A DNA stretch of 64,000 nucleotides from positions 6,929,001 to 6,993,000 of the forward strand of contig NC_011894.1 of the NCBI RefSeq assembly GCF_000022085.1, in the 5' to 3' direction. A model generated the notes under the pieces. It worked only from the letters and a program-made list of their open reading frames with translations. It was not told where the DNA came from and did no database searches. The stretch is from Methylobacterium nodulans ORS 2060 (lineage in GTDB: Bacteria > Pseudomonadota > Alphaproteobacteria > Rhizobiales > Beijerinckiaceae). The translations under genes and the position numbers were made by a program. Of this stretch, positions 1 to 64,000 are shown piece by piece (the stretch's first letter is position 1; each line of letters opens with the position of its first letter).

Positions 1-417
1 AACGACGTCCTGACCGGAGGGGCCGGGAACGACCAAATCAGTGGGCTCGGCGGAAACGACGCCCTCTATGGCGGCGCCGGCAATGACGTTCTGACTGGCG
101 GCGCCGGGTTCGACACCTTCGTGTTTGATTCGGCGAGCGTGCTCATCGGCGGCGTGGATAGGATCACGGACTTCAACGCCAAGCAGGACATCATCGACCT
201 CGGAACCCAGTTCGCCGGGATCCCGCAGGGCAGCCTCACCAACGACTACTTTCACGTCGGGACGGCCGCCGAGACGCTGAACCAGCACATCGTCTACAAC
301 CAGGGAACGGGGGCGATGTACTACGACCCGGACGGAAGCGGTCCGCAGGCCCAGCTGGAGTTTGCCCAGCTCGCCGCCGGTACACCGCTTTCTGCCAGCA
401 ATCTGTTCCACTACTGA
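1..417 (+). CDS. RTX-type calcium-binding secreted protein, C-terminal part
   Basis: The gene enters the window from the left, so only its last 138 codons are visible. It opens with glycine- and aspartate-rich nonapeptides of the GGxGND type (GGAGNDQIS, GLGGNDALY, GGAGNDVLT), which bind calcium in RTX proteins. These run into a C-terminal domain (FDTFVF, ITDFN, DIIDLG) like that of serralysin-family type I secretion substrates. It is therefore probably exported without a cleaved signal, but the catalytic or adhesive part lies outside the window. The last 40 residues resemble the tail of the beta-helix protein at 30271-31914 and a cut-off tail at 11262-11397. A strong terminator follows the stop codon. 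Confidence 0.85.
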   Translation, partial: NDVLTGGAGNDQISGLGGNDALYGGAGNDVLTGGAGFDTFVFDSASVLIGGVDRITDFNAKQDIIDLGTQFAGIPQGSLTNDYFHVGTAAETLNQHIVYNQGTGAMYYDPDGSGPQAQLEFAQLAAGTPLSASNLFHY

Positions 418-424
418 ACCAGTT

Positions 425-454
425 GGGGCCGGGGTATTCCTGGCCCCTTTTCTT
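425..454 (+). terminator. Rho-independent terminator after the RTX gene
   Basis: GGGGCC pairs with GGCCCC around a short loop at 425-447 and is followed directly by TTTTCTT. It begins eight bases after the RTX stop codon. Confidence 0.75.
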
Positions 455-566
455 GTCAATTATGTATCTTGCAAGCCGGATCGGCTTTGGATTGCCTTTC
501 TTTCAAGTAGACAGGCCACTTCCTCAGCAAGACCTACTTTCACGATGAGGAAGCCACCTTCGGTTC

Positions 567-1250
567 CTATCTGTCTGGATGCGAAACCTCATTGGCAGCA
601 GTAACGACCTCAAGCGCTTCGGGGAGGGCTTCCGGGTCGGGCGGCTTCGTGACGGTCTTGGCCAACTCGGGGTTCGCCCTCAGGCGCTCACGCAGCACCA
701 GGTCCGGTGAGCGGCCCTTCAGCACGCGTTGACGGCGGCCGGTGTAGGCTGCGGTGAAGCCCGCCGGCACCGTCTCAAGATCACGATGGCTGGAGAGCGT
801 GATGCCCAGCACCTCGCGCTGCACCCGCCCGTTGAAACGCTCGACCATGCCGAAGGTAGCGCGGCGTGTCGGGCCGGGTTGTGCAGTGCTCCACACCGTG
901 CTGCCGGCAGGCCGTCTCGAAGCCCTCGGCGGTGAAGCAGGAGCCGCGGTCGGTCAGCACCTTCGTAACCCGAAACGGCAGGGCCGCGAGCGCCTCCTCC
1001 AAAAAGGCGATCGCCGAGGCAGCCATCTCGTCGTCTTTGACGGCCAGATGCACGAAGCGGGAGGCGCGGTCGATGGCGACGTACAGGGAGCATTTGCGGG
1101 TGACGCCATTCCGATCCTGCAGCTTGGGCAGGTGCTTCACGTCCAGGTGCACGAAGCCGACCTCGTCCTCCTTGAACGCGCTGTGTGGCTTGCGGGTGCG
1201 GTCGGCAGGGGTGAGCCGGTTGAGGCCCGCGGCCTTGAGGATGTGATTAT
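567..1250 (-). pseudogene. IS481-like transposase, 5'-truncated and frameshifted
   Basis: Read on the minus strand, the integrase core is plain: HLDVKHLPKLQD (first Asp), YVAIDRASRFVHL, and VLTDRGSCFT (second Asp), as in IS481-type DDE transposases. The frame breaks near 880-900. The C-terminal part (GMVERFNGRVQREVLG, with the third acidic residue) continues in another frame to a stop at 567. The N-terminal helix-turn-helix part is missing: coding begins abruptly near 1250, where an IS701 remnant abuts it. It is not expected to be active. The family is inferred from the spacing of the core motifs. Confidence 0.75.
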
Positions 1251-2162
1251 CAGGAGAGTGAACTCGTCGCCGCCAGTGAGCACATCGGGCGCGGCTGGTG
1301 ACGGCGGCGCCAAACAGACCAGTGTAGGAGCGCCCTGGGCGTGAGCGGCGCCAGTCCCACGAGCCCCCGGCGAACAGGCGCCGCACCTCGGGCACGGTCA
1401 GGGGGAGAAGCTTGGCGGCGAGATCCGCCTCCGCCTGTCCCCCCGAGCGCCGCCCGGCGCAGGACCGCCAGGTCGGCCAGAGCGAACATTGCCAAGGTGA
1501 CGTGCCGGGACCAGCCCGGGAAGGAGCGCACCTCGTACTGGTCGAGCCCCACTTCGCCCTTGGCCGGCTCACAGAAGCTCTCGATTGTCCAGCACAGGCC
1601 CGCCACCCGCAACGAGGTCAGCCAGTGTCGTCTCAGCCGGCGCGTGAGTGAGGTAGAAGGTCAGGTCGTCTGGATCCACCAGCGAGCGGCGCACCAGCAG
1701 CGCGCACTGAAAGCCTACGGGCGCACCGCGATAGGGAATCAAGGCCCAGTCGTAGACCCGCGGCCCCTTGGCGCCCGCGCCCGCACTCACCCGCTGCCAC
1801 ACCGTCTCGGTCGCGGGCAGCGCTTCAAGCTGGTCCTCAAACCACTCCGCCACCGGGCACAGGCTCAGGCGCTGGCCCGTGGTGACGGCCAGCACGTAGC
1901 CGATCCGGTTCGCCTCGGCCCTGCGCCGGATCGCGCGCTCGGCTCCGTACACGCTATCGCCCGCGAGGCAAACGGCGGCCCCGCCGCCCGCGCCCGCTCC
2001 AGCATGGCCAGGCCCAACTGCGGCTTGGTGACGAAGCTCACCTCCGCCGGGACGTGCGCAGCCTGACAGCGGGTTCGGTCCTCGGTCCAGGACCGCGGCA
2101 GGTAGAGGGCGCGATCGATCAGCGCGTGGCCGTGCCGGCTCGCATAGCCCAGGAACATCTTC
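1250..2162 (-). pseudogene. IS701-like transposase, 5'-truncated with frameshifts
   Basis: Several minus-strand frames together spell the later two thirds of an IS701-family (DDE_5) transposase: FLGYASRHGHALIDRALYLP, VSFVTKPQLG, AGDSVYGAERAIRRR (catalytic Asp), GYVLAVTTGQ, VYDWALIPY, then [20 protein letters not shown] and the tail [13 protein letters not shown]. At least three frame changes break it, and the N-terminus is absent. Its 5' edge near 2162 is fused to a cut-off IS630 gene, and its 3' edge near 1250 meets IS481 coding sequence. Confidence 0.75.
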
Positions 2163-2936
2163 TGTAGGGCGGGAGGTAGAGCAGGCGTGCGCCACCCGCT
2201 TCGATTGCCTCACGCACGCCGGACACCGTGTGGGTGCCGAGGTCCAGGATGACGGTGTCGCCGGGCTTGAGCACCGGGACCAGGGTTTCGGCGACGTCGG
2301 CGCACAAGCGCGGCCCGTTCGTGGCCCCGTCAAACAGCGCGGTGGCGACCCAGCCGGTCGGGCGCAGCGCGGCGGTGATGGTGGTCTTGTCGTGCCCGTG
2401 CGGCACCGCGATCCGACAGCGCTGGCCCCGCGGGGCCCAGCCGGAGCGGCGGGCCATGGTGGAGGCCGCCGCGGTCTCGTCGCGGAAGACGAGGCGATCC
2501 GGGTCGAGAGCGAGCTGGGCGTCGAACCAAGCGTGACGCGCGGCCCTCACCTCCTCCCGCTCCTGCTCGGCTGCATGCGCCGCCCTTGTTTACGGGGGAT
2601 CCGGTGGTGGGCGAAGAACCGCGACAGGCCGCTCGAGCTGGTCTGCACACCCTGCTCGGCCAGACGCGCGCGCAGCTCACGCAGGAAGATCTGCGGCTGG
2701 GCCTCGTCGGTGGCCAGGATCAGCTCGGCAGGGGCCTCGATGCGCTGCGAGTTGTGGTCGCCGCCCGACGGTTTGGGCGCGACCCGCCCCTCTCGGCGGA
2801 ACTGCGCCGACCAGCGACAGGCGCTGGACACGCTGACCCCAAAGCGGGCGGCCGCCCGCTGGCAGGAGGCGCCTGCCGCCACCACCGCCACCACACGTTC
2901 GCGCAGATCCACAGACAAGAGTGAAGGCATCAGCAC
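2163..2936 (-). pseudogene. IS630-like transposase (two-frame type), 3'-truncated
   Basis: The first frame, starting at 2936, gives an HTH protein (LRERVVAVVAAGASCQRAAARFGVS) of about 129 residues. The second frame (2550 downward) gives the DDE part: LVFRDETAAAST and a degraded VILDxLGTH. IS630 elements often use two frames joined by a programmed shift, so the break at 2547-2550 may be natural. The gene stops making sense after LLYLPPY near 2163, where IS701 sequence begins; the third catalytic residue is lost and the element must be dead. Confidence 0.75.
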
Positions 2937-2995
2937 ACTCCTTCACCCCTCAACGCGGTGCTGACCCCTTTGTCGCAACCCGCTCGGATGCCGCT

Positions 2996-3104
2996 CTAGT
3001 GCACAGACGCGGACGAAAGCTCCAGACAGCAGCTCAATAAGCAATTGCGGTTACAAGGCAATTCGCGCTGCTCCTTGTACGTTTTGAAGGCGTCAGTGCA
3101 CTAG
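2996..3104. repeat. 109-bp element bounded by inverted repeats (MITE-like)
   Basis: CTAGTGCACAGACGC at 2996-3010 is matched as an inverted copy at 3090-3104 (14 of 15 positions). Inside, TACAAGG and CCTTGTA also pair. There is no open reading frame. The rest of 2941-3359 holds nothing else I recognise. Confidence 0.45.
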
Positions 3105-3359
3105 CCTTGCGTCAGGATGGTGTATGTCAACAGCCCCTAAACCCGGCTGTAGTACTAGGCGGTTGGTTAAGGCAAATGGCGCGTCTCTGCTGTGAATGGA
3201 AATGTGCGGGTGGAAGTGTCAAATAGGGTCTGTCGGCGGCCAGCTGCAGCTCTTCTCAGCCCGGATCGGGTTTGCAGCCGGAGAAGGTCTTGAATAGGAC
3301 CGCGGGGAGAGTTGCCGAGTATGCGCTGATCGAATGCGACGCATGGGCGCAAATGTTGC

Positions 3360-4424
3360 CTATAAGGATTTGAGGCGAGCGATCTGGCTGGTGGCGAACG
3401 CAATAGCCCGGGTTGAATTGTAGGCAATCCAGCCAATAATAGTGGGTTCAATAAAGGAGAAAACATCACAAGACTGAATCGTCCACTGGAGCTTGTAACT
3501 TTCATCTCCTATACCAAGATCAAAAATCTTAATATCTTCAGAGTACTGTTTTATCAAAAGATAGAATAAGACCCTCCCCGGGGCATACTTACTGAGCTCG
3601 ACATCGTATGCTGGAACAAGATAGTACAGACGTTCTTGCCAAAAGAAGCCAAACAGTCCTGCGATCGGCAGCCCATTTAGCGTCAAACAGGCAACAAATG
3701 CATCTCTATTTTCTCTGATTTGTCTAATGTACCAGTTCTTATAATCGGTATAGTCAATCATTATTTTTGTTCTACTAAATTGCTTCTTCTTGTGTTTGAA
3801 TATAAAAGCAAGAGCGCGCTCTGCATCGTCCGAGCTCTCGCGATAAATCGTCAGATTGAGTTGCCCCATCTCTTTGAGGCGTTTGATGTTTCTTTCGCAA
3901 TTTGCCTTTTGGTTGCTCCTAGCCTCGCGCACCTTTCGAAGGGTCGCCTCGAATGGCTGGCCCGCAACGAGGTAGGGTGCAATGGTTCTACTCGCCAGGA
4001 GAAACCGCTGCTGGAGAAAGGGGTAGCAGGTGGCGTCCTCTCGCACGTGGTAAAAGGCCGTGGTTCGACAAGAGGCCGATTCCTTGGCGAGATCGATGGC
4101 TCTCCTCATGAACTCTTCTGGACGAATTGGCGCATCCGTATTGAACAAAATATCTCCGTAGTCCAGCACAAGCGGTACAGGAGCCCACGAGAGTATCCGA
4201 AATTGGTTGCGTTTGATAACGCAGGCGGGAAGGATTCCAAACGGCACCCCCCGCTCATATCCAATGACCACGGCAGGGTGCTGACAATGGTGCGTAATTG
4301 AGAACCAGCTACTGACAAACTCATAGGTCTGGAACACATGGGGTGATTCGACCGCCTTCCAGACTGTCTCGAGCGTCGGGATGTCAGAGAAGTCTCCGTA
4401 AAATTTATATTCAATCTCTGGCAT
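3360..4424 (-). CDS. CelD/FemAB-like GNAT acetyltransferase
   Basis: A 354-residue protein with the layout of the CelD/BcsL group of GNAT-fold acyltransferases (Acetyltransf_6). The N-terminal half has HVFQTYEFVSSWF and a stretch around WAPVPLVLDYGDIL. The C-terminal half has FVACLTLNGLPIAGLFGFFW and LYYLVPAYDVELSKYAPGRVL, typical of the acyl-CoA binding half. Such genes sit in polysaccharide clusters and are thought to acylate sugars, but the substrate is unknown. The start at 4424 is chosen over 4436 because GAGGGG lies just upstream. The gene is clearly AT-richer than its neighbours and follows an IS cluster, suggesting transfer. The 300 bp upstream (4425-4742) contain no gene I can support. 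Confidence 0.65.
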   Translation of the reverse strand: MPEIEYKFYGDFSDIPTLETVWKAVESPHVFQTYEFVSSWFSITHHCQHPAVVIGYERGVPFGILPACVIKRNQFRILSWAPVPLVLDYGDILFNTDAPIRPEEFMRRAIDLAKESASCRTTAFYHVREDATCYPFLQQRFLLASRTIAPYLVAGQPFEATLRKVREARSNQKANCERNIKRLKEMGQLNLTIYRESSDDAERALAFIFKHKKKQFSRTKIMIDYTDYKNWYIRQIRENRDAFVACLTLNGLPIAGLFGFFWQERLYYLVPAYDVELSKYAPGRVLFYLLIKQYSEDIKIFDLGIGDESYKLQWTIQSCDVFSFIEPTIIGWIAYNSTRAIAFATSQIARLKSL

Positions 4425-4742
4425 GGCGCCCCTCATCCAACGCGTTAGTGGTCGAAATCTGACACTTCGAACCCACCCCTCTCAGACTCTCACGATCTCG
4501 GGTCGGGCATCTGAGTGGGTACCAAGCGTTGGATTTGGACCAGTAGGTGCAAATGTAGCGCAGATCTGGCCTTGGCAAAACACCTCGAAAACTGCCTTCT
4601 GGCGCGGGAAGCCGCCGAGCGCAGGAAAACCTGCCGATGCCGAATGCATTGGGCTGGTGTCGAGGCGCAGCCGCATTTGAGGTTGCGCTGGCTGCGCGCT
4701 GCTGTTTAGATGTTTAATCTCGTGCTTTGATGGCGCATTGGG

Positions 4743-5729
4743 TTAAAAAACAGCATCAATCCTTGCCGAATTCGAGCGGCGCCGCTCGACACGCGTCTTG
4801 CCGTAAGCAAAGGCCGTGATGACAAGGCCGGCAACGATCACCAACGCACGCCGAGCAGCGCCCGTGTCGCCCCGCATTGCCGCCCCGAGATTGTGCATAA
4901 CGGCCTGGGGCAAGACCTCACGGACATAGCGCCCCTCCGAACTGAGCCCATCCTTGGTGCCAGTCAGATCCGTGAGTACGCCCTTGGCCGTGCCCTCGAC
5001 AAGACAGCGGTGTACGAAGTACCGCCACGTGCCACGTTGTGCTGGCACAATGTGCTGGACACGCGCTCCGGGACGGTAGGCGAAATACCCTCCCGGGTGG
5101 AGCCGCGCCGCTCGGATGCAGAACTCGGTTTCCTCACAACTCTCGGCCTTGCCGCCGGCTTTGGCCTTGCTGCTGATCGAGAAGCCCGCCTTCTGCCGGC
5201 CCATTTGCGATGCAAAGCCCCCGGCCCGATAGAGCACCTCCCGGCGCACGCTCATATTTGCGCCAATCGGGTTGCGGATGCGCCCGTTCTGGACCGGCAT
5301 TCCGTTATAGGTGCAGCCTATCACCCAGCCAAACTCGCCTGGGAACCAGGAGGGCGGCAGCTCGCGCCACATCGGCTCGACCGAACCGCCGGCCCCGAGG
5401 ACGTTGGGATTCTCATACGCCTGCAAAAGTTCTTCGAGCCAGCGTGGGTCGGCGATGGCGTCGTCGTCCAGAAAGGCTACGACCTCGGCAGTCACGAGAT
5501 CCGCCCCGGTCATGCGCCCGCCGGACAGCCCCGGCTCCTTCGTATTCGGGACCACTCGAACACCCTCAATCTCGCTTTCGGCGCGCTCACGCAGGACTTC
5601 ATTGTAGTCGGTGACGACGTAGATCTCCCGCGCCGGCCGGGTCTGGGCATGCACGGAGGCAACCGCCGCGTTCAGCTCGTCCCAGCGGTCGAGCGTGTGG
5701 GCACAGATGACGACAGAAGCTTCGGTCAT
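4743..5729 (-). CDS. Family 2 glycosyltransferase
   Basis: 328 residues with a GT-A fold: ASVVICAHTLDRWDEL at the N-terminus (nucleotide binding), the metal-binding acidic motif in VAFLDDDAIADPRWL near residue 90, a conserved IGANMSVRREVL acceptor-side segment, and EETEFCIRA near residue 195, like the ED motif of the family. A hydrophobic stretch near the C-terminus (ALVIVAGLVITAFAYG) probably anchors it to the inner membrane. It likely transfers an activated sugar in exopolysaccharide assembly; donor and acceptor cannot be read from the sequence. Its start overlaps the stop of the GH5 gene by ATGA, so the two are translated together. Confidence 0.85.
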   Translation of the reverse strand: MTEASVVICAHTLDRWDELNAAVASVHAQTRPAREIYVVTDYNEVLRERAESEIEGVRVVPNTKEPGLSGGRMTGADLVTAEVVAFLDDDAIADPRWLEELLQAYENPNVLGAGGSVEPMWRELPPSWFPGEFGWVIGCTYNGMPVQNGRIRNPIGANMSVRREVLYRAGGFASQMGRQKAGFSISSKAKAGGKAESCEETEFCIRAARLHPGGYFAYRPGARVQHIVPAQRGTWRYFVHRCLVEGTAKGVLTDLTGTKDGLSSEGRYVREVLPQAVMHNLGAAMRGDTGAARRALVIVAGLVITAFAYGKTRVERRRSNSARIDAVF

Positions 5730-6877
5730 GGGATGGATCGGATGGTACCCGCCTTCAGCGCTTTCCAGATGGGAGAGTCGTCTCGGCTGATTTCGAACTG
5801 GAACGTCGGATCGTTAGGAACGGTACCATCGTTCTGCTTCGACACAAGCTCCCAGACCAGCCAGCCAGCGCAATTGGGGTCGCGGGTGAGCGTGTTGAGC
5901 CAGCGCGTAAAGGCCTCGGCTGCATCGTGGTTGCCACGTGAATAGCCGAATTCCTCCAACAAAACAGGCTTGTTGTGTTGCGCTGCCAGCTGGCAGAACT
6001 TGGTGATCATCGCATCGAATTCTTGCACCGTTTGCTTGTAGTAGAGCGGGTAACCGTGCCACGTGCCGAAATCCAGAGTCGGGATCGGCAGGTCAACGAG
6101 TGGGCTCGTCACATTGGCATTGCCCGAGCTGACGAGGTGATTGGGATCAAGCGCCTTTACATAGGCCGACATTTCGGCCGTCCAGGCCAAGCGCAGGCTT
6201 TCCGGAGTGGCATTGCCCTCGTTCATCAGATCCCAGGCCATGATGGTCGGATCGTCCCGATAGGCGACGCCGGTCAGGGAATTGACCCTGTTCAGGACGT
6301 AGGACACCCAGGTCTTGTAGTCCCTCTTGGTTCTCGAATCGCTAAAGAAAAATGTCGATTTGTCGTTGCTCTTGTACCACGCCCGCATCTGTTGGGCGCC
6401 GCCGGTGTAGTCCCAGAAATCCAGGAAGGCGATGATGAGTTTCAGGTTGCGTTTGCCGGCTTCCGCGATCAGGAAGTCGATCTTCTGCAACCCGTTTGGG
6501 CCGTCGTTGATACCCATTTGTCGCTCGCGCGCGTCCCAATAGAGGAGGTATGTCCCGTTCACGCCGAGATTGTAGCTGGTCGCCTTGCTCTTCCAGTTCC
6601 AGATCGTCGGCGTGCTGCCGTCGGGCGACCCGATCACTGGCCCGAGAAGGGTGCGGATCGTGTTGGCCCCGAGCGCCACGGCATCGTCGAGCACCTGGGT
6701 GACCTCCTCCTCCGAGCCCCAGGGTAGGTAATGGTTGTTCGCGCCCGCCACGAAGAAGGGCTTCCCGCGAAGGATAAACTTAGTTCCCGCCGTTCGCACG
6801 AAGGGATCCGCCGAGGCGGGCGTCCATGCAGCCAGGGCAAGAAGGCCCAGCGCAGTCCAGATTGCTCTCACGATCAT
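5726..6877 (-). CDS. Secreted glycoside hydrolase family 5 (mannanase-like)
   Basis: A (beta/alpha)8 glycosidase of about 383 residues. The start at 6877 gives a clean Sec signal (IVRAIWTALGLLALAAW, cleavage after ASA). The acid/base glutamate lies in MAWDLMNEGN and the nucleophile in VLLEEFGYSR; both are in the expected order for GH5, and the spacing resembles endo-1,4-beta-mannosidases. FVAGANNHYLPWGS near the N-terminus also fits that group. It probably trims or releases the polysaccharide made by the surrounding genes in the periplasm. A TTG start 36 bp upstream is possible but would spoil the signal peptide. It is first in the minus-strand pair with the GT2. Confidence 0.8.
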   Translation of the reverse strand: MIVRAIWTALGLLALAAWTPASADPFVRTAGTKFILRGKPFFVAGANNHYLPWGSEEEVTQVLDDAVALGANTIRTLLGPVIGSPDGSTPTIWNWKSKATSYNLGVNGTYLLYWDARERQMGINDGPNGLQKIDFLIAEAGKRNLKLIIAFLDFWDYTGGAQQMRAWYKSNDKSTFFFSDSRTKRDYKTWVSYVLNRVNSLTGVAYRDDPTIMAWDLMNEGNATPESLRLAWTAEMSAYVKALDPNHLVSSGNANVTSPLVDLPIPTLDFGTWHGYPLYYKQTVQEFDAMITKFCQLAAQHNKPVLLEEFGYSRGNHDAAEAFTRWLNTLTRDPNCAGWLVWELVSKQNDGTVPNDPTFQFEISRDDSPIWKALKAGTIRSIP

Positions 6878-6921
6878 CAGCGACCATTGGCTATGATAGT
6901 GAGGAGGACACAATCACTGCT

Positions 6922-6937
6922 AAGGGGGTACTCCCTT
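6922..6937. promoter_or_regulatory. Palindromic GGGGTACTCCC motif between divergent operons
   Basis: AAGGGGGTACTCCCTT is a near-perfect palindrome centred on GTAC, followed by GAGGAGGGGG. It lies between the GH5 gene (start 6877, minus) and the flavoprotein gene (start 7186, plus). The same core occurs at 14767-14780 upstream of the exporter gene. The rest of 6878-7185 shows nothing else. Confidence 0.35.
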
Positions 6938-7185
6938 TGAGGAGGGGGCGGTGAGGCTTATTTTTGGTAACGTTTAGCATAGGAATGATTCCCGGACAGC
7001 CTCGGACAGACGATCCTCGAGGTGATGCAGGTTCGAGCCGCGCCGCCCGGATGGCGCCGGGGAGGGGACCCCGACCGTGAGACCTGTGCTGGTGCGTTTC
7101 GTTTGATGGTCACGGAAGGCTCTGGTCTTTTTCAAATCTCTCAAGTCTCTCCTACCCGAAATCTGTTTAGCAAGGGGCCAAAGCA

Positions 7186-8439
7186 GTGTCTGATACATGT
7201 GATGTTGCCGTGGTTGGAGCCGGTCCTTTTGGATTATCGATCGCGGCGCACTTGCGCGGCCGAAAGGTCAACTACCGAATACTGGGCAAGCCGATGGAGA
7301 GCTGGCAGAGCAAGATGCCGACAGGCATGCTGCTTAAGTCAGCCGGCTTTGCCTCGAACCTGTCCGATCCCGAAGGCGCTTTCACCCTGAAGCGGTTCTG
7401 CGGCGATCGCGGCCTGAAATATCAGGACGTTGATCATCCCATTCCGGTCGAGCAGTTCGTCGAGTACGGGCTCGATTTTCAACAGCGCGTTGTGCCGGAC
7501 CTGGAATGCGAGGAGGTTACCTCCGTCGATCTGCATCCAAACGGATTCGAGTTACGCACGAGCGGCGGAGATTTGTTTAGAGCCGGCCGGGTCGTCCTCG
7601 CCATGGGCCTGAACTATTTTCGCCATATCCCAGAAGTGCTTGCGGCTCTGCCCAAGGGGATGGTGTCCCACGCGGCTGATCACCACGATCTCGAAAAGTT
7701 CCGAGGACAGCGCGTCGCCGTCATCGGAAGCGGAGCATCCGCCATCGACACCGCCGTCCTGCTGCACGAAGCCCAGGCCTCCGTTCACCTCATTTCGCGC
7801 AAGCCCGACCTCGTCTTCAGTGGCCTTTGGGGCGGCTCGGGTCGGCACTCGATCCTGAAGCCAATGCTCTTGCCGATCTCCGGAATTGGCCCTGGCTGGA
7901 TGCATCGTTTCTATGCGGACTTGCCTTGGCTCTTCCGCTACTTCCCGGAGGCTTACCGGATGCGGACGGGAGAAGGGTTCCCCTCTCCGTCGGCCGGATT
8001 GCCCATGAAGGACCGGTCCATCGGGCTTCCCAAGCTCCTGGGGCACTCCTTGGAAGCGGCCAGAGCGGGCGACACAGGGGTGCAACTGCGCTTGCGGGCG
8101 TCCGCCGGCAGCGCCCGGACGGTCGACGTGGACCACGTCATCGCAGGCACCGGTTATAAGGCCGATGTGCTACGCCTGCCTTTCCTGAGCCCCGCGCTCG
8201 TGCAGCGTCTGCGCCTTGTCGGGAAGGCTCCGTGGCTGTCGCCGAATTTCGAAACATCTGTCCCGGGGCTCTATTTCGCCGGTCCCGTTACGGCCACGAT
8301 GTTTGGCCCCGTGATGCGTTTCGTGTTCGGTGCCGACTTCACGGCGCATCGGATCTCATCGCATCTGGCGCATCAGACCTCCACTGAAGCCGCAAGTCGC
8401 ATGTGGTACGGCGTCGCCCTAGCCAAAGGAGCGAAATGA
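7186..8439 (+). CDS. FAD/NAD(P)-binding flavoprotein, monooxygenase-like
   Basis: 417 residues. DVAVVGAGPFGLSIAAHL at the N-terminus is the FAD-binding Rossmann motif (GxGxxG). A second dinucleotide motif, VAVIGSGASAIDTAVLL, lies near residue 180. VIAGTGYKADVLRLPFL resembles the late ATGY motif of flavin-dependent N-hydroxylases and Baeyer-Villiger enzymes. An NAD(P)H-dependent oxidation is likely, but the substrate is unknown. The GTG start at 7186 has AAGGGG about 10 bases upstream. Its stop overlaps the ATP-grasp start (ATGA). A relative sits at 26896-28158, sharing the signature SKMPTGMLLKSxxxxSN and the same length, at the other side of the glycan region. Confidence 0.75.
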   Translation: MSDTCDVAVVGAGPFGLSIAAHLRGRKVNYRILGKPMESWQSKMPTGMLLKSAGFASNLSDPEGAFTLKRFCGDRGLKYQDVDHPIPVEQFVEYGLDFQQRVVPDLECEEVTSVDLHPNGFELRTSGGDLFRAGRVVLAMGLNYFRHIPEVLAALPKGMVSHAADHHDLEKFRGQRVAVIGSGASAIDTAVLLHEAQASVHLISRKPDLVFSGLWGGSGRHSILKPMLLPISGIGPGWMHRFYADLPWLFRYFPEAYRMRTGEGFPSPSAGLPMKDRSIGLPKLLGHSLEAARAGDTGVQLRLRASAGSARTVDVDHVIAGTGYKADVLRLPFLSPALVQRLRLVGKAPWLSPNFETSVPGLYFAGPVTATMFGPVMRFVFGADFTAHRISSHLAHQTSTEAASRMWYGVALAKGAK

Positions 8440-9638
8440 GTACGCCAGAAGCTATCGTCCTGGGCGGCGGAATCAATGGCTTGGGTGCGGTCCGCAGCCT
8501 GGCCCAAGCCGGACTGCACTCGATCGTTGTGGTCAAAGCGGGGCGCGACGTGGCAGCGGTGTCGCGCTATTCTCGGCGATATACAGTGTCTACATTCGAG
8601 GGGGCAGCATTCGTCAATGAGCTGCTGAACCTTCGCCAAGAACTCTCTGGCCCAGGGATCCTGATCTGCGCCGATGACGTGGCCTTGTTGACGGTGTCCC
8701 GCTTCCGCGACCGCCTCGCACCCGCTTTTCGCTTTAAGCTTCCACAGCAGCAAGCCCTCTGTGATCTGACCCTTAAGGAGCCCTTCTTTCGGCTGGCTCA
8801 GGACAATGGGTTTCCCGTCCCGGCAACCATGCTGCTGCGCAACCGCGGAGACTTGGGGAGTTTACACGATCTGCGGCCTCCGCTGTGCGTGAAACCAAAC
8901 AGACGTTCGAAGGCCTACGACGGCTCCTTCCAAAAGGCTTACCGGGTCGAGAGTCATGCCAGCGCTCTGTCGCTCTGCGAGCGCGTGCTGGATGCGGTCG
9001 GAGAAGTGATTGTTCAGGAATGGATCGAGGGCTCGAACGACGCCATATACTTTTCCCTGTGCTACATGGGCGAGGCTCCGGTGGCCTTCACGGGCCAAAA
9101 GGGTCGCTCGTTCCCGCCCCAGGTGGGGCTCACCGCCAGTTGTTGGGCAGCCTCGTTCGCGGCGGATGAGCTAGAAGACCTGACGATCCGCTTCTTTCGT
9201 TCGGTCGGGGTCACCACCGGGTTCGCCAGCATGGAATACAAGCGCGACCGCCGGGATGGCCGCTTCCTCATGGTGGAGCCAACCGTGGGGCGGGTCGACG
9301 GGCAGGTGGAGATCTCGGCGCTGTCCGGGATCAACCTCTGCCATGTGGCCTATTGTGACATGGCCGGGCTGCCGGGCCCACAATTGAAGCCGGATCCGGC
9401 CCATGTGTGGCGCGATGAGTTCAGGGATCTGCTATCCGCCCGCATGCAAGGCACGATCTGTCGCTATCCAGCGAATTACAGGGTTCACAATGCCTACTGG
9501 CGCTGGGATGATCCGGGTCCGGGGCTGCTCGAATCGATCGGATGCGCGCGAGGAGCGCTATACTTGGCCGGAAAAGCCTCGCTTCGATGGCTTTGCGTTG
9601 GAAGCCGAACAGTTTTGCCAGTCAGAGTTAAGGTATAG
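8436..9638 (+). CDS. ATP-grasp ligase-like protein
   Basis: 400 residues with an ATP-grasp layout: an N-terminal Rossmann-like part (AIVLGGGINGLGAVRSL), a middle part with the ATP lysine region (LCVKPNRRSKAYDG) and VIVQEWIEGSND, and the metal-binding end FLMVEPTVGRVDG. Such enzymes join a carboxylate to an amine, thiol or sugar through an acyl phosphate. Similar stand-alone proteins occur in polysaccharide and lipid clusters. Translation is coupled to the flavoprotein by a 4-base overlap, and the next gene follows after 36 bp, so the three probably serve one modification. The substrate cannot be told. Confidence 0.7.
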   Translation: MSTPEAIVLGGGINGLGAVRSLAQAGLHSIVVVKAGRDVAAVSRYSRRYTVSTFEGAAFVNELLNLRQELSGPGILICADDVALLTVSRFRDRLAPAFRFKLPQQQALCDLTLKEPFFRLAQDNGFPVPATMLLRNRGDLGSLHDLRPPLCVKPNRRSKAYDGSFQKAYRVESHASALSLCERVLDAVGEVIVQEWIEGSNDAIYFSLCYMGEAPVAFTGQKGRSFPPQVGLTASCWAASFAADELEDLTIRFFRSVGVTTGFASMEYKRDRRDGRFLMVEPTVGRVDGQVEISALSGINLCHVAYCDMAGLPGPQLKPDPAHVWRDEFRDLLSARMQGTICRYPANYRVHNAYWRWDDPGPGLLESIGCARGALYLAGKASLRWLCVGSRTVLPVRVKV

Positions 9639-9674
9639 CGGAAAAGCGGACTGCCCCACATAGGACTGCCCCCA

Positions 9675-11231
9675 ATGCGGGTTTGCTTCCACTTGGATCC
9701 TTCACGGCTCTTCCGCTGGCATCTCTGGCTGGCCGAGAGCCTTGCGGCTGTGCCGGGCTGTGAGGTCTCGTGCACCTTCGCGAGCGAGCGCCATCCCTTG
9801 CCTCGGGCTTGTCGGCTCGTCTTCGAGCTGGAGCGGCTGATCTATCGTTTCTGCGACGGCGGAGCCGTCGACGTAGCGTCGGCCGCCGCCCTGCCGGCTG
9901 AAGCGGGCTGGCATGAACCCTTCGACGTGCTGATCGACTTCGCGACCCAGGAGACGATTCCCCCGAGCCGGCGCGTGCTGCGGCCCCTGTTCAACGGGGT
10001 GCCGGGCGAAATCGGGATCGTTGCAGCCCTGCTCGACAGCCAGAGCTTTCGGCTCGACGTTTATGACACCGACCGTCCACAACGGCCCTGGACCGCGCAT
10101 CCGGCCGTCCGTGATCGACGCATCCTTGCGGCCGGTCTGGATGCTGTCCTCTCCTGTGCTGTCGAACTGCTCACCAAGGTCGTGCGTGAGCCCCCGGGCG
10201 CCTCTGCGGGGATGGCACCAGGGCGCGCCCCCACGACGGTACCCGTCAGAGCGATCTCGGTGCTGACCCATGCCATGGGTACGGTCGCCACAAAGACGGT
10301 CCGATTGCTCGGGCTCCTGGCAAGCGGCGGAGAGACCTGGACCGTCGGCTGGCGCTTCGACTGCGGATCGTCGCTGCTCGATCAGGGCCAAGCCGAGTTC
10401 CGCGTCCTGCCGGGCGACGCCCGGCGCTACTTCGCCGATCCCTTCCCGTTCGAGCACGGCGGCGAGCACTACCTGTTCATGGAGGAATACCCGTACCGCA
10501 GCGGCCGTGGCTGCATCGCCGTCGCGAAGGTGGATCGAACAGGGATCATCAGCCCCCCCCGGACCGTCCTGGAGGAGCCGTACCACCTCTCTTACCCGTT
10601 CGTATTCGAGCACGACGGGCAGATTTGGATGATCCCCGAATCCGGAGCGGCAAAGACTGTCACCTTGTATCGGGCGGACCCGTTCCCCGATCGGTGGACG
10701 CGGGAGGCCACTCTGCTCGAAGGCATCGAAGGCTACGACGCCACCCTTCTGCCCGAACGCGACCAGTTTTGGCTGTTCGTCAACCCGAAACTCTGGAGGT
10801 CAACCTCGTGGGACCTCCTGGCGCTGTTCCACGCGGACCGGCTCACCGGGCCATGGATCGCCCATCGCAACAATCCGGTCCTGCTGAACGCTTGCTATGG
10901 CCGCTCGGCGGGGGCGATATTCGAGAGGGATGGGTACCGCTACCGACCGGTCCAAGACTGTTCCCGCGGCTATGGTGGGGCGGTCATGTTTTGTCGGATC
11001 CACGCGCTGACAGATATCGAGTTTACCCAGACACCGATCGGCCGGATGGAGTGCGGCTCGTTTGGATGCCACACGTACAACCGACGCTCCGGTCTCGAAG
11101 TGATCGACCTGTTTCGATCGGTCCGGAGTAACGGTGAGGTGACGGCCTCCTATCGGCCGCTGACTGCAGATGGAAGTTCCTCCCCGGACCAGCACGGTAC
11201 TCACCTGGGGGTACCTCTTCTGGGGACATAA
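9675..11231 (+). CDS. GINT1-like beta-propeller glycosyltransferase-family protein
   Basis: 518 residues in two parts. Residues 1 to about 190 resemble the formyltransferase-like N-terminal half seen in related bacterial proteins, with a variable, low-similarity core. From about residue 220, repeated blades (WTVGWRFD, YFADPFPFEHGGEHYLFMEEY, LSYPFVFEHDGQIWMIPES, YDATLLPERDQFWLFVN) match the five-bladed propeller found in glucosamine inositolphosphorylceramide transferase (GINT1) relatives and related to GH43 folds. A role in glycan or glycolipid transfer is inferred. It is the last gene of the 7186-11231 operon and is followed by a hairpin terminator. Confidence 0.6.
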   Translation: MRVCFHLDPSRLFRWHLWLAESLAAVPGCEVSCTFASERHPLPRACRLVFELERLIYRFCDGGAVDVASAAALPAEAGWHEPFDVLIDFATQETIPPSRRVLRPLFNGVPGEIGIVAALLDSQSFRLDVYDTDRPQRPWTAHPAVRDRRILAAGLDAVLSCAVELLTKVVREPPGASAGMAPGRAPTTVPVRAISVLTHAMGTVATKTVRLLGLLASGGETWTVGWRFDCGSSLLDQGQAEFRVLPGDARRYFADPFPFEHGGEHYLFMEEYPYRSGRGCIAVAKVDRTGIISPPRTVLEEPYHLSYPFVFEHDGQIWMIPESGAAKTVTLYRADPFPDRWTREATLLEGIEGYDATLLPERDQFWLFVNPKLWRSTSWDLLALFHADRLTGPWIAHRNNPVLLNACYGRSAGAIFERDGYRYRPVQDCSRGYGGAVMFCRIHALTDIEFTQTPIGRMECGSFGCHTYNRRSGLEVIDLFRSVRSNGEVTASYRPLTADGSSSPDQHGTHLGVPLLGT

Positions 11232-11232
11232 A

Positions 11233-11256
11233 GGCCGGGTCTCCCCGGCCCCTCTT
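11233..11256. terminator. Bidirectional hairpin between converging genes
   Basis: GGCCGGG at 11233-11239 pairs with CCCGGCC at 11244-11250 over a 4-base loop. CCTCTT follows on the plus strand and TTT on the minus strand. It separates the propeller gene from the RTX tail on the other strand. Confidence 0.6.
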
Positions 11257-11261
11257 GCGCC

Positions 11262-11397
11262 TTACAGGTGGAACAGGTCCCAGTAAGTCAGCGGTGTGCC
11301 GGCGGCGAGCTGGACGAATTGCACCTGGACCAGCGGGCCGTGGCCGTCCGGGTCATAAGATAGCTCGCCAGCCGTCTGGTCGTGGATGATGTGCTCT
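11262..11397 (-). pseudogene. C-terminal fragment of an RTX protein
   Basis: On the minus strand, about 44 codons ending with a TAA at 11262 read HIIHDQTAGELSYDPDG, VQFVQLAAGTPLTYWDLF and so on. This closely parallels the tail of the RTX protein at 1-417 (QLAAGTPLSASNLF). Coding stops near 11397, where sequence associated with a decayed transposase begins, so the rest of the gene was lost by insertion or deletion. It is too short for ordinary gene finders. Confidence 0.75.
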
Positions 11398-11614
11398 GAC
11401 GCTAAGCCGGCGCATTGGCGAAAGTTCGACGCCAATGGTCCTCGTCAGCGGAGCGAAACATCGTCTGCGTGCCTAATACGAAGCGGCATTGACGGCGACT
11501 GTAGCGCGGCGATCTGGATGAGAGCGCGCATTGCCTCGCCTGAAATGCTCCCCGACGCTGGATCGTTGCCTCATCTGGTTTGCTCCCCACCACGGATCGG
11601 CGGTGGAGGCGACG

Positions 11615-12318
11615 ATGAGGCGGGTGGGCATGGCAACGCGCGATGAACTGCTGGCCGCCGTGGCGGCGCGTTACCGGAGTAGTTCACGCGCGGACAAGAC
11701 GCGCATCCTCGACGAGTTCGCCGCTGTGACCGGCCACCATCGCAAGCACGCCATGCGACTGCTTCGGACCGCTCCGTCCGGGCCGGTGCCGGCGGCGCGC
11801 GAGCGCCGGCGGCTCTACGGCGAAGCGGTTCGCGAGGCGCTGATCGTGCTCTGGGAGGCCGCCAACCGGATCTACGGCAAGCGGCTCAAGGCGCTCATCC
11901 CCACGCTCGGGCCTGCGATGGAGCGCCACGGCCATCTCGCGCTTGCCCCAAGATCAAGGCAGTCCTCCTGGCGATCAGTGCGGCGACCATCGATCGGGCT
12001 CTGCGGCCGCAGCGGGAGCGGGCTGCGGGGGATCGCGTCGGCGCGGGACCGCCTCGACGATCCGCCGCTCGATCCCGGTGCGGACCTTCGCCGACTGGGG
12101 CAATCCGCCGCCCGGCTTCGTCGAGGCCGACCTCGTCGCCCATTCCGGCCCGAGCGTGAGCGGCGCCTTCGTGCAGACACTGGTACTGACCGACATCGCC
12201 ACCGGCTGGACGAGTGTGCGCCACTCCTCATGCGCGAGCAGACGCTGCTGGTGGGCGTTCTCGGAGAGCTGCGTCGGCTGATGCCCTTTCCGCTCCTGGG
12301 CCTCGATGTCGATAACGT
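11615..12318 (+). pseudogene. Integrase-core transposase, frameshifted and truncated
   Basis: The first 110 codons (ATRDELLAAVAARYRSSSRA, VTGHHRKHAMRLLR, RIYGKRLKALIPTL) form the N-terminal part of an rve-type transposase (ISNCY- or IS481-like). The frame changes near 11945 and again near 12200. VEADLVAHSGPSVSGAFV and TLVLTDIATGWTECAPL show the first catalytic Asp, and LLGLDVDN the second, where sequence similarity stops. The third acidic residue and the C-terminus are gone. The 110 bp up to the acyltransferase are unassigned. Confidence 0.7.
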
Positions 12319-12427
12319 CCTACGTAGCGAGGGGCGACAGCGGGCCGGACAACATCCGGACGGACATTGGTCGACGTGGTTGGGGGCTGACGCCGCTCGA
12401 CCAACCCGGCCGCGGCTATCGGATGGG

Positions 12428-13558
12428 CTATTTAAGGCGGCCCCACGCAGGCAATGGCATCCATCTGATCCGCGATCCTCGAGCCAGTGCGGAGATCGGC
12501 CGCTCGATAGTCCGATAGAATACAATGCCGAACAGATTCGACAGCAGCAGCGCCACCAGTACAAAGAACACGGCGGTCACTGTCGTGATTGGGAATACCA
12601 TTTTCAGCGCTACGACGATGAAGTTGTGGAACAGATACGTGCTGTACGATGCATCACCCAGCGCCTCAGCAATGATTTCAAACCTACCACCCGATGTGGG
12701 CGCGGCCGATGCGGGCGCGGCGAATGCGCACGCCGCAACAGCCAGTGCGCCAGTTATCCAGATCGAGATGACTTGCGGAAATGGAAGACGCGACGGGATC
12801 CGAAAAAAGATGTTTACAATGATCTGCACCACAATTAGCGCCAGCGCGATCCAAAATGGATAGCGGAGAACAAAACGTCCCCCCAAGTGCATTCTCAACA
12901 CGCCGATCGCCATACCAGCTGAAAACAGCAGGATTATCGGATCGGAGTAAAATGTGAATACTGTCTGAGCCGGCGTACTGTCGGAGAGCGGTTTCACCAA
13001 TGATCCCGCCGCGACGATAGTACAAAATACGAGAAACACACCTACCAAACCAATTCGCCGGGGCAAGATCAACGCAATGGTAAACAAGGTATAAAAGAAC
13101 ATCTCGTAATTGAGCGTCCATCCCTGCCCGAGAACGGGCTGCATGTCCAGAAAGGAATTAGTCGGGTAAGGAATAAAAATTAGGGACTTAACTAATTCTA
13201 TTGCTGAGGGTTCTCGGGAGAGAGTAGCAATCTGGGAGAGAGTAGCAATCTGATAGAGCGCGAATGCGACAAATGTGGCAATCCAATAGGTCGGAACAAT
13301 ACGAATAAGCCTGCGTCTAGCAAAGTATAAGGAATTTGAGAAGCTGCCAAAATCATGGTATGAAATATAAACCATGATAAACCCGCTGATGACGAAGAAT
13401 GTCGTCACCCCAAGTCCTCCAATACTGAAGCCTACCGGCCTAAACCACTCTGGCAGAATGCGGTGCTCGACGATAACATCCAATGCGTGGCTCAGGACGA
13501 CCAGCGAGGCGGCAATCCCGCGCAAAGCCTGGATGTGATGATTCCTCGACATGATCAT
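12428..13558 (-). CDS. Acyltransferase 3 family membrane protein (ExoZ-like)
   Basis: 376 residues with about ten membrane segments. The N-terminal HIQALRGIAASLVVLSHALD carries the conserved arginine and catalytic-type histidine of the acyltransferase 3 (OafA/ExoZ/NodX) family. FFVISGFIMVYISY and ARRRLIRIVPTYW are further family marks. It probably adds acetyl or other acyl groups to exopolysaccharide at the inner membrane. A good ribosome site (GGAGG, 7 bases) precedes the start at 13558. An in-frame duplication of six residues (QIATLS twice) occurs in the loop near residue 105. The gene is AT-richer than its surroundings and sits beside a dead transposase. Confidence 0.85.
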   Translation of the reverse strand: MIMSRNHHIQALRGIAASLVVLSHALDVIVEHRILPEWFRPVGFSIGGLGVTTFFVISGFIMVYISYHDFGSFSNSLYFARRRLIRIVPTYWIATFVAFALYQIATLSQIATLSREPSAIELVKSLIFIPYPTNSFLDMQPVLGQGWTLNYEMFFYTLFTIALILPRRIGLVGVFLVFCTIVAAGSLVKPLSDSTPAQTVFTFYSDPIILLFSAGMAIGVLRMHLGGRFVLRYPFWIALALIVVQIIVNIFFRIPSRLPFPQVISIWITGALAVAACAFAAPASAAPTSGGRFEIIAEALGDASYSTYLFHNFIVVALKMVFPITTVTAVFFVLVALLLSNLFGIVFYRTIERPISALARGSRIRWMPLPAWGRLK

Positions 13559-13575
13559 AGTTTAGCCTCCACCTG

Positions 13576-14034
13576 CTAGCCGGTCGCCGATCCCGAACAG
13601 GACTGCTGACGATGCGTCCGCCGCTGGTCTGACAGTCTCGGGGAGGTCGGCGATGTCGGTGCCACCGCGGCGGCATTCGGGGCGGCGCTGGGTTGGAGCG
13701 GGGCGGCGCCCGGCGCATCGTGCCGGCACGGTCCCGCGGGTGGATCCGGCCGCAGCTTGAGCTTGAGCCGGCTGGTCGTGCTTGGCACGGGCAACGGCAA
13801 CGGCCTTCTGCATCGCGTTCGCACTGCGGATTCCATGGATCCGCAGACGGCCTTGATGGGTTCCGCTGATCCCACTGATCCAGAGACAACCCTGATCGGC
13901 TCCCGGTATCTAACCGCTCCCGCACTCAGGACGGCGATCCTAGAGACCCCCAAGACGAGCAGGGCGAGCCTCCTTCCTCTGGGGGAATTCGGGGTTCGTG
14001 AGCTTACCAGTTCGAAGTTGTCTTGCGCGTCCAT
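13576..14034 (-). CDS. Hypothetical proline-rich single-pass membrane protein
   Basis: A possible 152-residue protein; no family recognised. After a short polar N-terminus (MDAQDNFELVSSRTPNS) there is one hydrophobic stretch (LALLVLGVSRIAVLSAGAV). A repeated segment follows (EPIRVVSGSVGSA, EPIKAVCGSMESA), then a proline/alanine-rich tail. The shape resembles small periplasm-facing proteins, but codon evidence is not decisive and another minus-strand frame overlaps. It may be the N-terminal stub of a longer lost gene. It lies just upstream of the acyltransferase on the same strand. Confidence 0.35.
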   Translation of the reverse strand: MDAQDNFELVSSRTPNSPRGRRLALLVLGVSRIAVLSAGAVRYREPIRVVSGSVGSAEPIKAVCGSMESAVRTRCRRPLPLPVPSTTSRLKLKLRPDPPAGPCRHDAPGAAPLQPSAAPNAAAVAPTSPTSPRLSDQRRTHRQQSCSGSATG

Positions 14035-14389
14035 TGCGCGTGCCCCTCCATTTCAATGGCATCCATCCCGTCCCGGACAGGTCACCCTGGCCACCGGGTG
14101 GCAAGCGTTGAACGACAACAATGGAACGACAAGCAAGGCTTTGCTTTTGCTATCGTGATCGTTCAATGGCAATGGCACAATCATCCTTTTGGGGGCACTC
14201 AGCAGGGCGCTGGAACGCCGTTCCAAAGTTGCTCTTCATCGGTCGTGATGGAGCGCCGGCGTGATCGCTGTCGAGAAGAGGCTCGGCAAGTTCGGGTGCC
14301 GCTATGAAGAAGTGGCTCAACGCAAGCCTGAACTGATCTCGCCCTCGCGATCACGCGAGTACATTCGCGGCGGCAAGCGCGGCTGATTT

Positions 14390-14695
14390 GTCAATGTGCT
14401 CGATCTCGTCAACAATCTCGAAAATCTCGAAGCCGAAGCCCGCGCCGAACGCGAGGGCCGTATGGCCGACTACCTGTCGCGCATGGACTTATACCGCCGT
14501 ACGTTCGTGCTGACGCGTTCTCCGCGCCACCCACATCTCGGCGCAACATGGTTCGTGTGAACGGATCAGGGCGAACGCGCGCCGGTATTAATCGTGCTCG
14601 ACGAGCTGGGCTATCTGCCCTTTGCCCCATCCGGGGCCAGCTGCTGTTCTATGTGATCAGCCTCCAAGCCTGCAGCTACATTTCTCAACGTATCA
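14390..14695 (+). pseudogene. IS21-type istB remnant
   Basis: Translation with frame changes gives VNVLDLVNNLENLEAEARAE, GRMADYLSRMD, then VLDELGYLPFAPSG and GQLLFYVIS. This is the Walker B part of the IS21 helper ATPase IstB. The Walker A half and the transposase istA are absent. Between 14035 and 14390 I see no gene. Confidence 0.6.
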
Positions 14696-14766
14696 TTAGG
14701 CTCATTGTGCTATTATCACTTGGAGCACCCAGGGAGCACCCTGGCAGGGTCGAAGAGGGTATCTAT

Positions 14767-14780
14767 AAAGGGGTACTCCC
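14767..14780. promoter_or_regulatory. GGGGTACTCCC motif upstream of the exporter gene
   Basis: AAAGGGGTACTCCC followed by AAGAGGGGAG, matching the motif at 6922-6937 in both the core and the G-rich block after it. It lies 102 bp before the exoF-like start. Confidence 0.35.
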
Positions 14781-14825
14781 AAGAGGGGAGTTGCCGTTTG
14801 GCCCCTTTGGGGCGAAGATCTAGTT

Positions 14826-14870
14826 AGGTACTTTCAGCTCTTGAAAGAGGTACTTTTCAGCTCTTGAAAG
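14826..14870. repeat. Two tandem copies of a 22/23-bp palindromic unit
   Basis: Units at 14826-14847 and 14848-14870 each read AGGTACTTT(T)CAGC then TCTTGAAAG. Each contains the inverted pair CTTTCA and TGAAAG five bases apart. The second unit ends 11 bases before the exporter start codon, so it overlaps the leader or ribosome site. An operator is likely. Confidence 0.55.
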
Positions 14871-14881
14871 GCGCCTTCAGC

Positions 14882-16558
14882 ATGGACCGTCAGGAACAAT
14901 CTGGCCAAGTCGATGAGACGCAAGCCGCGGAAGAGCGCCGAGGATCCTCCTGCTCGCGCTTGCGGCCGATGGCTCTGACTTTGGGCTTTTCCAGTGGGTT
15001 GGCGTTGGGAGCATTTGTCGCCGCGCACCCGGACCTCGTCCGGGACGCGTCCGGCCCCGCCCTGCAAAAAGTCCTGGACCGGATCTATGCGATTTCAGTC
15101 CTGCCAGAGACGGTGGGGGCCGCCAAGACGCTCGTGAGCGACAGGAAGTTGGTCTCCCCCGCCGCGGGTGTTGCACAGGCGCAGCCGACGGCTCGGCCTT
15201 CTTTGGTTCAAACGGCTTCGGCGGTCGCCAGCGATCCAGAAACGGCCGAGCCCACGGCCAAAGCCGTCGGTGCTGCCGCGAATCCGCCCGCCGGCACGCC
15301 GATCGGGGTCGGGGACCGCCTCAAGCTCGCCTTCTACGAGCGCCTCGACGTCGAGGAGGACAAGTGGGGCCGGGCGGCCTCCGCTATGAAGGGAATCCAG
15401 CAGCGGCCGGAGCTGAGCGGCGAATACGCGGTCCAGGAAGACGGCACCATTATGGTGCCGCTGCTCGGTCAGATCCCGGCCGCCGGACGCAGAACTGCCG
15501 AGATCCAGGCGGCTCTGGCCAAGGCCTTTTCACAGGCGCTGGGCCGAAAAGGGCTAGTCAACATCCTGGCCCTGGAGCGTTCTCCAGTTTACGTGCTTGG
15601 CCTGGTCAAGAACCCTGGCTCGTATAAGTACGCTTCGGGCATGACGGTCATGCACGCGCTGGCCCTGGCCGGCGGCCTCGAACGCGCCGGCATGGAGCCG
15701 TGGCAGAAACTTGAGGCGGTGCGCGAGGTTGAGAAGCGCAACGGGGCCACGCAGACCATTCTCAAGCTTCTGGCGCGGGTCGCCGTCCTCAGGGCAGAAC
15801 GCGACGGCACTCAGCCGAAAATTCCGCTCAAGCTGGTCGAGTTGATTGGCGCCTCCGAGGCCCGCAGTTTCATCAGTGGGGAGAGCGAACGCCGCAAAGC
15901 TATCGCGCAAACCCGCCGCAATCGGGAGGTGGCGATCGCCGCCGCCCTCGATGCAGAACGGCAGGCCCTGGACATGATGAAGGGCCGGCTGGGTCCGATC
16001 GATGATCTGGTCCGCCTACGGCAGGAGCGCGTCAACAGCATGAAGGCGCTCGTCAGCAGGAACATCCTGGCCAATACTGTGGTCAATCAGGTCCTGAGCG
16101 AGCTGAGCGACGCCGAGCAGCGGCGCCAGGAGGCCCTCAACCAATACAGCATGGCGAGTGCGCGCCTGTCGTCCCTGGAGCAGGAGGCCAACCGGATCCG
16201 CGCGGAGAACAAGTCGGATCTGCAAACCGAAATCGACGTGATCGAGCGCTCACTCACTGATGCCGAACGCGAGATAAACACCAGCCATGGCATTCTCTCT
16301 AGCTTGACGACCAGCCACATCGGGTCCGGCGGCCAGAAGGGCGTCACCTACGAGATCGTCCGCCAGACGGCAGCCGGGCCGATCTCCATCATGTCGGATG
16401 GCATGACGGTGCTTCAGCCCGGCGATCTCGTCAATGTCGACCGCAGCGCCGATTCTAAGGATGAGGCGCTGCCCTCCGAGCCCAATGTAGCCGTTCCGAC
16501 TAGCGACCAAGTCGACCTCCAGCCGCACCCCTCCCTGCCCGTGCGGCCTCGGACCTGA
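14882..16558 (+). CDS. Polysaccharide export protein, ExoF-like
   Basis: 558 residues. A membrane segment (ALTLGFSSGLALGAFVAA) near residue 30 is followed by a polysaccharide export (Poly_export/SLBB) domain: IGVGDRLKLAFYERLD, GEYAVQEDGTIMVPLLGQI, then VYVLGLVKNPGSYKYASGMTV. The second half (about 320-480) is a long charged coiled coil, as in rhizobial ExoF. Such proteins form or feed the export channel for exopolysaccharide across the envelope. The ATG at 14882 is used because an upstream TTG lies inside the palindromic repeat. Only short promoter motifs separate it from the IS21 remnant. Confidence 0.8.
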   Translation: MDRQEQSGQVDETQAAEERRGSSCSRLRPMALTLGFSSGLALGAFVAAHPDLVRDASGPALQKVLDRIYAISVLPETVGAAKTLVSDRKLVSPAAGVAQAQPTARPSLVQTASAVASDPETAEPTAKAVGAAANPPAGTPIGVGDRLKLAFYERLDVEEDKWGRAASAMKGIQQRPELSGEYAVQEDGTIMVPLLGQIPAAGRRTAEIQAALAKAFSQALGRKGLVNILALERSPVYVLGLVKNPGSYKYASGMTVMHALALAGGLERAGMEPWQKLEAVREVEKRNGATQTILKLLARVAVLRAERDGTQPKIPLKLVELIGASEARSFISGESERRKAIAQTRRNREVAIAAALDAERQALDMMKGRLGPIDDLVRLRQERVNSMKALVSRNILANTVVNQVLSELSDAEQRRQEALNQYSMASARLSSLEQEANRIRAENKSDLQTEIDVIERSLTDAEREINTSHGILSSLTTSHIGSGGQKGVTYEIVRQTAAGPISIMSDGMTVLQPGDLVNVDRSADSKDEALPSEPNVAVPTSDQVDLQPHPSLPVRPRT

Positions 16559-16645
16559 GCTGCGTTAGCGAGCCCGGACGACCTCTCCAACCTGTGCGCC
16601 TCACCGCGCACGGGTTCTTCCTGATGAGATGAGGAGTTCTGACGA

Positions 16646-17569
16646 ATGGCTGCCCTCTTGCACATTGCGTCCGCGGCGGAACGGCTTCGTATCTGGCTGC
16701 TGTCTCAAAAGTGGTTTACCAGCCATCTCCTGCCGGTGCTCCCGCGTTGGCTCCGGTGGGGCCTGCGGACGGTTTACCTCGCTCCCATCGACCTCATTGA
16801 TCGAGTAATGGGACGCAAGACCGGGGTGATGCCTCCTCGGTTGCACAACTGCTCCGGCGCCGTGATCGACTTCGAGGGCAGCGGCAAGGCTGCGATCAAG
16901 GCTCTGGAAGAGGTGGCCGGGCTCACCCCCTCCTCAAAGGTGTTGGATATCGGCTGCGGCTATGGACGGCTCGCCGCCGCCATGGCTGGATACCTCGACG
17001 CCCATGGGTCCTATGATGGCCTCGACATCATTCCGGACGCGATCCGCTGGTGCGAGGCCAACATCAAGAACTCGCACAGCAACCTCCACTTCCAACTCGC
17101 GGACGTGTACAATAAGGAATACAACCCGAAGGGCAGGTTACGCGCTGATCAATACCAGCTCCCATACGAAGACAACAGCTTCGACGTCATCGTGCTCGTC
17201 TCGGTGTTCACGCATATGGTTCCGTCCGAATTCAATCGTTATGTGTCCGAGATCGCGCGAGTGCTCAAGCCCACCGGACAGTGCGCCGCGAGTTACGCGC
17301 TGATTACCGACCAATCGCGCCGGCTTATGATGACCGCAACATCATCCTTGCAGTTCAAGCACTTCATGGGTACCCACTGGGTGATGAGCAAAAAGGTGCC
17401 AGAACTCGCGGTCGCCTTCGAGGAATCCTATGTCCGGGAGGTCTACGCAAAGAATGGACTCGTTTACGACTTCTATCCGGGCTACTGGTGCGGGCAACCT
17501 TCCCGGTGGGCCAGGGACTCAGGTACCGGGGAGCAGGATGTACTGGTGGCGCGACACGCTTCGACCTGA
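16646..17569 (+). CDS. Class I SAM-dependent methyltransferase
   Basis: 307 residues. The SAM motif I is KVLDIGCGYGRLAAAMAG near residue 95; YDGLDIIPDAIRWC follows as motif II, and FDVIVLVSVFTHM with EIARVLKPTG completes the fold. A hydrophobic N-terminal helix region (LLPVLPRWLRWGLRTVYLA) may hold it at the membrane. It probably methylates a sugar or lipid of the exported glycan. GAGGAG nine bases upstream supports the start. It is co-directional with the exporter (87 bp gap) and the next methyltransferase (35 bp gap). Confidence 0.8.
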   Translation: MAALLHIASAAERLRIWLLSQKWFTSHLLPVLPRWLRWGLRTVYLAPIDLIDRVMGRKTGVMPPRLHNCSGAVIDFEGSGKAAIKALEEVAGLTPSSKVLDIGCGYGRLAAAMAGYLDAHGSYDGLDIIPDAIRWCEANIKNSHSNLHFQLADVYNKEYNPKGRLRADQYQLPYEDNSFDVIVLVSVFTHMVPSEFNRYVSEIARVLKPTGQCAASYALITDQSRRLMMTATSSLQFKHFMGTHWVMSKKVPELAVAFEESYVREVYAKNGLVYDFYPGYWCGQPSRWARDSGTGEQDVLVARHAST

Positions 17570-17604
17570 GCGGTATCGAGGGCAAGCGGGAGACGACCGT
17601 CGTC

Positions 17605-18453
17605 ATGTTAAAACCGGACTATAGGTCCATTCAGAATCGGTTTGGCGACACACGATCTCCGGAGCGGTTGATCGCGCATTACGAACTTGAACGCAGGCTG
17701 GCCGACCGGCTGCGAGCCGCCTCGCGCGAGGATCGTGCTCAGCTCTATGCGGAAGTTTATGCCGAGCTGTTCGGCGGCCTCCCGGACCACCCTCAGAAAC
17801 ACGCCAATGCCGAGGTTCGAGCCAAAACTATAGCTGGGCAAGTGAGCCAGCTCAAGACACTCCTGACGCAGGAGTCGGTGTATCTCGAAGTGGGCTGCGG
17901 CACGGCTGCAGTGCCCTTCGCGCTGGCTTCCTCTGCCAAGGAGGTGCTCGGGCTTGATGTCACCGATGTCCTGATCGATTACACCTTCGCGCCTGCGAAC
18001 TTCCGCTTTGTCAGGACCAGCGGGGTCAAGGTCCCATTGCCCGATGCATCGATCGATCTCGCGCATTCGGATCAGCTCATGGAGCATCTGCATGTCGAGG
18101 ATGCTGAGGCGCAGCTCGCCGAGATCTACCGGGTTCTGAAGCCCGGCGGGCGCTACATCATGACGACACCGAGTCACATCACCGGCCCGCACGACATCTC
18201 GGTCTATTTCGACGACGTGGCGACCGGCTTCCACATGCGGGAATACGATTACGGGTCGATCGAAGCGATGCTGCGCCAAGCTGGGTTCCGGCGCATGCAG
18301 TTCCCGATCGTCGTGCGGGGACGCTGGCTGGTAACCGTGCCCTATCCCCTGTTGTGCGGCCTGGAGCGGGTGGTGGAACGGCTCCCGTCCCGGCTGCGCC
18401 AGCACCCGATTTCGCACCTGGTCATGGGCATTGTCGCGGTGGCGACGAAGTAG
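17605..18453 (+). CDS. Class I SAM-dependent methyltransferase
   Basis: 282 residues with a Methyltransf_11 core: YLEVGCGTAAVPFALA (motif I), VLGLDVTDVLIDY, SIDLAHSDQLMEHLHVEDA, EIYRVLKPGGRYIMTTPSH. The alpha-helical N-terminal 90 residues carry an HPQKHANAEVRAKT segment often seen in glycan-cluster methyltransferases. I start it at the ATG at 17605, since the open frame upstream runs inside the previous gene. It is the last gene of the exporter operon and converges on the acyltransferase at 18457 with only 3 bp between stops. Confidence 0.8.
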   Translation: MLKPDYRSIQNRFGDTRSPERLIAHYELERRLADRLRAASREDRAQLYAEVYAELFGGLPDHPQKHANAEVRAKTIAGQVSQLKTLLTQESVYLEVGCGTAAVPFALASSAKEVLGLDVTDVLIDYTFAPANFRFVRTSGVKVPLPDASIDLAHSDQLMEHLHVEDAEAQLAEIYRVLKPGGRYIMTTPSHITGPHDISVYFDDVATGFHMREYDYGSIEAMLRQAGFRRMQFPIVVRGRWLVTVPYPLLCGLERVVERLPSRLRQHPISHLVMGIVAVATK

Positions 18454-18456
18454 CCT

Positions 18457-19542
18457 TCACGGCGCGGCTCGGCTCACCGGGGCAGCAAGCGAGCGCAGGG
18501 CGGCTCGCCCGTCCAGCACCCGCTCCTTGAAGCGCAGGAACGGGTGCTCGATCAGATACCAGGACAGCGTCGGAACAAGCAGGCTCAAGGCGATCGAGCC
18601 GAGCCCCTGCACCCAGAGCGGGGCGGGTCCGAAATGGTGCACGTAAAGCGTCGAGGTGAAAATCTCCGGGAAGAACGCATGCGTCAGATAGATGCCGTAC
18701 GAAATCTTGCCGACGAAGCGCACGAAGGCGAAGCCGCTGAAGAAGGCCAAAAGCCCGGGCAGGTCGGCATCGGCCCGCAGCACCAGCATCGCGAAGAAGA
18801 TGCCGGTGGTCAGGGGGAAGGTGAGATGGCGCACCACGCCGTTGCCCCACAGGTACCAAGCGACGCCCTGGAAGACGAAGCAGGCGACCGCGAGCGCCAC
18901 GAGGGCGGGGCCGAACAAAAACCGGTTCCCCTGCTGGGAAGCCTGGTACGACAAGGCGCCAATCAGAACCCCCGTCCCGAGGATCTCGAACTTGCCGAGG
19001 ATCGACAGCTCGAATGACCAGGGGTCGATTGGGGTGGCCAGAACCAAGCTGCGCGACAGGAACCCGACGACAATCAGCCCCGTCGCCACCCGCACGGCGT
19101 TCCAGTTGTACAGGAACAGCAGCAGCGGCAGCATCAGGTAGAACTGCTCCTCGACCGCCAGGGACCAGAACACCAGCAACGGGCCGCCAGTCGCGGCCAG
19201 ATAATTGCTCATGTAGGTCAGGTGCCAGAAGATATGGTCGGAGACCTTCGGCGCCCCGAGCGCGAAGAGCACGAGAAGAGCCAAGTAATAGGCCGGCGCG
19301 AGACGCGCCGCGCGGCCGATGAAGAAGCGCCGGATGACGTCACCGGGCGAGTGTCCATCGAGCCGCAGCAGCAGGTTGCGGGTGATCAGAAAGCCGCTTA
19401 GGACGAAAAAGAGGTGGACCCCCACCGCACCCGCACTGATCGGGAAATGCTCGTGCACGAGCGGCCCGCCGTAATGCTCGATCCCCACCAGCCCGATCGC
19501 GATCGCCCGCAGGCCGTCCAGTTGAGGTCGATAACACTTCAC
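18457..19542 (-). CDS. Acyltransferase 3 family membrane protein
   Basis: 361 residues from a GTG at 19542, chosen because GGGGGAGGAG lies just upstream and the protein then begins YRPQLDGLRAIAIGLVGIEH, the family's conserved N-terminus. LFFVLSGFLITRNLLLRLD and the helical bundle that follows match OafA/ExoZ-type O-acyltransferases. It likely acetylates the glycan. It is co-directional with the flippase gene 17 bp upstream. It is distinct in sequence from the acyltransferase at 12428-13558. Confidence 0.85.
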   Translation of the reverse strand: MKCYRPQLDGLRAIAIGLVGIEHYGGPLVHEHFPISAGAVGVHLFFVLSGFLITRNLLLRLDGHSPGDVIRRFFIGRAARLAPAYYLALLVLFALGAPKVSDHIFWHLTYMSNYLAATGGPLLVFWSLAVEEQFYLMLPLLLFLYNWNAVRVATGLIVVGFLSRSLVLATPIDPWSFELSILGKFEILGTGVLIGALSYQASQQGNRFLFGPALVALAVACFVFQGVAWYLWGNGVVRHLTFPLTTGIFFAMLVLRADADLPGLLAFFSGFAFVRFVGKISYGIYLTHAFFPEIFTSTLYVHHFGPAPLWVQGLGSIALSLLVPTLSWYLIEHPFLRFKERVLDGRAALRSLAAPVSRAAP

Positions 19543-19559
19543 GGCGCTCCTCCCCCTGT

Positions 19560-20879
19560 CTACGCCCGAGTCGGGCACGCCCCGTCGCCCAAGCCCGGGG
19601 AGGATCTCTTGGCCCGTGCCACCACGACACTGCGCGCCAGCACGACCGCCCCCACGACTGTGATGGCCGCCGTCCATCCCGCCACCAATCCGTGAAGGGC
19701 GCCATACTGGGCGCCCAGCGCAGCGGCGCCGACCTCCAGGAGGCCACCCAGAGCGAACCAGCGGGACACCTTGGCCATGCTGTCACTCAGGCGTGCGATC
19801 GTGCAGGCATGCATCTTCATGGTCCAGCCGATCAGGCTGAAGCCGAGCCAGTCCAAGCCCGTGCCGGCAAGTGCCGGGTAAGCGGGATTGAACAACCCGA
19901 GCAGAGTCTCGGTGGCAAAATAAAGGAGCACGCCGCACCCGAGCGAGAAGACGGAAGACAGGGCCAGCGACAATCCCACTTGATGCCGGCTCTGCCCCGG
20001 ATCGGCGCGGACTGCGGGGAACAGTACCGTCGCGAGGGCGGCCGGAATGATGTTCACGACCGACACGAGCATCCAGATTGCCGCGAACGGGGCGTTGATG
20101 GTCGGCGAGAGAAGCACCAGAACGAGGTACGGCATCCCGATGCTTGGAGCCTGCAGGGCGACGTCGAGACAGTAATGCGCCCACGCCTTGGAGCGCAGGT
20201 GGTAGAGCAATCGAAAGTCGGGCTGGACCAGGAGCCGGCGCGCCTCCCCTCGGACGATGAGGTCGAGCCCGATCCAAGAGACGAACATGCCGGCCGCCCA
20301 GCTCAGGAGAATGGTCAAGGCGCTCGGTGTGCTGATCGCCAGCAGGAGGAAACCGAGCTTAAAAATTGCGAACAGCGTCTGCCGGATCATACCGCTGGTC
20401 GTGCGCAGCATGCCGATGAACGCTTGATCGGTGAGAATCGAGAGCCCGCTCAAACCCGTACCCAAGACGAAGACGATGCCGCTGGTCCAGCCATGGATGA
20501 GCCGTTCAGACCCCATCAGGAGATAGGCGGTGATCAGGTACAGCGAGGCCAAGCAGATCGACATCAACCCGCCAACCGAACACGCCGCGGCCACCAGCCC
20601 GGGCATCCGACTTGGATGGCGGGCGATCTCGCCCATCAGGAGGGTGCCAAGACCCGCCTCGCCGAGAAGCCCGAGAAGCCCCATGATCGACAGCAGAGCC
20701 GTTGCCGTTCCGACCACTTCCGGCGGGAAGAGCCGCGCGGCGAGCCACCAATAGGCAAAGCCGAGGACGGCCGTCACCATCGAGCCGATCGCCATCGCGC
20801 CCGAATTCTGGACGAGCGTCGTGCTCTTGCGAAATGGTCGAAACAAGCGGCCAATCGATTCGGTGAAGCCTACGAACAC
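19560..20879 (-). CDS. Oligosaccharide flippase, Wzx-like
   Basis: 439 residues with about twelve membrane helices in the MATE/MOP polysaccharide-flippase pattern. NSGAMAIGSMVTAVLGFAYW near residue 25 and ARLFPPEVVGTATALLS match the first helices of the Polysacc_synt family. It would move lipid-linked repeat units from the cytoplasmic to the periplasmic face of the inner membrane. It overlaps the upstream glycosyltransferase gene by 10 bp, so both are made together. No matching chain-length protein is visible in the window. Confidence 0.85.
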   Translation of the reverse strand: MFVGFTESIGRLFRPFRKSTTLVQNSGAMAIGSMVTAVLGFAYWWLAARLFPPEVVGTATALLSIMGLLGLLGEAGLGTLLMGEIARHPSRMPGLVAAACSVGGLMSICLASLYLITAYLLMGSERLIHGWTSGIVFVLGTGLSGLSILTDQAFIGMLRTTSGMIRQTLFAIFKLGFLLLAISTPSALTILLSWAAGMFVSWIGLDLIVRGEARRLLVQPDFRLLYHLRSKAWAHYCLDVALQAPSIGMPYLVLVLLSPTINAPFAAIWMLVSVVNIIPAALATVLFPAVRADPGQSRHQVGLSLALSSVFSLGCGVLLYFATETLLGLFNPAYPALAGTGLDWLGFSLIGWTMKMHACTIARLSDSMAKVSRWFALGGLLEVGAAALGAQYGALHGLVAGWTAAITVVGAVVLARSVVVARAKRSSPGLGDGACPTRA

Positions 20880-22144
20880 AGGGATTCTCCTGCGGTCGCG
20901 GGCAGGCGATTGTGAAGAACGTCCTCGTAGACCTGTTCGATCCGGGTCACAACGGCATCGGCCATGAGCCGCTTCACTCGCACGAGACTCAACGTCTCCA
21001 TTCTGGCCCGCAACGCTGGTTCGTCGATTAGCCGCCGCATAGCCCCGGCCAGGGCCGCCGCGTCACCGGGGGGCACCAGAAGCCCGGTCTCGCCATGGTC
21101 GATCAGGTCCGGCATGCCGCCGATGTCGCTCGCCACCACGGCCTTGCCGGACGCCATGGCCTCCATGATCACCGTGGCACAGGCCTCAGGCCCCGTCGAG
21201 GGCAACACGCCGAAGAGGGAGCGCTTCCAGGCATGCATGATGGCCCCGTGCGGCCAGGAATTGAATACGTAAACGTTCGACGGAAATCTGTCCGGGGTCT
21301 CCGGGAAACTGCGTCCGATCAGCACCAGCGGCGGGGCGTCCGGCAAGCAGCCATAAGCATCGAGCAAAACCTCGATGCCCTTGAGCCGCATCATGTCGCC
21401 GACGAACAGGATGAACGGCTCGCGCGGCAACCCGGCGAGGCTGGAATCCTCCGGGCCAAGCACCCCGACATTGTCCGGCACGAAGTTGGGAATGACCTCG
21501 AAGGGTGCAGAATCTTCGCAGAGCCGGGAATGACGAGCCACCGCCCAGCTGACCGGAATGAAGTAGTCGACAGTGCGCCGCGCCGCGTGCTTGGTTGCGA
21601 AGGTCCCGAGCGTGGTCAGCGAAGCCTTGGCGGCACCGTAATGCTTGGTTGCGCAGGGCAGGCACTTGGGGAGGCCCGGGCCTTCACAGAGGTGCGTACC
21701 CCAGTGCATGTAGTTTTTCTTGGGACAGACGAGGCTGTAATCATGGAGCGTCACCACGAGGCGGGGGCCACAACGGCGCTTGAGCGGCAGATAGGAGGCG
21801 TAGAGCCAGTTGTGGGCGTGAACGATGTCGGGCTGCTCCAGCGTGATCAGGCGCTGCAAGCCGAGGGTCAGTTCCGGATCCGGGAAAGGCGGCGCGTGCG
21901 GTCGCACGGAGTCGGCGTGCAAGCCTGTCAGGCGCTGGAGTGTGCCCCGCAGACGATGCACCCGCACGGCCCCATCCATTTCGGTCTCGCAGGCGCCGGG
22001 TGCGGCCTGGGTCCCCACGCTGACATGATGCCCGCGCGCGGCCAGGGCGGCGCCGAGATTGCGCACGTGCCGCTCCTCGCCGCCGATAATCGGCGGATAG
22101 AATTGGGTGAGCAGCAAGACGCGCACCGGCCTCTCCCTGGTCAT
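20870..22144 (-). CDS. Family 4 glycosyltransferase
   Basis: 424 residues. The GT-B N-terminal domain starts RVLLLTQFYPPIIGGEERHV. IVHAHNWLYASYLP and LVVTLHDYSLVCPKKNY follow, and the GT4 C-terminal signature is PEACATVIMEAMASGKAVVA near residue 320, with the EX7E glutamates. Four cysteines (CPKKNY, CEGPGLPKCLPC) in the first half recall GT4 enzymes that carry a small metal site. The ATG at 22144 is used because it starts the fold and overlaps the next gene by 4 bp. It probably builds the repeat unit on the lipid carrier. Confidence 0.85.
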   Translation of the reverse strand: MTRERPVRVLLLTQFYPPIIGGEERHVRNLGAALAARGHHVSVGTQAAPGACETEMDGAVRVHRLRGTLQRLTGLHADSVRPHAPPFPDPELTLGLQRLITLEQPDIVHAHNWLYASYLPLKRRCGPRLVVTLHDYSLVCPKKNYMHWGTHLCEGPGLPKCLPCATKHYGAAKASLTTLGTFATKHAARRTVDYFIPVSWAVARHSRLCEDSAPFEVIPNFVPDNVGVLGPEDSSLAGLPREPFILFVGDMMRLKGIEVLLDAYGCLPDAPPLVLIGRSFPETPDRFPSNVYVFNSWPHGAIMHAWKRSLFGVLPSTGPEACATVIMEAMASGKAVVASDIGGMPDLIDHGETGLLVPPGDAAALAGAMRRLIDEPALRARMETLSLVRVKRLMADAVVTRIEQVYEDVLHNRLPATAGESLCS

Positions 22145-22896
22145 GTGCCCGGCACGAGCGCCGAGACATGGCGATAGATCACGTTGTCCTGCGGACGGAA
22201 CAGGCGGGCTTCCGCCTTTTGCGGCGCATCGGTGATCAGCACAGGAATGTTGTGGGTCCACGTCTCGCCGGGCTCGATGACGAGGCCGCGATAGGTCGCG
22301 AAGGGACGGTTATCCAGCGTGACCTCAACATCGAACACCTGACCCTTGGTCTCGGCGCTGCGGATCCCAACCACGAGCTCACCTGAACCTTCCTGGGGCA
22401 CGATCCAGAATTCCGTGTATCGGAACTCGCGGTGGTTCTCTTCCTGGTCGACGGCCAAGGCAAAGGCCCCCACTACGATCAGAACAGAGGCCGTCAGGGC
22501 CAGCCCGTGCCACAGCCGGAAGCCCGGAATCACGCTAAGACGCGGCGGAAGGGCGGGCGTGGTGCGGCGAATACCGGCAATCACCGTGGCCAGCGCCGTC
22601 ACTCCCCACATCCATATCGCCCAACCGATCGGGTTCAGTCCATGCGCGAAATGAAGCGCGAAGCCGCCGAGGATGCAGGAGGCGAGGCTCGCCCCGACGG
22701 AGTAAGTCAGGTGTTGCGTCAGCGTGACGGTCGGAATGCCGACGGCGCGCAGAACCGTGTGCCCGACGATCAGGAAGACCAAAGGCACGCCCAAGGCGGT
22801 GCGCAGCACGGGAGAGTCGGTGAAAAGGGCCGCGGCGACCATGAGCCCGGCCCACAGGCAGGCCGCCATGAGATCCCAGTTTCTAGCGGGGCGCAT
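22141..22896 (-). CDS. DUF1616-like membrane protein
   Basis: 251 residues. Four to five hydrophobic helices fill the first 160 residues (ACLWAGLMVAAALFT, GVPLVFLIVGHTVL, LTYSVGASLASCILGGFAL, IWMWGVTALATVIAGI, LALTASVLIVVGAFALA). A soluble beta-rich tail follows (FRYTEFWIVPQEGSGELVVG, VTLDNRPFATYRGLVIEPG). This helix-plus-beta design fits DUF1616, whose role is unknown. It overlaps both neighbours, and may partner the larger membrane protein upstream. Confidence 0.6.
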   Translation of the reverse strand: MRPARNWDLMAACLWAGLMVAAALFTDSPVLRTALGVPLVFLIVGHTVLRAVGIPTVTLTQHLTYSVGASLASCILGGFALHFAHGLNPIGWAIWMWGVTALATVIAGIRRTTPALPPRLSVIPGFRLWHGLALTASVLIVVGAFALAVDQEENHREFRYTEFWIVPQEGSGELVVGIRSAETKGQVFDVEVTLDNRPFATYRGLVIEPGETWTHNIPVLITDAPQKAEARLFRPQDNVIYRHVSALVPGT

Positions 22897-24865
22897 GCAG
22901 TGCCCTCACATCATAGATGATCTGGAAACCGTTGTCGTAGATTCGGGTCACCCCCTCAACATCGTTGAACTTGAGCAACGACGAGGCTGGGACCTTCATC
23001 CCGGTATTGTCTTCCCAAGGCTCGTAGTAGTAACCCATGACCGGTTCGGCGAAGGTGAGACGCAGATCGGCCAGCAGGAAGTCGACATCGCCATTCACCA
23101 GGGCGTAATAGCCATCCGGATAGAGCTGTTCGGCGAGGAAGACACGCCCTGCGGTAATGCCCTGCCACACGTCGATCCGCACGTCCTGGCGGCCATAGCC
23201 CGCTAGCAGCAGCCGATTGATCCGGTCAGAGCTGAACCGATTGCCCGGACCGAGCCATTCCTTGGTCCACAAGGCTGTCTCGACCCCCATGGTCTCGATG
23301 GATTCGCTATCGGCGACCACCCTGAACATGCCGCGGATGGGGTCGATCGTGGCGGAGGTGGAGCCGCTCATGACGATGATCGCCACGAAGGCGCTCGACG
23401 CGTGGAGACGCCAACCGCGCGCTGCCCGCCGCTGCCAGAAATGGACGATGCTTACGGCGACGAGCAGGGCCACTGCGAAGAACACGAAGCTGCCCATACG
23501 GTTGCCGACCTCCCACCCGCCGATGGTCAACCGCAGCGCCACCGAGACCGGGAACCCGACCGCCACCATGGTGAGGAAGATCAGGCGGCTGTCACGCCAG
23601 TGCCGCTTGCGCAGAACCTCCCCGATCAAGGCCCAGCCGGGGCGCAAGGCCCCGACCGCCGACAAGCCCCAGGTGCGGAAGAACCCCGTTGCCAAGCACA
23701 AGGCGATCAGCAGAACGCCGAACAGAGTTGTCGCGCGCATGAGGATCGGCTGTTGCGGCCGTTCGTTGGGAATCTCGGCCGGCATGACCGGGAAGCCTTG
23801 GATCTTGTTCAACAGGACCTTGTAGGCGTGCTCGATCACCGGTCCGAGATAACTCTCGACCGGATTCCCACGCAATTCCATCCACAGCAAGGGCAGGGTG
23901 ATGGCCAGCACGGCCGACGTGACCAGAACGAGGCGGACCCCGGTTCGCATCGGTCCATGGCGCAAGGCTTCCGTCAGCGCGAGGCCGCCAAAATAAATAG
24001 CGCCGAACGCCGAGGACAGGTGGTGGGTGACGGCAAGGCTTGCCAGGACCAGCCCAATCAGCAGGACCGACCCATACCGCTGGCGCGGTTCCAAGTCCCG
24101 AGATCCGGCCTCGATCGCGAAGGTGAGCGCGCACAGAACGATGCCGAGGCTCTCGTAAGAGAACATCGACTCGAACAGCAGAAAGGTCGGGCAGCCCATG
24201 TAGACGAGGCAGCCGATGCCGGCAATTCGCACCGAGCCTGAGATTTTTTCCAGGAACAGAAACAGGGCGCCGACGAAGGTGGCCCGCAAGACCGCAAGCA
24301 GGATCGAGCCCGCCACGAACACCGAGGTGCCGGTGAGATGGGCCACAGCGGTGGTGACGATCTCCAGACCTGGGTAGCTCGCCTGGACTTCGAGCAACGG
24401 GTTGGTCAGGAAAAGCCGCCTAGCGGTAATCAGGTCGACGGCCGCGGTCCAATGCAGGAACTCGTCATGGCCGACGAAATTCAGGGGGTAGTAGACGACC
24501 TTGACGAGATAGAGGGCCTCCGCCATGACCAGCAGGATGACTAGCCGCTCCCCGCGGGCGACGAGCGGGCGAGACACGCGCAAAGCCGCCGGGACCAGGA
24601 CCAGGACCGTGCCGGTCCAATAGACCGGGAAGGCAATGGGAGAGCCGCGAAGACCGGCTCCGTTGCCAACGACAACCAGCAACAGGCCGAGGGCGATCGT
24701 GACACACAGCCCGGCGATCCAGCCGGGGCTGACCGGGTGGGGTTTCGGGTCGACCGTGCCGCCGTGCAATTCCGGGCCGATGAGGTTGGACACGAAGGCT
24801 ACAACCGGCCGAACCGACCGAGCCGACAGAAACACGTTGCCTGTGAGAAATGAAGCGCTCGCCAT
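22883..24865 (-). CDS. Large membrane protein, GT-C glycosyltransferase or polymerase-like
   Basis: 660 residues with about twelve helices and a soluble C-terminal part of roughly 150 residues. After helix 3 to 4 comes YYPLNFVGHDEFLHWTAAVD; an acidic DE pair in the first large external loop is the hallmark of GT-C enzymes such as PMT/ArnT, which use polyprenyl-phosphate sugars. It might instead act as a Wzy-type polymerase, since no other candidate is in the cluster. It overlaps the DUF1616-like gene by 14 bp and follows a GT4 gene by 18 bp. Confidence 0.55.
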   Translation of the reverse strand: MASASFLTGNVFLSARSVRPVVAFVSNLIGPELHGGTVDPKPHPVSPGWIAGLCVTIALGLLLVVVGNGAGLRGSPIAFPVYWTGTVLVLVPAALRVSRPLVARGERLVILLVMAEALYLVKVVYYPLNFVGHDEFLHWTAAVDLITARRLFLTNPLLEVQASYPGLEIVTTAVAHLTGTSVFVAGSILLAVLRATFVGALFLFLEKISGSVRIAGIGCLVYMGCPTFLLFESMFSYESLGIVLCALTFAIEAGSRDLEPRQRYGSVLLIGLVLASLAVTHHLSSAFGAIYFGGLALTEALRHGPMRTGVRLVLVTSAVLAITLPLLWMELRGNPVESYLGPVIEHAYKVLLNKIQGFPVMPAEIPNERPQQPILMRATTLFGVLLIALCLATGFFRTWGLSAVGALRPGWALIGEVLRKRHWRDSRLIFLTMVAVGFPVSVALRLTIGGWEVGNRMGSFVFFAVALLVAVSIVHFWQRRAARGWRLHASSAFVAIIVMSGSTSATIDPIRGMFRVVADSESIETMGVETALWTKEWLGPGNRFSSDRINRLLLAGYGRQDVRIDVWQGITAGRVFLAEQLYPDGYYALVNGDVDFLLADLRLTFAEPVMGYYYEPWEDNTGMKVPASSLLKFNDVEGVTRIYDNGFQIIYDVRALHAPR

Positions 24866-24883
24866 CGCCCCGAGAACCCTCGG

Positions 24884-26020
24884 CTAGCCTACGGGCTTTA
24901 TAGTAACCGGCTGTGAGGAATTCGGCCTGCGGACAGGTCGGCTCGTGACAGAGTGATAAACGTCCAGGAGCGCCTGTGCACAATCGTCCCAATTCGGCAG
25001 CGTCTCAGCCGGAACGGATCGCGGCGTCCGCAGCTCCTCGGCCAGAGCGTCGGCGATCGCGACCGGGGTGGCATCGAGGGGAATCGCTCGGCAAAGGCCC
25101 TTCTGGGCCAGCTCGCGCGTGCCCGAGGTGTCGCTGACCAGGGCCGGACGGCCGAGAGACAGGGCCTCGATCACGGCGACTGGGTGGGCCTCGTACTCGC
25201 TCAGCAGCACTAAAAGGCCGGCGCTCGCCACGGTGTCCGCGAGGCGCTGGCGCTCCGCGCCGGGGATGGCCTCGATGGTGACCACGTCCGTAAGACAGAG
25301 CTGGTGCCGAGCCGCCTTCAGTTCCGCCTCATAAGGGCCGGCACCGAGGATCTTGAGCCGCGCTCCGGGGACCCGGCGCAGCAGTTCAGGCATCGCCTCA
25401 ATGACCCTGTGATGCCCCTTGTAGCGCTCCAGCCGGCCGACCGAGATGATCAGGTTCGGGTCGACGCGGACGCCCGGGCTGGGGGTGAGTGTCGAGGTGC
25501 CGTTCGGCACGACCGCGAAGCGATCGCGCGGGATCCCCATCGTGCTGGAAAAGAAATCGGCCTCGAATTCGGACACGCCGATCAGCCGGTCGGCCCGGGC
25601 GATCAGGGGCTTCAGGAGCGCTCTCTGCAAGCTGCGCACGGCGTTCCGGAGCCTCGAGGAATGGCCGCCGCTGTGGAAGGTCAGCACGAACGGGAGATCG
25701 CGCTTCACGGCCGCCAAAAGCCCGAGCGGGGCCACGAAGGTGTGCCAGCCCTGGAAATGGATGATGTCCCAGCTCCCGCGGAGGATCTCGGTCATGACCC
25801 CGGGGGCGAAGTGATAGTCCCGGTGCTTCGGCCATGCCCGGACCCGCCGGACGCGCATGCCCTTGACGAGTTCTTCGTGGGGGAGAGTGCCGCTCGGATC
25901 GGTGGTTAAAGCGTCGACCGAATGACCGAGCGCGGCCAACCGGGGTCCCACCTCATGAATATGAGTCTCGATCCCGCCCATGAACGGGTAGTAGCGCGCA
26001 GACACCATCAGAATGCGCAT
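24884..26020 (-). CDS. Family 4 glycosyltransferase
   Basis: 378 residues. RILMVSARYYPFMGGIETHIHEV opens the GT-B fold; IIHFQGWHTFVAPL and VLTFHSGGHSSRLRN follow. ISVGRLERYKGHHRVIEAM and the donor-site segment LLVLLSEYEAHPVAVIEALSLGRPALVS place it in GT4. The start at 26020 gives the canonical N-terminus. It is the first of five tightly packed minus-strand genes ending with the acyltransferase, and likely adds one sugar of the repeat unit. Which sugar is not readable. Confidence 0.85.
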   Translation of the reverse strand: MRILMVSARYYPFMGGIETHIHEVGPRLAALGHSVDALTTDPSGTLPHEELVKGMRVRRVRAWPKHRDYHFAPGVMTEILRGSWDIIHFQGWHTFVAPLGLLAAVKRDLPFVLTFHSGGHSSRLRNAVRSLQRALLKPLIARADRLIGVSEFEADFFSSTMGIPRDRFAVVPNGTSTLTPSPGVRVDPNLIISVGRLERYKGHHRVIEAMPELLRRVPGARLKILGAGPYEAELKAARHQLCLTDVVTIEAIPGAERQRLADTVASAGLLVLLSEYEAHPVAVIEALSLGRPALVSDTSGTRELAQKGLCRAIPLDATPVAIADALAEELRTPRSVPAETLPNWDDCAQALLDVYHSVTSRPVRRPNSSQPVTIKPVG

Positions 26021-26098
26021 GGACGAACCCCAATCCAGCTCACTGGTCCTTGTTCCGGTCCACAATCACAACTGGACATGAACGCGCACCGATCCCGG

Positions 26099-26899
26099 CT
26101 ACGGGTGACCGTAAGCGATTTCAGATTTTCGCGGAACCAGCCGCTCACGCACAATGGTCTTGAGCACGCGCCAGCCATCCGGGATGGCCCGCAGGTTGCT
26201 GAGACCAACGATGCGGCTAGCCTCGAAGCTCGGCACCTCGACGATGCGCAGCCGGGCCTTCATAGCCCGCACGTTGATCAGGGTCTCGATCTCGAAGCCG
26301 TCGCAATCGCAGTTGAGGGTCGGAACGTGCTTGGTCCAGAAGGCCATGTAGCCGTAGCACAGATCGGTCCAGGCCCCGCCGTAGAGCAGGCGCACGATCT
26401 GGGTGAGCCCCCAATTGCCGAACATCCGGAAATACGACATGTCGTCCGTGCCGGCGCTCTGCACGAAGCGCGAGCCCTTAGCCACATCGGCTCCGGCCAT
26501 CAGCGCACCGACGAATAGGATCGACTCTTCCGGCGCCATGGAGCCGTCAGCATCCAGCATGACGATGATGTCGCCGGTTGCCGCCCCGAATCCGGCATTG
26601 AGCGCGGCGCCTTTGCCGCTCCGGGTTTCCATCACCACCTTCACGTCCCGCAACTTGCGAGCAATCTCGACCGTTCCATCCGTCGAGCGGCCGTCCACGA
26701 TGATGATCTCATGCGCCCAGGCCGGAACACGGGGCAGCAGCCAGGGCAGGTTCTTGGCCTCGTTGAGGGTCGGGATCACGAAACTGACCCTGGGGAGAAC
26801 GAAGCGTTCTCCCGAGGCCGTGGCGGTCCACACACCAGGCAAGCTCCGGCTCTGCTCGGCCATGGACTTCAAGGTTTCGAAATTGAAAGGGGTATTCAT
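26099..26899 (-). CDS. Family 2 glycosyltransferase, DPM1-like
   Basis: 266 residues. VSFVIPTLNEAKNLPWLLPR, IIIVDGRSTDGTVEIA and IIVMLDADGSMAPEE give the GT-A fold with its DxD-type acidic motif. MRFxKGSRF-like AKGSRFVQSAG and the segment DLCYGYMAFWTKHV resemble dolichyl- or polyprenyl-phosphate mannosyl/glucosyltransferases. Such an enzyme would charge a polyprenyl phosphate with a sugar, exactly the donor a GT-C enzyme such as 22883-24865 would need. Its start overlaps the flavoprotein stop by ATGA. Confidence 0.8.
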   Translation of the reverse strand: MNTPFNFETLKSMAEQSRSLPGVWTATASGERFVLPRVSFVIPTLNEAKNLPWLLPRVPAWAHEIIIVDGRSTDGTVEIARKLRDVKVVMETRSGKGAALNAGFGAATGDIIVMLDADGSMAPEESILFVGALMAGADVAKGSRFVQSAGTDDMSYFRMFGNWGLTQIVRLLYGGAWTDLCYGYMAFWTKHVPTLNCDCDGFEIETLINVRAMKARLRIVEVPSFEASRIVGLSNLRAIPDGWRVLKTIVRERLVPRKSEIAYGHP

Positions 26900-28158
26900 T
26901 GTTGCAAAACCGTCTCGCTCAGAGGTTGAAGCTTAGGAGCGATTACCGACCGCCGCGCCAAGATGCGCGGCAAATACCGGGCGAGATGCCGGGCCGGGTA
27001 CCGGGTTCCGTAAACGAAGCGGCAAACGGGGCCGAAGCTATTGGCGGCAGCAGGACCGATCACGTGCAGCCCGGGCAGCGAGGTCTCGTAATGCGACGAG
27101 AGCTGAGGTGCGCACTCGACCGTCGCCATGCGACCCACTAGGCTCGCCGGAAGCACGTCGAACCGGGCGATATCGGTCTTGTACCCGGTGGCAAAGATCA
27201 CGTGATCGGCCGCAACGACCTGCCGCCCCGAAGGCCCGTTGAGGTACAGCTCCACCTTGCCGTTGCGTTCTTCCGCCCTCTCCAGGGAGCGGCCGAACAC
27301 CACCGGGACCTTGCCCAAGACGCGATCGTGCATGAAGGCGCCGCCGGCCGGGCCGAGAGCCGGCGTATTGGCCAGCCGCAGGCGCTGCGCCGCTGGGAGC
27401 GCATGGATCAACTCTGGAAAGGCCGAGCAGGCCGCTATGGTCCAACCTGAGCCAATCCCGGCCCGGGGCGTCAACATCCGCTCCAGCAGAGAGCGCTGTC
27501 GGGGCCGACCTGCGAACCTGATCTCATTCTGACGCATCACCAAGGTGACCCGTGCTCCGCGCTCGTGGATCAGGGCAGCGAGGTCCGTCGCCGAGGCGCC
27601 GGAGCCCACAATCACCACCTCCTTGCCGTCGAGCGAGGCCAGCGGGCCGTAATCGCTACTGTGGGAGGCGACCTCGGCCGATAGGTGCAGGGCCTGCTCC
27701 GGAAGGTGCCGGAAGGGGCGCAAGCCGATCGCCAGCACGAGGCGACGCGCTTCCACTGTCTCGCCGTCATCGAAATGCGCGCGCCAGCGCGTCGTAGCGA
27801 GCTCGACTGAGACCAGACGTTTGCGCTCGAGCATGGGAACATAACGGACATGAAATGCGTCGCCGTACTGCACGAAGCGTTCGAGCGGCAGCGGAATCAG
27901 TTCGTTATGGTAGGGAACGCTCTGCTCGGCACAGTAGCTCTTGATGGTAAACTCGTCCTCGGGGTCGGCGATGTTAGAGAATTGGGGGCAAGATTTCAGC
28001 AACATGTTTTTCGGCATGTTGTCTTTCCACAAGCCCATGGGCTCGCCAAAAATCCTGAATTCAACGCCTTGTTCGCGCAGATGCGCTGCAAGCGACAAGC
28101 CGTAAGGTCCAGCCCCGACGATTGCCACGTCCAGAGCACTGCTGTTCCGTGTCATCAT
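26896..28158 (-). CDS. FAD/NAD(P)-binding flavoprotein, paralogue of 7186-8439
   Basis: 420 residues. LDVAIVGAGPYGLSLAAHL is the FAD motif, VVIVGSGASATDLAALIHE the NAD(P) motif, and VIFATGYKTDIARFDVLPAS the ATGY motif of flavin monooxygenases. It aligns through its whole length with the flavoprotein at 7186-8439 (for example FGEPMGLWKDNMPKNMLLK against LGKPMESWQSKMPTGMLLK). GGAG just upstream selects the start at 28158. It shares a 4-base overlap with the DPM1-like gene. A redox step in glycan or lipid modification is inferred; the substrate is unknown. Confidence 0.75.
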   Translation of the reverse strand: MMTRNSSALDVAIVGAGPYGLSLAAHLREQGVEFRIFGEPMGLWKDNMPKNMLLKSCPQFSNIADPEDEFTIKSYCAEQSVPYHNELIPLPLERFVQYGDAFHVRYVPMLERKRLVSVELATTRWRAHFDDGETVEARRLVLAIGLRPFRHLPEQALHLSAEVASHSSDYGPLASLDGKEVVIVGSGASATDLAALIHERGARVTLVMRQNEIRFAGRPRQRSLLERMLTPRAGIGSGWTIAACSAFPELIHALPAAQRLRLANTPALGPAGGAFMHDRVLGKVPVVFGRSLERAEERNGKVELYLNGPSGRQVVAADHVIFATGYKTDIARFDVLPASLVGRMATVECAPQLSSHYETSLPGLHVIGPAAANSFGPVCRFVYGTRYPARHLARYLPRILARRSVIAPKLQPLSETVLQQ

Positions 28159-28294
28159 TGAAAACTCCTTCCGCTGCTTGAAGATGGAATGCGGTTCGGG
28201 AGTTGGGACGAGTAGACGCCGATTCGCTGAGCTGATGCATTCCCAGTGTGCCACGATAACGCTCTACGATAATCTATGGTATGGATCCGCCAAG

Positions 28295-28403
28295 GAAGCG
28301 CACGGGAGGTGGCACGTCTCTTTGGGGATACCACCTCGGACAGAAGCGCACGGAAGAGGGGCACATCTCTTTGGGCATACCACCTTGGGGGATACCACCT
28401 TGG
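28295..28403. repeat. Tandem 45/46-bp repeat upstream of a methyltransferase
   Basis: Copy 1 (28295-28339) and copy 2 (28343-28388) both run GAAGCGCACGG, then GGCAC, TCTCTTTGGG, ATACCACCT and GG. A third partial copy (GGGGATACCACCTTGG) ends at 28403. The array lies between the divergent flavoprotein and methyltransferase genes. Confidence 0.55.
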
Positions 28404-28462
28404 ATAGGTTTGCGTCCGGCGATCCGGGTGCGACCCTAATCTCTGATTCGGAGGATCGCCCG

Positions 28463-29245
28463 ATGCCCTCCAGCCTCGCGGCCATCAAGAACGAGCGCTT
28501 TGCCGTCGATCCGCGCCAGCCTGCCTATCTGCATCCCGGGGGCTCGACGGCGGTCGGCAGCAACGTCGAGTACCGCTTGGGCAAGCTGAAAGAGACCGGC
28601 GTCCTCAAGGGCGTGTGGCTCGATTACGGCTGTGCCGATGGAGGCTACACGGCTGCCCTTACCCGCTATGGCGCCGAGAAGGCGGTCGGGGTCGACCCTG
28701 ACCGGGATCGGATCGAAATGGCCAAGGCGAAGGGCGCCTCTGACACCGTGAGCTTCGCGTGGTACGACGGCCAAGAACTGCCGTTCGAAGCCGAATCGTT
28801 TAACGGCGTGTTCCTCAATGAAGTCTTGGAGCACGTGCTCGATGAACCCGCCACTTTGGCCGAAATCCGGCGTGTCCTGCGTCCCGGCGGGCACCTAGCC
28901 GTCATGAGCCCCAATCGCTGGTTCCCGTTTGAAGGCCACGGCATGCGTGTGATGGGCCGGGATCTGGGCTTCCCGATCCCGTTCCTGCCGTGGCTTCCGA
29001 GCCGGCTTGCTATGCGCTTCATGTCGGCGCGGAACTACTGGCCCTATGAACTGAGGAACGTGGTGGCGAGGTCTGGTCTGGAAATCGTCTCAGTCAGCTA
29101 TGTCCTGCCTGTGTTCGAGGTCTATCCCTGGCTGCCGCAAGGCCTGATTCGGCTGTATCGGCGCCTAATGCCGGTAATCGAGCGCGCCCCAGGTTTGCGC
29201 AAGTTCGGTGTTTCCACCTTCGTCCTGGCTCGACGACCCGTTTAG
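28463..29245 (+). CDS. Class I SAM-dependent methyltransferase
   Basis: 260 residues. WLDYGCADGGYTAALTRYG is motif I, AVGVDPDRDRIEMAKAKG motif II, and ESFNGVFLNEVLEHVLDEP with IRRVLRPGGHLAVMSPNRW completes a Methyltransf_11 fold. The PNRWFPFEGHG segment is common in methyltransferases of O-antigen and exopolysaccharide clusters. GGAGG eight bases before the ATG at 28463 fixes the start; the longer open frame upstream would read through the tandem repeat. It ends the glycan region on this side. Confidence 0.8.
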   Translation: MPSSLAAIKNERFAVDPRQPAYLHPGGSTAVGSNVEYRLGKLKETGVLKGVWLDYGCADGGYTAALTRYGAEKAVGVDPDRDRIEMAKAKGASDTVSFAWYDGQELPFEAESFNGVFLNEVLEHVLDEPATLAEIRRVLRPGGHLAVMSPNRWFPFEGHGMRVMGRDLGFPIPFLPWLPSRLAMRFMSARNYWPYELRNVVARSGLEIVSVSYVLPVFEVYPWLPQGLIRLYRRLMPVIERAPGLRKFGVSTFVLARRPV

Positions 29246-29402
29246 ACCAGTTCTCCACTTAACCCAGAACGTGTTAACAGCTACTCTTTCTTAATTGAGA
29301 GCGCACGCTGTGCAGTGCGGCTGGTGCACGAAGCGATGTAAGGCACGCATCAGTACTATAATGTATATGATTGTGATTGGTTAATAGAAAGAAAATGGCT
29401 TT

Positions 29403-29775
29403 CTAATCATGAAATATATTTGCCAGTGACGCGATGGTTGCCCAAGTCGTCGGCGATGGCGTAGACGCGCACGACCTCCTGCGGCAGCCAGCTCTCAACG
29501 TCCTCCAGGAAGGCCACCCAGTGGGCGGCGCCGCGACCCGGGTAGAGGCACGAGAAGGCGGCGCCCGTCGCCGGGCAGAACGCCCCGAAGACATAGCCGT
29601 TGCCACGCCGGCCAGAGTCGATCTCCTGCTGGGCGCGCCCCGCCGGGGTCGGCTGGGGTCGAACCAGGTCCCGGCCCGGATCGCTCTTGGCGCTGAGAGG
29701 GCCCATCTCGTCTGGACAGATAACGAGGCTGCCCTCACGCGGCGTGGTGGAGAGCGTCTCGATGCGCCCCTTCAT
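29403..29775 (-). pseudogene. IS630-like transposase fragment
   Basis: About 120 codons read VICPDEMGPLSAKSDPGRDL (first Asp), GNGYVFGAFCPATGAAFSC, AHWVAFLEDVESWLP and VYAIADDLGNHRVTG (second Asp). This is the middle of an IS630-family transposase of another subgroup than that at 2163-2936. Both ends are missing. The 160 bp before it are AT-rich and unassigned. Confidence 0.75.
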
Positions 29776-30270
29776 GGGATGACCAGGGTGAGCGGAACTC
29801 CATCTTGGCCGGGACTTGTCCCCGAGACCGGATAGGTTGGTGCAGACCAGTCAGAGTCCGTTGGGAAAGGTAACCGAGAGAAAATGCGGGATGGTAGAGC
29901 ATGTCTGCTCGTCTCGAACGTGTAAAAGTTTGGATTTGACCCATCAGACAATGTCTGCATTGGTCGCACTTAACGACCTTTGCCAGCATACCTCGCCAGC
30001 GAGCCCCGCCCTCAAGCCCGCGGCCATGGGGCTTGACCGCAGGGCTCAGCCGAGATGGCATATTCATGCCGTCTCCACTCGGTTCCAGCTCCCTGCATTT
30101 TTTCAGCTAACTTCACCACGCACTCTGGGCTTCGGCTCGGGGGTGCAATTCTGCGTTTGAAGCCTTATCCTGCCCCGCCAAGGCCGGCTATTTCGTTGCC
30201 GGGGACATTGTGCTCTCCTGCATGGTGCGAGGGCTCCGTCAGCAGTTGCTCGGATGAGACGGGGGATTCG
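29776..30270. other. Long leader region of the beta-helix protein, no gene seen
   Basis: Nearly 500 bp with no frame that looks coding on either strand. It presumably holds the promoter of the RTX gene at 30271. I recognise no operator or repeat in it. Confidence 0.4.
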
Positions 30271-31914
30271 ATGGCAGTCTACTACGTCGACTCTGCCGCC
30301 GGCAGCGACAGCAACAACGGTGCGTCCACCTCGACCGCGTTCGCGTCCATCGCGAAGGTGAACTCGCTGAACCTCCAGCCCGGTGACCAGGTCCTGTTCA
30401 AGGCCGGCTGCAGCTTCTCTGGCACCCTCGCCATCAACGCCTCCGGCACGTCCACCAGCCGCATCGTGATCGGCTCGTACGGCACCGGGGCTGACCCCGT
30501 ATTCAGCAGCGCTACGACGACCATCGAGGGCGGTACGGCTGCCATCATCGTCGACGGCAACTACGTCTCGGTCAGTGACATCAAGATCACGTCAGGTTCC
30601 GCGGCCGGCATCGTCGTCAATGGCAACTGGGCAACCGTCAAGGACAGCGAGATCACCGGGACCGGCACGGGCATCCTCGTGACGGGCGAGAACGGCCTCT
30701 ACACCAGCAACTACGTCCATGACACCATCATGGTCCGCAACACCCAGGGCACCTCGGCCCCGGACAACAACGACGACTACGGCGCGACCGCCTTCAGCAT
30801 CGCAGGCTCGCACAACGAGTTCTCGTTCAACACCATCGACGACTGCAAGGCGGCGTCCTACGACTACGGCTGGGACGGCGGCGCGTTCGAGATCTGGAAG
30901 ACCGTCGACGACATCTACATCCACGACAACACCGCCACCGACTCGTGCGGCTTCATCGAGACCGGCGGCGAGACGGGCGATACCGTCAGCAACCTCGTGA
31001 TCCAGAACAACCTGTCGAAGGACAACGGGGGCTTCCTCTACTTCCACAACGACGGCGGCACGTTCGGGGTGGAGCACGACAGGGTCGACATCTCTTACAA
31101 CACCATCATCGAGAGCGACCCCGACGCCATCCTCGTCGGCACCGACGGCCCCGTCGGCTCGGAGATGGACTTCCACAACAACATCGTCGTGGCCTCGGAC
31201 GGCGCCTCTCACCAGGGCTGGGTCGTGTTCAACGAGCCCTGGTCCTCGCGCTCGTACAACTTCTACGAGGGTGACGTCGAGACCGACCAAGTGAACGGTG
31301 TTGCGGTCGACGACCTCACCGCGACCGAGGTCCGTGGCGACGTCGGCTTCGTGTCGTCCACCGACTTCCACACCCTCGGCACCGACGGGCTCGGGATGGG
31401 CTCCTACGGCGCCCAGGGCCAGACCTCTTCTGGCACCGACGGCAACGACGCCGTGCAGCTCGGCTTCGGCTCCGATGTCTACAACGGTGGCCTGGGCAAC
31501 GACACCATCAACGGTGGCCTGGGCAACGACACCATCAACGGCGGCGGCGGCAACGACGTCATCGAGGGCGGCGCTGGCTTCGACTGGCTGACGGGCAGTG
31601 CCGGTTCCGACACGTTCGTGTTCAACGGGGACACGATCTCCTCCACGGGAATCGACCACATCACGGACCTCAACTCCGCTGACGATATGATCGATCTCGG
31701 CGAGGCTTTCTCGTCGCTGTCCAAGGGGACGCCCCCCGCCAGTGAGTTCCGCGCCGGCACGGACGCCCAGGACCCCGACGACTACCTCATCTACGACCAG
31801 GGCGCCGGCCGGCTCTGGTACGACGCCGACGGTAACGGCGGCGGGTACAAGCAGCTGATCGCGACCTTCGAGCGCGGCACCTATCTGGACCGCTGGAATT
31901 TCTGGGTCTTTTGA
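30271..31914 (+). CDS. Secreted beta-helix protein with RTX repeats
   Basis: 547 residues. There is no signal peptide; it starts AVYYVDSAAGSDSNNGASTS, an opening common in right-handed beta-helix proteins (pectate lyase and C5-epimerase fold). Residues 60-380 hold irregular parallel beta-helix coils (NNLSKDNGGFLYFHNDGG, DISYNTIIES, DFHNNIVVAS). Five RTX nonapeptides (GGLGNDTIN twice, GGGGNDVIE, GGAGFDWLT) precede a serralysin-type C-terminal domain (DTFVF, HITDLN, DMIDLG). Type I secretion is likely. A polysaccharide lyase, hydrolase or epimerase acting on the nearby glycan is the best guess, but no catalytic residues can be assigned. Its third codon positions are almost all C or G. Confidence 0.8.
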   Translation: MAVYYVDSAAGSDSNNGASTSTAFASIAKVNSLNLQPGDQVLFKAGCSFSGTLAINASGTSTSRIVIGSYGTGADPVFSSATTTIEGGTAAIIVDGNYVSVSDIKITSGSAAGIVVNGNWATVKDSEITGTGTGILVTGENGLYTSNYVHDTIMVRNTQGTSAPDNNDDYGATAFSIAGSHNEFSFNTIDDCKAASYDYGWDGGAFEIWKTVDDIYIHDNTATDSCGFIETGGETGDTVSNLVIQNNLSKDNGGFLYFHNDGGTFGVEHDRVDISYNTIIESDPDAILVGTDGPVGSEMDFHNNIVVASDGASHQGWVVFNEPWSSRSYNFYEGDVETDQVNGVAVDDLTATEVRGDVGFVSSTDFHTLGTDGLGMGSYGAQGQTSSGTDGNDAVQLGFGSDVYNGGLGNDTINGGLGNDTINGGGGNDVIEGGAGFDWLTGSAGSDTFVFNGDTISSTGIDHITDLNSADDMIDLGEAFSSLSKGTPPASEFRAGTDAQDPDDYLIYDQGAGRLWYDADGNGGGYKQLIATFERGTYLDRWNFWVF

Positions 31915-32029
31915 GTTGGCTACACGGTGGGTTCGATCGGCGGTCCTGTCGCCAAGGTAAGGGCGTTCACGGGTCATTAGGCATACCCGCCGAGCTTGCC
32001 GTCTCCGTCCCGGAGCCGGCCCAGGATCT

Positions 32030-32190
32030 TGGACGCTCTTGCCCTCAAGCTAAAGCGCCAAACCCATGGCGACTTCACGGGCCGGCACTTCGAGGCCACA
32101 CGGATCGTGCAGGCCGCCTCTTGTACCTGCGCTGCCGACCTCGCCCTACCGACGCTTACACGTCCCGCGCGGTCTCGCGCGCGACGCCCG
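32030..32190 (+). pseudogene. IS6-like transposase N-terminal fragment
   Basis: LALKLKRQTHGDFTGRHFEA and RIVQAASCT resemble the N-terminus of IS6-family transposases; the frame then shifts (YLRCRPRPTDAY). Only about 50 codons remain. The rest of 31915-32440 has no gene I can support. Confidence 0.4.
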
Positions 32191-32439
32191 ATACAGCCTC
32201 CCGATGGACAGGGAGAACCCGGAGGTGTGCTTGCCCACACCCACGAGGTGAGCATGCGCAACCTGCGGACGGATCGGCCAGCAAAGGTTACAGACCCGCG
32301 CCGACAGGCGAGGTTGCCTGATGCTGGTCTGAACGAGTCCACCTCAGCCCGCCTGGTCCTGCCGTGGCGGGCTCTTCTCGGCCCATACACCGGCTTACGC
32401 GCCCGCCGGCGGTTCATCACCCTGCAGGCGAGCAAGGTC

Positions 32440-32925
32440 TTATTCGAGTTGCCGGGGCATCTCGTCGCGTTCGAACAACTCGTGAGCTGCGCAGTCCACG
32501 GCGACGAGCCGGCCCTGGTAGTACCCCCAATCACTCTGCTCGTACTCGAATGGAGCGCCGTCCATGTCTGGGATGTACTTCCACTCTGGAAAGAGGTCGT
32601 CGGCCAGTAAGTGATCGTGTTCTGCATCCGTCATCTGTCTAGCAGCTCGTTGCATGAGCAGGATCCTAACCGGCAAGCAAGCTACAACCGGACATAAGAG
32701 CTGCCGATTGACCTCACTTTCCTGCCGATATGTCTTAGCATAACCTAAGTTGCAGCGGCTTCCTCTCTTCCATTTATCGGTGCATATACAGGCGAATTTG
32801 AAAGCGAACGGCCCCACTGCGACTACACGTCGCGAAACCCCTTTGCCGAACCGGATCAACTTCCCCCTATCGCTGACCTCGCCCTGGCGCAGACCTTGCC
32901 TCACCCTCCGATAGCCTTCCGCCAC
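32440..32925 (-). CDS. Hypothetical protein, possibly kinase-fold
   Basis: 161 residues from a GTG; the conserved-looking part begins near LIRFGKGVSRRVVAVGPFAF. A lysine after a strand (PFAFKFA) and an invariant-looking acidic end (YYQGRLVAVDCAAHELFER) loosely recall the beginning and end of a compact protein-kinase fold, but no HxD or DFG motif is present, so I do not assign activity. WKYIPDMDGAPFEYEQSDWG is a distinctive segment. The true start may lie inside, as the first codons overlap a duplicated small-frame tail. IS fragments surround it. Confidence 0.5.
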   Translation of the reverse strand: MAEGYRRVRQGLRQGEVSDRGKLIRFGKGVSRRVVAVGPFAFKFACICTDKWKRGSRCNLGYAKTYRQESEVNRQLLCPVVACLPVRILLMQRAARQMTDAEHDHLLADDLFPEWKYIPDMDGAPFEYEQSDWGYYQGRLVAVDCAAHELFERDEMPRQLE

Positions 32926-33137
32926 CGCTCAAGAGCAGCTTCGAGAGGACGAATCTCGCAAGCCGCTCCGACCCCTGGGGCTCTGCCGTCCCGGCAGCCT
33001 TTTGAACGGCTCCGCTGGCCGCAACGGATCAGAACCCTCCCGCCCGGCGCAGCCGCTCAAGAGCAGCCTCGAGCGCCGATTCCGACTCCCTTCGAATCTT
33101 CTCACCCATAATCAGACCGGTTCCCAGTGAGCTTCGC

Positions 33138-33839
33138 TTATGGGCAAGTTGAGCGGTCGGCATAGCGCTGGAGAGCGCAGGAAGGCTCGCAGGCGGGCGC
33201 GGCGGCTGGCCGGATGATAAGGAGGCGGGCCCGCGGCTCCATTCGAGGACAGTGGGGAGGGGACGTCGAGGGTGGGCGAGTCGGGCATGGTGGGACGCTG
33301 CCCGCGGGCTCAACGGCGCGCCAGCTCCCGCTGATCGTCGTCCACCGCGATGGCCCGGCCGTTCCGGCGCATGCGCCAGCCGTGCGCGAATGCGATGCTA
33401 GGGTCTCGGGAATGAGCCCGTCCGTGCCCGCAGCGAGGTAGCTTGCAGTCGTGGCCGCCGCCATGCAGATGCCCTGCAGCACCCGGAGGGCGGCGAAGAG
33501 CCAGAGGTCGGGCAGGGTCCCGAGCAGGGCGGTCGGGATGGCAAGGAGCAGCAGGCTGACGACCACGCCGCGGCGGCGGTCGATGCGCGGGCCGAGCAAG
33601 GCCACGCCGAGGCCGCCGAGGGCCATGCCGAGCGTGGTCGCGTTGACGGCGAAGCCGATGGCCGCCGGGCTCACCGCGTAGGCACGGGCGAGGGACGGGA
33701 GGATGGCCTGGGTGGCGAACAGGTCCACCACGGTCAGGAAGGCCATCAGGCCGATGACCAGGTTGCGGACGAGGTCACCCGCCTGGGTGCTCTCGCGCGG
33801 CGTCGGCCCGCTCAGGCCGAGAGTGCCGGGATCTGGCAT
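33138..33839 (-). pseudogene. MFS transporter, C-terminally truncated
   Basis: The first 145 residues are a major facilitator: LVIGLMAFLTVVDLFATQAI, LARAYAVSPAAIGFAVNAT, then GPRIDRRRGVVVSLLLL (the A-motif loop) and RVLQGICMAAATTASYLA. After about 33425 the reading frame continues with no membrane helices (SHSRTAGACAGTAGPSRW), so eight helices are missing. It is a drug or metabolite exporter stub, not a working carrier. A cupin tail lies just upstream on the same strand. Confidence 0.7.
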
Positions 33840-33866
33840 GGTCCGTCTCCTCGCCCTCGCGCGACC

Positions 33867-34076
33867 TCACATCTGATGCGGGTCGCTCTTCGGGTGGAAA
33901 AGGTCGGCCGAGAGCAGGACGGCGGTCGTGTTGCCGGCGTTCTTCCACCAATGCGCGGTGGCGTGCGTCGCGCAGGACAAACGCGACTGCTCGCCGGGCT
34001 CAATGCCGGGTGAACTCGACCTTGTGATCTGCAGACCAACGACCGAGCTGCCCGGCATCGCGCAGTTCGGTGCCAC
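33867..34076 (-). pseudogene. Cupin-domain protein, C-terminal fragment
   Basis: About 69 codons: GSSVVGLQITRSSSPGIEPG, then AHWWKNAGNTTAVLLSADLF and a short tail ending HPKSDPHQM. The HWWKN segment and the hydrophobic strand after it are the last strands of a small cupin, close to those found beside MFS genes. The first strands and metal ligands are missing or frameshifted. Confidence 0.5.
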
Positions 34077-34464
34077 GCGGGCCTATCGCGAGACCCGGAT
34101 CGTGCTCGCGACACAGGGCGGAGAGGATCCACGGCCGAAGCTCCGAGACTTGAGGGTTGCCGCGCTCCCCGGCGATCCCGGCGCCGCGTGGCTTCGATCC
34201 AGAGGCGCTGAGGTGGCGACAGAAGAGGATCTGCGCGCAGCCTCAGCGCCCGCCATCTCGATCGAGGATGGGCGGGCACGCGCTCTCGGTGTCCGGCTCA
34301 CCGCGACCGTGCTGGTCGTGCCGCGGGGCGAGCACGTCTCGCTCTCGGACCTGGATCAGGCCTCCAAACAGGCCCGTGCCCTCGACTGGCGGCTCTCAGA
34401 CCTGGTGATCTGTCTTGTGGCGGCCCTCCCGGACTGGATCGCGCGAACGAAATCCAGCACATGA
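34009..34464 (+). pseudogene. Possible solute-binding protein fragment
   Basis: A plus-strand frame with host-like codon use reads LDLVICRPTTELPGIAQFG, TRAYRETRIVLATQGG, VAALPGDPGAAWLRSRGAEV, and VRLTATVLVVPRGEHVSLS. This resembles the hinge and second lobe of a family-3-like periplasmic solute-binding protein. It has no signal peptide or first lobe, and its 5' edge overlaps the cupin fragment on the other strand, so it is probably a leftover. The assignment is weak. Confidence 0.35.
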
Positions 34465-34548
34465 AACCACAGCCCCAGACTGCTCTGCCGTAGTCGGATA
34501 AAATCGGCGATGCGATCATCAACACCTTGAGTACGGATCTGTGCTTCA

Positions 34549-35487
34549 ATGATCGTCGGCCTTGCTGATCTCGAACGAAGCCTGGATCATGTCCGAGCCG
34601 AGGCCGCCGGGCTGCACGAAGGCGCGTTCGGTCCAGATTCGGCCCTGTGGCAGGTCGACCGGGAGGCAATCGTCTTCCTGGGCGCCGGCCGCGCGCTGCT
34701 GATGCAACTCGCCCATCCCTGGGTCGCGGCTGCGATTGCGGACCATTCGACGGCTCTGGATGACCCAATCGGGCGCTTCCATCGCACGTTCGGAATCGTG
34801 TTCGCTCTGGTGTTCGGATCGCTCGATCAGGCGCTCACGACTGCTCGACGTTTGCATCGGCGGCATGCGTCGATTCGGGGGACGATGCCGGAGCGGGTCG
34901 GGCCTTATCCGAAAGGATCGGGCTACCTCGCGAACGAGGCCTCGGCCCTGATGTGGGTTCATGCCACGCTTGTGGATACGGCCCTTGCCACCTACGAGCT
35001 CGTGTGCCCGCCACTCGGGTCAGGAATGCGCGAGCGGTACTTCCAGGAGAGCCGCAGGCTCGGCGCTCTGTTCGGGATCCCCTACGAAGCGCAGCCGCCG
35101 GATGGGCCAGGGTTCGGTCGGTACATGGAATCCATGCTCAGCTCGGACGTGCTCACGGTCGGCGAGGTCGCACGCGTGACGGGCGCCCGTGTCCTGAGCG
35201 GTGCGGGTCGGGTGCCGGTGCCGCACTGGTATAGGGACCTCACCGCCGGCTTGCTTCCTGACCGCTTGCGCTCTTCCTTTGGACTGCCCTACGGCAGGCA
35301 CGAACAGCGCAGGGCCGCACGGGCCTTGGAGGTTCTTCGGCGGATCCATCCGCTTCTGCCGGCCCGCATCCGGTATGTCGGACCTTACTTCGAGGCCTCA
35401 GGGCGGCTATCCGGCACTCGCCAGCCCGACCGTATCACCCGATGGTTAAACCGCCTTTGGATTGGCCGTTCGTCTCTCCCGAGTTGA
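34549..35487 (+). CDS. MpaB/Lcp-family oxygenase (DUF2236)
   Basis: 312 residues of the DUF2236 family, which includes the latex-clearing protein and fungal MpaB and is heme-dependent where studied. Marks are GAGRALLMQLAHPWVAAAI, DPIGRFHRTFGIVFALVFG, the arginine/histidine-rich ARRLHRRHASIRGTMPE, and ANEASALMWVHATLVDTAL with the conserved WVHATL. The physiological substrate is unknown. It stands alone: upstream is a gene graveyard, and the convergent molybdoenzyme gene ends 166 bp away. The gap holds no gene. Confidence 0.8.
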   Translation: MIVGLADLERSLDHVRAEAAGLHEGAFGPDSALWQVDREAIVFLGAGRALLMQLAHPWVAAAIADHSTALDDPIGRFHRTFGIVFALVFGSLDQALTTARRLHRRHASIRGTMPERVGPYPKGSGYLANEASALMWVHATLVDTALATYELVCPPLGSGMRERYFQESRRLGALFGIPYEAQPPDGPGFGRYMESMLSSDVLTVGEVARVTGARVLSGAGRVPVPHWYRDLTAGLLPDRLRSSFGLPYGRHEQRRAARALEVLRRIHPLLPARIRYVGPYFEASGRLSGTRQPDRITRWLNRLWIGRSSLPS

Positions 35488-35653
35488 TGCCGGGCCGTGT
35501 CCTTCCTGGCGGTGTAGCCGGCTGTATTCGCGAGGTGCGCCACCGGGCGGTGCCGGGCTACCTGTCCGTGGAGGCGGATCGCGGCAGGGACGGGTGTGCG
35601 GCGCTCTGGGCCTATCACGACCGCGTCATGGCGAGCCTGGCCCCTACACCAGA

Positions 35654-37990
35654 TCAGACATCGGTGGTCGCATGGTCCAGTGGCTCGCGCCGTACCGTCA
35701 CGAGGTCGGTCTCGGCGGAGGCTCGGATGCGGACCGGGATGGATTTTGCGGCCGGAGTCTTCGACTGCTCGTCGTGATGCGAGAGCGGCATCAGCGGGTT
35801 CATCTCCGGATAGTAGGCACCCAAGCACCCGTCCGGCAGCGAGAAGGGGACGACCTTCAACCCGGACACCTCCCGGTCCACGCCATCCTCCGCGTCGCTC
35901 ACCAGGGACACAATCTGACCCTCGTGGAGATTCGCCCGCTTCATCTCGTCATGATTGATGAGAAGGACGTCCCGCGTGCCCTCGATCCCGCGCATGCGAT
36001 CGCTGTAGCCGTAGATCGTCGTGTTGAACTGGTCGTTCGACCTTATCGTGATCAGCCGGTAGCGGCCCGGCGCGTCCTTGAAGCCGCTGGCAGTCATCGT
36101 CTTGGGCGTCGTGAACTCGGCCTTGCCGCTCTTCGTCTTCCATATCCGTTCGCGTGCCGAATTGCCCCGATAGAAGCCGCCCGGTGTCCACATTCGTTCG
36201 TTGAAGTCGTGGAACTCCTCTGAGTAGGTCTCGGCGATCTCGTCGCGAATCAGCGCATAATCGCCCACCCATTCGTCCCACTTCACCTTCGGGTTGGGCT
36301 TGAGCGTCGCCTTGGCGAGGCCCGCCACGATCGCGACCTCCGACTTGAGGGACTCACTCGCTGGCGTGCGCCGCCCCAGCGATCCGTGGATGCAGCTGAA
36401 CGTGTCCTCGATGCTGACCGCCTGCGGGCCGGTCGCCTGCAGGTCCTCTTCGGTTCGGCCACGGCAGGGCAACAGGTAGGCGATCTCGCCATTCACGAGG
36501 TGACTGCGGTTGAGCTTGGTTGCCACCTGTACGGTCAGCCGCATCTTCGTCCAGGCGCGCTCCATCCGGTCGCGTTCTGGGATGGCGCGTACGAAATTGC
36601 CGCCGAGCCCGAAGAAGGCCTTCACCGTGCCGGCCAGGATGCCCTCGCAGGCTTCCACCGTGTTCATGCCCTTGTCGCGCGGCGGCTCGAAGCCGAACTG
36701 GGCGGCGATCTTGTCGAGGGGGACGAGTTCGGGCTTTTCGGAGATGCCGACCGTGCGCTGCCCCTGGACGTTCGAGTGTCCGCGCACGGGCGAGATGCCG
36801 GTGCCATCCCGTCCGATATTGCCCTTGAGGAGCAGCATGTTGACGAAGAGGGCGATGTTCTCGAAACCGTGCACGTGCTGCGTCAGCCCCATGCCGTAGA
36901 TCCCGATCACCCGGTCGGCCTCGACATAGACCTGGGCGGCGCCCTCGATGTCGCTCCGGCTCAGACCCGATTCGCGCTCGATCTCCTCCCAGGAGGTGGC
37001 CCGGACCTTGGCCTCAAATTCCTCCAAGCCTGTCGTATGCTGCGCGATGAAATCGACGTCGAGCACGCGCTTGCCCTGCTTTTTCGCCTCATCGTCGGCC
37101 GCGAGGACATGCTTGCAGATACCCATGAGGATCGCGACGTCGCCGCCCGGCCGCACCTGATGGTACTGCGCGCTGATCCGGGTCTCCTGCCCGGTGAGCA
37201 TCTCCACAGGGTTCTGTGGGTTGATGAAGACCTCCAGGCCCTTCTCGCGTACAGGGTTGAAGGTGATGATCGGGACCCCGCGCTTGGCCGCCTCTTGGAG
37301 CGGGTGCAGAAAGCGCGGCGAGTTGGAGCCGGTGTTCTGGCCGAAGAAAAACATCGCGTCGCAATTCGATAGGTCATCGAACACGACCGTGCCGACTCCG
37401 GCACCGATCACCTTCTTGAGCGCCACGGCGGTGGTCTCGTGGCACATGTTGGATGAGTCCGGGAGATTGTTATTCCCATACATCCGCGCGAAGAGTGCAT
37501 AGAGATAGGATGCCTCGAGGCTGGCGCGACCCGACGAATAGAAAACGACCGATTTTGGATCGAACATCCTGAGCTCGGACCCGATCTCGCGGAAGGCTTC
37601 CTCCCACTCGCACGGGACATACTTGTCGGTCGCCGGATCATAGCGCATCGGGTGCGTGAGCCGCCCCTGCTGCTCAAGGTCATAATCCTTCCAGTTCCGC
37701 AGCTCGGTCAGCGTGTGCTTGGCGAAAAAATCCGGAGTACAGCGGCGGCTGGTCAGCTCCCAGAGAGTGGCCTTGGCGCCGTTCTCGCAGAACTCGAAGG
37801 GATGATAGTTCGCCGGCTTGGACCAGGAGCAGGAGACGCACATGAAGCCGCGCGGCTTGTTCTGGCGGTACAGCGTCTCGGTCGCAAGGGGGGTCGCCCA
37901 CTCCTTGCCGAAGATGCGGGCGATGCCCCGGATAGAGCCCCAACCGCCGGCCGGACCGTCATAATGCGCCGTGTTCTCCTCACCAGGCAT
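35654..37990 (-). CDS. FdhF/YdeP-family molybdopterin oxidoreductase
   Basis: 778 residues, typical for the formate-dehydrogenase-alpha-like YdeP family. The N-terminus has CVSCSWSKPANYHPFEFCEN, the family signature with only part of a 4Fe-4S ligand set. HETTAVALKKVIGAGVGTVV, FFGQNTGSNSPRFLHP, and GISPVRGHSNVQGQRTVG are molybdopterin-binding segments. The C-terminal MopB domain includes YRLITIRSNDQFNTTIYGYS. A cytoplasmic redox enzyme is expected; formate is only a guess. No FdhD, small subunit or cofactor gene is adjacent. AGTGGAGAATAGGG before 37990 supports the start. The 278 bp upstream, up to the oxidase operon, have no supportable gene. Confidence 0.85.
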   Translation of the reverse strand: MPGEENTAHYDGPAGGWGSIRGIARIFGKEWATPLATETLYRQNKPRGFMCVSCSWSKPANYHPFEFCENGAKATLWELTSRRCTPDFFAKHTLTELRNWKDYDLEQQGRLTHPMRYDPATDKYVPCEWEEAFREIGSELRMFDPKSVVFYSSGRASLEASYLYALFARMYGNNNLPDSSNMCHETTAVALKKVIGAGVGTVVFDDLSNCDAMFFFGQNTGSNSPRFLHPLQEAAKRGVPIITFNPVREKGLEVFINPQNPVEMLTGQETRISAQYHQVRPGGDVAILMGICKHVLAADDEAKKQGKRVLDVDFIAQHTTGLEEFEAKVRATSWEEIERESGLSRSDIEGAAQVYVEADRVIGIYGMGLTQHVHGFENIALFVNMLLLKGNIGRDGTGISPVRGHSNVQGQRTVGISEKPELVPLDKIAAQFGFEPPRDKGMNTVEACEGILAGTVKAFFGLGGNFVRAIPERDRMERAWTKMRLTVQVATKLNRSHLVNGEIAYLLPCRGRTEEDLQATGPQAVSIEDTFSCIHGSLGRRTPASESLKSEVAIVAGLAKATLKPNPKVKWDEWVGDYALIRDEIAETYSEEFHDFNERMWTPGGFYRGNSARERIWKTKSGKAEFTTPKTMTASGFKDAPGRYRLITIRSNDQFNTTIYGYSDRMRGIEGTRDVLLINHDEMKRANLHEGQIVSLVSDAEDGVDREVSGLKVVPFSLPDGCLGAYYPEMNPLMPLSHHDEQSKTPAAKSIPVRIRASAETDLVTVRREPLDHATTDV

Positions 37991-38268
37991 CCCTATTCTC
38001 CACTGACAGGAGTGGTGGACATGGACTGCTCCCCTTCCAACCAGCTGTGTCGCTTCGGCGCTTTCGCAACTGCCGGAAGCGGCCTCGGAGTGCCCCGTCC
38101 ATTCAGAAACCGTGCGCTGACGTACCGTGTTCCTCGCCTGCCAAGTTTCGTGCCGTTTTGGACTTTCATGCCGCTCAGCTCGTCTTTGGCCATTCAGGCG
38201 GCCTGGCAAATGGCGCAAGGCCCCGAGCACCGAATGCCGGAACCGCAATGGCATCCTGGTTGGAGCGT

Positions 38269-38550
38269 TCAGGAGCGGGTCAACACGTCGCTGAGCGTCA
38301 GCGCGAACAGGACGCCCGCCCAGATGAAGCCGGCGGCGGCCGCAAGGCGCACCAGCCCGCGGGCCTCCTTCAGCTCCATGTAAAACACCAGCACAAGGAG
38401 CGCCTTCACGGCCGCGATGCCGAAGCCGATCGCCGTTGTGAGCGATCCGAGCTTCCAGAACGCGGCGAAGTAGCTCAGCGTGAGCAGCCCGAGGAGAGCC
38501 GCCCAAACCGCGAGGTTGCGAAGCCAGAGGGAGCGGATTGTCGGGCTCAT
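38269..38550 (-). CDS. ctaF: Cytochrome c oxidase subunit IV
   Basis: 93 residues with three membrane helices (VWAALLGLLTLSYFAAFW, AIGFGIAAVKALLVLVFYMEL, LVRLAAAAGFIWAGVLFALT). The middle FYMELK segment is the mark of the small CyoD/COX4_pro subunit of bacterial heme-copper oxidases. It stabilises the complex rather than catalysing. It is the last gene of the respiratory operon and overlaps subunit III by 4 bp. Confidence 0.85.
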   Translation of the reverse strand: MSPTIRSLWLRNLAVWAALLGLLTLSYFAAFWKLGSLTTAIGFGIAAVKALLVLVFYMELKEARGLVRLAAAAGFIWAGVLFALTLSDVLTRS

Positions 38551-39194
38551 GACGACCGCCCCGGCAGGTAGAAGACCGGGTAGAGGAAGACCCAGACGAT
38601 GTCGACGAGGTGCCAGTACAGGCCCGTCACCTCGACGTCGGGGCTCTCGCGCAGCTCCAGCCGCCCGAGCAGGCCTTGCAGCGCGAGCCGTCCGACGAGG
38701 ACGATCCCGATCGACAGGTGGACCGCGTGCACCCCCGTCATCACCCAGTAGAGGGCGAAGAAGATCTGGGCCGGCGCCTCGGGCAGCGGGAAGTCCGGAC
38801 CCGGCACGAGGCTCCTGTCGAGGTCCTCGCGGTACTCGAAGCCCTTCACGACAAGGAAGGCGACGCCCAGCGCCGCGGTGAGCGCGAGGCAGACGATCAC
38901 GAGACGGCGCAGGTCCTCCCGGGCGGCCGATCCCTGCACGGCGACCGCCATGGTGAGGCTGCTGGTGAGCAGGATCGCCGTGTTGAGGGTGCCGAAGGTG
39001 AGGTTCGTCTCGCGGCCTGCGGCCGCGAAGGCCTCCGGGTGGCCGATCCGCATCACCGCGTAGGTCAGGATCAGCGCCCCGAAGAACAGCATCTCGCTCG
39101 CGAGGAAGAGCCAGATGCCGAAGGTGGCCCCGTGCTTCTGCCGCCCGAGGTCGGACCAGGGCTCGCGGATCAGCCGCTCGGCGGCCTCGCTCAT
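38547..39194 (-). CDS. ctaE: Cytochrome c oxidase subunit III
   Basis: 215 residues, five-helix form. GIWLFLASEMLFFGALILTY carries the conserved glutamate region, TLNTAILLTSSLTMAVAV follows, and FFALYWVMTGVHAVHLSIG with VTGLYWHLVDIVWVFLYPV are the closing helices of the family. It lacks the two N-terminal helices of the mitochondrial type, as expected for caa3 oxidases. The ATG at 39194 overlaps the subunit I stop. Confidence 0.9.
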   Translation of the reverse strand: MSEAAERLIREPWSDLGRQKHGATFGIWLFLASEMLFFGALILTYAVMRIGHPEAFAAAGRETNLTFGTLNTAILLTSSLTMAVAVQGSAAREDLRRLVIVCLALTAALGVAFLVVKGFEYREDLDRSLVPGPDFPLPEAPAQIFFALYWVMTGVHAVHLSIGIVLVGRLALQGLLGRLELRESPDVEVTGLYWHLVDIVWVFLYPVFYLPGRSS

Positions 39195-40867
39195 TGCAGC
39201 AGCTCCTGCTCGCGCTGATAACTCGGCGGGCCGACCTCCGCCGACTGGCCCTCCGGGTGATAGTCGTAGGGGCCGCGCGCCACCCGCGGCTGGCGGAGGA
39301 AGTTCTTGTGCGGGGGCGGCGAGGTCGTGCTCCATTCGAGCCCGGTCGCGTCCCAGGGGTTGCTCGGCGCCTTGGCCGCGTAGAAGAGCGACCAGGTCAG
39401 GTAGCCGAGCGGCAGCAGGTAGGCCGCCGCCAGGATCGCGGCGCCGGACGACGACATCACGTTGTAGATCTGGAACTCCGGCGGATAGGTGTGGTAGCGC
39501 CGCGGCATCCCGAGATACCCGGCGACGAACTGCGGAAAGAAGGTCAGGTTGAAGCCGAAATACATCAGGATGGCGGCGAAGCGGGCCCAGGATTCCGGGT
39601 ACATCTTGCCCGTCACCTTCGGCCACCAGAGGTGCAAGCCACCGAAGAAGGCCGAGACCGAGCCGCCCACCATGATGTAGTGGAAATGCGCGACGACGAA
39701 GTAGGTGTCGGTGACGTGCACGTCGATCGGGATGGCGGCGAGGAACAGCCCCGACAGGCCGCCCGTCGTGAACAGCCCGATGAAGCCGAGGGCATAGAGC
39801 ATCGGGGCGCTGAACGCGATCTGGCCGCGGTAGAGCGAGAAGGTCCAGTTGAAGACCTTGATGGCCGACGGCACCGCGATGATGAAGGACAGGAACGAGA
39901 AGATCAGGGCAGCAAAGGGCGACATGCCCGATACGAACATGTGGTGCCCCCAGACGAAGAAGCCGATGCCGGCGATCGCCAGGATGGCGTAGACCATGAA
40001 GCTGTAGCCGAAGATGCGCCGCCGCGCGAAGACCGGGATGATCTCCGAGACGACGCCCATGGCCGGCAGCACCATGATGTAGACGGCCGGGTGCGAGTAG
40101 AACCAGAACAGGTGCTGGAACAGGATCGGGTCGCCGCCGCGGTTGGGGTCGAAGATCGGCAGGCCGAGCCAGCGCTCGGCCATCACCAGCAGGAGCGAGA
40201 TCGCCAGCACCGGCGTCGCCAGCACGATGATGATGCTGGTCGCGTAGACCGCCCAGACGAAGAGCGGCAGGCGGAACCACGTCATGCCGGGGCAGCGCAG
40301 CATGTGCACGGTCGCGATGATGTTGACGCCCGTGGCGATGGTGGAGAATCCGGCCAGGAACACGCCCATCGCCGCCGCGAAGACGTGCGAGTTCGAGAAC
40401 ATCGTCGAGAAGGGCGTGTAGAAGGTCCAGCCGGTATCGACCCCGCCGGCGATCAGCGCGTAGACGGTGCAGGCCCCGGCCGCCACGGTGAGGTACCAGC
40501 TGAACAGGTTGAGCCGCGGGAAGGCGAGGTCCGAGGCGCCGATCATCAGCGGCACCAGGAAGATGCCGAGCGTGTTCGGGATGGAGGGCACCAGGAAGAA
40601 CCACACCATCACGATGCCGTGGAATGAGAAGAGCTTGTTGTAGGTGTCCGAGGTGATGAGGTGGCCTTCCGGCGAGACGAGTTCCAGGCGCACCACGGTG
40701 ATCGCCGCGCCGCCCATGAAGAAGAAGAGCGTGATCACGATCGCGAACAGGATCGCGATGCGCTTGTGATCGGTGGTGGTGAGCCAGGAGCCGACCGTGC
40801 GGCTGAACCGCAGGTAGTCCGGCTCGGTCGGCAGGGGCAGTTCGCCGAGCGCGGCGGAATCGCTCAT
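39191..40867 (-). CDS. ctaD: caa3-type cytochrome c oxidase subunit I (A2 class)
   Basis: 558 residues, twelve helices. It carries the heme a and heme a3-CuB histidines: FSFHGIVMVWFF early, WFYSHPAVYIMVLPAMG, WGHHMFVSGM, and HVTDTYFVVAHFHYIMVGG. In the HP-VY helix the usual glutamate is replaced: YSHPAVY instead of GHPEVY. This YS pair is the diagnostic of A2-class oxidases, known from Rhodothermus and Thermus caa3, which still pump protons. With subunit II it reduces oxygen to water. Coupled by 4-base overlaps on both sides. Confidence 0.95.
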   Translation of the reverse strand: MSDSAALGELPLPTEPDYLRFSRTVGSWLTTTDHKRIAILFAIVITLFFFMGGAAITVVRLELVSPEGHLITSDTYNKLFSFHGIVMVWFFLVPSIPNTLGIFLVPLMIGASDLAFPRLNLFSWYLTVAAGACTVYALIAGGVDTGWTFYTPFSTMFSNSHVFAAAMGVFLAGFSTIATGVNIIATVHMLRCPGMTWFRLPLFVWAVYATSIIIVLATPVLAISLLLVMAERWLGLPIFDPNRGGDPILFQHLFWFYSHPAVYIMVLPAMGVVSEIIPVFARRRIFGYSFMVYAILAIAGIGFFVWGHHMFVSGMSPFAALIFSFLSFIIAVPSAIKVFNWTFSLYRGQIAFSAPMLYALGFIGLFTTGGLSGLFLAAIPIDVHVTDTYFVVAHFHYIMVGGSVSAFFGGLHLWWPKVTGKMYPESWARFAAILMYFGFNLTFFPQFVAGYLGMPRRYHTYPPEFQIYNVMSSSGAAILAAAYLLPLGYLTWSLFYAAKAPSNPWDATGLEWSTTSPPPHKNFLRQPRVARGPYDYHPEGQSAEVGPPSYQREQELLQ

Positions 40868-41805
40868 GACCGGTCCTCCGGGCTGTGGGCGAGGGAGCGG
40901 ATGTAGGCGACGAGGCTCTGGATCTCGCCCTCCGAGAGCCTCCCTGCGAAGCTCGGCATGATCGGCTCGTAGCCGGCGACCACGTCCTTCTTCGGCTGCA
41001 GGATGGAGTCGCGCAGATACGCCTCGTCCGCCGTGACGATGCGGCCGTCGCTGAGCGCGACCGTGCGGCCGTAGAGGCCGGCGAGGCTCGGCGCGTGGAC
41101 CTTCGCGGAGGGCGCGTGGCAGCCCGAGCAGCCGCGCTCGACGAAGAGCGCCGCCCCCTCCTTGGCGAGGTCGTCCCCTTCAGGCTGGGCGGCGAGCCAC
41201 GCGGCGTAGTCCTCGGGCGTCATCACCACGATCTTACCCCGCATGCGGGAATGGTCGGTGCCGCAATACTCGGCGCAGAGCAGGTGGAAGACGCCGAGCT
41301 TCGTTGCCTGGAACCAGGTCTCATGGAGCTGGCCCGGCACGACGTCCTGCTTGAGGCGGAAGGCCGGCACGAAGAAGGAGTGGATCACGTCCTGCGAGCG
41401 CAGCGCGAGGCGCACCGGCACGCCGATCGGCACGTGCAGCTCGTTGATCTCGCGGGCGCCGTTGCTGTGCAGCGTCTTCCACATCCACTGCTTGGCGACG
41501 ACCTGCACCTCGATCGCGTCCTTGGGCGGCAGGAAGGCCTTGATCTCGACCGAGGTGGCCCACCAGAACAGAAAGACGAACAGGAACAGGGTCGCGCTGG
41601 TCCAGCCGATCTCGAATTCGCGGCTCATCACCTCGGGCATTGGCCCGCGCGGCGCCGCCGAGCCGCGCCGGTAGCGCACCGAGAAGCCGATCAGCAGGCA
41701 GAGGACGAGGAGCAGGATCGTGCCGGAGAGCGCGAGCAGCCCGGCGAAGATGACGTCGATGCGCTGGGCCAGCGTCGAGGCGGTCTCGGGCCAGAAGGAG
41801 ATCAC
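40864..41805 (-). CDS. ctaC: Cytochrome c oxidase subunit II fused to cytochrome c
   Basis: 313 residues. Two N-terminal helices (GLLALSGTILLLVLCLLIGF, ATLFLFVFLFWWATSV) anchor a periplasmic cupredoxin domain with the CuA ligands HSFFVP and CAEYCGTDHSRM. WMWKT is the electron-entry aromatic patch. A C-terminal cytochrome c domain binds heme at CSGCH and has a distal methionine near IMPSFAGRLS. The fusion defines the caa3 type, so the oxidase can take electrons directly from alternative complex III. No lipobox is present. Confidence 0.95.
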   Translation of the reverse strand: MISFWPETASTLAQRIDVIFAGLLALSGTILLLVLCLLIGFSVRYRRGSAAPRGPMPEVMSREFEIGWTSATLFLFVFLFWWATSVEIKAFLPPKDAIEVQVVAKQWMWKTLHSNGAREINELHVPIGVPVRLALRSQDVIHSFFVPAFRLKQDVVPGQLHETWFQATKLGVFHLLCAEYCGTDHSRMRGKIVVMTPEDYAAWLAAQPEGDDLAKEGAALFVERGCSGCHAPSAKVHAPSLAGLYGRTVALSDGRIVTADEAYLRDSILQPKKDVVAGYEPIMPSFAGRLSEGEIQSLVAYIRSLAHSPEDRS

Positions 41806-42830
41806 GAGGCCTCACGGGCGGCGCGGCCGCCCCCTCCGTCACGCCTCGGCGCCGCGGGGTCATGGTAAAGGCTCGGCTCCTCATGCTGAGGTGCTGCGGC
41901 TCCGCCGCAGCCTCGAAGCACCCAGGACCGCTCCTCCCGGTCACCCTTGTCCCGGACCAGCGGTTTGGGGTGCTTCGAGGCAGCCTTCGGGCGATCGAAG
42001 ATCGCCCACAGCACTTCAGCATGAGGAGGGGGGTGGTCTCCAGAAGCGGTGGCTGCGCCGTTGCGGCCGAGGAACCACAAGGCAAGCGCCACCCCCAGCA
42101 CCGTCAGCACGGCGGCGATCATCATGAGTCGCGAGATCGCGAGCGTGTAGATCCCGTGCGCCGCGTCGAAGCCGTAGCACAGCACCGCGAGCCGGCCCGC
42201 GACACCGCCGATCGTCCCCCGGCCCGCTTCCAGGAGCGCAAGGCGCAGGTCCCGCCCGTCGAGGGCGAGCGTCGAGAGCGCGCGGGAGAGATGCCCGTCC
42301 GGGGTGACGGCCAGCACGGCGGCCGGGTGGGCGAACTGGTCGTGCTCGGCGTCGTAGGCGGTGTGGTAGCCGACCGCGCGGGTGAGACCGGCGACCGCCG
42401 CCGCCTCGCCGCGCAGGAGCGTGGTGGCGTCCCGCAAGGCCGGATCCGCCACCTGGGCGTCAAGGAGGGCTCGGCCCTCCTGCAGGCTGTCCTTCGGGTC
42501 GAGGCCGAGCACGATCAGGCGGTAATCGGCGCCGGGCCGCAGGCCCGTCTGCGCGAGCACGCTCGCCACGACGGCGAGCGCGGGCCCGCACAGGGTCCGG
42601 CAGGTGAAGTCGACGGGCAGCACCAGCGCCGGGCGTTCGCCGAGCGCGTCACCGAGCGCGAGGACGCGCCCGGTCTGGTCCGTGAAGCGCAAGGCCAGGG
42701 GAAGCCGCGCGCCGGCCGGGGGCGAGAGGCCGGCGCCCGCCAGATCGGCCTCGGACAGGCCGGCTTGGGCGGTCACTGGGGCGGCCACCGGAAGGAGTGC
42801 GATCAGCAGGGCGAGGAGGATGCGCCTCAT
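41802..42830 (-). CDS. SCO1/SenC-type copper chaperone with extended tail
   Basis: 342 residues. A signal peptide (LLALLIALLPVAAPVTAQA) leads to a thioredoxin-like fold with the copper motif in DFTCRTLCGPAL (CxxxC) and a conserved histidine in HDQFAHPAAVLAV. It delivers copper to the CuA site of subunit II, encoded next. After a C-terminal helix (MMIAAVLTVLGVALALWFLG) at residue 250, the last 75 residues are low-complexity and polar; their DNA is an inserted palindromic repeat (41876-42028). The tail is thus an accident of insertion rather than a domain. Confidence 0.85.
   Translation of the reverse strand: MRRILLALLIALLPVAAPVTAQAGLSEADLAGAGLSPPAGARLPLALRFTDQTGRVLALGDALGERPALVLPVDFTCRTLCGPALAVVASVLAQTGLRPGADYRLIVLGLDPKDSLQEGRALLDAQVADPALRDATTLLRGEAAAVAGLTRAVGYHTAYDAEHDQFAHPAAVLAVTPDGHLSRALSTLALDGRDLRLALLEAGRGTIGGVAGRLAVLCYGFDAAHGIYTLAISRLMMIAAVLTVLGVALALWFLGRNGAATASGDHPPPHAEVLWAIFDRPKAASKHPKPLVRDKGDREERSWVLRGCGGAAAPQHEEPSLYHDPAAPRRDGGGGRAAREAS
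41876..42028. repeat. 153-bp palindromic repeat inside the SCO gene
   Basis: The 20-base ends are inverted copies with one mismatch: CTCCTCATGCTGAGGTGCTG at 41876-41895 and CAGCACTTCAGCATGAGGAG at the other side. Inside, CCTCGAAGCACCC pairs perfectly with GGGTGCTTCGAGG. It resembles the dispersed REP/RPE-like repeats that can insert in frame into genes. Confidence 0.65.
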
Positions 42831-43231
42831 GGCCGCCGGCTCTCCTTGATCGGGCCGGGCGCCGAAGCGGGGGCGCCGACCGGGTCGAAGGCCGCCGCTC
42901 CCCGGCCGGCCAGGATTTCCATCGCGCGGGTGATCGGGATCCGGATCACGCCGTGGTCGCGGTCGACCCAGCCGTAATGGGAGAGGTTCTCATGCTGCGC
43001 ATCGAGGAGGCGCTTGAGGTCGCCCGGCGGGTCGAGCTGCAGGCCGGGCTGGGGCATCGCCCGCGGCGGAACCTGCCCGTGAGGGAGGGTGGTCCGGTCG
43101 TAGTAGAGCTTCAGCGCGCCCATCGTCAGGCCCGTGAAGACCGCGAAGCCGAAGACGGGGCCAAGCACCCGCAAGACCGGGACGCCGGGGGCTTCCGGGG
43201 GCTGATCCTTGCGGGCGGCGTCAGTGGACAT
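42827..43231 (-). CDS. Small membrane protein of the ACIII-oxidase operon
   Basis: 134 residues. One membrane helix (VLGPVFGFAVFTGLTMGALK) is followed by a periplasmic part with LSHYGWVDRDHGVIRIPITR, a motif I associate with small proteins in alternative complex III clusters. It has no heme motif or copper site. It overlaps actF by 11 bp and the SCO gene by 4 bp. A structural or assembly role in the complex is inferred from this fixed position. A longer start at 43312 is less likely because it would overlap actF much further. Confidence 0.6.
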   Translation of the reverse strand: MSTDAARKDQPPEAPGVPVLRVLGPVFGFAVFTGLTMGALKLYYDRTTLPHGQVPPRAMPQPGLQLDPPGDLKRLLDAQHENLSHYGWVDRDHGVIRIPITRAMEILAGRGAAAFDPVGAPASAPGPIKESRRP

Positions 43232-44180
43232 GGCCAGGGCCCCTTGCGAAAAGCGGCGCCGTCCAGCGGACGAGGCCGATGGTGAGGGCAGCGAGCAGGC
43301 AGAGGCTCGCACTGGCGAGGAGGAGGGCGAGGCCGCGCTCGTCGAAGGCCGGGACGACGAGCCAGAGCCGGTGCAGGGCGACCCCGAGGAGCACGAGGGC
43401 GCCGACGAGGCGCAGGACCGATCGGTTCTGGCGCAGGCTCTTGCGCAGCAGCAGCGCGAAGGGGAGGACGGCGCCCGCCACGAGGGCAGCGACGAGGAGC
43501 CAGACGAAGCCGTGCTCGGTGCGGCGCAGGTACCACTCCGCCTTGTCGGGCAGGTCGCCGTACCACGCCACGATGAAGGACATCAGGCCGATATAGACGG
43601 TGCCGAGCAGCGTCGCGATCAGGAGCCCGCCGAGATCCCCGGCCCGCTCGGTATCGAGCGAGGCCGGCGCCAGCAGGGCCGCGAAGGCGAGGGCGGAGAG
43701 GATCTGCTCGATGGCGAAGCCCGCCGCGAAGGCCGAGGAGACGAAGCCGGGCTCGACCGACAGCACCCAGTCGACCGCGATCACGCTGATCAGGATTCCG
43801 TGGAGGAGGAGCGCCAGGGCGGCGAAGAGCGGTCCGCCCCTTCCCGCCGCGACGACGAGCCCGACGGCCGACCAGACCACCAGCGCCAGCGTCGAGCGGG
43901 CGAGAAAGAAGGTCGGGTTCAGGAACTGGGGGCCGACCTGCGGCGGCGCATGGGCCGGATCGGCGGCCCAAGGATAGATTGCCGCCAGGGCGAGCCCGAT
44001 CGGCACGAAGGCGAGGGCTGCGAGCGGCATCAGCGCCGCCGTCGGGCGCAGCACCGGCCCGAGCGCCTCGCCCCAGCGCCCGCCGGTGAGGCCGTGGATG
44101 AGGAGCAGCACGAGGCTGCCGATCGGGATGCCGCTCCAGGCGGCATAGGCGGCGAGCCAGCCGCGGACGGCCTGATCCAT
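43221..44180 (-). CDS. actF: Alternative complex III subunit F
   Basis: 319 residues with about ten membrane helices (SGIPIGSLVLLLIHGLTGG, LMPLAALAFVPIGLALAAIY, TFFLARSTLALVVWSAVGL, ILISVIAVDWVLSVEPGFV). It resembles ActF, the second NrfD-like subunit, shorter than ActC. In structures of ACIII it contributes to the membrane core and a possible proton path. The ATG at 44180 overlaps the actE stop by one base; a GTG one codon earlier is also possible. Confidence 0.85.
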   Translation of the reverse strand: MDQAVRGWLAAYAAWSGIPIGSLVLLLIHGLTGGRWGEALGPVLRPTAALMPLAALAFVPIGLALAAIYPWAADPAHAPPQVGPQFLNPTFFLARSTLALVVWSAVGLVVAAGRGGPLFAALALLLHGILISVIAVDWVLSVEPGFVSSAFAAGFAIEQILSALAFAALLAPASLDTERAGDLGGLLIATLLGTVYIGLMSFIVAWYGDLPDKAEWYLRRTEHGFVWLLVAALVAGAVLPFALLLRKSLRQNRSVLRLVGALVLLGVALHRLWLVVPAFDERGLALLLASASLCLLAALTIGLVRWTAPLFARGPGHVH

Positions 44181-44698
44181 CACGGCAGCCTCCCGCTGGC
44201 CTCGGGCGCCTCGGCGAGGGTCGCGTGGCGCGACAGCTGCAGGGCCCGGATATAGGCGGCGATGGCCCAGCGCTCCGCGGGCGGGACGCGCGCCGCGTAG
44301 GAATACATCACGCCGTAGCCGTTGGTGATGACGTCGACGAAGTGGGTGGCCGGCGCGGCGCGCAGGCGCTCGGAATGGTAGGAGGGCGGCGGCGGGAAGC
44401 CCCGCTGCACGATCATGCCGTGCCCGTCGCCGTCATAGCCGTGGCAGGGCGAGCAGAAGACGTCGTAGCGATCGCGGCCGAGCCTGAGGAGCGCGGGCGT
44501 CACCTCCGGCTGGACCCTGAGCGCGGCGTCGCGGGCGAGGTCGCCCTCCGCCACGGTGCCGGCCGGCAGCGGCTGCGCCGAGGTGCCATCCAGCCAGATC
44601 GTCGAGGGCGCGTAGGCGTCGTAGCGCTTCTGCTGGAAGAGGCTCTGGTCCTGGCAGCCGGCGAGGAGCGCGGCTGCGAGCAGCACGGCCCGTCTCAT
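44180..44698 (-). CDS. actE: Alternative complex III subunit E, cytochrome c lipoprotein
   Basis: 172 residues. The N-terminus has a lipobox, VLLAAALLAGCQD, so it is probably anchored by lipid at the cysteine. One heme motif, CSPCHGYDGDGHG, sits near residue 90, with candidate methionine ligands in GMIVQRG and GYGVMYSYA. WAIAAYIRALQLS ends a class I cytochrome c fold. It would take electrons from the pentaheme subunit and pass them to the oxidase. Overlaps of 4 bp and 1 bp bind it to actD and actF. Confidence 0.9.
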   Translation of the reverse strand: MRRAVLLAAALLAGCQDQSLFQQKRYDAYAPSTIWLDGTSAQPLPAGTVAEGDLARDAALRVQPEVTPALLRLGRDRYDVFCSPCHGYDGDGHGMIVQRGFPPPPSYHSERLRAAPATHFVDVITNGYGVMYSYAARVPPAERWAIAAYIRALQLSRHATLAEAPEASGRLP

Positions 44699-45222
44699 CG
44701 CCGCACCTCGAACACCACGAGGGCGCCCGCCTCCTCGAGGAGATGACGCAGCGCGATGCCGTCGCCCTCCGCGTTCGTCTCCGCAGCGAGCAGGAAGAAG
44801 CGATCCTGGCTCGCCCGCTCGAAGCCCGGGATCTCGAAGAGGGGATGGTGCAGGCGCGGCAGGCCGCTGCCCCACAGGAAGGCGAGGAGCCCCGTGAGCG
44901 CCGCCGCGAAGACCCCGACCTCGAAGGGAACGAGCAGGAAGACCGGCCAGCTGTGGAGCGGGCGCCCGCCCGAATTGAGCGGGTAATCGATGACCGCGCT
45001 ATACCACTCTATGCCGTAGGCCAGAGCCGCGACGCCGAAGCCTCCGATCAGCATCGCCCAGCGGATGCGGGTCGGGCGCTCTTCCGGCTCCAGCACGGTC
45101 TCGGCATCCTCCACGCGATAGGGCGTGAAGGTGTCGAGGGGCCGGTGGCCCCTCTCCCGCACCGTTCGGGCGGCCCGGACCAGACTCTGCGGATCCGCGA
45201 AGGCGGCGAGCATCTCTCCCAT
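44695..45222 (-). CDS. actD: Alternative complex III subunit D (DUF3341)
   Basis: 175 residues. A soluble N-terminal part (MLAAFADPQSLVRAARTVRE, GHRPLDTFTPYRVEDAE) leads to two membrane helices (AMLIGGFGVAALAYGIEWY, FLLVPFEVGVFAAALTGLL). HDPLFEI-like HHPLFEIPGFERASQDRFFL and a closing beta segment complete DUF3341. It has no cofactor; its role is structural. The start at 45222 overlaps the actC stop by one base. Confidence 0.9.
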   Translation of the reverse strand: MGEMLAAFADPQSLVRAARTVRERGHRPLDTFTPYRVEDAETVLEPEERPTRIRWAMLIGGFGVAALAYGIEWYSAVIDYPLNSGGRPLHSWPVFLLVPFEVGVFAAALTGLLAFLWGSGLPRLHHPLFEIPGFERASQDRFFLLAAETNAEGDGIALRHLLEEAGALVVFEVRR

Positions 45223-46586
45223 CAGGCGGCCTCCTTGTGGGAGAGCTGACGCACCTCGTGCATCGATACGGCCGGCACCACCCGCACGAGGATGAGGAAG
45301 AAGAAGGCGAACAGGCCGAGCGGCCCGAACAGGAAGGACCAGTCCCAGAATGTCGGGTGGAAGACCCGCCAGAGGCTCGCCGCGTAGCCGTGCGAGAGCG
45401 TCGTCCAGATGATCAGGATGCGCTCCAGCCACATCCCGGCATTGATGATGATCGAGAGCACGACCATGGCCGGGATGCTGCGCCGCAGGCGTCGCAGCCA
45501 GAGGGCCTGCGGCAGCACCACGTTGCAGGCGAGCATCGCCCAGTAGAGGGCGGCGTAGTCGCCCGTGACCTCGTAGGCGACGAGACCGCGCTCGCCGGGC
45601 TTGCCCCCGTACCAGGCCGTGAACCACTCGGTGGCGTAGGACAGGCCCATGACGAGGGAGGCCGTGAGCATGACCCGGCCGATCACCTCGAAGTGGTTGA
45701 CCGTGATCACCGCCTGGAGCCGCAGGCCCCAGCGCACCAGCGCCGCCAGCACCACCACCATGGCGAAGCCCGAATACATAGCGCCGACCACGAAGTAGGG
45801 CGGGAAGATGCTCTCCTGCCAGCCCGGCATCAGGCTTGCCGCGAAATCGAGCCCGACGATCGAGTGGACCGAGCAGACGAGGGGCACCGCGAGGGCCGCC
45901 ATCGTGGTGTGCAGGGTTTCGAGCCGCCGCCAGTGACGGGCCGAGCCGCGCCAGCCGAGGGCCAGCGCGCCGTAGAAGACCTGGGCGCCGCGAGAGCTCG
46001 CCCGGTCGCGCATCGTCGCGAGGTCGGGCAGCAGGCCGACATACCAGAACAGGAGCGAAAACAGGAGGTAGCTGACGATCGCCCAGAAGTCCCAGACGAG
46101 GGCGCTGCGCCATTGCGGCCAGAGCCCCATGGTGTTGGGGTAGGGGGCGAGCCAGTAGGCGTAGATCGGCCGGCCGAGGTGGAAGATCGGGAAGAGCCCG
46201 GCGATCGCGACCGCGAACAGGGTCATCGCCTCGGCGAAGCGATTGATCGAGGCGCGCCAGCGCTGCCGGGTGAGGAGCAGCATCGAGGAGATCAGCGTGC
46301 CGGCGTTGCCGATGCCGATCCACCAGACGTAGTTGGCGATGGCGACGCCCCACACCACCGTGGTGTTGATGCCCCAGACGCCGACGCCCCGCCAAAACAG
46401 CCACGCGATGGCGACGAGGGTGAGGAGCACGAAGGGCAGGGTGAGCGCGAGGGCGATCCACCATCCCTTGCCGACGCCGATCAGGATCGGGTTGACGATT
46501 GCGTCCGTGATGGCGACGTCGCTCGCCCGCTCGGAGGCGATCCAGCGATGGGCCGGTGGGGCTTTCGCCCGGAGATCCGCGCTCAC
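45222..46586 (-). CDS. actC: Alternative complex III subunit C (NrfD-like)
   Basis: 454 residues, about ten helices of the NrfD/PsrC type. Segments include TVVWGVAIANYVWWIGIGNA, LFPIFHLGRPIYAYWLAPYP, and IVGLDFAASLMPGWQESIFP. ActC holds the quinol-binding site facing the periplasm in known structures and hands electrons to ActB. The start is a GTG at 46586 overlapping the actB stop by 4 bp (GTGA). Longer open sequence upstream belongs to actB in another frame. Confidence 0.9.
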   Translation of the reverse strand: MSADLRAKAPPAHRWIASERASDVAITDAIVNPILIGVGKGWWIALALTLPFVLLTLVAIAWLFWRGVGVWGINTTVVWGVAIANYVWWIGIGNAGTLISSMLLLTRQRWRASINRFAEAMTLFAVAIAGLFPIFHLGRPIYAYWLAPYPNTMGLWPQWRSALVWDFWAIVSYLLFSLLFWYVGLLPDLATMRDRASSRGAQVFYGALALGWRGSARHWRRLETLHTTMAALAVPLVCSVHSIVGLDFAASLMPGWQESIFPPYFVVGAMYSGFAMVVVLAALVRWGLRLQAVITVNHFEVIGRVMLTASLVMGLSYATEWFTAWYGGKPGERGLVAYEVTGDYAALYWAMLACNVVLPQALWLRRLRRSIPAMVVLSIIINAGMWLERILIIWTTLSHGYAASLWRVFHPTFWDWSFLFGPLGLFAFFFLILVRVVPAVSMHEVRQLSHKEAA

Positions 46587-49465
46587 GAGCCGTCTCCCTG
46601 GAAATCGGGGGCGGGATTGCGGAGGTCCGCCAGGTAGGTGGTGCGCGGGCGCGTGCCGAGATGGCCGAGGAGCGCGTAGTGGCGCGGCTCCTTCTTCAGG
46701 CGGGCGACGTCGGATTCCTGGTCCGCGAGGTCGCCGAACACGATGGCCCGCGTCGGGCAGGCGTCCTGGCAGGCGGTCGTGACCTCGCCCCGGCCGAGCG
46801 GGCGCCCGTCGCGCTCGGCGGCGCGCCGTGCGCCGCTGATGCGCTGGATGCAGTAGGTGCACTTCTCCATCACGCCGCGCTGGCGGACACTCACCTCCGG
46901 GTTGCGCTGCGCCGGCAGCGGGTCGAGGCCGAGATTGGCGTATTCCTGCCCGTCCGCGTAGCCGAGGAAGTTGAAGCGCCGGACCTTGTAGGGGCAGTTC
47001 GCTTCGCAGAAGCGGGTGCCGATGCAGCGGTTGTAGACCTGGACGTTCAGGCCCTCGCCGTCATGGACCGAGGCCGCGACGGGGCAGACCGGCTCGCAGG
47101 GCGCGTGCTCGCAATGCATGCAGGGCACCGGCTGGAAGCCGGGGCGCGGATGTCCTTTTCGGCCGCGATCGTAGGTATCGATGCGCAGCCAGTGCATCAG
47201 GCGCCCCTGCGCGATCTCCTCGGGCCCCACCACCGGCACGTTGTTCTCGGTCTGGCAGGCGATCACGCAGGCGTTGCAGCCGATGCAGAGCGAGGTGTCG
47301 ATCACCATCGCCCAGGCATGGCCGTCCGCGTCGCCCGTCGAGGAACCGAGGAGGGTCGGGTGCGGGCCGCGCTTGGTGCCGGGTGCCTCCTTCGTGGCCG
47401 TGCGGCCCTCGGCGAGCGCGGCCATGGTGAGGAGCGGGTAGTTCTCCTTCGCCTCCCGCTCGCGGACGACGCGCTGCGTCGTGAGGATCCCGGGATGCTG
47501 GCCGGTCGGCGCGAGGGCGACATCATCGATCCGCCAGAGGGCGTCCTGGCGGCGCAACGCATAGGCGTTCGCGCCGATGCCGCTGCCGATCGCGCCGGCC
47601 TTCGTCCGGCCGTAGCCGAGGGTCAGGCTCGCGACGCCGGCCGCATGGCCCGGCACGACGGCGACCGGCACCTCGATGCCCCGCCCGTCGGCCGTGATCC
47701 GGACGAGATCGCCCTGCTTCACGCCGCGCCGCACCGCCTCCTCGGGCGAGAGCGAGAGGGCATTGCCCCAGACCTGCTTGGTGAGGGGCGCCGGGCATTC
47801 CTGGAGCCACGCATTGTTGGCAAAGCGTCCGTCCCAGACGGTCGGATCCGGCCGCAGCACCAGGGTGAGGTCGCCCGGGCCCGCGGCGGGATTGAGATCC
47901 GGCAGGCGCGGGGCGCCGACCGCGATCGGCGTGGCGGCGCTGTCCGGCACGACGCCATCATGGAGCACGCGCCGCCACCACGCTTCGAACGCAGCCTGCT
48001 TCGCGCCATTCTCGCCTGTGCCATCCTGTCCCGCCCGCCTAGTCTCGCGCCAAGTCTCGCGCACGAGGTCGTAGGCTGCAGCATCCGTCTCGCCGAGGAG
48101 CGCCGAGACGACCTCCTCCGCGGTGCGGGTGGCGTAGAGGGGCCGGATCAGCGGCTGCACCACCGAGGCGGTGCCGTCAATCGCCCGCAGGTCGCCCCAG
48201 CTCTCGAGCGGATGCGTCTCCGGCACGTGCCAGGAGGCGAGAATTGCGGTCTCGTCGACATAGAGGCCGAGATGGAGCCGGAAGGGCGCCTTCGCTGAGT
48301 TCTCCGCGAAGGCGAGGTCGGCAGGCGCGTCGTAGGCCGGGTTCACCCCGAGCATCACGAGGTCCGACACGGCGCCTGCCGCGAGATCGCGGGCGAGGTC
48401 GGGGAGCGAGCCGGGCATGCGGCCGGCGATCGCGTCGGGCGCTTCGATCCAGTCGAGGGGCGCGCCGATCTGGCCGTTGATCCAGTGCACCAGGGCGTGG
48501 AGGTCCGGCGGCAGGGTCGGCCCGGCGAGCACGAGGGCGGCGCCGTGGCGGGCCTTCAGGTCCTCGGCGGCCCGCGCCACGAGGCGGGCGGCCGCGTCCG
48601 GAAGCTGCGCGTCACGCGTGCCGGCCCCGAGCGCCTTCGCCAGCGCCACCGCCGCCTCGCCGATCTGCTGCGGCGGCAGGGCGAGGCGGTGGTCGGCCTT
48701 GGCGCCGGTCGGCATCGGCGTGGCCTCGATGGCGTAGAGGCGCGAGAAGCCGTCACCGGCCTCGGGCACGCGCCGGCTGCCGAAGCCGCGGCCGCTGCGG
48801 ATCTGGTCGGGGCCGGGGCCGAGCGGGTCGGCGTCGAGGCTCACGATCACGGCGGCCCGGTCGAGATGGGGCAGGGGCGTCAGCGCGCGGCCGAAGGCGA
48901 GGGCAGCGCCCGCTCGGGCCGAGGCGTCCTCGGTCGGCTCGTAAGCGTGCCAGACCGCCTTCGGATAGGCGTCGAGCAGGCGGCCGATCTGGCGCTGGAG
49001 CGTCGGCGAGGTCACCCGGCCGGTGAGGAGCCGCAGGCCCTCGCCCTGGCTGCCCCGCCACCTTGAGACCTTCGGAACGAGGGCCTTCTGGAGCGCGCTC
49101 CAATTGGCGATGTCGCCGCCCTGCCGCACGGTCTTCGAGCGGTCGGGATCGTAGAGCGAGAGCACGGCCGCCTCGGCGAAGACGTCCGTCGCCCCAAGGC
49201 TCGCCGGGTGGCGCGGATTGCCGTCGACCTTGATCGGACGGCCGTCGACGGACCGCACCCGACAGCCGCGGCCGTAGCCGGCGAGCGGGAGCGTGCTGGC
49301 GAAGACGAGCGGCACGCCCCCCGTCACGCGCTCGGGCTGGACGACGTAGGGGACGATCTCCTCGTCGGGCTTGGCGCAGGCGCCCGCCGCGAGCGTGATG
49401 CCGGCGGCGAAGGCCCGGAGCGCCTCGCGGCGCGACAATCCGTTGGCGCCGGTCAGCGGTGGCAT
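46583..49465 (-). CDS. actB: Alternative complex III subunit B (Fe-S protein)
   Basis: 960 residues. After a Tat-like start (LSRREALRAFAAGITLAAGAC, which also has a lipobox-like cysteine) comes a long molybdopterin-enzyme-like part, roughly 30-690, that in ActB proteins binds no molybdenum. The last 250 residues hold four cysteine clusters: CIGCNACVIACQ, CMHCEHAPCEPVCP, CIGTRFCEANCP and CTYCIQ with CQDACP. These bind three 4Fe-4S and one 3Fe-4S centres in characterised relatives. The ATG at 49465 overlaps actA by 13 bp. Confidence 0.92.
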   Translation of the reverse strand: MPPLTGANGLSRREALRAFAAGITLAAGACAKPDEEIVPYVVQPERVTGGVPLVFASTLPLAGYGRGCRVRSVDGRPIKVDGNPRHPASLGATDVFAEAAVLSLYDPDRSKTVRQGGDIANWSALQKALVPKVSRWRGSQGEGLRLLTGRVTSPTLQRQIGRLLDAYPKAVWHAYEPTEDASARAGAALAFGRALTPLPHLDRAAVIVSLDADPLGPGPDQIRSGRGFGSRRVPEAGDGFSRLYAIEATPMPTGAKADHRLALPPQQIGEAAVALAKALGAGTRDAQLPDAAARLVARAAEDLKARHGAALVLAGPTLPPDLHALVHWINGQIGAPLDWIEAPDAIAGRMPGSLPDLARDLAAGAVSDLVMLGVNPAYDAPADLAFAENSAKAPFRLHLGLYVDETAILASWHVPETHPLESWGDLRAIDGTASVVQPLIRPLYATRTAEEVVSALLGETDAAAYDLVRETWRETRRAGQDGTGENGAKQAAFEAWWRRVLHDGVVPDSAATPIAVGAPRLPDLNPAAGPGDLTLVLRPDPTVWDGRFANNAWLQECPAPLTKQVWGNALSLSPEEAVRRGVKQGDLVRITADGRGIEVPVAVVPGHAAGVASLTLGYGRTKAGAIGSGIGANAYALRRQDALWRIDDVALAPTGQHPGILTTQRVVREREAKENYPLLTMAALAEGRTATKEAPGTKRGPHPTLLGSSTGDADGHAWAMVIDTSLCIGCNACVIACQTENNVPVVGPEEIAQGRLMHWLRIDTYDRGRKGHPRPGFQPVPCMHCEHAPCEPVCPVAASVHDGEGLNVQVYNRCIGTRFCEANCPYKVRRFNFLGYADGQEYANLGLDPLPAQRNPEVSVRQRGVMEKCTYCIQRISGARRAAERDGRPLGRGEVTTACQDACPTRAIVFGDLADQESDVARLKKEPRHYALLGHLGTRPRTTYLADLRNPAPDFQGDGS

Positions 49466-50142
49466 ATCGAGCACTCGCTGAGACGGTCGGCGGACTGGAT
49501 GTGGTACTGCGCCTTCAGCACCTTGCCGCGCGTCTCCTGGTCGGGGGGAGGGGTCCAGGTCATGTCGTAGACCTCCTCGCGGGAGCGCAGGTTCCTCTCG
49601 GGGTTGCGGTGGCAGTCGAGGCACCAGCTCATGGTGAGCGGCGCGGCCTGCCGCATCAGCGGCATGCTCTGGACGGCGCCGTGGCAGGTCGAGCAGCCGA
49701 CGCCCTTGGCAATGTGCACGCTGTGGTCGAAATAGACATAGTCCGGCAGCGTGTGGACGCGCCGCCAGTGGATCGGGGTGTTGGTGGCGAGGCTCCCCCG
49801 CACCGGCGCCAGCATCTCGGCATTGGTCCAGATCTGCGAGTGGCAGGACATGCAGGTATGGGTCGGCGGCAGGCCGGCGAAGCGGGCCGTCTCGACCGAG
49901 GTGTGGCAGTAGCGGCAGGCGATCCCGAGCCCGCCGACATGGTGCTGATGGCTGAAGGGCACCGGCTGCTCGCGGACGACGTTCTGCTGCGTGGCGTAGG
50001 GCGAGGCCCAGAGCCGGTAGGTCAGCCCGACCGCGAGCACCGGGAATGCGGCCACCGAAACCATCAGGAGCCGGGCGATCGTGTCGGCGCCGGGTCGGAA
50101 GATCTGCACGATCAGGCGGACCGTCTGAGGGAGGGGGCCCAA
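49453..50142 (-). CDS. actA: Alternative complex III subunit A, pentaheme cytochrome c
   Basis: 229 residues from a TTG, or slightly shorter from a GTG at 50106. One membrane helix (ARLLMVSVAAFPVLAVGLTY) is followed by five heme motifs: CRYCH, CMSCH, CSTCH, CLDCH and CSICH. This number fits ActA exactly. It collects electrons from the Fe-S chain of ActB in the periplasm. Histidine-rich segments (FSHQHHVGG, FDHSVHIAKG) supply distal ligands. It is the first certain gene of the twelve-gene operon. Confidence 0.92.
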   Translation of the reverse strand: MGPLPQTVRLIVQIFRPGADTIARLLMVSVAAFPVLAVGLTYRLWASPYATQQNVVREQPVPFSHQHHVGGLGIACRYCHTSVETARFAGLPPTHTCMSCHSQIWTNAEMLAPVRGSLATNTPIHWRRVHTLPDYVYFDHSVHIAKGVGCSTCHGAVQSMPLMRQAAPLTMSWCLDCHRNPERNLRSREEVYDMTWTPPPDQETRGKVLKAQYHIQSADRLSECSICHR

Positions 50143-50354
50143 GACTTCGAGGCGACGTGGCCGGCCCGGGGCGGCGGGCCGTGCTCGGGCGCCTCGGGCC
50201 GGTTCTCGGGTTGGGCGAAGCGGAAGCTCACGTCCGGCCGCGCCGCGCAGAGTCCGAGGAGCGGAAGCACGCCGAGACCGAAGGCGCCGACGTCGTCAAC
50301 GAGCTGGAACCGGCTCTCCCGGGCGATGGTGACAACGCCTTGCATCGACGGCAT
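50112..50354 (-). CDS. Small hypothetical protein at the head of the ACIII operon
   Basis: 80 residues, no family recognised. It starts MPSMQGVVTIARESRFQLVD and has a hydrophobic middle (AFGLGVLPLLGLCAARPD) and a polar tail. GAGGAA six bases upstream is a good ribosome site, and its stop lies inside the actA start, so translation would be coupled. The codons are ordinary for this genome. It might be a small regulator or leader peptide of the operon. Confidence 0.45.
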   Translation of the reverse strand: MPSMQGVVTIARESRFQLVDDVGAFGLGVLPLLGLCAARPDVSFRFAQPENRPEAPEHGPPPRAGHVASKSWAPSLRRSA

Positions 50355-50759
50355 GGGGTTCCTCGTCCAAGGAGCGCGGCGACCGGCCCTGCTTCGCTCC
50401 CGCCAACGCGGGGCGCCTGCCTTTGTTCTGCGACATGGTGGACCCGTCCGGGCTCCGGCATGTAGCGCCCGGCGGCGCGCGCTCCAGCACCGTCCGCGGC
50501 CGCGCTCGGTGCGGAACCGTACGATATCCGCTCGTCGGCGCGGTCAGCGCGGATTGTCGAAGCTGTGCTGGCTGGTGATGCGCGACTTCGCCATGACCGA
50601 GACGGCGAAACCGTGCACGCTGAGGTCGGTACCCTCGGGATGGTGCCGGCACAGCAGCCAGCTCGCCGCTGCGATCAACCGGTTCGCAGAGCGAATGGAC
50701 CGGTGGGAAGCACACGAAGCTCTGCGCCATCCGCCCGCTCATCGCTGATCCTCGCCGAA

Positions 50760-50787
50760 CCCGCCCGGCGCTGCGGCGGGCTTTTCT
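50760..50787 (+). terminator. Rho-independent terminator
   Basis: CCCGCC (50760-50765) pairs with GGCGGG (50775-50780) and CTTTTCT follows. No clear plus-strand gene precedes it; a 56-codon frame at 50578-50748 lacks a ribosome site. Confidence 0.6.
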
Positions 50788-51026
50788 GCCCGTAGATCTC
50801 GCGCACGGAAGATCGCCTACCCCCAAAGAAGAGATGTACCGCACGCGGAGGATGTGCTTATCTATAGCTGCTGATAGCGAGGCTTTGCCTTTCACCCCGC
50901 CCGGCTCGGCCGTGGCGGGGTTTTTCGTTTCAGCCCTCCTCATCCGGCCCGGGCGTGCCCTTGCGGGAAATCTGCCCCGTTGCTAGGAAAGTGATCGAGA
51001 AGATAGTCGTGACGAGAGGCGGCTCA
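50788..51026. promoter_or_regulatory. Gap between terminator and methyltransferase, with a second terminator
   Basis: CCCCGCC (50895-50901) pairs with GGCGGGG (50914-50920) followed by TTTTTCGTTT, a very strong plus-strand terminator. About 110 bp separate the two terminators, with no long frame between. The whole stretch 50355-51026 otherwise has no gene I can support. Confidence 0.55.
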
Positions 51027-51692
51027 ATGTCGTTATACAATATCTTTCTAAGCAATACTGGTCGCCCCATTCACAAATCTCCACACTATTTTTTCGCATA
51101 CGAGCGCCATTTCGGTCGATACGTAGGTGATCCGGTAACGTTTCTGGAGATCGGAGCCGGGAATGGCGGCTCATCTCAAATGTGGAAGCGCTGGCTCGGC
51201 CCACTCGCGCGGATCGTGACTATCGACATCAATCCGGTGTGTCAGCAATATGCTGACGAGCAGGTGTCTGTGCGCATCGGTGATCAGTCCGATCCGGTAT
51301 TTCTTCAATCCCTTATCGACGAGTTTGGCGCGCCGGATGTCGTACTGGACGATGGAAGTCACCACATGGACCACGTCACGGCGAGCTTCGACTTCCTGTA
51401 TGATCGGATCGCCGCCAACGCCGTGTACATGATCGAAGACATGCACACGGCCTATTGGCCGGATTACGGCGGCGGTCGAGGGGAACCTCGCTCGATGGTC
51501 GAGCGGTTCAAGGGCCTGATCGACGAGCTGAACGCGGATCATGTGCGTGATGGGACCGTCGCGCCGAGCAGGTTCACGCGACAGACCGTGGCGATGACGG
51601 CATACGACAGCATTCTCGTCTTCGAGAAAGCTCAAATGATCAATAAATTCATGCAAATGATTGGAGATGAAACTCTTCGTGTCAATTATTGA
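51027..51692 (+). CDS. SAM-dependent methyltransferase, MycE/CmcI-like
   Basis: 221 residues. VTFLEIGAGNGGSSQMWKRW is motif I, IVTIDINPVCQQYADE motif II, and APDVVLDDGSHHMDHVTASF has the metal-binding aspartates and histidine typical of MycE/TylE-like sugar O-methyltransferases. IEDMHTAYWPDYGGG fits the same group. These enzymes methylate a deoxysugar hydroxyl with Mg2+. GAGAGG upstream and family length support the ATG at 51027. It stands alone, and its AT-richer ends hint at transfer. 51693-51924 holds nothing clear. Confidence 0.75.
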   Translation: MSLYNIFLSNTGRPIHKSPHYFFAYERHFGRYVGDPVTFLEIGAGNGGSSQMWKRWLGPLARIVTIDINPVCQQYADEQVSVRIGDQSDPVFLQSLIDEFGAPDVVLDDGSHHMDHVTASFDFLYDRIAANAVYMIEDMHTAYWPDYGGGRGEPRSMVERFKGLIDELNADHVRDGTVAPSRFTRQTVAMTAYDSILVFEKAQMINKFMQMIGDETLRVNY

Positions 51693-51924
51693 GACTAGCT
51701 ACGGCCGCACATCGAGGAGGCCGTCGACTTTCGTGACGTGAGCCGGGCCACGCACGGGCAGGTACGAGCCTGGAGGAGCAGCAGGCCGGCTATCGGGCTT
51801 ACGGCCGCCTCGGCCGTGAGATCCGGTGCACGGATCTACGATGCGTCATCCGTCGGGTCGGCCCGGCCGGTGGTGAACTCATCCCAACGGCCCGGTGCCT
51901 CGGCATCCTGATCGTCGGGATCAA

Positions 51925-52815
51925 TCACCCGAGGACATCCAGGCCGTTGCGCCGCCACAGCTCGCGGATGATCGCGCTGTGATCGAGCTCGCCGTCCCCA
52001 CTCTCGATCAGATCGGAGAACAAGCGGTCCACCAAGGACAGCACCGGAAGATCCAATCCGAGTGTCGCGGCGTGCGCGAGCGCCGTGCCCGTGTCCTTGA
52101 GCTGATATTTGGCCGGACCGCCCGGCGTGAAATCGCGCGCGATCATGCGAAGCGCGTGCTGCTTCAGGATGGTCGAGTCGGCGAAGCCGCCGAGCAGGGC
52201 CTCGCGCACCTTCGCCGGATCGGCCCCGCCGCGTTCGACGAAGGTGATCGCCTCGGCCACCGTGACGATCGTCGAGGCGACGATGGCCTGATTGGCGAGC
52301 TTGGCCAGTTGCCCGCTGCCGGCAGGGCCGACATGGGTCGGCCGCCCCATCGCGGCGAGAACCGGGCGGATCCGCCCGAAGGCCTCCGGGCTGCCGCCCG
52401 TCATGATGGCGAGCGTTGCGGCGATGGCGCCCGCTTCGCCGCCTGAGACCGGGGCATCGACGTAGAGGATCCCCGATGCCGCGGCGATCTCCGCCTGCCG
52501 GCGCGCGGTCTCGACCGGGATCGAGCTCATCACCGCGAGCACGCTGCCTTGCCGCATGGCGGCGATGACGCCCTCCGGTCCGAGCAGGAGCTCGTCGCAG
52601 ACCGGGCCGGAACTCACCATGCAGATGACGGCATCGGCGTCGCGCGCCGCGTCGCGCCGGTCGGCCGCGATCCGCGCCCCATCGGCGGCGAGCGCCGCGG
52701 CCTTGCCGGGCGACCGGTTCCAGACCTGGACGGCATGGCCGGCCTTGCAGAGGTTGCGCGCCATCGGCGCGCCCATGATGCCGGTGCCGAGAAAGCCGAT
52801 CGTCGCGGGCGCCAT
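51925..52815 (-). CDS. Beta-hydroxyacid dehydrogenase (HIBADH/GarR family)
   Basis: 296 residues. GFLGTGIMGAPMARNL is the NAD(P) motif (GxGxMGxPMA), YVDAPVSGGEAGA the substrate-binding DAPVSGG signature, and GSGQLAKLANQAIV holds the catalytic lysine (in KLxNQ). The family reduces tartronate semialdehyde or oxidises 3-hydroxyisobutyrate and related acids. Here it is last in a three-gene catabolic unit and overlaps the ABM gene by one base (TGATG). A role in a sugar-acid pathway is likely; the substrate is not certain. Confidence 0.88.
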   Translation of the reverse strand: MAPATIGFLGTGIMGAPMARNLCKAGHAVQVWNRSPGKAAALAADGARIAADRRDAARDADAVICMVSSGPVCDELLLGPEGVIAAMRQGSVLAVMSSIPVETARRQAEIAAASGILYVDAPVSGGEAGAIAATLAIMTGGSPEAFGRIRPVLAAMGRPTHVGPAGSGQLAKLANQAIVASTIVTVAEAITFVERGGADPAKVREALLGGFADSTILKQHALRMIARDFTPGGPAKYQLKDTGTALAHAATLGLDLPVLSLVDRLFSDLIESGDGELDHSAIIRELWRRNGLDVLG

Positions 52816-53144
52816 CAGGGCACCTGCGCGCCGCAGCAGGACTGGCTGAGGAAGCGCACCGGGCGCTCCTCGACGACGAGCGCCGGGAACCCGGCCCTGA
52901 ACCGCGCGAGATGGGGGGTTTCGAGATGCGCGTCGAAGGCGGCGCGGTCGTCATAGACCTCGTAGAACACCACGGTCTGCGGATCGCTTTCGCTGACCGC
53001 GACGTCGAAGGTGCGGCAGCCCGGCTCGTGCGCGACCGAGGCGCGGGCGTCCTCGTGCGCGAGGTCCAGGAAGGCACCGAGCTCGCCGGGCCTGACCTTG
53101 AACTCGGCCAGGACGACGAAGGGACGGGAGCGTGACGCGGGCAT
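52815..53144 (-). CDS. ABM-domain protein (YgiN-like)
   Basis: 109 residues of the antibiotic-biosynthesis monooxygenase fold: FVVLAEFKVRPGELGAFLDL, HEPGCRTFDVAVSESDPQTV, FYEVYDDRAAFDAHLETPHL. This dimeric ferredoxin-like fold includes quinol monooxygenases and sugar mutarotase-like helpers. It sits between two dehydrogenases and 97 bp after the first; that gap contains a GC-rich hairpin without a T run. Its catalytic role here is unknown. Confidence 0.8.
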   Translation of the reverse strand: MPASRSRPFVVLAEFKVRPGELGAFLDLAHEDARASVAHEPGCRTFDVAVSESDPQTVVFYEVYDDRAAFDAHLETPHLARFRAGFPALVVEERPVRFLSQSCCGAQVP

Positions 53145-53241
53145 GCGGATGCTCGTGCGGGTCGGGCGCCGGACCGGCGCCTGCGGAGGGCAGGAGAGGG
53201 GATCCGCCGGCCGGGCGGGCCGGCCGGCGGGGCAGGGCGGG

Positions 53242-54600
53242 TCAGGCCGCCTTCTGGGTCGCGCGACGGAGTCCGTCCTCCATCTGGCGGCGCAGCGCCA
53301 CCACATCGAGGTCGTTCTCCAGCTCCACGTCGTCGAAGCGCACGACCTGGTCCTTGCCGACCGGGCGCTTGAGCTTGACGTTGTGCGCGAGCCCGATGGG
53401 AAGCGCCCCGAGGGCGAGGCTCTTCGAGGCCGGGATGGCATTGGCCCAGACGGCGTAGCCGCCCTCGCCGTCGAGCATCTCGCCGGGCTTCAGGTCGCGC
53501 TTGGCGGTCGCCACCGCGTCGCCGCGGAACTCCTTCGATGAGCCGGTCGGCTCGTTGCGCAGCACCGCCGAGAGCACGCTCACGCTCGTCTCGAGGCCGA
53601 TCATGTGGAAGGGCCGCCACATCGAGCCGTACCAGCCGGACGGGTCGGTCAGCAGGCCGTACTGGCGGAAGCATGCCCTCGTGTACTCGCTCGTCGCCTT
53701 GAAGGTGACGAACACCCCGTAGCGGATGTTGTTGAACACCTCGCGCCCGTCCGGCTCCTGGCTCGCCGCGATGTCGACGAGGCCGCTGCGGGGCAGGCGG
53801 CCGCCATCCGCCACCGGGCGGAACACCCGGGCGAGGTCGTGCAGGCCGGTCGGCGGGAAGGCGAGCCCGTCATCCGGGCAGTCGAGCCCGGTGCCGTTGG
53901 CGACGGCCGCCATCTCTATCGCGGCCTTGGTGCCGTCCGTGAACGAGTTGTACATCTTGGGGTTGAAATCCCCCTTCCGCACCTCCTCCTCGGACCAGCC
54001 GAAGAAGCCCCAGACGGTGTCGGGCGTGGAGTAGCGGTAGCGGGGCTCGAAATTCATGCCCTTGCCCGCGGAGGTCAGCTCGAAGCCACAGGAGCGGGCC
54101 CAGTCCACGAGCTCGCAGATGATGGCGGGCTGGTCGCCATAGGCCATGCTGTAGACGACGCCCTTCTGGCGCGCCCGCTCGGCCAGGAGGGGGCCGCAGA
54201 GCACGTCGGCCTCGACATTGACCATGACGACGTGCTTGCCGGCCTCGATCGCCTGGAGCGCGTGCCGGATGCCGGCGATCGGATGCCCGGTCGCCTCGAT
54301 GATGCACTCGATCTCGTCGCAGGCCGCGAGCGCGCCCGCATCGTCGAGCACGCAGGTCCGGCCGGTCCGCACGGCGTCGCCGAGGGTGGGAGCGGCATAG
54401 CGCTCCTCCGGCCAGCCGACGCGCGCGAGCGAGTCCCGGGCACGGCCGACATTGAGGTCGGCGACGCCCACGACGTGCAGGCCGGCGATGCGCTGCGCCT
54501 GGGCCAGCACCATCGAGCCGAACTTGCCGGCGCCGATTAGGCCGATCCGCACAGGCCGGCCGGCCGATGCGCGCTGCAGCAGCAGGGTGGACAGATTCAT
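53242..54600 (-). CDS. NAD(P)-dependent oxidoreductase with SAF domain
   Basis: 452 residues. RIGLIGAGKFGSMVLAQAQR is the Rossmann motif of a homoserine-dehydrogenase-like enzyme; CIIEATGHPIAGIRHALQAI follows, then a catalytic part around SAGKGMNFEPRYRYS. The last 90 residues (LRNEPTGSSKEFRGDAVATA, KRDLKPGEMLDGEGGYAVW) form a SAF domain as in UxaA and NeuB antifreeze-like modules. Such fusions occur beside TRAP transporters in sugar-acid clusters. Its substrate is unknown. A two-box sequence found again before the transporter lies 153-204 bp upstream. Confidence 0.8.
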   Translation of the reverse strand: MNLSTLLLQRASAGRPVRIGLIGAGKFGSMVLAQAQRIAGLHVVGVADLNVGRARDSLARVGWPEERYAAPTLGDAVRTGRTCVLDDAGALAACDEIECIIEATGHPIAGIRHALQAIEAGKHVVMVNVEADVLCGPLLAERARQKGVVYSMAYGDQPAIICELVDWARSCGFELTSAGKGMNFEPRYRYSTPDTVWGFFGWSEEEVRKGDFNPKMYNSFTDGTKAAIEMAAVANGTGLDCPDDGLAFPPTGLHDLARVFRPVADGGRLPRSGLVDIAASQEPDGREVFNNIRYGVFVTFKATSEYTRACFRQYGLLTDPSGWYGSMWRPFHMIGLETSVSVLSAVLRNEPTGSSKEFRGDAVATAKRDLKPGEMLDGEGGYAVWANAIPASKSLALGALPIGLAHNVKLKRPVGKDQVVRFDDVELENDLDVVALRRQMEDGLRRATQKAA

Positions 54601-54752
54601 GGGCTTCCTCCTCCGGGATTGAATGGCGGCCCGCCGCGGCGCTCAGGTCGGGCTTAAAGAACGCCAGCGCGCAAAGCGGCGCATCCTTCGTGCAACCTCA
54701 CCGGGTCTTCGTCCGCCCCGAGAAGTCGTGACCGGCCGGACGCTAGAAGCGC

Positions 54753-54804
54753 CGTTCTTGAAGGACAATCCAGAATTACGAGCGCATCGTGAAGTCTGGC
54801 TAAA
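54753..54804 (-). promoter_or_regulatory. Two-box LysR-type operator, copy A
   Basis: On the minus strand, box 1 is TTTAGCCAG.CT.CA.GA and box 2 begins TCTGGATTGTCCT, with 12 unconserved bases between. The same boxes at the same spacing occur at 55720-55771 on the plus strand. It starts at the lysR stop codon and lies upstream of the SAF oxidoreductase. Confidence 0.65.
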
Positions 54805-55711
54805 GGGTTGTGGCGGCCTGCGCCCTCTCGGCCGCCCAGCTGTCCCGCTCCGTCCGGAGCCAGTCGAGGAAGGCCCTGACCTTGCGGTAGCGCAGGTGGT
54901 CGTGCGGGCAGGTGATCCACTGCGTCACGAGCGCGATCCGGGGCGGGTCGCGCACCGGACAGGCGAGGCGGTTCGACGCGAGGTCGCCCCACAGCATCAG
55001 GTCGCTCTCGAGCGCGATGCCGAGCCCGCCCGCGGCGGCATCGATCGCCATGTGGGTCCGGTCGAAGAGCAGCCGCCGCCAGCGCGTCGCGGGCGCCACG
55101 CCCGCGAGCTTGAACCAGTGCCCCCACTGCACCTGCGACTTCACGGAGTGAATGAGCCGATGCCGGGCGAGATCCTCCGGCCCGAGGCTCCCGGGCGCCG
55201 CCAGGGACGGGGCGCAGACGGGCCGGAAGTTCTCCTCCACCAGCCCCTCCGCATAGAGGCCCGGCCACCCGCCGGTCCCGTGCCGGATCTCGAGATCGAC
55301 GCTCTCCTTCTGGAAGGCGGCCGGCTCGTTGGTGCCGTCGAGGCGCAGCTCGATGTCGGGATGCGCCTCGACGAAGGCCGCGAGCCGGGGCAGGAGCCAC
55401 TTCGTCGACAGGCTCGGCGTGGCGCGGACCGTGAGCGTGGTGACCGACCGGAAGCCCTGGATGCGCTGCGTGGCCTCCATGATCCGGTCGATCTCGCCGC
55501 CGATCATCTCGAAATAGCGCTCGCCCGCCTCCGTCAGGACGATGTTGCGCCCGGACTTGCCGATGAGGGCGGTGCCGAGGCTGACCTCCAGGGTCTGGAT
55601 CTGCTGGCTCACCGCCGAGGGCGTGACGCCGAGCTCGTCCGCCGCCCGGGTGATGCTCCCCGAGCGGGCGACGGCGTGGAAGACGCTGATGGCGCGAAAG
55701 GGGACCGGCAT
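54800..55711 (-). CDS. LysR-type regulator (GcvA-like)
   Basis: 303 residues. The winged helix-turn-helix is at the N-terminus (AVARSGSITRAADELGVTPS, AVSQQIQTLEVSLGTALIGK), followed by a linker and a ligand-binding domain in two lobes (TLTVRATPSLSTKWLLPRLA, AAGGLGIALESDLMLWG). The WLLPRL and LGIAL segments place it with GcvA-type members. It lies between the minus-strand oxidoreductase genes and the plus-strand TRAP transporter. Operator-like boxes occur 9 bp before its own start and at its stop codon, suggesting control of both arms and of itself. Confidence 0.9.
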   Translation of the reverse strand: MPVPFRAISVFHAVARSGSITRAADELGVTPSAVSQQIQTLEVSLGTALIGKSGRNIVLTEAGERYFEMIGGEIDRIMEATQRIQGFRSVTTLTVRATPSLSTKWLLPRLAAFVEAHPDIELRLDGTNEPAAFQKESVDLEIRHGTGGWPGLYAEGLVEENFRPVCAPSLAAPGSLGPEDLARHRLIHSVKSQVQWGHWFKLAGVAPATRWRRLLFDRTHMAIDAAAGGLGIALESDLMLWGDLASNRLACPVRDPPRIALVTQWITCPHDHLRYRKVRAFLDWLRTERDSWAAERAQAATTL

Positions 55712-55719
55712 GGCGATAG

Positions 55720-55771
55720 TTTAGCCAGGCTACATGAACGCGCAAACAATCTGGATTGTCCTACATGAATG
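55720..55771 (+). promoter_or_regulatory. Two-box LysR-type operator, copy B
   Basis: Plus-strand box 1 matches copy A at 15 of 18 positions and box 2 at 19 of 22, with equal 12-base spacing. Each box ends in CTACATGA, three helical turns apart. It lies 9 bp before lysR and 215 bp before dctP. A hairpin (CCCCCT/AGGGGG) follows at about 55803-55822 in the dctP leader. Confidence 0.65.
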
Positions 55772-55985
55772 CCCTTCCTAGTGTCGGGCAGGGAACGAGA
55801 AGAGCCCCCTCGCGAAGGGGGCCGACAGGGAGGACGACGGAGGCGGGACCCGCGCTCCGCAGGGCGGACGCCCCGCGACCGCCGGGCCCGGGACCGACCC
55901 GGATTCCGGGACACGACGCATTCTCAACGGAAACGATGCCGAACTGCCCCTCGCGGCAGATGAAGGCACGCTCGGAGGAAACACC

Positions 55986-57023
55986 ATGACGAACGAGCCG
56001 GATTCCACCAGCGACGGCGGCCTCTCGCGCCGGAGCTTCCTGACCGCCGCGGCCGCCGTCCCGCTGGTCGCGATCCGCACCCGGCCGGCGCTGGCGGCCG
56101 AGTTCAGCTACAAGCTCGCGACGGGCCAGTCCCTCACCCAGCCCATCAATGCCCGCCTCGAGCAGGCCACCCAGCGCATCCGCGAGGCCTCGGGCGGGCG
56201 CCTGGAGATGAAGTTCTTCCCCGCGAGCCAGCTCGGCTCGGACACGGACCTGATCACGCAGGTGCGCTCGGGCGGGATCGAGTTCCTCAACATCGCCGGA
56301 TCGGTGATCTCGACCGTCGCGGCGGGCGCCGCGATCACCAATGTCGGCTTCGCCTTCGCGGATTACGAGCAGGTCTGGCGGGGGGCGGACGGGCCGATCG
56401 GCCAGTACGTGCGCAGCCAGATCGAGAAGGCGGGTCTGCTCGTCCCGGCCAAGGCCGCGGACAACAGCTTCCGGCAGATCACCTCGGCGTCGAAGCCGAT
56501 CAAGACCCCGGAGGACCTGAAAGGCTACCGCATCCGCGTGCCGGTCTCGCCGATCTTCACCTCGCTGTTCTCGGCGCTCGGGGCGAACCCCACCTCCATC
56601 AACTTCAACGAGCTCTACACCGCGCTGCAGACCCGGCTGGTCGACGGCCAGGAGAACGGGCTCGTGGCGATCGACGCCGGCAAGCTCTACGAGGTGCAGA
56701 AATACGTCTCCGAGACGAACCACATCTGGGATCCCTTCTGGATCGTGGCGAACCGGCGCGCCTTCGGCCGCCTGCCCGAGAGCCTGCAGGAGATCGTCCG
56801 GCGCGAGTTCGACCGGGCGGCGATGGAGCAGCGCGAGGACGTCGCGCGGCTGAATGGCACGCTGAAGACGCAGCTTTCGGCCAAGGGGCTGGTTTTCGAG
56901 AGCGCCGACAAGGAGGCGTTCCGCCGGAGCCTCGGCCAGGCCGGCTTCTACCGCGACTGGAAGGAGAAGTTCGGGCAAGAGGCCTGGAAGGCCCTCGAAT
57001 CCGTCACGGGAGCCCTCGCATGA
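55986..57023 (+). CDS. dctP: TRAP transporter solute-binding protein
   Basis: 345 residues. A twin-arginine signal (LSRRSFLTAAAAVPLVAI) sends it to the periplasm folded. LEQATQRIREASGGRLEMKF, FFPASQLGSDTDLITQVRSG, and GYRIRVPVSPIFTSLFSALG give the DctP fold; the conserved arginine that holds a carboxylate is in IRVP. GQENGLVAIDAGKLYEVQKY is the usual hinge segment. The ligand is probably a sugar acid or other small carboxylate. GGAGGAAACACC precedes the start, and it overlaps the permease gene by 4 bp. Confidence 0.9.
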   Translation: MTNEPDSTSDGGLSRRSFLTAAAAVPLVAIRTRPALAAEFSYKLATGQSLTQPINARLEQATQRIREASGGRLEMKFFPASQLGSDTDLITQVRSGGIEFLNIAGSVISTVAAGAAITNVGFAFADYEQVWRGADGPIGQYVRSQIEKAGLLVPAKAADNSFRQITSASKPIKTPEDLKGYRIRVPVSPIFTSLFSALGANPTSINFNELYTALQTRLVDGQENGLVAIDAGKLYEVQKYVSETNHIWDPFWIVANRRAFGRLPESLQEIVRREFDRAAMEQREDVARLNGTLKTQLSAKGLVFESADKEAFRRSLGQAGFYRDWKEKFGQEAWKALESVTGALA

Positions 57024-58897
57024 GCGCGGCGGCCGACCTGCCGGGCCGGGCTCACGCGGCGCCGGCCACCCCGTCCGACTGGCTCGCCGTCGCCGAGCGC
57101 TGGCTCCGGCTCGCCGTCGAGATCCCGGCCGCCCTCCTGGTCGCCGCCGAGGTGCTGATCCTGTTCGCCGGCATCGGCGCGCGGGCGCTCGGCCATCCGA
57201 TCATCTGGAGCGACGAGCTCGCCTCGATCCTGTTCCTGTGGCTCGCCATGCTCGGCAGCGTGGTGGCGATCCAGCGCGGCGAGCACATGCGGCTCACCTT
57301 CGTGGTCGGCTCCCTGTCGCCGCGGGCGCAGGCGTGGTGCGAGGCGCTCGCGGTCGGGGCGGTGTTCGCCTTCCTCGTCCTGCTGCTGCACGCGGCCTAC
57401 GACTACACGGACGACCAGTCCTTCGTGGAGACGCCGGCCCTCGGCTGGCCGGGGACGATCCGGGCGCTCGCGGTGCCGGTCGGGTTCGTGGCGGCGCTGC
57501 TGAGCTCCTCCTTGCGTCTCGCCCGCCACGGCATCGCCGATCTCCTCGGTGTCGGGCTGGTTCTAGGCGGGCTCGCCGCGCTCCTCGCCCTCGGCGCGCC
57601 GGCCCTGACCGGGATGGGCAACTGGTCCCTCGTCGTCTTCTTCGTCGGGCTCCTGGGCGTCGGCATCGTGGCGGGCGTGCCGATCGCGTTCTCCTTCGCG
57701 CTCGCCACCTCGGCCTACCTGCTCACCGTGACCTCGACGCCGCTGACCATCGTGGTCGGCCGCATGGACGAGGGCATGAGCAGCCTGATCCTGCTCGCCA
57801 TCCCGCTCTTCGTGCTCCTCGGCCAGCTCGTCGAGGTGACCGGGATGGCGCGGGTGATGGTCGCGTTCCTGGCCTCGCTGCTCGGCCACGTGAAGGCGGG
57901 CATGTCCTACGTGCTCCTCGGCGCGATGCTGCTCGTCTCCGGCATCTCCGGCTCGAAGACCGCGGACATGGCCGCGGTCGCCCCGGTGCTGTTTCCCGAG
58001 ATGCGCCGCCGCGGCATGAAGGACGGCGAGTTGCTGTCGCTGCTCGCCGCCTCGGGCGCCATGAGCGAGACGATCCCGCCCTCGATCGTCCTCATCGCCA
58101 TTGCGTCGGTCACGGGGGTGTCGATCGCGGCGCTGTTCACGGCCGGGATCCTGCCCGCGCTCGTGCTGGCTGTGGTGCTCGCCGCCGTCGCCCGCTACCG
58201 CGCGGGCAGGGAGGAGGATGCCGTCACGGTGGCGCGGGCCCCGGCTTCCGTGGTCGGGAAGACGCTCGTGGTTGCGCTCCCGGCGCTGCTGCTGCCGTTC
58301 CTGATCCGCACCGCGGTGGTGGAGGGCGTCGCCACGGCGACGGAGGTCTCCACCATCGGCATCGCCTACGCGCTGCTCCTCGGGCTCCTCGTCTACCGCG
58401 GCGGTCTGCGGGCGAGGGCGGTGCTGCCGATGCTGGCGCGCACGGCCTCGCTGTCGGGGGCGATCCTCTTCATCGTCGGCGCGGCGAGCGCCATGGCCTG
58501 GGCGCTGACGCAGTCCGGCTTCTCGCACGACCTCGCCCGGGCGATGGCCGCCGTCCCGGGCGGGCAGGTCGGCTTCCTGCTGATCTCGGTCGTCGCCTTC
58601 ATGGTGCTCGGAAGCCTGCTGGAGGGCATCCCGGCCATCGTGCTCTTCGGACCCCTGCTGTTCCCGATCGCCCATCAGTTCGGCATCCACGAGGTGCACT
58701 ACAGCATGGTGGTGATCCTCGCGATGGGCCTCGGCCTGTTCGCGCCGCCATTCGGCCTCTGCTACTACGCGGCCTGCATCATCGGGCAGGTGTCGCCCGA
58801 ATCCGGAATGCGTCGGATCTGGATCTATCTCGGCGCGCTGTTCCTCGGGCTGCTCGTGCTGACCTTCGTGCCCTGGTTCTCGACCGGGTTCCTCTGA
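57020..58897 (+). CDS. TRAP transporter permease, fused DctQ-DctM
   Basis: 625 residues. The first 170 are the small DctQ subunit with four helices (HPIIWSDELASILFLWLAML carries the family's WSDE-like mark). From about 195 on is DctM with twelve helices: GIVAGVPIAFSFALATSAYL, AIPLFVLLGQLVEVTGMARV, GISGSKTADMAAVAPVLFPE, ASGAMSETIPPSIVLIAIAS. The fusion is a known variant. With DctP it imports its ligand using a sodium gradient. A perfect 11-bp stem follows at 58916-58949, without a T run. Confidence 0.9.
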   Translation: MSAAADLPGRAHAAPATPSDWLAVAERWLRLAVEIPAALLVAAEVLILFAGIGARALGHPIIWSDELASILFLWLAMLGSVVAIQRGEHMRLTFVVGSLSPRAQAWCEALAVGAVFAFLVLLLHAAYDYTDDQSFVETPALGWPGTIRALAVPVGFVAALLSSSLRLARHGIADLLGVGLVLGGLAALLALGAPALTGMGNWSLVVFFVGLLGVGIVAGVPIAFSFALATSAYLLTVTSTPLTIVVGRMDEGMSSLILLAIPLFVLLGQLVEVTGMARVMVAFLASLLGHVKAGMSYVLLGAMLLVSGISGSKTADMAAVAPVLFPEMRRRGMKDGELLSLLAASGAMSETIPPSIVLIAIASVTGVSIAALFTAGILPALVLAVVLAAVARYRAGREEDAVTVARAPASVVGKTLVVALPALLLPFLIRTAVVEGVATATEVSTIGIAYALLLGLLVYRGGLRARAVLPMLARTASLSGAILFIVGAASAMAWALTQSGFSHDLARAMAAVPGGQVGFLLISVVAFMVLGSLLEGIPAIVLFGPLLFPIAHQFGIHEVHYSMVVILAMGLGLFAPPFGLCYYAACIIGQVSPESGMRRIWIYLGALFLGLLVLTFVPWFSTGFL

Positions 58898-58915
58898 CGC
58901 CGGTCGGAGGCCGGC

Positions 58916-58949
58916 GGCCCGGTGTCAGGCGTCTCGCCGACACCGGGCC
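58916..58949 (+). terminator. Stem-loop after the TRAP operon
   Basis: GGCCCGGTGTC pairs perfectly with GACACCGGGCC over a 12-base loop. It has no T run, so it may protect the mRNA 3' end or act with Rho. Confidence 0.45.
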
Positions 58950-59049
58950 CGCCCGGATGAGCGCGGTCGGGCCGCGGATGACGGCCCGATCGCCGGGAAC
59001 GACTCTCGATCCGCGCGGGTTGGAAGGCGCCATCAAGAGGGGACGAGCC

Positions 59050-59838
59050 ATGAACGTCTGGCAGCTCATCGCGCGCGACCACGCGAACATCGCCGAACTC
59101 ATCCGCGAGATACCCAATGCGCTGAACGGTCCCGGCGTCATTCGCAGCCGTGAGCGGCTCCTCGCCGACCTCATCGACGAGCTCCGCGCCCATTCGGAAG
59201 CCGTCGAGGCGAGCCTGTTCGAGCCGCTGAGCGCTCACGGCCGGGCCGGTGAGCTGATCGACGATCTCCGCCACGAGCATGGTCAAGTGATGCGGCAGCT
59301 CAGCCAGCTGTCCAGCCATCACCGGAAGGGCTCGGAAGGATGGCTCAACACCTTCGAGGATGCCACCTATCTGGTCGACCAGCACCTGTATCGCCATCGT
59401 CACGACCTCCTGCCCATGGCGCGTGAAGCGCTGCCTTCCGAGGAGGTTCGGACTGCGACCACCGCCTTCGTGCGGGCAAAGGTGCGGGCTCTGCAGGCGT
59501 CGGGCCCGCGCAGCCTGCCGCAGCGGGTGGCCATCGACACCACCGACCTGTTCGGGGCGCTCGCGGTCGGCCTGACGGCTGCCGCCCTCCTGCTCATCGT
59601 CTGGCGCTCCGGGCGGCCGTGGGGCGGGGCTGGCGATGCGCGCAGCCGCGCCCGCACCGGCAGCCCTGACGGAATCAGCCGGGGTCGGTCGCGCGCCGAT
59701 CAGGCGGCGGCGTCCGCGCCGGGCAACCGGGTGCCCGGGGAGGACCTGAATCGTCGCCAGGACAAGCTGCTGGATGAGGCGCTGGAGGAGACCTTCCCGA
59801 GCAGCGACCCCATCTCGCCGCACCAGATCACGCGCTAG
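59050..59838 (+). CDS. Hemerythrin-domain protein with membrane helix
   Basis: 262 residues. The first 150 match a hemerythrin HHE domain: LIARDHANIAELIREIPNAL, LRAHSEAVEASLFEPLSAH, LRHEHGQVMRQLSQL, DQHLYRHRHDLLPMAREAL; the histidines and glutamates could bind a di-iron site. A helix (LFGALAVGLTAAALLLIVW) then leads to a polar, disordered tail ending FPSSDPISPHQITR, seen in other small proteins of this group. Oxygen or iron sensing, or iron storage, is a guess. AGAGGGGACGAG before 59050 supports the start. Confidence 0.75.
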   Translation: MNVWQLIARDHANIAELIREIPNALNGPGVIRSRERLLADLIDELRAHSEAVEASLFEPLSAHGRAGELIDDLRHEHGQVMRQLSQLSSHHRKGSEGWLNTFEDATYLVDQHLYRHRHDLLPMAREALPSEEVRTATTAFVRAKVRALQASGPRSLPQRVAIDTTDLFGALAVGLTAAALLLIVWRSGRPWGGAGDARSRARTGSPDGISRGRSRADQAAASAPGNRVPGEDLNRRQDKLLDEALEETFPSSDPISPHQITR

Positions 59839-59990
59839 CGGATGTCGAGGAGAAGTTTCCGACCGAATGTCAGTACTGTCGCTGAAAGCGGTCGCTGCGC
59901 GGATTCCTGTGCTGATGGTGTGGACGGCCCCCCACGGCATCAGTGTGTGCCAGAATGAGGTCGTCAGGATCTCATCCGAGGAGGCCGTCC

Positions 59991-61043
59991 ATGAGCGAGA
60001 TTATCCGCATTGGGCTGGATACGTCCAAGTCTGTTTTCCAGCTGCACGGGGTCGATGCGGCCGAGCGGCCGGTGCTGAAGCTGAAGCTGTCGCGCAGCAA
60101 GATGCTGGCCTTCTTCGCCCAGCAGCCGCCCTGCCTGGTGGCGCTGGAAGCCTGCGGGGCCTCGCATCACTGGGCCCGCACCCTGGCCGGGCTGGGCCAC
60201 ACGGTGCGCCTGATCGCGCCCCAGCACGTCAAGCCCTACGTGCCCGGCTCCAAGACCGACGCGGCCGATGCGGCGGGCCTGTGCGAGGCGGTCAGCCGGC
60301 CGCAGATGCGCTTCGTGCCGGTCAAGACCGCCGAGCAGCAGGCGGCGCTGATGCTCACGGGCCTGCGCGAGCAATGGCTCAAGCGGCGCACCCAGGTCAG
60401 CAACAGCCTGCGCGGGTATGCGGCCGAGTTCGGGCTGGCGGCGCCTCAGGGGCTGGCCCGTCTCGCGGAACTGGTCGCGCGCCTGGCCGAGGACCCGCGC
60501 GTGCCGGCTCTGGCCCGCCCGCTGTTTGCGGCGCTGTGGGCCGAGTACCAGGAGATCGAGGCCCGGGTGCAGGAGGCCGACCGCCAGCTCAAAGTGTGGC
60601 AGCGGGGCAACGCCAGCTGCCGGCGGCTGAGCGCCGTGCCGGGGATCGGTCCGGTGGGCGCGGCGCTGCTGGTGCTGAAGACGCCGGCCCCCCAGGCGTT
60701 CCGCAGCGGGCGGGACTTTGCGGCCTGGCTGGGGCTGACGCCCAAGGATCACGCGACCGCGGGCAAGCCGCGGCTGGGCGGGATCACGCGGGCGGGCGAC
60801 GAGCAACTGCGCAGCGTGCTGGTGGCCGGCGCGATGGCGGTGCTGCGCCAGCTCAAGCCGGAGAGCGCGGGGCTGGCGGGCTGGCTGACGCGGCTGGTGG
60901 CGCGCAAGGCGCGGCGGCTGGTGGCGGTGGCGCTGGCCAACAAGCTGGCGCGGATCGCCTGGCGGCTGTTGGTGAGCGGGGCGAGCTACGACCCGGCCCG
61001 GGCCGGCCCGCCGATGGGAGGGGCGGAGCCGGCCCGGGCCTGA
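59991..61043 (+). CDS. IS110-family transposase
   Basis: 350 residues, intact. The N-terminal DEDD domain has IGLDTSKSVFQLHG (Asp), LVALEACGASHHWARTL (Glu) and GSKTDAADAAGLCEAV (Asp pair). The C-terminal Tnp_20 domain has SAVPGIGPVGAALLV with the helix-hairpin-helix and the conserved serine region near VAGAMAVLRQL. IS110 elements lack long inverted repeats, and recent work shows some are guided by a bridge RNA from their flanking sequence. GAGGAGG just upstream selects this start. The element ends are not readable, roughly 59.9-61.1 kb. Confidence 0.9.
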   Translation: MSEIIRIGLDTSKSVFQLHGVDAAERPVLKLKLSRSKMLAFFAQQPPCLVALEACGASHHWARTLAGLGHTVRLIAPQHVKPYVPGSKTDAADAAGLCEAVSRPQMRFVPVKTAEQQAALMLTGLREQWLKRRTQVSNSLRGYAAEFGLAAPQGLARLAELVARLAEDPRVPALARPLFAALWAEYQEIEARVQEADRQLKVWQRGNASCRRLSAVPGIGPVGAALLVLKTPAPQAFRSGRDFAAWLGLTPKDHATAGKPRLGGITRAGDEQLRSVLVAGAMAVLRQLKPESAGLAGWLTRLVARKARRLVAVALANKLARIAWRLLVSGASYDPARAGPPMGGAEPARA

Positions 61044-61362
61044 CCGGGCCGGTGGCGCGATCAGGAGGGAACCGGGGGCCGGTGAGGCGCCCATGAGCTT
61101 GCAAGCGGGAGATGGTTGGTCAGCTCGGCTGTCGTGACATGCCTCACTCCGGGGGATCCAAGGGCCGTTCGAGGTCACTGTGCTGATTGGGCGGCGTGTC
61201 GCGCACCACCACCTGGGCCGCGGTCGGCAGAGCCGCACCCGAAGGCCGAACATATGGATGCAACGGCAGAGCCGGACCGGGATTGTCCGCTTGCGAGAAC
61301 GGGCCGTCCACATATGGGTCCCGGATCTCCTTCCGCTGCCGCTGCAGTCGTCCCCGCGCGAC

Positions 61363-61474
61363 GCTCGTCGAGTTGGCGCCCGGCGTGAGTCTCAATCAGG
61401 TGCTTGCCGCCACGGAGGCCGAATTGGTCGTGCCGGACGGGCCGCCCACCGGGGCCGGTCCGCACGATGTCTGA
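61363..61474 (+). pseudogene. 3-oxoacid CoA-transferase subunit B, C-terminal fragment
   Basis: The last 36 codons read LVELAPGVSLNQVLAATEAE and LVVPDGPP, the C-terminal end of the beta subunit of acetate or 3-oxoacid CoA-transferases. The rest is absent, presumably lost with the IS110 insertion. The remainder of 61044-61633 has no gene I can support. Confidence 0.55.
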
Positions 61475-61633
61475 TCCCGACGGCCCGAGATGCTGATGCA
61501 TCGGGCCATCGATCCATCTCGAATGCGCGTGCACCGCTTTTGAGGCCCGCCTCGCGGGGAGCCGGGATCGAACGGGCGCGACGCCGAGGGATATTGGGTC
61601 GGGACGAGGGCGATCGGGTGTCCGCTCCCCGGG

Positions 61634-62161
61634 TCAGCTCTCGGGCAGACGGGCGACGACATGCACCACCTGCCCGTCGCGCTGCCTGCTCACCGTGAGC
61701 CCGCAGCGCGCGAGCAGCGTCAGCATGGGAGCGTTGTCCGCGAGCACTTCGGCGGTCAGCTCCCTGAGCCCACTCTTCGAGGCGATGGCGATGAGGTGGC
61801 GCATCAGGGCCGTGCCGACGCCCTGTCCCTGGTAGTCGTCCGCCACCGCACAGGCCAGCTCGGCCACGCCCGGCCCGGTCACGATGTAGCGGCTGCCCCC
61901 GATGACCGTGGGGCGGGCGGTCTCGTCGACGAGCGCGACCAGGGCCACGTGCCCGCGGAAATCGACATTCACGAAATAGTCGATCTCCTTGTCGCTGAAA
62001 CCGCGCTTCGGACCGAAGAAGCGGAGGTATCGCGACTGCTCGCCGAAGCGATCGACGGCGGCGAGCAGGCCCTCCCGATCCTCCGGCCGGAGCGCGCGGA
62101 TCGTCAGGCTTCGCCCGTCGCGGAGGCGCTCGCTGGCAGCGTAGGTCGAGATCGGCTCCAT
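61634..62161 (-). CDS. GNAT N-acetyltransferase
   Basis: 175 residues. LTIRALRPEDREGLLAAVDR opens the fold, RYLRFFGPKRGFSDKEIDYF is characteristic of Pat-like GNAT domains, and AVADDYQGQGVGTALMRHLI has the acetyl-CoA pyrophosphate loop (QGxGxG/A). Proteins of this type acetylate acyl-CoA synthetases or stand beside stress genes. The ATG at 62161 is used because GGAGG lies nine bases upstream; the ATG at 62170 is too close to it. It is last before the IS110 region. Confidence 0.85.
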   Translation of the reverse strand: MEPISTYAASERLRDGRSLTIRALRPEDREGLLAAVDRFGEQSRYLRFFGPKRGFSDKEIDYFVNVDFRGHVALVALVDETARPTVIGGSRYIVTGPGVAELACAVADDYQGQGVGTALMRHLIAIASKSGLRELTAEVLADNAPMLTLLARCGLTVSRQRDGQVVHVVARLPES

Positions 62162-62234
62162 GACGGTCATCCTCCGCCTCGGTCCAGAGACCGGGACCTG
62201 CGCCATCGCCAAGAGAGGAGGCAGCGTCCAGACG

Positions 62235-62615
62235 CTAGAGCGGCGGCAGCGCCCGGATGGCGTCGGGAGCTCCGGAGACGGTCAGCGTGTCGCCGACCTG
62301 ACGCAGGTTCGGGACCGGGATCGCGACCTCTCCGCCTCCGAGCCGGCGGCGACGCGCCACGACCGCGAGGAGCGTGTGGCCGTTCTCCGAGACCCTGACC
62401 TCGCGCACGCGGCCCACGATGAGCCCGTGATCGGCATGGATCCACCGCCCGCGCAGGGCCGGCATCAGCGAAGCCGCTCCCATCTGCATCATCGAATCCG
62501 CCCGGTCCGTCAGGGGCGAGCGGTCGGTCTGCGCATCGGCCGCGCCGGCGGTCGCGACGAGCGCAACAGCGCATACCCAGTCACGCATGAGCCTCTGCAT
62601 CGCGTGCTCCCGCAT
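62235..62615 (-). CDS. Secreted PRC-barrel-domain protein
   Basis: 126 residues. A signal peptide (RDWVCAVALVATAGAADA) is followed by a short barrel: HGLIVGRVREVRVSENGHTL, AVVARRRRLGGGEVAIPVPN, and GDTLTVSGAPDAIRALP. PRC barrels bind RNA or serve as small structural domains; in the periplasm their role is unclear. The start at 62615 or one of the next two ATGs is possible. Two FNR-type boxes lie about 100 bp upstream, so it may be made when oxygen is scarce. Confidence 0.65.
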   Translation of the reverse strand: MREHAMQRLMRDWVCAVALVATAGAADAQTDRSPLTDRADSMMQMGAASLMPALRGRWIHADHGLIVGRVREVRVSENGHTLLAVVARRRRLGGGEVAIPVPNLRQVGDTLTVSGAPDAIRALPPL

Positions 62616-62712
62616 CGTGAGTTTCCGAAGAGGTGTCCGGTCGTGTCCCGGCGATGCCGCGGGCGATCCCCATCCGGAACTGGCATTGTCGCACCGTTCC
62701 GGTCCGTTCTTG

Positions 62713-62746
62713 TTGATGAAGATCAAGTCTTGTTGATGCAGATCAA
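62713..62746. promoter_or_regulatory. Two perfect FNR/FixK-type boxes
   Basis: TTGATGAAGATCAA (62713-62726) and TTGATGCAGATCAA (62733-62746) both fit TTGAT-N4-ATCAA exactly, 20 bp apart. They lie between the divergent PRC-barrel and phosphate acyltransferase genes. Confidence 0.7.
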
Positions 62747-63014
62747 GATTCGCGTGCAGCAATAAGGCGGTGCTGCTGCGCCCGCGTGGCTTCGCGCGTC
62801 GACCGTGCGGAGCATCGCGGCGGGTGTCCCACCCGATCAAGCGCGACGCCCGGGACTCCGTGATACTGCGCGGCAGGAAACGACGCCGGCGGGTCCGGCA
62901 GTGCCGCGAGCGAACGCGATCCCGCGACGCCGCACCCCATCACTTCGACCGCGACCCCGCCCCGACAGCGGTCGATGGCGCACGAACAGCCTTCCCCGGT
63001 CAGGAGAGAGCATC

Positions 63015-63989
63015 GTGGCGATTTCGACGACAGAGCAGGCGCCGGCCGGGCACCGCCGGCACGAGAAGTACGACCGCCTGGTCGCGGCCGCGCAGGCACG
63101 CCCCCGGCTCAAGGTCGCGGTCGTCCATCCCTGCGATGAGGCATCGCTCGGGGCCGCGCTGGAGGCCGCGTCCCTGGGCCTCATCGAGCCCACGCTCGTG
63201 GGACCCCGCCCCAAGATCCAGGCCGCCGCCGCCGCGCTCGACGCCGACATCGCGGGCCTGCGCATCGTCGATGCCGCCCATAGCCACGACGCCGCCGCCA
63301 AGGCCGTGGCGCTCGTGAATGCGGGCGAGGCCGAGGCGCTGATGAAGGGCAGCCTCCACACCGACGAGTTGATGGCCGCGGTGGTCCGCCGGGAGGGCGG
63401 CCTCAGGACCGCCCGCCGCGTCAGCCACTGCTTCGTCATGGACGTGCCCAGTCACGATGTCCCGCTCATCGTCACCGATGCCGCCATCAACATCGCGCCC
63501 TCGCTCGAAGAGAAGCGCGACATCGTCCAGAACGCCATCGACCTCGCGCATGCCTTCGGGATCGAGACGGTGCGGGTCGCCATCGTGTCGGCGATGGAAA
63601 CCGTCAACCCGAAGGTGCCCTCGACCCTCGATGCGGCTGCGCTCTGCAAGATGGCGGATCGGGGCCAGATCACGGGCGCGGTTCTCGATGGGCCGCTCGC
63701 CCTCGACAACGCCATCGATCTCGGCGCGGCCCGCATCAAGAAGATCCACTCGCCCGTCGCCGGGCGGGCCAACGTGCTCGTCGTGCCCGACCTCGAGGCG
63801 GGCAACATGCTGGCCAAGAGCCTGACCTTCCTGGCCGATGCGGACGCTGCCGGGATCGTGCTGGGGGCCCGGGTCCCGATCATCCTGACGAGCCGCGCCG
63901 ATTCGCGCCTGACCCGTCTCGCCTCCTGCGCGGTCGCATCCCTGTTCGCGGCCGCCCAGCGCGCGACGCGGCCCTTGCCCGAGGTCTAG
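63015..63989 (+). CDS. pta: Phosphate acetyl/butyryltransferase
   Basis: 324 residues of the short PTA_PTB type. LKVAVVHPCDEASLGAALEA begins the first lobe, then EAEALMKGSLHTDELMAAVV and RRVSHCFVMDVPSHDVPLIV; PDLEAGNMLAKSLTFLADAD and AGIVLGARVPIILTSRADS are family signatures near the C-terminus. It interconverts acetyl-CoA and acetyl phosphate (or butyryl forms). The GTG at 63015 has GGAGAGAG before it. An ATG follows three bases after the stop; acetate kinase would be the usual neighbour. The FixK-type boxes upstream point to fermentation or overflow under low oxygen. Confidence 0.85.
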   Translation: MAISTTEQAPAGHRRHEKYDRLVAAAQARPRLKVAVVHPCDEASLGAALEAASLGLIEPTLVGPRPKIQAAAAALDADIAGLRIVDAAHSHDAAAKAVALVNAGEAEALMKGSLHTDELMAAVVRREGGLRTARRVSHCFVMDVPSHDVPLIVTDAAINIAPSLEEKRDIVQNAIDLAHAFGIETVRVAIVSAMETVNPKVPSTLDAAALCKMADRGQITGAVLDGPLALDNAIDLGAARIKKIHSPVAGRANVLVVPDLEAGNMLAKSLTFLADADAAGIVLGARVPIILTSRADSRLTRLASCAVASLFAAAQRATRPLPEV

Positions 63990-63992
63990 GCC

Positions 63993-64000
63993 ATGATCCC
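63993..64000 (+). CDS. Start of the next gene, cut by the window end
   Basis: An ATG three bases after the pta stop begins a frame of two codons before the sequence ends. By position it could be acetate kinase, but nothing in the sequence shows this. Confidence 0.3.

Follow-up and report, generated by a model that had tools for sequence, protein, structure and literature searches.

In Methylobacterium nodulans ORS 2060, two similar blocks of DNA, one on each strand, flank a single lysR gene and face two different operons. This raises the question whether both are operators of the same regulator, and whether this regulator is the LysR protein encoded between them. The window, i.e., the whole stretch of 64,000 nucleotides that was analysed, covers positions 6,929,001 to 6,993,000 of contig NC_011894.1. 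From sequence comparison we consider it very likely (probability about 0.88) that the two blocks, copies A and B, represent one LysR-type operator-promoter present twice and bound by the intervening LysR, copy A acting on the enzyme operon and copy B on the TRAP transporter operon, and probably on lysR as well.

Genes of the locus and the two sites around lysR

The regulator (303 aa, 54800..55711, minus strand) is GcvA-like and contains both domains of a LysR-type transcriptional regulator, HTH_1 (PF00126, 7.9e-21) and LysR_substrate (PF03466, 8.9e-33). Its best NCBIfam match is the GcvA subfamily NF008352, at 258.8 bits and below the cut-off of 288. The nearest solved structure is 8y6u_H, the Glycine cleavage system transcriptional activator (2.5e-49), followed by the AmpR structure 5mmh (2e-24). 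Antisense to lysR, an open frame of 381 aa (54623-55768) spans the gene and nearly both operators; it is probably a high-GC by-product.

The enzyme arm, on the minus strand, comprises three genes, which we infer to form one operon. Enzyme 1 (452 aa, 53242..54600) is a DXR-II-like oxidoreductase with a DRL_cat catalytic domain (PF21135, 3.8e-55; 186.8 bits against a cut-off of 27) and a SAF domain (9.1e-6). It matches the PDB entries 3upl/3upy, which we take to be the Brucella protein (DXR-II), at about 3e-59. Enzyme 2 (100 aa, 52815..53117) is an ABM-domain protein (PF03992, 4.3e-21), and enzyme 3 (296 aa, 51925..52815) an NAD-dependent reductase of the hydroxyisobutyrate / tartronate-semialdehyde type (PF03446, PF14833), its match to TIGR01505 (275.3 bits) lying under the cut-off of 340.75. 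A protein search with enzyme 1 returned at least 7999 relatives at 1e-40 from 8000 candidates scored; it gave no function, with only generic names among the 120 matches listed (homoserine-dehydrogenase-like, NAD(P)H-dependent oxidoreductase, SAF, FlgA). The same genome encodes a second DXR-II-like paralog (58%) at G000:C7:3820435-3821763.

The TRAP arm, on the plus strand, encodes the solute-binding protein DctP (345 aa, 55986..57023; PF03480, 1.6e-69) and the fused permease DctQM (625 aa, 57020..58897; PF04290 and PF06808). The PDB entry nearest to DctP is 4oan (5.3e-105), in which density was reportedly modelled as 2-acetolactate. No paper was found in the literature on the 4oan ligand, and the predicted structure of DctP (mean pLDDT 35.3) was too poor to reach ligand-bearing relatives. 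About 1 kb beyond the TRAP operon, a 366-aa frame (59943-61043) has, by eye, the look of an IS110-type transposase. The initial annotation had tied the transporter to all three enzymes. For enzymes 1 and 2 this holds, as both are present with the TRAP genes in 13/13 named long loci of the genus, but enzyme 3 is found in only 10 of the 13. A single co-regulated pathway, of a familiar type, seems to comprise both the importer and the enzymes.

Copy A (54753-54804, compared as plus-strand text) points to the enzyme operon on the minus strand, and copy B (55720-55771, compared as minus-strand text) to the TRAP operon on the plus strand, in line with the earlier claim that each faces a different operon; both copies have the same orientation relative to their own target operon. 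An ungapped recount bears out the claimed likeness of the two 52-bp blocks, with 19/22 identities in the 22-bp box (box 1) and 15/18 in the 18-bp box (box 2) at the equal spacing of 12 bp, the spacer itself agreeing at 1/12 positions. The placement was also correct: the lysR stop codon TAG (54802-54800) and the two bases preceding it fall within copy A, and copy B stops 9 bp short of the lysR start. The likeness runs on beyond box 1, up to TAGCGT in copy A and TAGTGT in copy B. The best 52-nt match between one lysR flank and the other has 38 identities; 500 dinucleotide-shuffled versions of one flank gave a mean of 27.3 (sd 1.3) and never more than 32. Across the genome of 8,839,022 bp, the pattern GGACAATCCAGA-N15..25-GGCTAAA has exactly two matches, copies A and B, and its reversal has none; relaxing the search to a 39-nt pattern that tolerates 2 mismatches also recovers these two copies only, with a single match for the reversed control.

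Anatomy of the site and predicted promoters

LysR-type operators combine an upstream dyad of the T-N11-A type with a second site near the -35, at a fixed spacing. The counts over 34 sites and the profile described below display this layout, with an upstream dyad, a second site by the -35 and fixed spacing, and copies A and B are predicted to be LysR-type operator-promoters. Toward the operon, the site reads TTTAG-N5-CTWCA, 15 bp, WCTGGATTGTC-CTWCA, 13-14 bp and TANNNT. In copy A, box 2 is the dyad TTTAG-N5-CTTCA (54787..54804, minus strand); it contains the lysR stop codon and is where the regulator of the enzyme operon is predicted to bind. Box 1 (54753..54774, minus strand) carries the half-sites TCTGGATTG and CTTCA and overlaps the predicted -35, TTGTCC (54768-54763, minus strand); the predicted -10, TAGCGT (54740..54745, minus strand), is located 17 bp past TTGTCC. 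In copy B, box 2 is the dyad TTTAG-N5-CTACA (55720..55737, plus strand), at which the regulator of the TRAP operon is predicted to bind, 9 bp away from the start of lysR. Its box 1 (55750..55771, plus strand), with the half-sites TCTGGATTG and CTACA, overlaps the predicted -35, TTGTCC (55756-55761, plus strand), and is followed by the predicted -10, TAGTGT (55779..55784, plus strand), a weak match to the consensus. That box 1 lies over the predicted -35, and that the stop codon is part of an operator, had both been overlooked in the initial annotation. A GC-rich hairpin (55803-55823) is situated just past the point where the TRAP transcript is predicted to start, within its long leader.

Of the 18 LysR-bearing genomes of the genus, 17 (34 sites) entered the column counts; L043, which is nearly identical to L042, was omitted. 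TTTAG is intact in 31/34 sites, while CT..A at positions 11-15, CT at 32-33 and CTNCA at 42-46 occur in all 34; WCTGGATTG is present in 28, and TA...T occupies positions 60-65 in 26 sites and is shifted one base further on in 7. In the profile, T-A-N3-T is conserved at positions 60, 61 and 65. The lysR stop codon falls within the downstream dyad in 17/17 genomes (TAG in 16, TAA in one). With half-sites at positions 11, 32 and 42, i.e., 21 and 10 bp apart, the three lie on about one helix face. In more distant loci the same positions often read CTAAA, TCTAAATTG and CTAA, suggesting that the ancestral half-site was CTAA, as in GcvA.

TTGTCC (37-42) is separated by 17 bp from TANNNT (60-65), and TTGTCC-N17-TANNNT is plausible as a weak promoter. 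A consensus promoter scan called none at either arm, the -10 agreeing with TATAAT at only 3/6 positions, so that the placement of the dyad centre (position 8) about 64 bp before the predicted start, i.e., near -64, hangs on that prediction. As TTGTCC-N17-TANNNT is conserved together with box 1, it is conceivable that the promoter alone is under conservation, perhaps one read by a specific sigma factor, and that box 2 is incidental. We regard this as very improbable. Box 2 is a symmetric dyad in fixed phase to box 1, and the composite occurs only twice in each site-bearing genus genome. Moreover, though located some 20-35 bp upstream of the -35, box 2 is nearly as conserved as box 1, with mean major-base frequencies of 0.85 and 0.83 versus 0.89 and 0.92, and of 0.57 and 0.55 in a comparison region of 15 bases beyond the -10; pure promoter conservation was rejected because of this conservation of box 2 upstream of the -35. 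The same counts qualify the claim of a free spacer. It stands for copy A against copy B, but within each arm the spacer is kept across the 17 genus genomes (mean major-base frequency 0.83 in the upstream and 0.85 in the downstream arm).

The position of box 2 in copy B makes it a likely place for lysR autoregulation, and in the genus the upstream dyad ends 8 bp before the lysR start. Two observations made by eye are suggestive only: TAAACT, which overlaps the upstream dyad in many of the genus genomes, is a candidate -10 for lysR, and L019/L074 carries a dyad TGTAG-N5-CTAAA at the lysR start and no box 1, which would fit a site serving lysR alone.

Distribution of the site with lysR, operons and importers

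Genus counts were restricted to the 111 G-numbered genomes, because the named loci and these genomes partly share species. A 42-nt pattern of the site (at most 2 mismatches) is found in 17/111 genomes, with one copy per strand in each (34 sites), and its reversal in 0/111. The LysR is encoded in 18/111, including all 17 site-bearing genomes, and an enzyme 1 gene at 85% or more is present in the identical set of 18. In the eighteenth, G583, the sites have diverged (L076) and were missed by the genus pattern; the other 93 genomes have no site at 2 mismatches or fewer. Both boxes, at 12-bp spacing, adjoin orthologous lysR genes, in agreement with the expectation of the initial annotation that they would be conserved at such loci.

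To score more distant sites, a profile of 48 distinct sites was used. We kept 55 loci, dropping the rows of the window's own place (L001, L002 and L021) and the shorter of overlapping stretches for one place. Of these, 27 were scanned leave-one-out, with a profile lacking the locus's own sites and those identical to them at 60/80 positions or more. Later loci were scanned with all 48 sites; L078, L079, L080 and L118 were not in the profile, whereas the score of G150 (L082) is not independent because its site belonged to it. The non-genus loci were fetched via the LysR and thus show where sites lie and how many there are, but not whether they exist in the absence of the LysR, so that the nearness of site and lysR among them is partly selection. 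The best score reached 16.2-71.9 in 24/27 loci, compared with at most 9.0 in 108 shuffled and 14.1 in 35 reversed loci; L071 (16.2), L079 (17.3) and L020 (18.6) are little above the reversed-locus maximum. L069 and L072 were initial misses whose stretches ended before the enzyme promoter, and the extended DNA has the site (L079, 17.3; L078, 40.2). A true miss is G532 (L075/L081, LysR 55%), where the gene order is kept but merely a degenerate match (-6.8) precedes the enzyme gene.

The site tracks the LysR, not the enzyme. Enzyme matches at E 1e-120 or better occur in 52/111 genus genomes, mostly as 51-59% paralogs, and 12/12 scanned genus loci with a 56-58% paralog have no site (best score 4.8), whereas enzymes of merely 53-56% that stand beside this LysR (G010, G150, G115, G090) do have it. 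Three genomes of another family, with the enzyme at 71-72%, gave scores of 15.4, 2.9 and -9.8; their best LysR relatives are 36-38% identical and in two of them lie about 4 kb from the enzyme gene, and the system may extend further in diverged form.

These results bear on the alternative that the operators are real but bound by another regulator encoded elsewhere, the intervening LysR acting on something else. Many LysR-type genes could be considered, with 94 first-look candidates in this genome (G000); the profile scan found no site beside lysR itself at L059, L069, L071 and L072, and co-occurrence at the non-genus loci, picked via the LysR, is not independent. Nevertheless, we consider this alternative unlikely, given the presence of this LysR in 17/17 site-bearing genus genomes, the match of a GcvA-like dyad to a GcvA-like LysR, and the contrast between paralogs elsewhere and enzymes beside the LysR. 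The initial annotation had held that the LysR surely binds both copies. Co-occurrence in the genus, sites that follow the operons and the GcvA-like dyad support the claim, and we lower "surely" to very likely, the binding being predicted.

Outside the genus, a site scoring 16 or more precedes 21/22 of the enzyme-containing operons in reach. This count omits L017, where the contig ends before the enzyme gene, L074, which covers the same locus as L019, and the three genomes L120-L122; it includes L066 and L067, with a shared TRAP-enzyme operon, and G150, whose site was in the training set. Split loci with a central lysR have two sites, and loci in which the recognised target genes are all on one strand (L018, L020, L066, L067, L071) have a single one. 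At L059 the enzyme and TRAP operons face apart, away from lysR, and both sites lie back to back between them. At L061, L064 and L073 a distant enzyme operon has its own site, and in G247 the enzyme gene 6.7 kb from lysR also has one (L080). As judged from these arrangements, the sites travel with the operons through rearrangement. At L015 (a Bradyrhizobium MAG), an upstream site at 5912-5991 scores 35.3, yet no importer was recognised on that side.

As inverted repeats that flank a single gene of about 0.9 kb, copies A and B might also be leftovers of a duplication or the terminal inverted repeats of a lysR-carrying mobile unit, with no regulatory role. The rearranged loci contradict this, as the sites there have parted from lysR and accompany the operons (L059, L064, L073), and mobile-element repeats were ruled out because sites are found away from lysR. 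The copy number is one or three at some loci, the conserved columns show dyad and promoter structure, and the spacer of each arm is retained from species to species, leaving the idea a negligible probability.

Elsewhere an unrelated ABC importer, likewise overlooked before, takes part. An ABC binding protein of the sugar type is encoded at 7/55 loci (L064 and six with 67-84% to that of L064), a minimum, since many of the 55 stretches are not long enough to establish its absence, and the site precedes it in 7/7. Two binding proteins tested matched Peripla_BP_4 and one permease BPD_transp_2, and the nearest solved structures to the one binding protein tested are allose and ribose binders. L068 has three sites, one each for the TRAP, enzyme and ABC operons; at L019/L074, no site was found before an upstream 31% relative of the ABC binding protein. 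It is conceivable, though we hold it only tentatively, that this LysR governs a regulon for catabolism built around the DXR-II-like oxidoreductase, with an exchangeable importer (TRAP, ribose/allose-type ABC, or both as in L068) under the same operator. If so, the oxidoreductase would not be an isoprenoid enzyme but would act in catabolism, controlled by LysR, as an isomerase-reductase on a short or branched sugar and the corresponding acid, and the shared pathway intermediate would be the inducer.

Proposed mechanism and comparison with known systems

In our preferred reading, with the intervening LysR binding both copies, one LysR dimer would occupy the TTTAG-N5-CTWCA dyad of box 2, centred near -64, and the second dimer of a tetramer would reach the CT half-sites of box 1 that overlap the -35. 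Binding of a pathway inducer would shift the tetramer and lead to recruitment of RNA polymerase from the predicted start sites, so that the importer and enzyme operons would be switched on jointly. Occupation of box 2 in copy B would also limit lysR transcription, because it is only 9 bp from the lysR start.

With these results, the resemblance of two copies becomes a defined regulon, whose profile can serve to detect further members. The hunt for the substrate of the DXR-II-like enzyme is narrowed, as it is tied to one regulator and two kinds of importer, and the loci form a natural series in which the operator is kept with its operons through gene rearrangement and transporter replacement. 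The mechanism is already known in kind; judged by title or abstract start among the matches listed, no earlier description of the operator, regulon, profile or transporter swap was found. Literature on DLO2, the apionate/apiose pathway and methylerythritol catabolism likewise offered no substrate for the cluster, by title or abstract start among the matches listed.

In the portion of the source available, the E. coli gcvA-gcvB region is described as containing a 15-bp inverted repeat, ATTAG-n5-CTAAT, with IR1 centred at -65 and IR2 at -43, adjoining the -35; GcvA has a divergent target, represses itself and acts on more than one target operon (PMC5002191). Similar to GcvA, the system described here combines a LysR-type regulator with an inverted-repeat dyad, the first repeat being at -65 there and at a predicted position of about -64 here. 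The TTAG-n5-CT core is the same and the outer letters differ, the 3' half being CTNCA in 33/34 genus sites (compared with the operator in the available part of PMC5002191). The half-sites are TTTAG/CTWCA, with CTAAA in more distant loci, and in contrast to the GcvA dyad at -43 the second element consists of CT half-sites at distances of 21 and 31 bp from the first. The regulator is also not GcvA proper (258.8 versus 288 bits), and the two sites in the genome are at the TRAP and enzyme operons, not at glycine cleavage genes or gcvB; the targets across loci comprise, besides the DXR-II-like enzyme operon, an importer of either the TRAP or the ABC type. The comparison with AmpR, whose structure 5mmh is second-nearest to the LysR, covers the protein.

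On the enzyme side, the comparison is with the DXR-II / DLO oxidoreductases, to which enzyme 1 is linked by PF21135 and 3upl/3upy. Methylobacterium proteins are tabulated under DLO2, an uncharacterised family, and four DLO1/DLO2 representatives did not replace DXR in complementation, according to the available part of the source (PMC3847144). None of the accessions tabulated there for Methylobacterium was matched to this gene, and the genome has two paralogs; the main text, as available, makes no mention of LysR, TRAP or a transporter (PMC3847144). In contrast to the picture in that text, the gene studied here belongs to a transporter-linked regulon, which points to catabolism and not to isoprenoid synthesis.
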